From assembly GCA_012728465.1 (NCBI GenBank), contig JAAYFB010000059.1, positions 1 through 13,394 of the forward strand: 13,394 bases of DNA, written 5' to 3'. Shown here piece after piece: positions 1 through 13,394 of the stretch. The notes under the pieces are model-generated. The model was not told the DNA's origin. It saw only the letters and a program-made list of their open reading frames with translations, and made no database searches. The DNA comes from Proteiniphilum sp. Its GTDB lineage: Bacteria; Bacteroidota; Bacteroidia; Bacteroidales; Dysgonomonadaceae. The translations under genes were made by a program, and so were the position numbers. Positions within the stretch are counted from its first letter, which is position 1. Every line of letters starts with the position of its first letter.

Positions 1-378
1 GTCAAAGTGTAGTTTGTAAACGAAGAGAAATTGCTCAAAAACCACGCAAATCTTAACGTAATTAACACAATCGCACCCCAAAAACATACATTGACGAGTG
101 TAATTTAACACTTTGGGAGCAGTTTCATTGAAAAACCATCTGTTTTTGACCCAAAAAAGTTGTGAATGATAAAAGTGTAGTTTGGTAATGAAGGGTTTTT
201 GGTCACGGAGAACAAAAACACATTTGTTTTTTGGTGGTTTGGGATCCAGTTAATTAAAAACACATTTGTGATTGAGTCAAATTTTGTATAGATATTTTCA
301 ATTCCAAAATGTTTTCATTGGTTTCCACTCAAAAAAGGCGTTATACCATCTGTTGTTCATCATTATTTGATAAATGTA
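1..378 (+). repeat. Decayed 42-bp (14-codon) tandem repeat, left copy
   Basis: Read in frame 1 this stretch falls into 42-base units. The best conserved are 169-210, 211-252 and 253-294, translating to IKV*FGNEGFLVTE, NKNTFVFWWFGIQL and IKNTFVIESNFV*. The core AAAAACACATTTGT occurs at 214-227 and 256-269, exactly 42 apart. The first unit (VKV*FVNEEKLLKN) resembles the unit four periods later. ACCATCTGTT at 135-144 recurs at 345-354, five periods later. In-frame stops at 10, 106, 163, 178 and 289 rule out an intact gene. The same pattern appears in the same orientation at the right end of the window (185-227 resembles 13342-13385 over about 43 bases). The periodicity is seen directly. Whether this is a dead repeat-protein gene or a purely DNA-level dispersed repeat is not settled; units outside 169-294 are weakly conserved. 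Confidence 0.6.
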
Positions 379-581
379 GGGTAGATTTTTGATGTGAATT
401 TGTTGGTTGTGTTCGGTACAATAAAAATGATTGTGAGCCAAAGTGAAAAATATACTCAACGTAAAGCCTTACGAAGATTTATGTGCTTTTTGTGTTGCAA
501 ATCCTATTATTTAAAATATTTTTATTCATTCCAAAATATCATCTTACGATATGTTTTCTGTCATGTCTAAAATATTATATC

Positions 582-589
582 TATCTTTG
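582..589 (+). promoter_or_regulatory. Candidate -7 box (TATCTTTG), distal
   Basis: TATCTTTG matches the Bacteroidota -7 consensus TAnnTTTG exactly. No convincing TTG/TTTG -33 element lies 17-21 bases upstream. If used, it would leave a leader of about 150 bases before the cytidylyltransferase start at 744. Confidence 0.35.
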
Positions 590-673
590 TGGTAAGTACA
601 AAATTAAATCAGTCAAAAACTTATTTTAATAACTGATGCGTATAAATTAATATCTTATATCTAGGACTACCTG

Positions 674-691
674 TCTATTTTTGAGATAGAC
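674..691 (+). promoter_or_regulatory. Candidate proximal -7 box inside a small palindrome
   Basis: TATTTTTG at 676-683 fits TAnnTTTG. It is embedded in the inverted repeat GTCTAT (674-679) / ATAGAC (686-691). The palindrome could be an operator covering the -7 element, or a leader hairpin if transcription starts at the distal box. The -33 region is poor. It lies about 60 bases before the start at 744. Confidence 0.35.
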
Positions 692-743
692 GAGATAGTA
701 ACATAGATATTGTTTATTAAATAAAATACAAAAACAAACTGAT

Positions 744-1220
744 ATGTTTAAAGACAAAACAATTGTTTATACTTCTGGAACGTTTGATATGTTTCATTAC
801 AATCATCTCAGGATGATTAATTATGCAAGAAGTTTAGGAGATATTTTAATTGTGGGTGTTAGCACCGATGAGTTAGTAATGAGCTACAAAGATAAGCCTG
901 TAATACCATTTCAAGAGCGACTTCAGATTATTGAAGCACTTAAAACACCAGATATCGTGATTCCTCAACACACGCTTGATCATACTGAAATAGTTCAAAA
1001 ACTTAATATCGATGCCTTCATTGTTGGCGATGATTGGTGGGGAAAATATGACTATCTGAAAGATATGAATGTTGAGGTATTTTATTTCCCATATGGTGTA
1101 GGTGTTTCATCAACTAATATCAAAAAGTCAATTCATGAAACTTATGAATCAAAACTAAAATCTCAACGAAATACAAAGCCTGACACTATTCAAAAATTAA
1201 AAGAATCGATTAATGAATAA
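744..1220 (+). CDS. Glycerol-3-phosphate cytidylyltransferase-like nucleotidyltransferase
   Basis: The 158-residue protein belongs to the HxGH nucleotidyltransferase superfamily (TagD/TarD type). Such enzymes join CTP to a phosphorylated small alcohol, giving a CDP-alcohol and pyrophosphate in the cytosol. Visible motifs are GTFDMFHYNH at 12-21 (phosphate-binding loop and signature), IVGVSTDEL at 36-44, VGDDWWGKYD at 94-103 and GVSSTNIKKSI at 120-130. Two deviations stand out. The signature reads HYNH where HxGH is usual, and Tyr117 sits where the RTxGIST motif normally has Arg. The core, to about residue 130, has the usual length of the family, followed by a charged tail. The gene overlaps the next by 8 bases, so the two are probably translationally coupled. 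The family is clear; the substrate (glycerol-3-phosphate or another polyol phosphate) is inference from the neighbours. Confidence 0.85.
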   Translation: MFKDKTIVYTSGTFDMFHYNHLRMINYARSLGDILIVGVSTDELVMSYKDKPVIPFQERLQIIEALKTPDIVIPQHTLDHTEIVQKLNIDAFIVGDDWWGKYDYLKDMNVEVFYFPYGVGVSSTNIKKSIHETYESKLKSQRNTKPDTIQKLKESINE

Positions 1221-1941
1221 GTGCATACTAATAACGGGCGGTACTAAAGGTATTGGAAAATCTGTAGCCATAGAGATGGCTAAAAGTGGCTATGATTTAG
1301 TTCTTACTTATGCTTCAGACAACTTGTCAGCAGCAAAATTTAAGCAAGAGTTAAAAGATGACTACAACATATCTGTCCACATATTATCTGCGGATATTTC
1401 AGCAAAAGAATCGATAGATGTCATACACTCCTTTTTGATAGCGAAGCAAATAAAGCTAACGTCAATAATATTTAATGCTGGTATCACCTCGCGTGTTTCA
1501 TTCGAGGAGATTGAGATTGAGGATTGGGAGCGTGTTTTTTTCGCAAATGTTCACTTCCCTGTGTTTCTCACACAGCGACTATTGCCACAAATTGAAATTG
1601 GAGGAAATATCGTATTCACTGGCTCGTTGATGGGTGTATATCCTCATTCTGTATCATTAGCTTATGGTGTAACTAAGTCTGCAGTGCACTCTTTAGTGCA
1701 GAATATGGTTAAGTTTTTAGCTCCATATAAGATTCGTGTAAACGCCATTGCACCTGGATTTGTAGATACTGAATGGCAAAAAACAAAGCCTGCGGAGATA
1801 AGGAAGAGGATAGAAGATAAGATTGCACTCGAACGCTTCTGCGAACCCGATGAGCTAGCACAAATATATAAACTAATTGTAGAAAACAACTACCTTAACG
1901 GCGAGATAATTACTGTAAGTGGTGGTTACTCGTATAAATAA
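1213..1941 (+). CDS. Short-chain dehydrogenase/reductase (FabG-like)
   Basis: The 242-residue protein is a classical SDR oxidoreductase using NAD(P)H. The Rossmann signature TGGTKGIG is at 8-15 and NAG at 88-90. The catalytic set is Asn112, Ser138, Tyr151 and Lys155 (YGVTK), and the C-terminal VSGGY is typical of FabG-like members. It is complete, soluble and without a signal peptide. Its start overlaps the 3' end of the cytidylyltransferase gene, and the phosphatidyltransferase gene follows after 3 bases, so it almost certainly acts in the same pathway, perhaps reducing or oxidising the alcohol before or after CDP activation. Automatic tools would probably call it 3-oxoacyl-ACP reductase, but no fatty-acid gene is nearby, so I do not name it fabG. 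The substrate is unknown. Confidence 0.85.
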   Translation: MNKCILITGGTKGIGKSVAIEMAKSGYDLVLTYASDNLSAAKFKQELKDDYNISVHILSADISAKESIDVIHSFLIAKQIKLTSIIFNAGITSRVSFEEIEIEDWERVFFANVHFPVFLTQRLLPQIEIGGNIVFTGSLMGVYPHSVSLAYGVTKSAVHSLVQNMVKFLAPYKIRVNAIAPGFVDTEWQKTKPAEIRKRIEDKIALERFCEPDELAQIYKLIVENNYLNGEIITVSGGYSYK

Positions 1942-1944
1942 AAT

Positions 1945-2850
1945 ATGAAAAAGGAAGATAGGAAGCAGGACTATTTGAGTTCTCTCAAATCACTAGAAAC
2001 TGAAAACGTAATTGATCAGATCTTTTATCGACCTATAGGTTACAAAATAGCAAAATCACTACAATATACGGGTATAACACCAAACGCAATAACTATAATT
2101 TCAATATTTGTTGGTATTGCAGCTGGTGTATTTTGGTATTTCCCGTATAATATATCATTTGCTTTGTTAGGTATCTTGGCACTTATGTCGGCTAATATTC
2201 TTGACTGTGTGGATGGACAACTAGCTCGTCTAACGGGCATAAAGTCTGAAGTGGGAAGGATCCTTGATGGCTTTGCAGGTGATTTATGGTTCCTGTCAAT
2301 ATACATTGCACTGGGACATAGATTGTTTTTAAATTACCCCGATCTTAGCCCATGGCTATTTGTGCTTGTGGCTATTGCCTCGGGCATCTCGCATATGAAT
2401 CAAGCATCAATTACGGACTATTATAAAACATTGCACCTTTTCTTTATTAGTAAAGAGAAAGGAAAGGAGTTTGAGAGTTCGAAGAAAGTTGAAGAGAGAT
2501 ACAAGTTGCAAAAGCCTGGCATAAATAAGGTAATTACTTGGGGATATATAATTTATACACGCAGTCAGGAGAAAGGTACCCCTCAGCTTCAAGCAATGCT
2601 TTTGAGATTAAGAGACAAGTATGGTAATGAAATTCCCGAAGATGTTCGCGAAGATTTAAGAAAAGAGAGTCGAAAAATAATGCCACTAGTTGACTCTAAT
2701 ACCTTTAATGGTCGTTCGGCTATTCTTTTTACGGCAGTACTGTTTAATATTCCATGGCTATATTTCTTTTGGGAAATTATTGTACTTAATGTTATTAAGT
2801 ACATCATAAAGAGCAGACACGAAAGATTTTGTAGCAAGGTGGCAGTGTAG
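1945..2850 (+). CDS. CDP-alcohol phosphatidyltransferase family membrane enzyme
   Basis: The 301-residue protein has the CDP-alcohol phosphotransferase core. These membrane enzymes displace CMP from a CDP-alcohol, transferring the phospho-alcohol to an acceptor, using two Mg ions held by the motif D-x2-DG-x2-AR-x8-G-x3-D-x3-D. Here D87, D90, G91, A94, R95, G104 and D108 fit. The expected last Asp falls on Gly112 and an Asp follows at 113, one residue late. Hydrophobic segments lie near 45-65, 70-87, 112-127, 135-150 and 258-285. A long charged loop spans about 165-250, and the protein is larger than PgsA-type enzymes (about 180-200 residues). It is the third gene of the operon (3-base gap) and the likely user of the CDP-alcohol made by the first. 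A hairpin terminator follows. The family is firm; donor and acceptor are unknown. Confidence 0.85.
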   Translation: MKKEDRKQDYLSSLKSLETENVIDQIFYRPIGYKIAKSLQYTGITPNAITIISIFVGIAAGVFWYFPYNISFALLGILALMSANILDCVDGQLARLTGIKSEVGRILDGFAGDLWFLSIYIALGHRLFLNYPDLSPWLFVLVAIASGISHMNQASITDYYKTLHLFFISKEKGKEFESSKKVEERYKLQKPGINKVITWGYIIYTRSQEKGTPQLQAMLLRLRDKYGNEIPEDVREDLRKESRKIMPLVDSNTFNGRSAILFTAVLFNIPWLYFFWEIIVLNVIKYIIKSRHERFCSKVAV

Positions 2851-2879
2851 TAAAGGTGTTAACGCACTAATAGATATTA

Positions 2880-2916
2880 AAAAGCTCATTTATCGTATTG
2901 ATAGATGAGCTTTTTT
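2880..2916. terminator. Rho-independent terminator, probably bidirectional
   Basis: The arms AAAAGCTCATTTATC (2880-2894) and GATAGATGAGCTTTT (2900-2914) pair over 15 positions with one G-U, around a 5-base loop. A T run follows on the + strand, and an A run precedes, giving a T run on the - strand. It sits between convergent genes ending at 2850 and 2945 and can serve both. Confidence 0.9.
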
Positions 2917-2944
2917 GGTGTGATAATATAATATCTGACATCTA

Positions 2945-3325
2945 TTATTCATAGTTTGGTAGCTTCTTCACATCTTTGTTCTTTGATATTATCCTGCCAT
3001 TCTTATCATTTACCTTTACTTGCATAGTTGTAACTATTGTGCAACCATTAGTTTTGCGACACTTGCCTCTTCTTGTGGTTTTGTATTTAGTAGAGGATAC
3101 ATTCCACAGAGATTGTTCTGCATCATAGCTAATTTTCGGTTGATACACAGGTGTACGTCTTATTTCCTCTTCGGTAAGGTTTTTATCAATGTACAGTAGT
3201 CTTTTCTTCTTTACGATCTCTAGAACCTGAATGCTGTCTAAATTGCTTGTTGTCATTTGGTTTTGTGCTTTAGTCAATGTGGTGACTAAAGCTATAACTG
3301 CTATTAGTATTGCTGATTTTTTCAT
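2945..3325 (-). CDS. Small exported protein of unknown function
   Basis: The 126-residue protein starts with a clean signal peptide (Lys-Lys then a hydrophobic stretch, probable cleavage after about residue 20, TKA-Q), so it is probably periplasmic or secreted. The mature part is short and basic. It has a YDAEQSLWNV segment near 68-77, then a strongly basic stretch with two cysteines six residues apart (GKCRKTNGC), which could form a disulfide, and a C-terminal VNDKNGRIISKNKD turn. The strand-rich layout with a conserved-looking W-x-V recalls small periplasmic proteins of the PepSY/NTF2-like sort, but I recognise no family and assign no function. It is co-oriented with the META-domain genes but separated from them by a strong terminator whose T run ends 1-2 bases before its start codon. 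I see no obvious promoter in the gap. Confidence 0.7.
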   Translation of the reverse strand: MKKSAILIAVIALVTTLTKAQNQMTTSNLDSIQVLEIVKKKRLLYIDKNLTEEEIRRTPVYQPKISYDAEQSLWNVSSTKYKTTRRGKCRKTNGCTIVTTMQVKVNDKNGRIISKNKDVKKLPNYE

Positions 3326-3326
3326 A

Positions 3327-3374
3327 ATAAAAAAAGGAGCATTCGTACAGGTGATTTGCTGCTGAATGCTCCTT
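3327..3374 (-). terminator. Terminator after the ecotin-META gene (possible attenuator)
   Basis: On the - strand an 11-base perfect stem (AAGGAGCATTC at 3334-3344 pairing with 3364-3374) encloses a 19-base loop and runs straight into a T run (the A run at 3329-3335 on +). It ends the META-domain transcript. Because it lies between that gene and the next start at 3325, any read-through would feed the small exported-protein gene. Confidence 0.85.
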
Positions 3375-3395
3375 GAATAATTTTGCTTTCTATGT

Positions 3396-4250
3396 TTATT
3401 CTACCAATTCAAATATTGCCAATGGAGCCATTCTTGCTTTGTTTAGCGACAATGTTTTGCCATCAGTGGTTAAGTTATCAACTTTGGTAAGTACTTTAAG
3501 ATACTCTTGTTCAACATTTCCATCAGGACAAGCCATTATAGTTGACATACCTTTGCTAAATTTAATTTGAAATTCATTCTTTAGCTTATAACCTAAGTTT
3601 AGATTGTTGCAACCTGCTTTAGCCTCTGCTCGACTTTTGTCTGAATGTAACACTAAGTAGTGTGTGTCAGCTGATCCTTCAATCTTCTTTCCGTTTAGCT
3701 GTACAAGTTTCCAACGTTTGTTTTCTACTTTAGTTTCAGCTACTTCTGCTTCAGCTGGTTTAAAACCATTTTGTGCGGAAAACATTTTTTTGCCTGCACT
3801 CCATATTGTGTACTTCACTTCCAAATCTTTTGGAACATAAACAACAATTGGCAATCTGCTATTATAGTTAACGGTCATAGGTTGTAAGTGGATAAATTGT
3901 TTTGTTAATTTACCATCAGGGCAAGCCATCATTGTGCTACCTACGTTTCCGCTAGTTTCTGCTACATAGTAGGTATAACCCCAGCCATCTAGGTTTTTTT
4001 CCTCAATTGTTCCTCCCATAAAGTGTCGGTTGCAATCAACCATTTGAGTTTTTCCTACAAGTATTTCTATTTTGTAGTTAGCCTCATTCTTCTTTGCAGG
4101 CACTTTTATAAATACTTGTTTAAACCCATGTTTTGGTGCTGGAAACATCTCAATTTCCTTCGCTACATTTGCATTCTTTTGAGCGAATAACATGTTCGTT
4201 GTTGAAACCAATAAGAAAGCAAATGCTAATGTAAATAATGATTTTCTCAT
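3396..4250 (-). CDS. Exported ecotin-META domain fusion (predicted serine protease inhibitor)
   Basis: The 284-residue protein has a signal peptide (about 1-23, LFA-Q), an ecotin domain (about 30-151) and a META/HslJ domain (about 179-282). Ecotin is a dimeric periplasmic inhibitor of trypsin-fold serine proteases. Matches to E. coli ecotin, from memory, include VDCN (71-74), NLDGWGYTYYV (86-96), the reactive loop GSTMMACPDGK (104-114), YNSRLPIVVYVP (129-140) and VKYTIW (145-150). Both disulfide cysteines are present (Cys73, Cys110). By alignment P1 is Met107 and P1' is Met108, as in the broad-specificity E. coli protein. The META part starts at RWKLVQLNGK and carries Cys214, Cys241 and MACPDGNVEQEY. 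E. coli ecotin ends near where META begins, so META extends the dimerisation arm. It lies 27 bases after the NlpE-META gene, probably in one operon. Domain identities are firm; inhibitory activity is inferred from the conserved loop. Confidence 0.88.
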   Translation of the reverse strand: MRKSLFTLAFAFLLVSTTNMLFAQKNANVAKEIEMFPAPKHGFKQVFIKVPAKKNEANYKIEILVGKTQMVDCNRHFMGGTIEEKNLDGWGYTYYVAETSGNVGSTMMACPDGKLTKQFIHLQPMTVNYNSRLPIVVYVPKDLEVKYTIWSAGKKMFSAQNGFKPAEAEVAETKVENKRWKLVQLNGKKIEGSADTHYLVLHSDKSRAEAKAGCNNLNLGYKLKNEFQIKFSKGMSTIMACPDGNVEQEYLKVLTKVDNLTTDGKTLSLNKARMAPLAIFELVE

Positions 4251-4277
4251 AAGATTGTTATTTTGTATTTTATCTGA

Positions 4278-5102
4278 TTATTCTTCTATTACTAATTTGA
4301 ATTTAGCTAATGGTGCCATTCTAGCTTTGTTTAGCGTTAGTGTTTCACCATCTGTAGAAAGATTATCAACTGTGTTTAATACTTCCATATACTCTTGCTC
4401 AATATTTCCATCTGGGCAAGCCATTAATGTCATCATACTTTGTTTGAAATTAATACTAAGCTCTTTTTTAATTTTGTATGAAACGTTTATTAAGTTGCAG
4501 TTTACTTTGGTGTGAGCCACTCTTTCTTTCGAATCGAAGATTAGATAGTAGTTTTCAGGATTGCTGTTCTCAATAGCTTTGCCATTAAGTTCTATTAATT
4601 GCCATTTTTTATCTTCTACCGTAAAGTTACCCTCTTTTGTAAGAATATAAAAGTTCTCTAGCTCTCCTTCTATTTTGTTACCCTCCATATCTAAATATCT
4701 AACACTGTTCTCTTCTATTTTAAAGAATGGTGATCTGCTTCCTTCAGCAATTCCTTCTAGTTTAATGCTGTTGCCATCTTCCTGCCACACGAACTTTCCC
4801 TCTATTGTTTCGGACATAGAGTCTTTTACTCCCATGTAGCTAGTAGTTAATTTATAGGTGCCATCTTCGTTGATTATTAGCTCTGTTTCGATACCTTCGC
4901 AATCAGCACATGGCAAAACGCCAGAGTATATTCCCGACCAATCTAGTGAGTTCTTTGATGTGTGTTCATCTTTTAATTCTTGTGATATTTCGGTAGAATT
5001 GGTAGAATCTTTAGAGTTGCCTTGACTTTTGTTAGTACAAGCATAAGTTGTCGATATTACTACAGCAATAACTGTAAGTAGTAGTTTTAAATTTCTTTTC
5101 AT
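4278..5102 (-). CDS. NlpE-like / META-domain lipoprotein
   Basis: The 274-residue protein has a lipoprotein-type signal peptide ending in TTYAC, so Cys22 is the likely lipidated residue. The residues after it (TNKSQ) lack the acidic surface-export signal of Bacteroidota lipoproteins, which suggests a periplasm-facing position. A Ser/Thr/Lys-rich linker leads to an NlpE N-terminal-like domain (about 54-155) with WSGIYSGVLPCADCEGIET, containing the CxxC pair Cys65/Cys68 typical of the copper-responsive NlpE family. A META/HslJ domain (about 166-272) follows, with Cys202, Cys229 and MACPDGNIEQEY. This META domain is 35/45 identical to that of the downstream ecotin-META protein over the last stretch from MACPDG, pointing to duplication. 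NlpE relatives act in envelope-stress and copper responses; the role here is unproven. It is the first gene of a two-gene operon. Confidence 0.85.
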   Translation of the reverse strand: MKRNLKLLLTVIAVVISTTYACTNKSQGNSKDSTNSTEISQELKDEHTSKNSLDWSGIYSGVLPCADCEGIETELIINEDGTYKLTTSYMGVKDSMSETIEGKFVWQEDGNSIKLEGIAEGSRSPFFKIEENSVRYLDMEGNKIEGELENFYILTKEGNFTVEDKKWQLIELNGKAIENSNPENYYLIFDSKERVAHTKVNCNLINVSYKIKKELSINFKQSMMTLMACPDGNIEQEYMEVLNTVDNLSTDGETLTLNKARMAPLAKFKLVIEE

Positions 5103-5150
5103 AATTGTAATTTTGTAATTAGTTATAGTTTTGTAGTCTAATTAAGAACA

Positions 5151-5159
5151 CAAAGTATA
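5151..5159 (-). promoter_or_regulatory. Weak candidate -7 element for the NlpE-META / ecotin-META operon
   Basis: On the - strand TATACTTTG resembles TAnnTTTG but with three rather than two bases between TA and TTTG, and without a clear -33 box. It lies about 50 bases before the start at 5102, in a 110-base AT-rich gap where a promoter is expected. Confidence 0.25.
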
Positions 5160-5212
5160 ACAATTTAAATAATATGATTGTTTTATGTAGTTTTGGTTTA
5201 ATAATGTTCAAT

Positions 5213-5244
5213 TGAAAAGGTCCGAACAGGCATTGTTCAGACCT
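5213..5244 (-). terminator. Terminator after metF
   Basis: On the - strand AGGTCTGAAC (5244-5235) pairs with GTTCGGACCT (5227-5218), 10 positions with one G-U, around a 7-base loop, followed by TTTT. It lies about 40 bases after the metF stop. Confidence 0.8.
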
Positions 5245-5281
5245 AAACTGTAGTTTTTGTTTCTATAAATTTTGCTTCGGA

Positions 5282-6232
5282 TTAATAAACCTCTTTAGCA
5301 ATCCTATATATGCTTTCTGTTGCTCCAAGTGCGTAGTAATGAATGCCGGGTACTCCGTTTTCAATAAGTTCTCTGCTTTGCATTGTGCACCATTCAATAC
5401 CTACTTCACGAGCATCATCATCAGTTTTACAATTGCGTAATTCTTTTTCTAAATCTGAAGGTATATCTGTTCTGAATATCTTAGGAAGAATACTTAACTG
5501 TCTTCTTGTATATATCGGCTTGATGCCAGGTACAATAGGAATAGTAATGCCTGCGTTACGACATTTTGCTACAAAGTCGAAATACTTTTGATTGTCAAAA
5601 AACATTTGAGTGACTAAGTATCCTGCTCCATTGTCTGCTTTTATTTTGGTGAAGTGTATTTCGGACTCCATGTTTGGCGACTCTTCATGCTTTTCAGGAT
5701 AGCATGCCATTCCATATGTAAATGGAACATCTGGAGCAGCTAGTTTATCTCCTTCTAGTCCAATTCCATTATTGAAATTATTTACCTGTTCTTGTAGCTC
5801 AGTTGCAAATTGATGCGAATCCATTTTTCTTTGCTCTGCATCAAGCTTGTTTGAGTCGCCACGTAATAGTAGTAAATCTGTAACTCCCAAGAATGAAAGA
5901 TCTATTAATGCATATTCAGTTTCTTCTTTAGTGAAGCCAAGTGATACAATATGTGGGACAGCTTTTATTCCATACTTGTTTTGTATTGCTGCTGCTATTG
6001 CCACAGATCCTGGACGCTTGCGTACGTTCACTTTGTGTATCACCCCATTTGAAACTTCTTTGTAAATATTTTCGCTATGATGCGTAGTGATATTTATATA
6101 TTTGGGATCAAACTCCTTTAAACGATCGATAGTATGGAAAACCTGTTTAATGCTTTTTCCTTTAAGAGGCGGAAGTATCTCAAATGAGAAAACAGGTTTC
6201 TGATTATCATTTATTATTTCTGATATTTTCAT
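5282..6232 (-). CDS. metF: Methylenetetrahydrofolate reductase
   Basis: The 316-residue protein reduces 5,10-methylene-THF to 5-methyl-THF with FAD, supplying the methyl group for methionine synthesis in the cytosol. Motifs include FSFEILPP at 15-22 (Glu18, the catalytic Glu position), LLLRGD at 121-126 (Asp126, flavin-site Asp), GMACYPEKHEE at 174-184, YLVTQMFFD at 205-213 and GVPGIHYYALG at 293-303. The length fits the single-domain bacterial enzyme (about 290-320 residues). It follows rseP after 45 bases on the same strand and is closed by a hairpin terminator, so it is the last gene of the dxr-rseP-metF transcript unless an internal promoter exists. I see no SAM or cobalamin riboswitch before it. 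The identification is secure. Confidence 0.95.
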   Translation of the reverse strand: MKISEIINDNQKPVFSFEILPPLKGKSIKQVFHTIDRLKEFDPKYINITTHHSENIYKEVSNGVIHKVNVRKRPGSVAIAAAIQNKYGIKAVPHIVSLGFTKEETEYALIDLSFLGVTDLLLLRGDSNKLDAEQRKMDSHQFATELQEQVNNFNNGIGLEGDKLAAPDVPFTYGMACYPEKHEESPNMESEIHFTKIKADNGAGYLVTQMFFDNQKYFDFVAKCRNAGITIPIVPGIKPIYTRRQLSILPKIFRTDIPSDLEKELRNCKTDDDAREVGIEWCTMQSRELIENGVPGIHYYALGATESIYRIAKEVY

Positions 6233-6277
6233 TTTGAAAAAAATATTAGGATAAATGTAAAATACAGAGACCCTAAA

Positions 6278-7600
6278 TTATTTAAATATTGCACGGAATA
6301 TATCCATTCCATTTGCATAAAGTACCAATCCAATTAGTAAAATCATACCAGCCATTTGTGCATATTCCATAAACTTTTCATTTGGTTTGCGTCCACTTAT
6401 CATCTCAAATAGTAAGAACAAAACGTGTCCACCATCCAATCCTGGTATTGGAAGTATATTCATAAATGCAAGTATTACTGATAAAAATGCAGTCATCATC
6501 CAAAACGAATGCCAGTTCCAAACAGCTGGGAAAAGGTTTCCTATTGTACCAAATCCACCTAGTGATGATGCTCCCTCCTTGGTAAATACATATTTAAATT
6601 GAGCAACATAGTCTTTCAGTGTTTGTATGCCCATCTTAATGCCTGCAGGGAATGATTCGAAGAAACCATATTTTTTAGTAACTATATCATATATTTGCCC
6701 TTCAGATTTTGCGTAGAATCCAAGTGTGCCCTCTGAGTTTACATTTACTGATGCTTCTTGTAGTTGACCATTTCTGTAGTATCCCACGAGAACTTCTTTA
6801 TCTTTGTTGTTTTGTAGTTGTTCTACTAGCTCGGAAAATGATGGTGTTGCAATGTTGTTAATCGATACAAGACTATCATTTGCTTGTAATCCTGCTTTTG
6901 CAGCATTGCCATCTTCAGCTAATTGATAAATAACTGCTGGCAGACGATAGGTTGCAAAACCCTCCTTGTTTTTGAGCAAGTTCTTCATCAAGTCTTCGTT
7001 CATTGAAAGAGTTGTCTCGATACCATTACGTAATACCTTAACCTCTTTGGCATCAGCAATGTCAAGTAGTGTGCTTACACCAAAACGCTCTAGCTCTTTG
7101 CCATCGGCAGATAAAAGGATGTCGCCATCCACAAATCCAGCATCCAAAGCTGCTTGGCTAAACTCCATTCCTTGTGTTACATTCTTAAGTGGAAGGTATG
7201 TATCATTCCACGTAAATAGAACCATAGAGTATATGGTGAAAGCCAATATTAAATTGAATACTACGCCACCAATCATCACCAAAAGTCGTTGCCACGATGG
7301 TTTTGATCTAAACTCCCATGGTTGCTCAGGTTGTGCCATTTGCTCTTTGTCCATTGATTCGTCAATCATTCCAGCAATTTTTACATATCCACCGAGTGGT
7401 AACCAACCTATACCATATTCTGTATCACTGTTTTTGGGTTTGTATTTGAATAGTGAGAAGCCTGGATTGAAAAAAAGATAAAACTTCTCAACTCGTATTT
7501 TGAATATCCTAGCAAACATGAAGTGTCCAAGTTCATGAATGACTACTAGTATTGATAAGCTGAGTATTAACTGTAGTGCTTTAATTAAAAAAGTTTCCAT
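6278..7600 (-). CDS. rseP: RIP zinc metalloprotease (site-2 protease)
   Basis: The 440-residue inner-membrane protease cuts transmembrane segments, classically of anti-sigma factors and signal-peptide remnants. The zinc-binding HELGH is at 22-26 in the first membrane helix, and the second active-site motif NILPIPGLDGGH is at 381-392 with the third zinc ligand, Asp389. Further hydrophobic helices lie near 105-130, 365-390 and 415-435. Two PDZ domains lie between (about 140-205 and 219-285), as in the E. coli RseP type. GYVKIAGM at 71-78 is the usual membrane-associated loop. The length fits the family. It begins 12 bases after the dxr stop, the dxr-rseP order common in many bacteria. Its substrate here (an anti-sigma factor is the usual guess) is not encoded in the window. 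Confidence 0.95.
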   Translation of the reverse strand: METFLIKALQLILSLSILVVIHELGHFMFARIFKIRVEKFYLFFNPGFSLFKYKPKNSDTEYGIGWLPLGGYVKIAGMIDESMDKEQMAQPEQPWEFRSKPSWQRLLVMIGGVVFNLILAFTIYSMVLFTWNDTYLPLKNVTQGMEFSQAALDAGFVDGDILLSADGKELERFGVSTLLDIADAKEVKVLRNGIETTLSMNEDLMKNLLKNKEGFATYRLPAVIYQLAEDGNAAKAGLQANDSLVSINNIATPSFSELVEQLQNNKDKEVLVGYYRNGQLQEASVNVNSEGTLGFYAKSEGQIYDIVTKKYGFFESFPAGIKMGIQTLKDYVAQFKYVFTKEGASSLGGFGTIGNLFPAVWNWHSFWMMTAFLSVILAFMNILPIPGLDGGHVLFLLFEMISGRKPNEKFMEYAQMAGMILLIGLVLYANGMDIFRAIFK

Positions 7601-7612
7601 TTATTATTTGTT

Positions 7613-8782
7613 TCAATTTATTGATTTAGATACCTCATGTGCTATAATACGAGATTCGGTATCAGTTTGTTTGTAATCGTCTAGTGTAGGTGCTGGGATA
7701 AAAACAGACTTTAGCATTGTTTGTTCAACTATGCTACTCATTTGTAGGAACCCAATTTTGTTTTGTAAAAATAATTCAACCGCTATTTCATTTGCTGCAT
7801 TTAAAATACATGGCATATTGCCACCTTCCTTAATAGCATTGTAGCAAAGTTGTAGGTTTTTAAATATTTCAGTGTTTGGTTTTTCGAAAGATAGTTCTGT
7901 GAGCTTAAAGAAATCAACAGGCTCTGTATTCAACGATAGTCTTTCGGGATATGATAAAGCATATTGTATAGGCATGCGCATATCGGGGTTGCTCAACTGC
8001 GCCATGATTGAGCAGTCGTTGAACTGAACCATTGAGTGTATGATGGATTGTGGATGCACCACAACTTCTATTTGAGATGGGCTGACATCAAATAGCCATT
8101 TTGCCTCTATCATCTCCAGTCCTTTGTTCATCATTGTCGAAGAGTCTATGGTTACTTTTGCACCCATATCCCAGTTGGGATGATTAAGAGCTTGTTCTCT
8201 AGTTACATTCTTTAGTTGCTCAATTGAGAAGTTTCGGAATGGACCACCAGATGCGGTAAGAAATATTTTGCTTATTTGGTTGTATCCCTCGCCGTTTAAG
8301 CATTGAAATATTGCTGAATGTTCAGAGTCAACAGGTAGGATAGGGGTTTTATTCTCCAATGCAAGTTTTGTAATGATGTCGCCCGCAACCACAAGAGTCT
8401 CTTTGTTTGCTAAGGCTATTGTCTTGCCAGAATTTATTGCAGCAATAGTTGGTTGTAATCCCGAAAAGCCAACCATAGCAGTTAGTACAATGTCAATCTC
8501 TGAATCTTGAACTACTTGCTCAATAGCATCAGAACCTACATAAATCTTTATTGGTAAATCTGACAAAGCATCTTTTAGCAATTCATACTTTTCGCTATTT
8601 GCAATTACTACAATCTCGGGTTTAAACTGGCGTGCTTGCTCTATTAGTTTTTCTACTTGATTGTTTGCCACAAGTGCATAGGCTTCGAAACGCTGTGGAT
8701 GTTGCGAAATAACATCAAGTGTTTGAGTACCGATGGAACCTGTGGAACCTAAAACTGCAATTTTTCTCTTACGATAATTCAT
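7613..8782 (-). CDS. dxr: 1-deoxy-D-xylulose 5-phosphate reductoisomerase
   Basis: The 389-residue enzyme converts 1-deoxy-D-xylulose 5-phosphate to 2-C-methyl-D-erythritol 4-phosphate with NADPH, the first committed step of the MEP isoprenoid pathway. The NADPH loop LGSTGSIG is at 11-18, ANKET at 125-129, and VDSEHSAIFQ at 151-160 supplies metal ligands Asp152 and Glu154. ASGGPFR is at 177-183, and HPNWDMGAKVTIDSS to NKGLE at 201-223 ends with the third ligand, Glu223. HPQSIIHSMV is at 243-252. All key residues are present and the length is normal. A good promoter lies about 20 bases before the start, and rseP follows after 12 bases. Confidence 0.97.
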   Translation of the reverse strand: MNYRKRKIAVLGSTGSIGTQTLDVISQHPQRFEAYALVANNQVEKLIEQARQFKPEIVVIANSEKYELLKDALSDLPIKIYVGSDAIEQVVQDSEIDIVLTAMVGFSGLQPTIAAINSGKTIALANKETLVVAGDIITKLALENKTPILPVDSEHSAIFQCLNGEGYNQISKIFLTASGGPFRNFSIEQLKNVTREQALNHPNWDMGAKVTIDSSTMMNKGLEMIEAKWLFDVSPSQIEVVVHPQSIIHSMVQFNDCSIMAQLSNPDMRMPIQYALSYPERLSLNTEPVDFFKLTELSFEKPNTEIFKNLQLCYNAIKEGGNMPCILNAANEIAVELFLQNKIGFLQMSSIVEQTMLKSVFIPAPTLDDYKQTDTESRIIAHEVSKSIN

Positions 8783-8808
8783 TAACTCTATAATTTATAC
8801 GGAAGTTG

Positions 8809-8836
8809 CAAAGATAGACAAAATCAGTTATCCCAA
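8809..8836 (-). promoter_or_regulatory. dxr: Bacteroidota-type promoter of dxr-rseP-metF
   Basis: On the - strand TTG (8836-8834), 17 bases and TATCTTTG (8816-8809) match the Bacteroidota pattern TTG / 17-23 / TAnnTTTG. Transcription would start around 8800-8803, leaving a leader of about 20 bases before the dxr ATG at 8782. This is the best promoter match in the window. Confidence 0.7.
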
Positions 8837-8858
8837 CAATCTAAAACTAATAGTAAAC

Positions 8859-9899
8859 TTATAATTGAGATGAAAAGTGTGCTATTATTTGTAGCATATT
8901 TTCAATATTGTGAACTTCTATTGATTGGCCTTGGTGCTGCACTGACCAAATATTTTGAGATTGATTGGTCTTTACAACGATTGGTGCATCATTAATAATG
9001 TGAAACCCTTTTCTCGATAAGGCCTTAGTGGTCCATCTTGCCATCAGACTGTTAGGATTTTCCACAATGGTAGTAACATGTTTGTCTAACTGGTTTTTTA
9101 CCACAAAGCTACCATACTCTTTATCAAAATCGTAGTTGGAGTGTGAAAAAACTGTGTCAAACGTACCTTCGAGTACCATATCTTCGGGCACACCCACTCT
9201 CACTCCATTTTGTTTCTCCATAAGCCATATCTTATCTGCCACTTGCATTGCAGTCTCAAGCTCATGAGTAGATATAAATATTGTTTTATTTGTATCTCGT
9301 GCTAGTTTTTGCAGAAGAAGAAGGATATTTATTCTGTTTGGCAAGTCTAGGTGCGAAGTAGGTTCATCTAATAGTATGATAGGGGTGTCTTGTGCTAGAG
9401 CTCTAGCTATAAATACTCGTTGACGTTCGCCATCTGATAGTTCTTGAATGTTCCTGTTTTCAAATCCTTCCAAATTGGTCATCTCAATTGATTGAGAAAT
9501 AATATCGTTATCATTTTCCGATAAGCTGCCTAGCCAACCTGTGTATGGATCACGTCCAATAGAAATTAGTTCTCTAACATTAAATGATGCCTCGGCACGT
9601 TGGTCGGTTAGCACTATAGATATTAGTTGTGCACGCTTTTTGGGTGTTATCTGTGATACATCTTCTCCATCAATTTCTATTTTTCCAGAAAGTATTGGCT
9701 GAAGCCACGACATAGAACGCAATAGTGTACTCTTACCACATCCATTTCGGCCAATTAAAGCAATTAGTTCGCCTTTGTTAGCCGTGAGATGAAGCTTGTC
9801 TTGCACCACCATCCTCTTTTTACCTACTTGATAACCTATTTGTAAGTCTTTGATTTGTAGAAAAGAGTTTGATGTGTGTGTTGCCAAATTGTTTGCCAT
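8859..9899 (-). CDS. ABC transporter ATP-binding protein, iron-chelate/heme/cobalamin uptake type
   Basis: The 346-residue ATPase resembles FecE/BtuD/FhuC-type subunits that power uptake through a BtuCD-like permease at the inner membrane. Walker A GRNGCGKST is at 50-58, the Q-loop Gln at 100, the signature LSDGERQ at 154-160, Walker B IILLDEP at 174-180 with Asp178 and Glu179, and the H-loop His212. The ATPase core ends near 250. About 95 residues follow with no motif I recognise, ending near VHNIENMLQIIAHF; similar long tails occur in Bacteroidota homologues as far as I recall. It starts 3 bases after the rimM stop, so it is co-transcribed with rimM. No permease, binding protein or TonB receptor gene is in the window, so its partner must be encoded elsewhere and its substrate is not determined. 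Confidence 0.85.
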   Translation of the reverse strand: MANNLATHTSNSFLQIKDLQIGYQVGKKRMVVQDKLHLTANKGELIALIGRNGCGKSTLLRSMSWLQPILSGKIEIDGEDVSQITPKKRAQLISIVLTDQRAEASFNVRELISIGRDPYTGWLGSLSENDNDIISQSIEMTNLEGFENRNIQELSDGERQRVFIARALAQDTPIILLDEPTSHLDLPNRINILLLLQKLARDTNKTIFISTHELETAMQVADKIWLMEKQNGVRVGVPEDMVLEGTFDTVFSHSNYDFDKEYGSFVVKNQLDKHVTTIVENPNSLMARWTTKALSRKGFHIINDAPIVVKTNQSQNIWSVQHQGQSIEVHNIENMLQIIAHFSSQL

Positions 9900-9902
9900 T
9901 TG

Positions 9903-10424
9903 TTACTCTATAAGTCCTTCAGGTAGTTCTAGATAAATAGTTTTGGTCTCTTCATCAATACTTGTAATGAAGTCCTCGGTGGCAGGTATTAGGTTCTCTT
10001 CGCCATCTTTTTCTACCACAAATAGAATGTTAATTGTGGAGTTATCAATATCAACTATTTTTCCAATATTGTTGTTGTTATGGTCAATAATGGTGTATCC
10101 CACAAACCAGTCCCAGTCAAAGGGCTTGTCGTCTTTATCTATTTCGGGCATTTCGCTTTTGAGAATGTAAATATCAATATTTGAGTACTTTGATGCTTCT
10201 TCTTGGCTGTCTATATCTTCAAACTTCACTTTTCCTCGAGTATCAGTCATAAAGTTGATTTCCTCTATCATGAATGGTACAAATATTGATTCGATATCCA
10301 TAAAGTAAAAATCAACGTCAATATCTGTATATTCGGGTTTGTCGTAAAGTAAAACTATTTCGCCTTTTATGCCGTGAGACTTTTGAAGCTTCCCAATTTT
10401 ATATACACTCTCTTTAGTAATCAT
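9903..10424 (-). CDS. rimM: 16S rRNA processing / 30S maturation factor RimM
   Basis: The 173-residue protein helps late 30S assembly by binding the S19 / 16S rRNA head region. The N-terminal RimM barrel (about 8-90) has the signature GKLQKSHGIKGEI at 11-23, and the C-terminal PRC-barrel (about 102-170) has WFVGYTIID and LIPATEDFI. The length is normal. It is unusually acidic for an RNA-related protein, common in this phylum's RimM as far as I recall. It lies 16 bases after the DUF4290 gene and 3 bases before the ABC ATPase gene, so the three form an operon. The identification is secure. Confidence 0.93.
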   Translation of the reverse strand: MITKESVYKIGKLQKSHGIKGEIVLLYDKPEYTDIDVDFYFMDIESIFVPFMIEEINFMTDTRGKVKFEDIDSQEEASKYSNIDIYILKSEMPEIDKDDKPFDWDWFVGYTIIDHNNNNIGKIVDIDNSTINILFVVEKDGEENLIPATEDFITSIDEETKTIYLELPEGLIE

Positions 10425-10440
10425 ACTTATGTTTGTAAAC

Positions 10441-11055
10441 TTATCTTTTGTTGTTTCTTTTTGAGCGAACTATTCTTACATTTTTTCTTTTAGAAGTTGG
10501 TGCATTTGTACTAACTTTTATGCTTGAAATAGTAAAAGTATTTGGGTCTAAGTTTATTTTACCTTTCGAAAAATCTCTCAGGTCATCTATTATCTTAGCA
10601 TCGTCAATATCTTTGTTCCACTGTGTGTATGATCTTTTCATTTGCACAGCAATTTGCGAAATAAGTTGATCGCGTTTGCCACCCTCTTCCATGTCAGCAG
10701 CTATGTCAATCATCTTTTCAAGCAATTTGCCATAATGCTTAAATCTCATTTTACCTTTGTTATATTCCATCTTGCCTGGACGGGTGTAGAGATCTTCTTC
10801 CGTAATCACTTCGTAGGGATAATCGATATCTAGTTTGAAGTCTGACATTATGGCCAAATGATCCCACAGTATATGTTTGAAATCATTTACGTCACGTAGG
10901 TGAGGAAACATGTTACCCATAATATCCACCACGGTGTTTGCACATTTTTTACGCTCCTCTCTATCTTCGATAGTAAGGCAGTGATTAACCATGTTTTGGA
11001 TATTACGCCCATAGTCGGGCATCGATAATTTTTTAAGTTGAGTGTTATATTTCAT
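10441..11055 (-). CDS. DUF4290 domain protein
   Basis: I place the start at 11055, giving 204 residues beginning MKYNTQLKKL, because DUF4290 proteins begin this way and the 25 codons upstream (possible start 11130) show no conserved features. The conserved part includes MPDYGRNIQNMV, the helix with IMGNMFPHLRD and FKHILWDHLAIMS, and DIDYPYEV, followed by a predicted helical region and a Lys/Arg-rich tail (NVRIVRSKRNNKR) that could contact nucleic acid. It lacks a signal peptide and membrane helices, so it is cytosolic. The family is confined, to my knowledge, to Bacteroidota and usually sits beside murA and rimM; rimM is here, murA is not. The function is unknown. Confidence 0.85.
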   Translation of the reverse strand: MKYNTQLKKLSMPDYGRNIQNMVNHCLTIEDREERKKCANTVVDIMGNMFPHLRDVNDFKHILWDHLAIMSDFKLDIDYPYEVITEEDLYTRPGKMEYNKGKMRFKHYGKLLEKMIDIAADMEEGGKRDQLISQIAVQMKRSYTQWNKDIDDAKIIDDLRDFSKGKINLDPNTFTISSIKVSTNAPTSKRKNVRIVRSKRNNKR

Positions 11056-11266
11056 TTTTGTTTTTATGTTTTGTTCTTTATTTAAATACGCATCTAATGA
11101 TAGCAATGCATATGATTGCTTGTATTGCAACTTTGTAAATAGTTATGTTTGTTGAAAATAAGTATAAGCCCATAGGCTGCAAGAGGTAGCATCCTAACTA
11201 TAGCTATCGTAGCAAAGAGTAAAGATAATACTTTTTTGTGAATTATTTTAAACGTAGTGACTTTAA
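11056..11266. other. Intergenic region upstream of the DUF4290 operon
   Basis: These 211 bases hold no supported gene and no clear terminator for the glucosaminidase gene ending at 11267. They should contain the promoter for DUF4290-rimM-ABC. The only candidate I see is TACTCTTTG on the - strand (11221-11213), which has three rather than two bases between TA and TTTG and no clear -33 box. Confidence 0.4.
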
Positions 11267-12193
11267 TTACCTTAATTTCAACTTATCACCCTCTTCGGGT
11301 ACATATTTATAGCTTTTTTTATTTAGTCTGTATAACTCGCGAAGCCTGATGCCATATTTTTGAGATATGCTGTGCATCGATTCTCCAATTTGTATCACAT
11401 GACTATAGTATGGTTCATCGGCTCTTGCCTTTTTCTTTTGAAAATATACAATATCACCTTCAAATAATGGGAATCCTGCTTCCACATCATTATATTTTAG
11501 AAGATGCTTTTCTTTGAAGCCAAACTCATTAGCTATAGATCCGTAAGTGTCACCATTTACTGCTATTACATACACAAGATCATGAGTTTTGTATGGCTGG
11601 TGTGTCCAATTTATGTTGCTATAATCTGGCTTGGCAGTCGAGTTACTACCTTTGTAGCTTTTATTGTCGTACTTATATAGCTCATAATCTTCAATCAGTT
11701 TTATAAGTTTGTTAGCATAGGCTCTGTCGGTAGCATAGCCCGACTTTTGCAATCCTCGTGCCCAACCCATGTAGTCGGTGATGCGTAGCTTAAATAGGTC
11801 TCTGTAGCGAATATTGTTTGCTAGAAACTGTGCATGATCTTCATACGAATCTTCCACTCGCTTATACTTCCTAAAGCAATCATTGGGTGAGTCATCGGCT
11901 GCATATGCTTTTTCTCCACGCCATCCATTGTGGCATTTGATGCCAAAGTGATTGTTGGAGCGTTTTGACAAATCACTCATACCTGCGCCCGACTCTAGCA
12001 AGCCTTGCGCAAGAGTGATGGATGCTGGAATTTTATAGTCAGCCATGTTTCGCTGAGCAATTGGTGCATAGGTGTTTATATAATTGTTATAAATTCTCAG
12101 TCTAGTCTGTCCTAATGCTTCGTTTGGTACAATTATTGTTCCGATAAGGATTAGTAGAGTAAAAATATATCTATATTTGTGATTGTAATTCAT
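11267..12193 (-). CDS. Exported glucosaminidase with two LysM domains
   Basis: The 308-residue protein is a predicted peptidoglycan hydrolase. A signal peptide (about 1-29, ALG-Q) is followed by a glucosaminidase domain of the FlgJ/GH73 type (about 40-172). This has ASITLAQGLLESGAG with catalytic Glu67, NNHFGIKC and RKYKRVEDSYEDHAQFL, which cleaves the glycan strand next to N-acetylglucosamine. A spacer leads to two C-terminal LysM domains (about 207-251 and 264-307), each with the typical 'V-x-x-G-(D/E)-(T/S)-x-x-(S)-I' start, which bind peptidoglycan. Many Bacteroidota carry one copy as a housekeeping autolysin. It diverges from cdd with only 36 bases between start codons. TATCTTTG on the - strand at 12259-12252 would place its promoter inside the first codons of cdd. 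Confidence 0.92.
   Translation of the reverse strand: MNYNHKYRYIFTLLILIGTIIVPNEALGQTRLRIYNNYINTYAPIAQRNMADYKIPASITLAQGLLESGAGMSDLSKRSNNHFGIKCHNGWRGEKAYAADDSPNDCFRKYKRVEDSYEDHAQFLANNIRYRDLFKLRITDYMGWARGLQKSGYATDRAYANKLIKLIEDYELYKYDNKSYKGSNSTAKPDYSNINWTHQPYKTHDLVYVIAVNGDTYGSIANEFGFKEKHLLKYNDVEAGFPLFEGDIVYFQKKKARADEPYYSHVIQIGESMHSISQKYGIRLRELYRLNKKSYKYVPEEGDKLKLR
12172..12179 (+). promoter_or_regulatory. cdd: Candidate -7 box for cdd
   Basis: TATATTTG fits TAnnTTTG, about 50 bases before the cdd ATG, and lies within the first codons of the divergent glucosaminidase gene. The -33 region (TTAG near 12151) is only a weak match. Confidence 0.4.
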
Positions 12194-12229
12194 TATAATA
12201 GTAATAATATAAATATCAATTTTGAACCT

Positions 12230-12709
12230 ATGAAAGAAATAAATTTAACCACAAAGATAAGAGTTTATCTAATAGATGAATGTACTGATGTAGAAAAAAA
12301 GTTAATAGAGGCAGCAAAGCTTGCCACAAAGGATGCTTACGTGCCTTACTCAAACTTTAGTGTGGGTGCCGCCCTTTTGTTGGGCAATGGAGAGATAGTA
12401 ACAGGAAATAATCAAGAGAATGCTGCCTATCCATCAGGATTGTGTGCCGAGCGCACTGCTGTATTCTTTGCAAATGCCAACTATCCCGACCAAAATATTG
12501 AAGCCATAGCCGTTGCTGCACACTATAAGGGTGAGTTTACAAAAGATGTTATCACTCCATGTGGTGCTTGCCGTCAGGTGTTGCTCGAGGTGGAGAATAG
12601 ATATAAAAAACCAATGAAGATATTGCTTTATGGTGGCAACGATGAGGTGTATCAGCTTGATAGCATCAAGGAGTTACTGCCATTGAGCTTTGGCGAAGAG
12701 ATGCTGTAA
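12230..12709 (+). CDS. cdd: Cytidine deaminase
   Basis: The 159-residue enzyme deaminates cytidine and deoxycytidine to (deoxy)uridine in pyrimidine salvage. I use the ATG at 12230 (MKEINLTTKI). An in-frame ATG at 12179 would overlap the divergent gene's start and add an Asn-rich leader unlike the family. Motifs are YVPYSNFSVGAAL at 37-49, CAE at 72-74 (zinc ligand Cys72 and catalytic Glu74) and PCGACRQ at 110-116 (zinc ligands Cys111 and Cys114). Three Cys ligands and this length mark the homotetrameric type (as in B. subtilis) rather than the E. coli dimer. The membrane protein gene follows after 28 bases on the same strand and may be co-transcribed. Confidence 0.95.
   Translation: MKEINLTTKIRVYLIDECTDVEKKLIEAAKLATKDAYVPYSNFSVGAALLLGNGEIVTGNNQENAAYPSGLCAERTAVFFANANYPDQNIEAIAVAAHYKGEFTKDVITPCGACRQVLLEVENRYKKPMKILLYGGNDEVYQLDSIKELLPLSFGEEML
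12252..12259 (-). promoter_or_regulatory. Candidate -7 box for the glucosaminidase-LysM gene
   Basis: On the - strand TATCTTTG matches TAnnTTTG exactly, about 60 bases before the start at 12193, inside codons 8-10 of cdd. No good -33 element is seen 17-19 bases further upstream. Confidence 0.4.
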
Positions 12710-12737
12710 TTTATTCATATAAAATAGCTCTGTAGTT

Positions 12738-13010
12738 ATGACAATTCAAAACAAAAGGCTAGTGTACATTTTGGCAGCAGTTCCTATTATGCTGCTAATA
12801 CCATTGATTGCAATGCAATTTAGCAATGCAATTGTTTGGAGCGTGTCAGACTTCGCAATTATGGGGGCTTTATTATTAGGAGCGGGCTTGCTTTGCGAGC
12901 TTGTACTTAGAAAATCAAAGAGCCGCAAAGGCAAAATATTGCTCTGTGGAGCTGTACTATTTGTTTTTTTGCTTATTTGGGCCGAACTAGCCGTTGGAAT
13001 ATTTGGTTAG
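12738..13010 (+). CDS. Small three-helix membrane protein
   Basis: The 90-residue protein is almost all hydrophobic, with helices near 8-27, 35-56 and 66-88. A positively charged loop (LRKSKSRKGK) between helices 2 and 3 predicts that loop to face the cytosol. The C-terminal WAELAVGIFG is a motif I have seen in many short, uncharacterised bacterial inner-membrane proteins. I know no function for them. It has no signal peptide beyond the first helix and no enzymatic motif. It follows cdd by 28 bases without a terminator between, and a long hairpin lies 13 bases after the stop. Confidence 0.75.
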   Translation: MTIQNKRLVYILAAVPIMLLIPLIAMQFSNAIVWSVSDFAIMGALLLGAGLLCELVLRKSKSRKGKILLCGAVLFVFLLIWAELAVGIFG

Positions 13011-13022
13011 GATTAAGAATTA

Positions 13023-13073
13023 TTGAAGAGAGTAGGCCACTTTATTCCTTAAAGTGCCTGCACTCCTCTTCAA
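13023..13073 (+). terminator. Long imperfect hairpin after the membrane-protein gene
   Basis: TTGAAGAG-AGT-AGGCCACTTT (13023-13043) pairs with 13051-13073 (AAAGTGCCTGCACTCCTCTTCAA) with small bulges, around a 7-base loop. It would end the cdd operon, but no T run follows (GACAATA comes next), so it may act as an mRNA 3' structure or processing site rather than an intrinsic terminator. Confidence 0.5.
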
Positions 13074-13251
13074 GACAATAAGCCTATACAATATTCGGGA
13101 TTCTGCTCTTTAATCTCGCATACTTTCTTGTTGTTTTTTGGTTTTAGAAGCTCTAATTACAATGATTGCAAACTAGAACTAGTGTTAAACCCGAGATTAC
13201 TTTCAATTCCTATCCTATTATCTAAACTTTGAGTAGATAATCAACAAATAG

Positions 13252-13394
13252 ATGATGAGCAGTCTGAGAAATTGGCTCGCGAACCATTTAAAAACATTTT
13301 ACACTTGGACCATTCACAGCTCAGCGGGCAAAAAAACATTTGTAATTGAGGGCTTTTTTCTCTCGGAGGGCAAAAAAACGTTTGTCTTTTGGGA
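13252..13394 (+). CDS. Possible partial gene encoding 14-residue repeats
   Basis: An open frame starts at ATG-ATG (13252/13255), directly after an in-frame TAG, and runs off the window after 47 codons. Its later part repeats every 14 residues: HLKTFYTWTIHSSA, GKKTFVIEGFFLSE, then GKKTFVFW. The same motif, interrupted by stops, is at the left end of the window. No signal peptide or known domain is seen. It could be the start of a short repeat protein, or chance openness of a non-coding DNA repeat, since its period is a multiple of three. Confidence 0.3.
   Translation, partial: MMSSLRNWLANHLKTFYTWTIHSSAGKKTFVIEGFFLSEGKKTFVFW
13284..13394 (+). repeat. 42-bp tandem repeat, right copy
   Basis: GGGCAAAAAAACATTTGT (13326-13343) and GGGCAAAAAAACGTTTGT (13368-13385) lie exactly 42 bases apart. 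A weaker unit with AAAAACATTT (13290-13299) is one period earlier. The sequence 13342-13385 resembles 185-227 at the left end in the same orientation. The array continues beyond the window. Confidence 0.75.

Follow-up and report, generated by a model that had tools for sequence, protein, structure and literature searches.

The systems closest to the locus analysed here are the serine-protease inhibitor ecotin (PF03974; 1ecy, 1azz, 1ifg), the HslJ/META family (PF03724; 2kts, 2la7), the NlpE-META proteins of Bacteroidota, the tandem ecotins of the same bacterial family, and potempin E of Tannerella (8ehc, 8ehd). In one review, the 50s and 80s loops are given as the primary binding site of ecotin (PMC9904509). 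For META proteins, two reports describe an HslJ of A. baumannii with two META domains and one DUF4377, reported to act in defence against peroxide (PMC11724541), and META1 of Leishmania, which has been linked to secretion and whose fold has been likened to the MxiM pilotin (PMC3270026). Among the matches listed in our search of the open-access literature, none described an ecotin-META fusion or an inhibitory META, and the words "fusion" and "tandem" are absent from the ecotin review.

The window, a stretch of 13,394 nucleotides from a Proteiniphilum sp. assembly (contig JAAYFB010000059.1), carries one gene that joins the two families. Its product shares with ecotin the whole domain, the cysteine pair, the Met P1-P1' bond and the sequence of the C-terminal arm, and differs from it in having a second domain behind the arm; it shares with HslJ/META the profile and the predicted fold, and differs in that META is here fused to an inhibitor. 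The loop of this META domain, STIMACPD, is nearer to the STMMACPD of ecotin than to the TRMMCANP of 2kts. An NlpE-META protein, with a META domain of the same subclade and NlpE rather than ecotin as N-terminal partner, is encoded by the neighbouring gene. Tandem ecotins are also two-domain inhibitor chains, mostly with one hydrophobic and one basic P1, and their second domain is ecotin where here it is META. The gene and its parts are as follows.

3396..4250, minus strand: ecotin-META fusion gene, 284 aa (open reading frame, Pfam profiles, alignment, structure model matches)
4182..4250, minus strand: probable signal peptide, residues 1-23, before QKNA (sequence read by eye)
3795..4154, minus strand: ecotin domain, residues 33-152 (PF03974, 5.3e-46; same place in the whole-genome search)
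4026..4037, minus strand: ecotin 50s loop, D72-C73-N74-R75 (alignment A1)
3915..3938, minus strand: ecotin 80s reactive loop, S105-D112, with P1 Met107 (alignment to solved ecotins; column counts)
3732..3764, minus strand: linker, residues 163-173, behind the conserved C-terminal arm (variable among aligned fusions; pLDDT <50 at 169-172)
3411..3731, minus strand: META domain, residues 174-280 (PF03724, 1.8e-22)
3606..3611, minus strand: META C214-N215, counterpart of ecotin C73-N74 (invariant in 17/17 A1 fusions; profile alignments)
3522..3545, minus strand: META loop S236-D243 (STIMACPD), counterpart of the ecotin reactive loop (profile alignments, column counts)

A sequence-only reading had proposed the fusion and named both domains, and both identities were borne out (PF03974, E 5e-46; PF03724, E 2e-22; structure model matches). 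The ecotin domain scores 156 bits against PF03974 (cut-off 22.2), spanning profile positions 2-122 of 122, and 196.8 against NF002987 (cut-off 162); the META domain scores 79.8 bits against PF03724 (cut-off 24). The structure model of the protein matches both families. The ecotin HMM match and the ecotin fold, on which that reading had staked its claim, are both present, and META modelled alone (mean pLDDT 87.3) forms an HslJ-type barrel. Alignment to solved ecotins likewise upholds the proposed reactive bond: it places P1 Met107 in the loop S105-D112, and the 50s- and 80s-loop cysteines, a putative disulfide, are present together with P1-P1'. D72, C73 and N74 are invariant in 17/17 fusions of alignment A1; P0001, which lies outside A1, has N at D72. 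The N-terminus has the signal-like stretch noted earlier and lacks a lipobox cysteine, both read directly from the sequence, and the protein is probably exported. The further claim, that META is attached precisely at the arm through which ecotin forms dimers, held in part: META does follow the C-terminal arm, but the arm itself is retained. The stand-alone relatives P0023, P0024 and P0026 stop at or shortly after ...GKKM..A, and the aligned fusions keep the same stretch and continue with a variable linker and then META. As aligned, META does not replace the arm of ecotin and is appended behind it via the linker.

Ecotin and META have a pattern in common, C-N ... [ST]-T-x-M-A-C-P-D. Two profiles built from separate sequences, one from 45 stand-alone ecotins and the other from 16 META domains, aligned with 95.1% probability (P 3.3e-8, 52 columns), the fixed CN, T and C of the META rows being partly by construction, as these rows were mostly chosen by motif expression. 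The META rows stem from genomes in the same class as Formosimonas; of the 23 loci L126-L148, those left out are L141 and L144 (neither cysteine), L138, L139, L143, L145 and L148; the ecotin set includes rows without a named source, and Dysgonomonas ecotin P0079 was removed from it. The real score of 51.5 compares with 9.4 for a reversed-profile control and was reached by 0/300 column shuffles and 1/300 eight-column block shuffles (0/200 and 2/200, respectively, for a Bacteroidota META set). Block shuffles retain 32.6 of the 51.5 on average, so one block accounts for most of the likeness and the co-linear CN for the remainder. As a control, NlpE profiles reached 0.3% against ecotin and 3.5% against META. 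When a META profile was run against 177,635 PDB sequences, two META chains were followed by eight ecotins (E 0.26-1.3) and by nothing else to E 10. In the Pfam search of stand-alone ecotins, META was matched by 8/51 and was the second commonest family, with a best E of 0.057 that four other families bettered. Judged by the reversed, shuffled and NlpE controls, the loop likeness of ecotin and META is probably real.

The ecotin HMM matched 0/36 META domains, and an ecotin profile run against the PDB retrieved no META chain up to E 10. Whole-domain homology of META and ecotin was unsupported in the fold lists of the META-only model, since neither the 50 fold matches shown nor the 50 Foldseek matches shown included an ecotin; those shown were HslJ, DUF4847, MxiM and lipocalin-like chains. 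In this model, T237-D243 is a coil between strand and helix. The spacing from CN to the loop is 20-22 residues in META versus 30-31 in ecotin, and the shorter spacing suggests that the 60s loop of ecotin is missing from META. The motif also occurs in META domains that are not fused to ecotin and may be structural. In L141 and L144 both cysteines are gone together, a joint loss that fits a disulfide in META. Ecotin's loop resembles those of pacifastin and other canonical inhibitors; the Pacifastin_I HMM touches this loop in one tandem ecotin with E 0.0012 and 19 bits, below the family's cut-off of 27.9, and it matched 1/51 stand-alone ecotins.

The P1 position was compared in 26 fusions, namely the window's protein and 25 of the 28 listed, without P0001 and the short P0022 and P0129. 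At ecotin P1 they have Met in 11, Leu in seven, Arg in five and Lys in three; at the META equivalent Met in ten, Arg in eight, Lys in four, and Ile, Leu, Glu and Asn once each, the window's own META having Ile. Neither P2 Thr nor P3' Cys varies in either domain, and P1' is Met in 26/26 META and 25/26 ecotin domains. By variability, the META P1-equivalent ranks 12th of 108 columns and ecotin P1 23rd of 120. A hydrophobic and a basic P1 are paired in 20/26 fusions and two basic ones in none (Fisher 0.002), a pairing that comprises only 2 independent contrasts, is not significant on the tree and is taken here as a hint only. In tandem ecotins, which are mostly close relatives, 46/48 pair a Met or Leu P1 with an Arg or Lys P1; the 48 are those with two readable loops among 52 candidates, and two of the remaining four, P0124 and P0125, are not tandem.

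Proteins with both Pfam domains, for which the sequence-only reading had suggested a search, number at least 21 among the best 120 of 631 matches, and at least 28, four of them also with DUF4377, among the best 120 of 2800 matches to a profile of 17 fusions. Fusions are 51-87% identical to the window's protein overall, those at 86-87% lying on other contigs; P0001 (99% identical, four differences) was not counted as independent. The source genome is the only one with a full-length match among 101 of the family and, with at most six candidates scored per genome, among 395 drawn from the phylum. Many close ecotins among the matches listed are without META, and relatives within the family have stand-alone (genus g7) or tandem ecotins. 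The earlier view of ecotins as stand-alone proteins proved too narrow: 10/61 genomes, four of them belonging to the genus of the window, show a pair of ecotin matches in frames of one length (tandem ecotins). L118:1483-2400, L114:934-1905 and P0130-P0171 are such ecotin-ecotin proteins of ~300 residues.

Other arrangements were also seen. Three proteins scanned have the order ecotin-DUF4377-META; P0122, P0123, P0124 and P0126 are ecotin-DUF4377-META and P0109 is DUF4377-ecotin. In P0180, P0185, P0188, P0190, P0195, P0197 and P0200, ecotin is followed by a ~120-residue region with FGAA..M, which gave no Pfam match in the two examples tried, and in L100:943-2001 by a ~180-residue region without any Pfam match. 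The partners of META elsewhere are NlpE, DUF4377, YscW, a beta-lactamase-type domain and META itself; its partners in L134 and L128 are a beta-lactamase-type (PF00144) protein and a YscW-like domain. If nothing but the architecture is new, it shows ecotin to be a module that Bacteroidota combine with META, with DUF4377, with a further ecotin and with unnamed domains.

The trees do not support a single fusion clade (p-AU 0.043 for META, 0.0056 for ecotin; 20 fusions, without P0121-P0126). Because the fusions are not one clade, the fusion would be old, or would have had several origins, or META was lost by stand-alone ecotins; repeated fusion and repeated loss are both possible. In the META tree, 20 fusion rows, 14 NlpE-META rows and L034, L036 and L049 group at 99/98, with 31 rows outside; many rows labelled "other" are also NlpE-META, and 8/9 further NlpE-META rows were left out because they failed the motif. 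Outside, the nearest META with a named source is L034 of a Saprospiraceae bacterium (63%), a likeness that fits, and does not prove, transfer between Bacteroidota groups. In the ecotin tree, the stand-alone L003 of genus g7 pairs with P0079 of Dysgonomonas hofstadii (98/91), which points to a host within or close to Dysgonomonadaceae (Bacteroidales). A recent local duplication from the NlpE-META neighbour was rejected, the two META domains of the window not being sisters (p-AU 2.7e-29).

The source assembly has 472 contigs and is 89% complete. Around the fusion gene lie the following features.

4278..5102, minus strand: NlpE-META gene, 27 bases upstream of ecotin-META (PF04170, 6.7e-26; PF03724, 2.5e-19)
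3334..3374, minus strand: hairpin and U run after the ecotin-META stop, likely terminator (-19.7 kcal/mol, z -5.3, 0/200 shuffles as good)
5218..5244, minus strand: terminator-like hairpin between the MTHFR-like gene and NlpE-META (pattern scan)

The spacing and the hairpins suggest that NlpE-META and ecotin-META are co-transcribed. The pattern scan found two terminator-like hairpins in the region versus 1.0 expected in shuffles, which is weak alone, and the hairpin at 3334..3374 is missing from its list. P0009, a fusion, and P0052, an NlpE-META protein, are on contigs of equal length, as are the stand-alone P0024 and the NlpE-META P0044; this hints, short of proof, that the ecotin/NlpE-META pair is also linked elsewhere.

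The contig belongs to the source genome, because its housekeeping proteins are most similar to those of the same genus. For the Dxr-like protein, identity is 74-79% with the nine genomes of the genus, 64-71% with most other rows of the family and 51-65% with rows of the order; for the MTHFR-like protein it is 74-80% within the genus. The order LysM, DUF4290, RimM, Dxr, RseP, MTHFR is kept, within stretch limits, in seven same-genus stretches; the ABC gene is additionally present in two of the syntenic stretches, and MTHFR-RseP-Dxr is also kept in one stretch of another genus. A mis-binned contig was rejected on this synteny and on the 74-80% identity of the two housekeeping proteins within the genus, which is mostly lower elsewhere in the family and order. 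Foreign base composition, which would have hinted at recent transfer, was not seen, GC having no step (0.351 for 744-5102, 0.366 for 5282-13010), and a chimeric gene is unlikely, P0002-P0006 (86-87% identical) carrying the same fusion. Ecotin-META, NlpE-META and the genes at 744-2850 had no match in the stretches of eight relatives (tblastn, E 1e-8), so the unit beyond the MTHFR-like gene is absent from their site; a false join between this unit and the MTHFR-like gene is possible.

We favour a model whereby the protein is a working ecotin serine-protease inhibitor with META as an added envelope module, and give it a probability of about 0.5. Judging from its intact loops, the ecotin head very probably works as an inhibitor of S1 proteases and, as known for the family, would bind S1-family proteases at two sites, probably as a dimer. 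META behind its linker need not obstruct the dimer arm, and it may act in the manner of HslJ, protecting the envelope or having a stabilising role. Made with the upstream NlpE-META protein, the fusion would form a two-gene envelope unit that the site of the eight relatives lacks. The varied partners of META elsewhere mean that it behaves as a portable module would, and we place most weight on the envelope because META proteins have been tied to peroxide defence and META1 to secretion. "Envelope module" is nevertheless a weak statement, and it leaves unexplained why the most conserved loop of META copies the primary binding loops of ecotin. In the source genome, the sole PF00089 match reads like a DegP/HtrA protease; the targets are therefore more likely outside the cell, and a role against outside proteases is plausible.

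The copied loop is the basis of a more tentative explanation, in which the ST-x-MAC loop of META, with a C214-C241 bond, would be a second canonical reactive loop, and a single chain would inhibit serine proteases of two kinds, as would be expected of a tandem ecotin. The independently built profiles meet over CN...STxMAC, the PDB search passes from META straight to ecotins, META is prominent in the Pfam search of stand-alone ecotins, and the matched loops are those given as the primary binding site in PMC9904509; moreover, the P1-equivalent varies amid fixed neighbours in both domains, and fusions and tandem ecotins alike tend to pair a hydrophobic with a basic P1. These points are offset by the empty reverse searches, the lack of ecotins among the matches shown for the META-only model, the four Pfam families with a better best E, and a profile score that comes mostly from one short block, as well as by the few independent contrasts behind the pairing, the close kinship of the tandem ecotins, the Ile in the window's own META, and the motif's presence in META unfused to ecotin. 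If the loop match is functional, the META/HslJ family gains a concrete test, protease binding via the T-x-M-A-C loop, and the fusion would be a naturally occurring inhibitor that combines two P1 specificities. We consider it unlikely that META/HslJ domains at large, which are widespread in the bacterial envelope, are hidden canonical serine-protease inhibitors whose lipocalin-like barrel presents the 50s and 80s loops but lacks the 60s loop, with the fusions as two-headed forms of complementary P1. Quite improbable, in our judgement, is that META modulates or tethers ecotin, by altering dimerisation or by docking it on the outer membrane or on the NlpE-META partner: META does lie directly behind the arm, and the META of the co-oriented neighbour belongs to the same subclade, but the arm is fully retained, no lipobox cysteine is present, the pair of META domains in the window are not each other's sisters and show no special matching, and many close ecotins do without META. 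The rarity of the fusion, with a sole full-length match among the 101 family and 395 phylum genomes, might suit a chance deletion that joined a META adding nothing; we hold this to be very improbable and largely refuted, as W180, C214, N215, T237 and C241 are invariant in 17/17 fusions and the T, M and C of the META loop are kept in 26/26, a conservation that points to selection.

Finally, we note two features on the far side of the fusion gene. Directly behind the terminator, positions 2945-3325 (minus strand) encode a 126-residue protein with a signal-like start, which had no Pfam or NCBIfam match and was found in 1/101 family genomes, its own. On the plus strand, at 744-2850, a cytidylyltransferase, a short-chain dehydrogenase and a CDP-alcohol phosphatidyltransferase are encoded in a row, an arrangement that resembles a pathway for phospholipid head groups or polyol-phosphate lipids.
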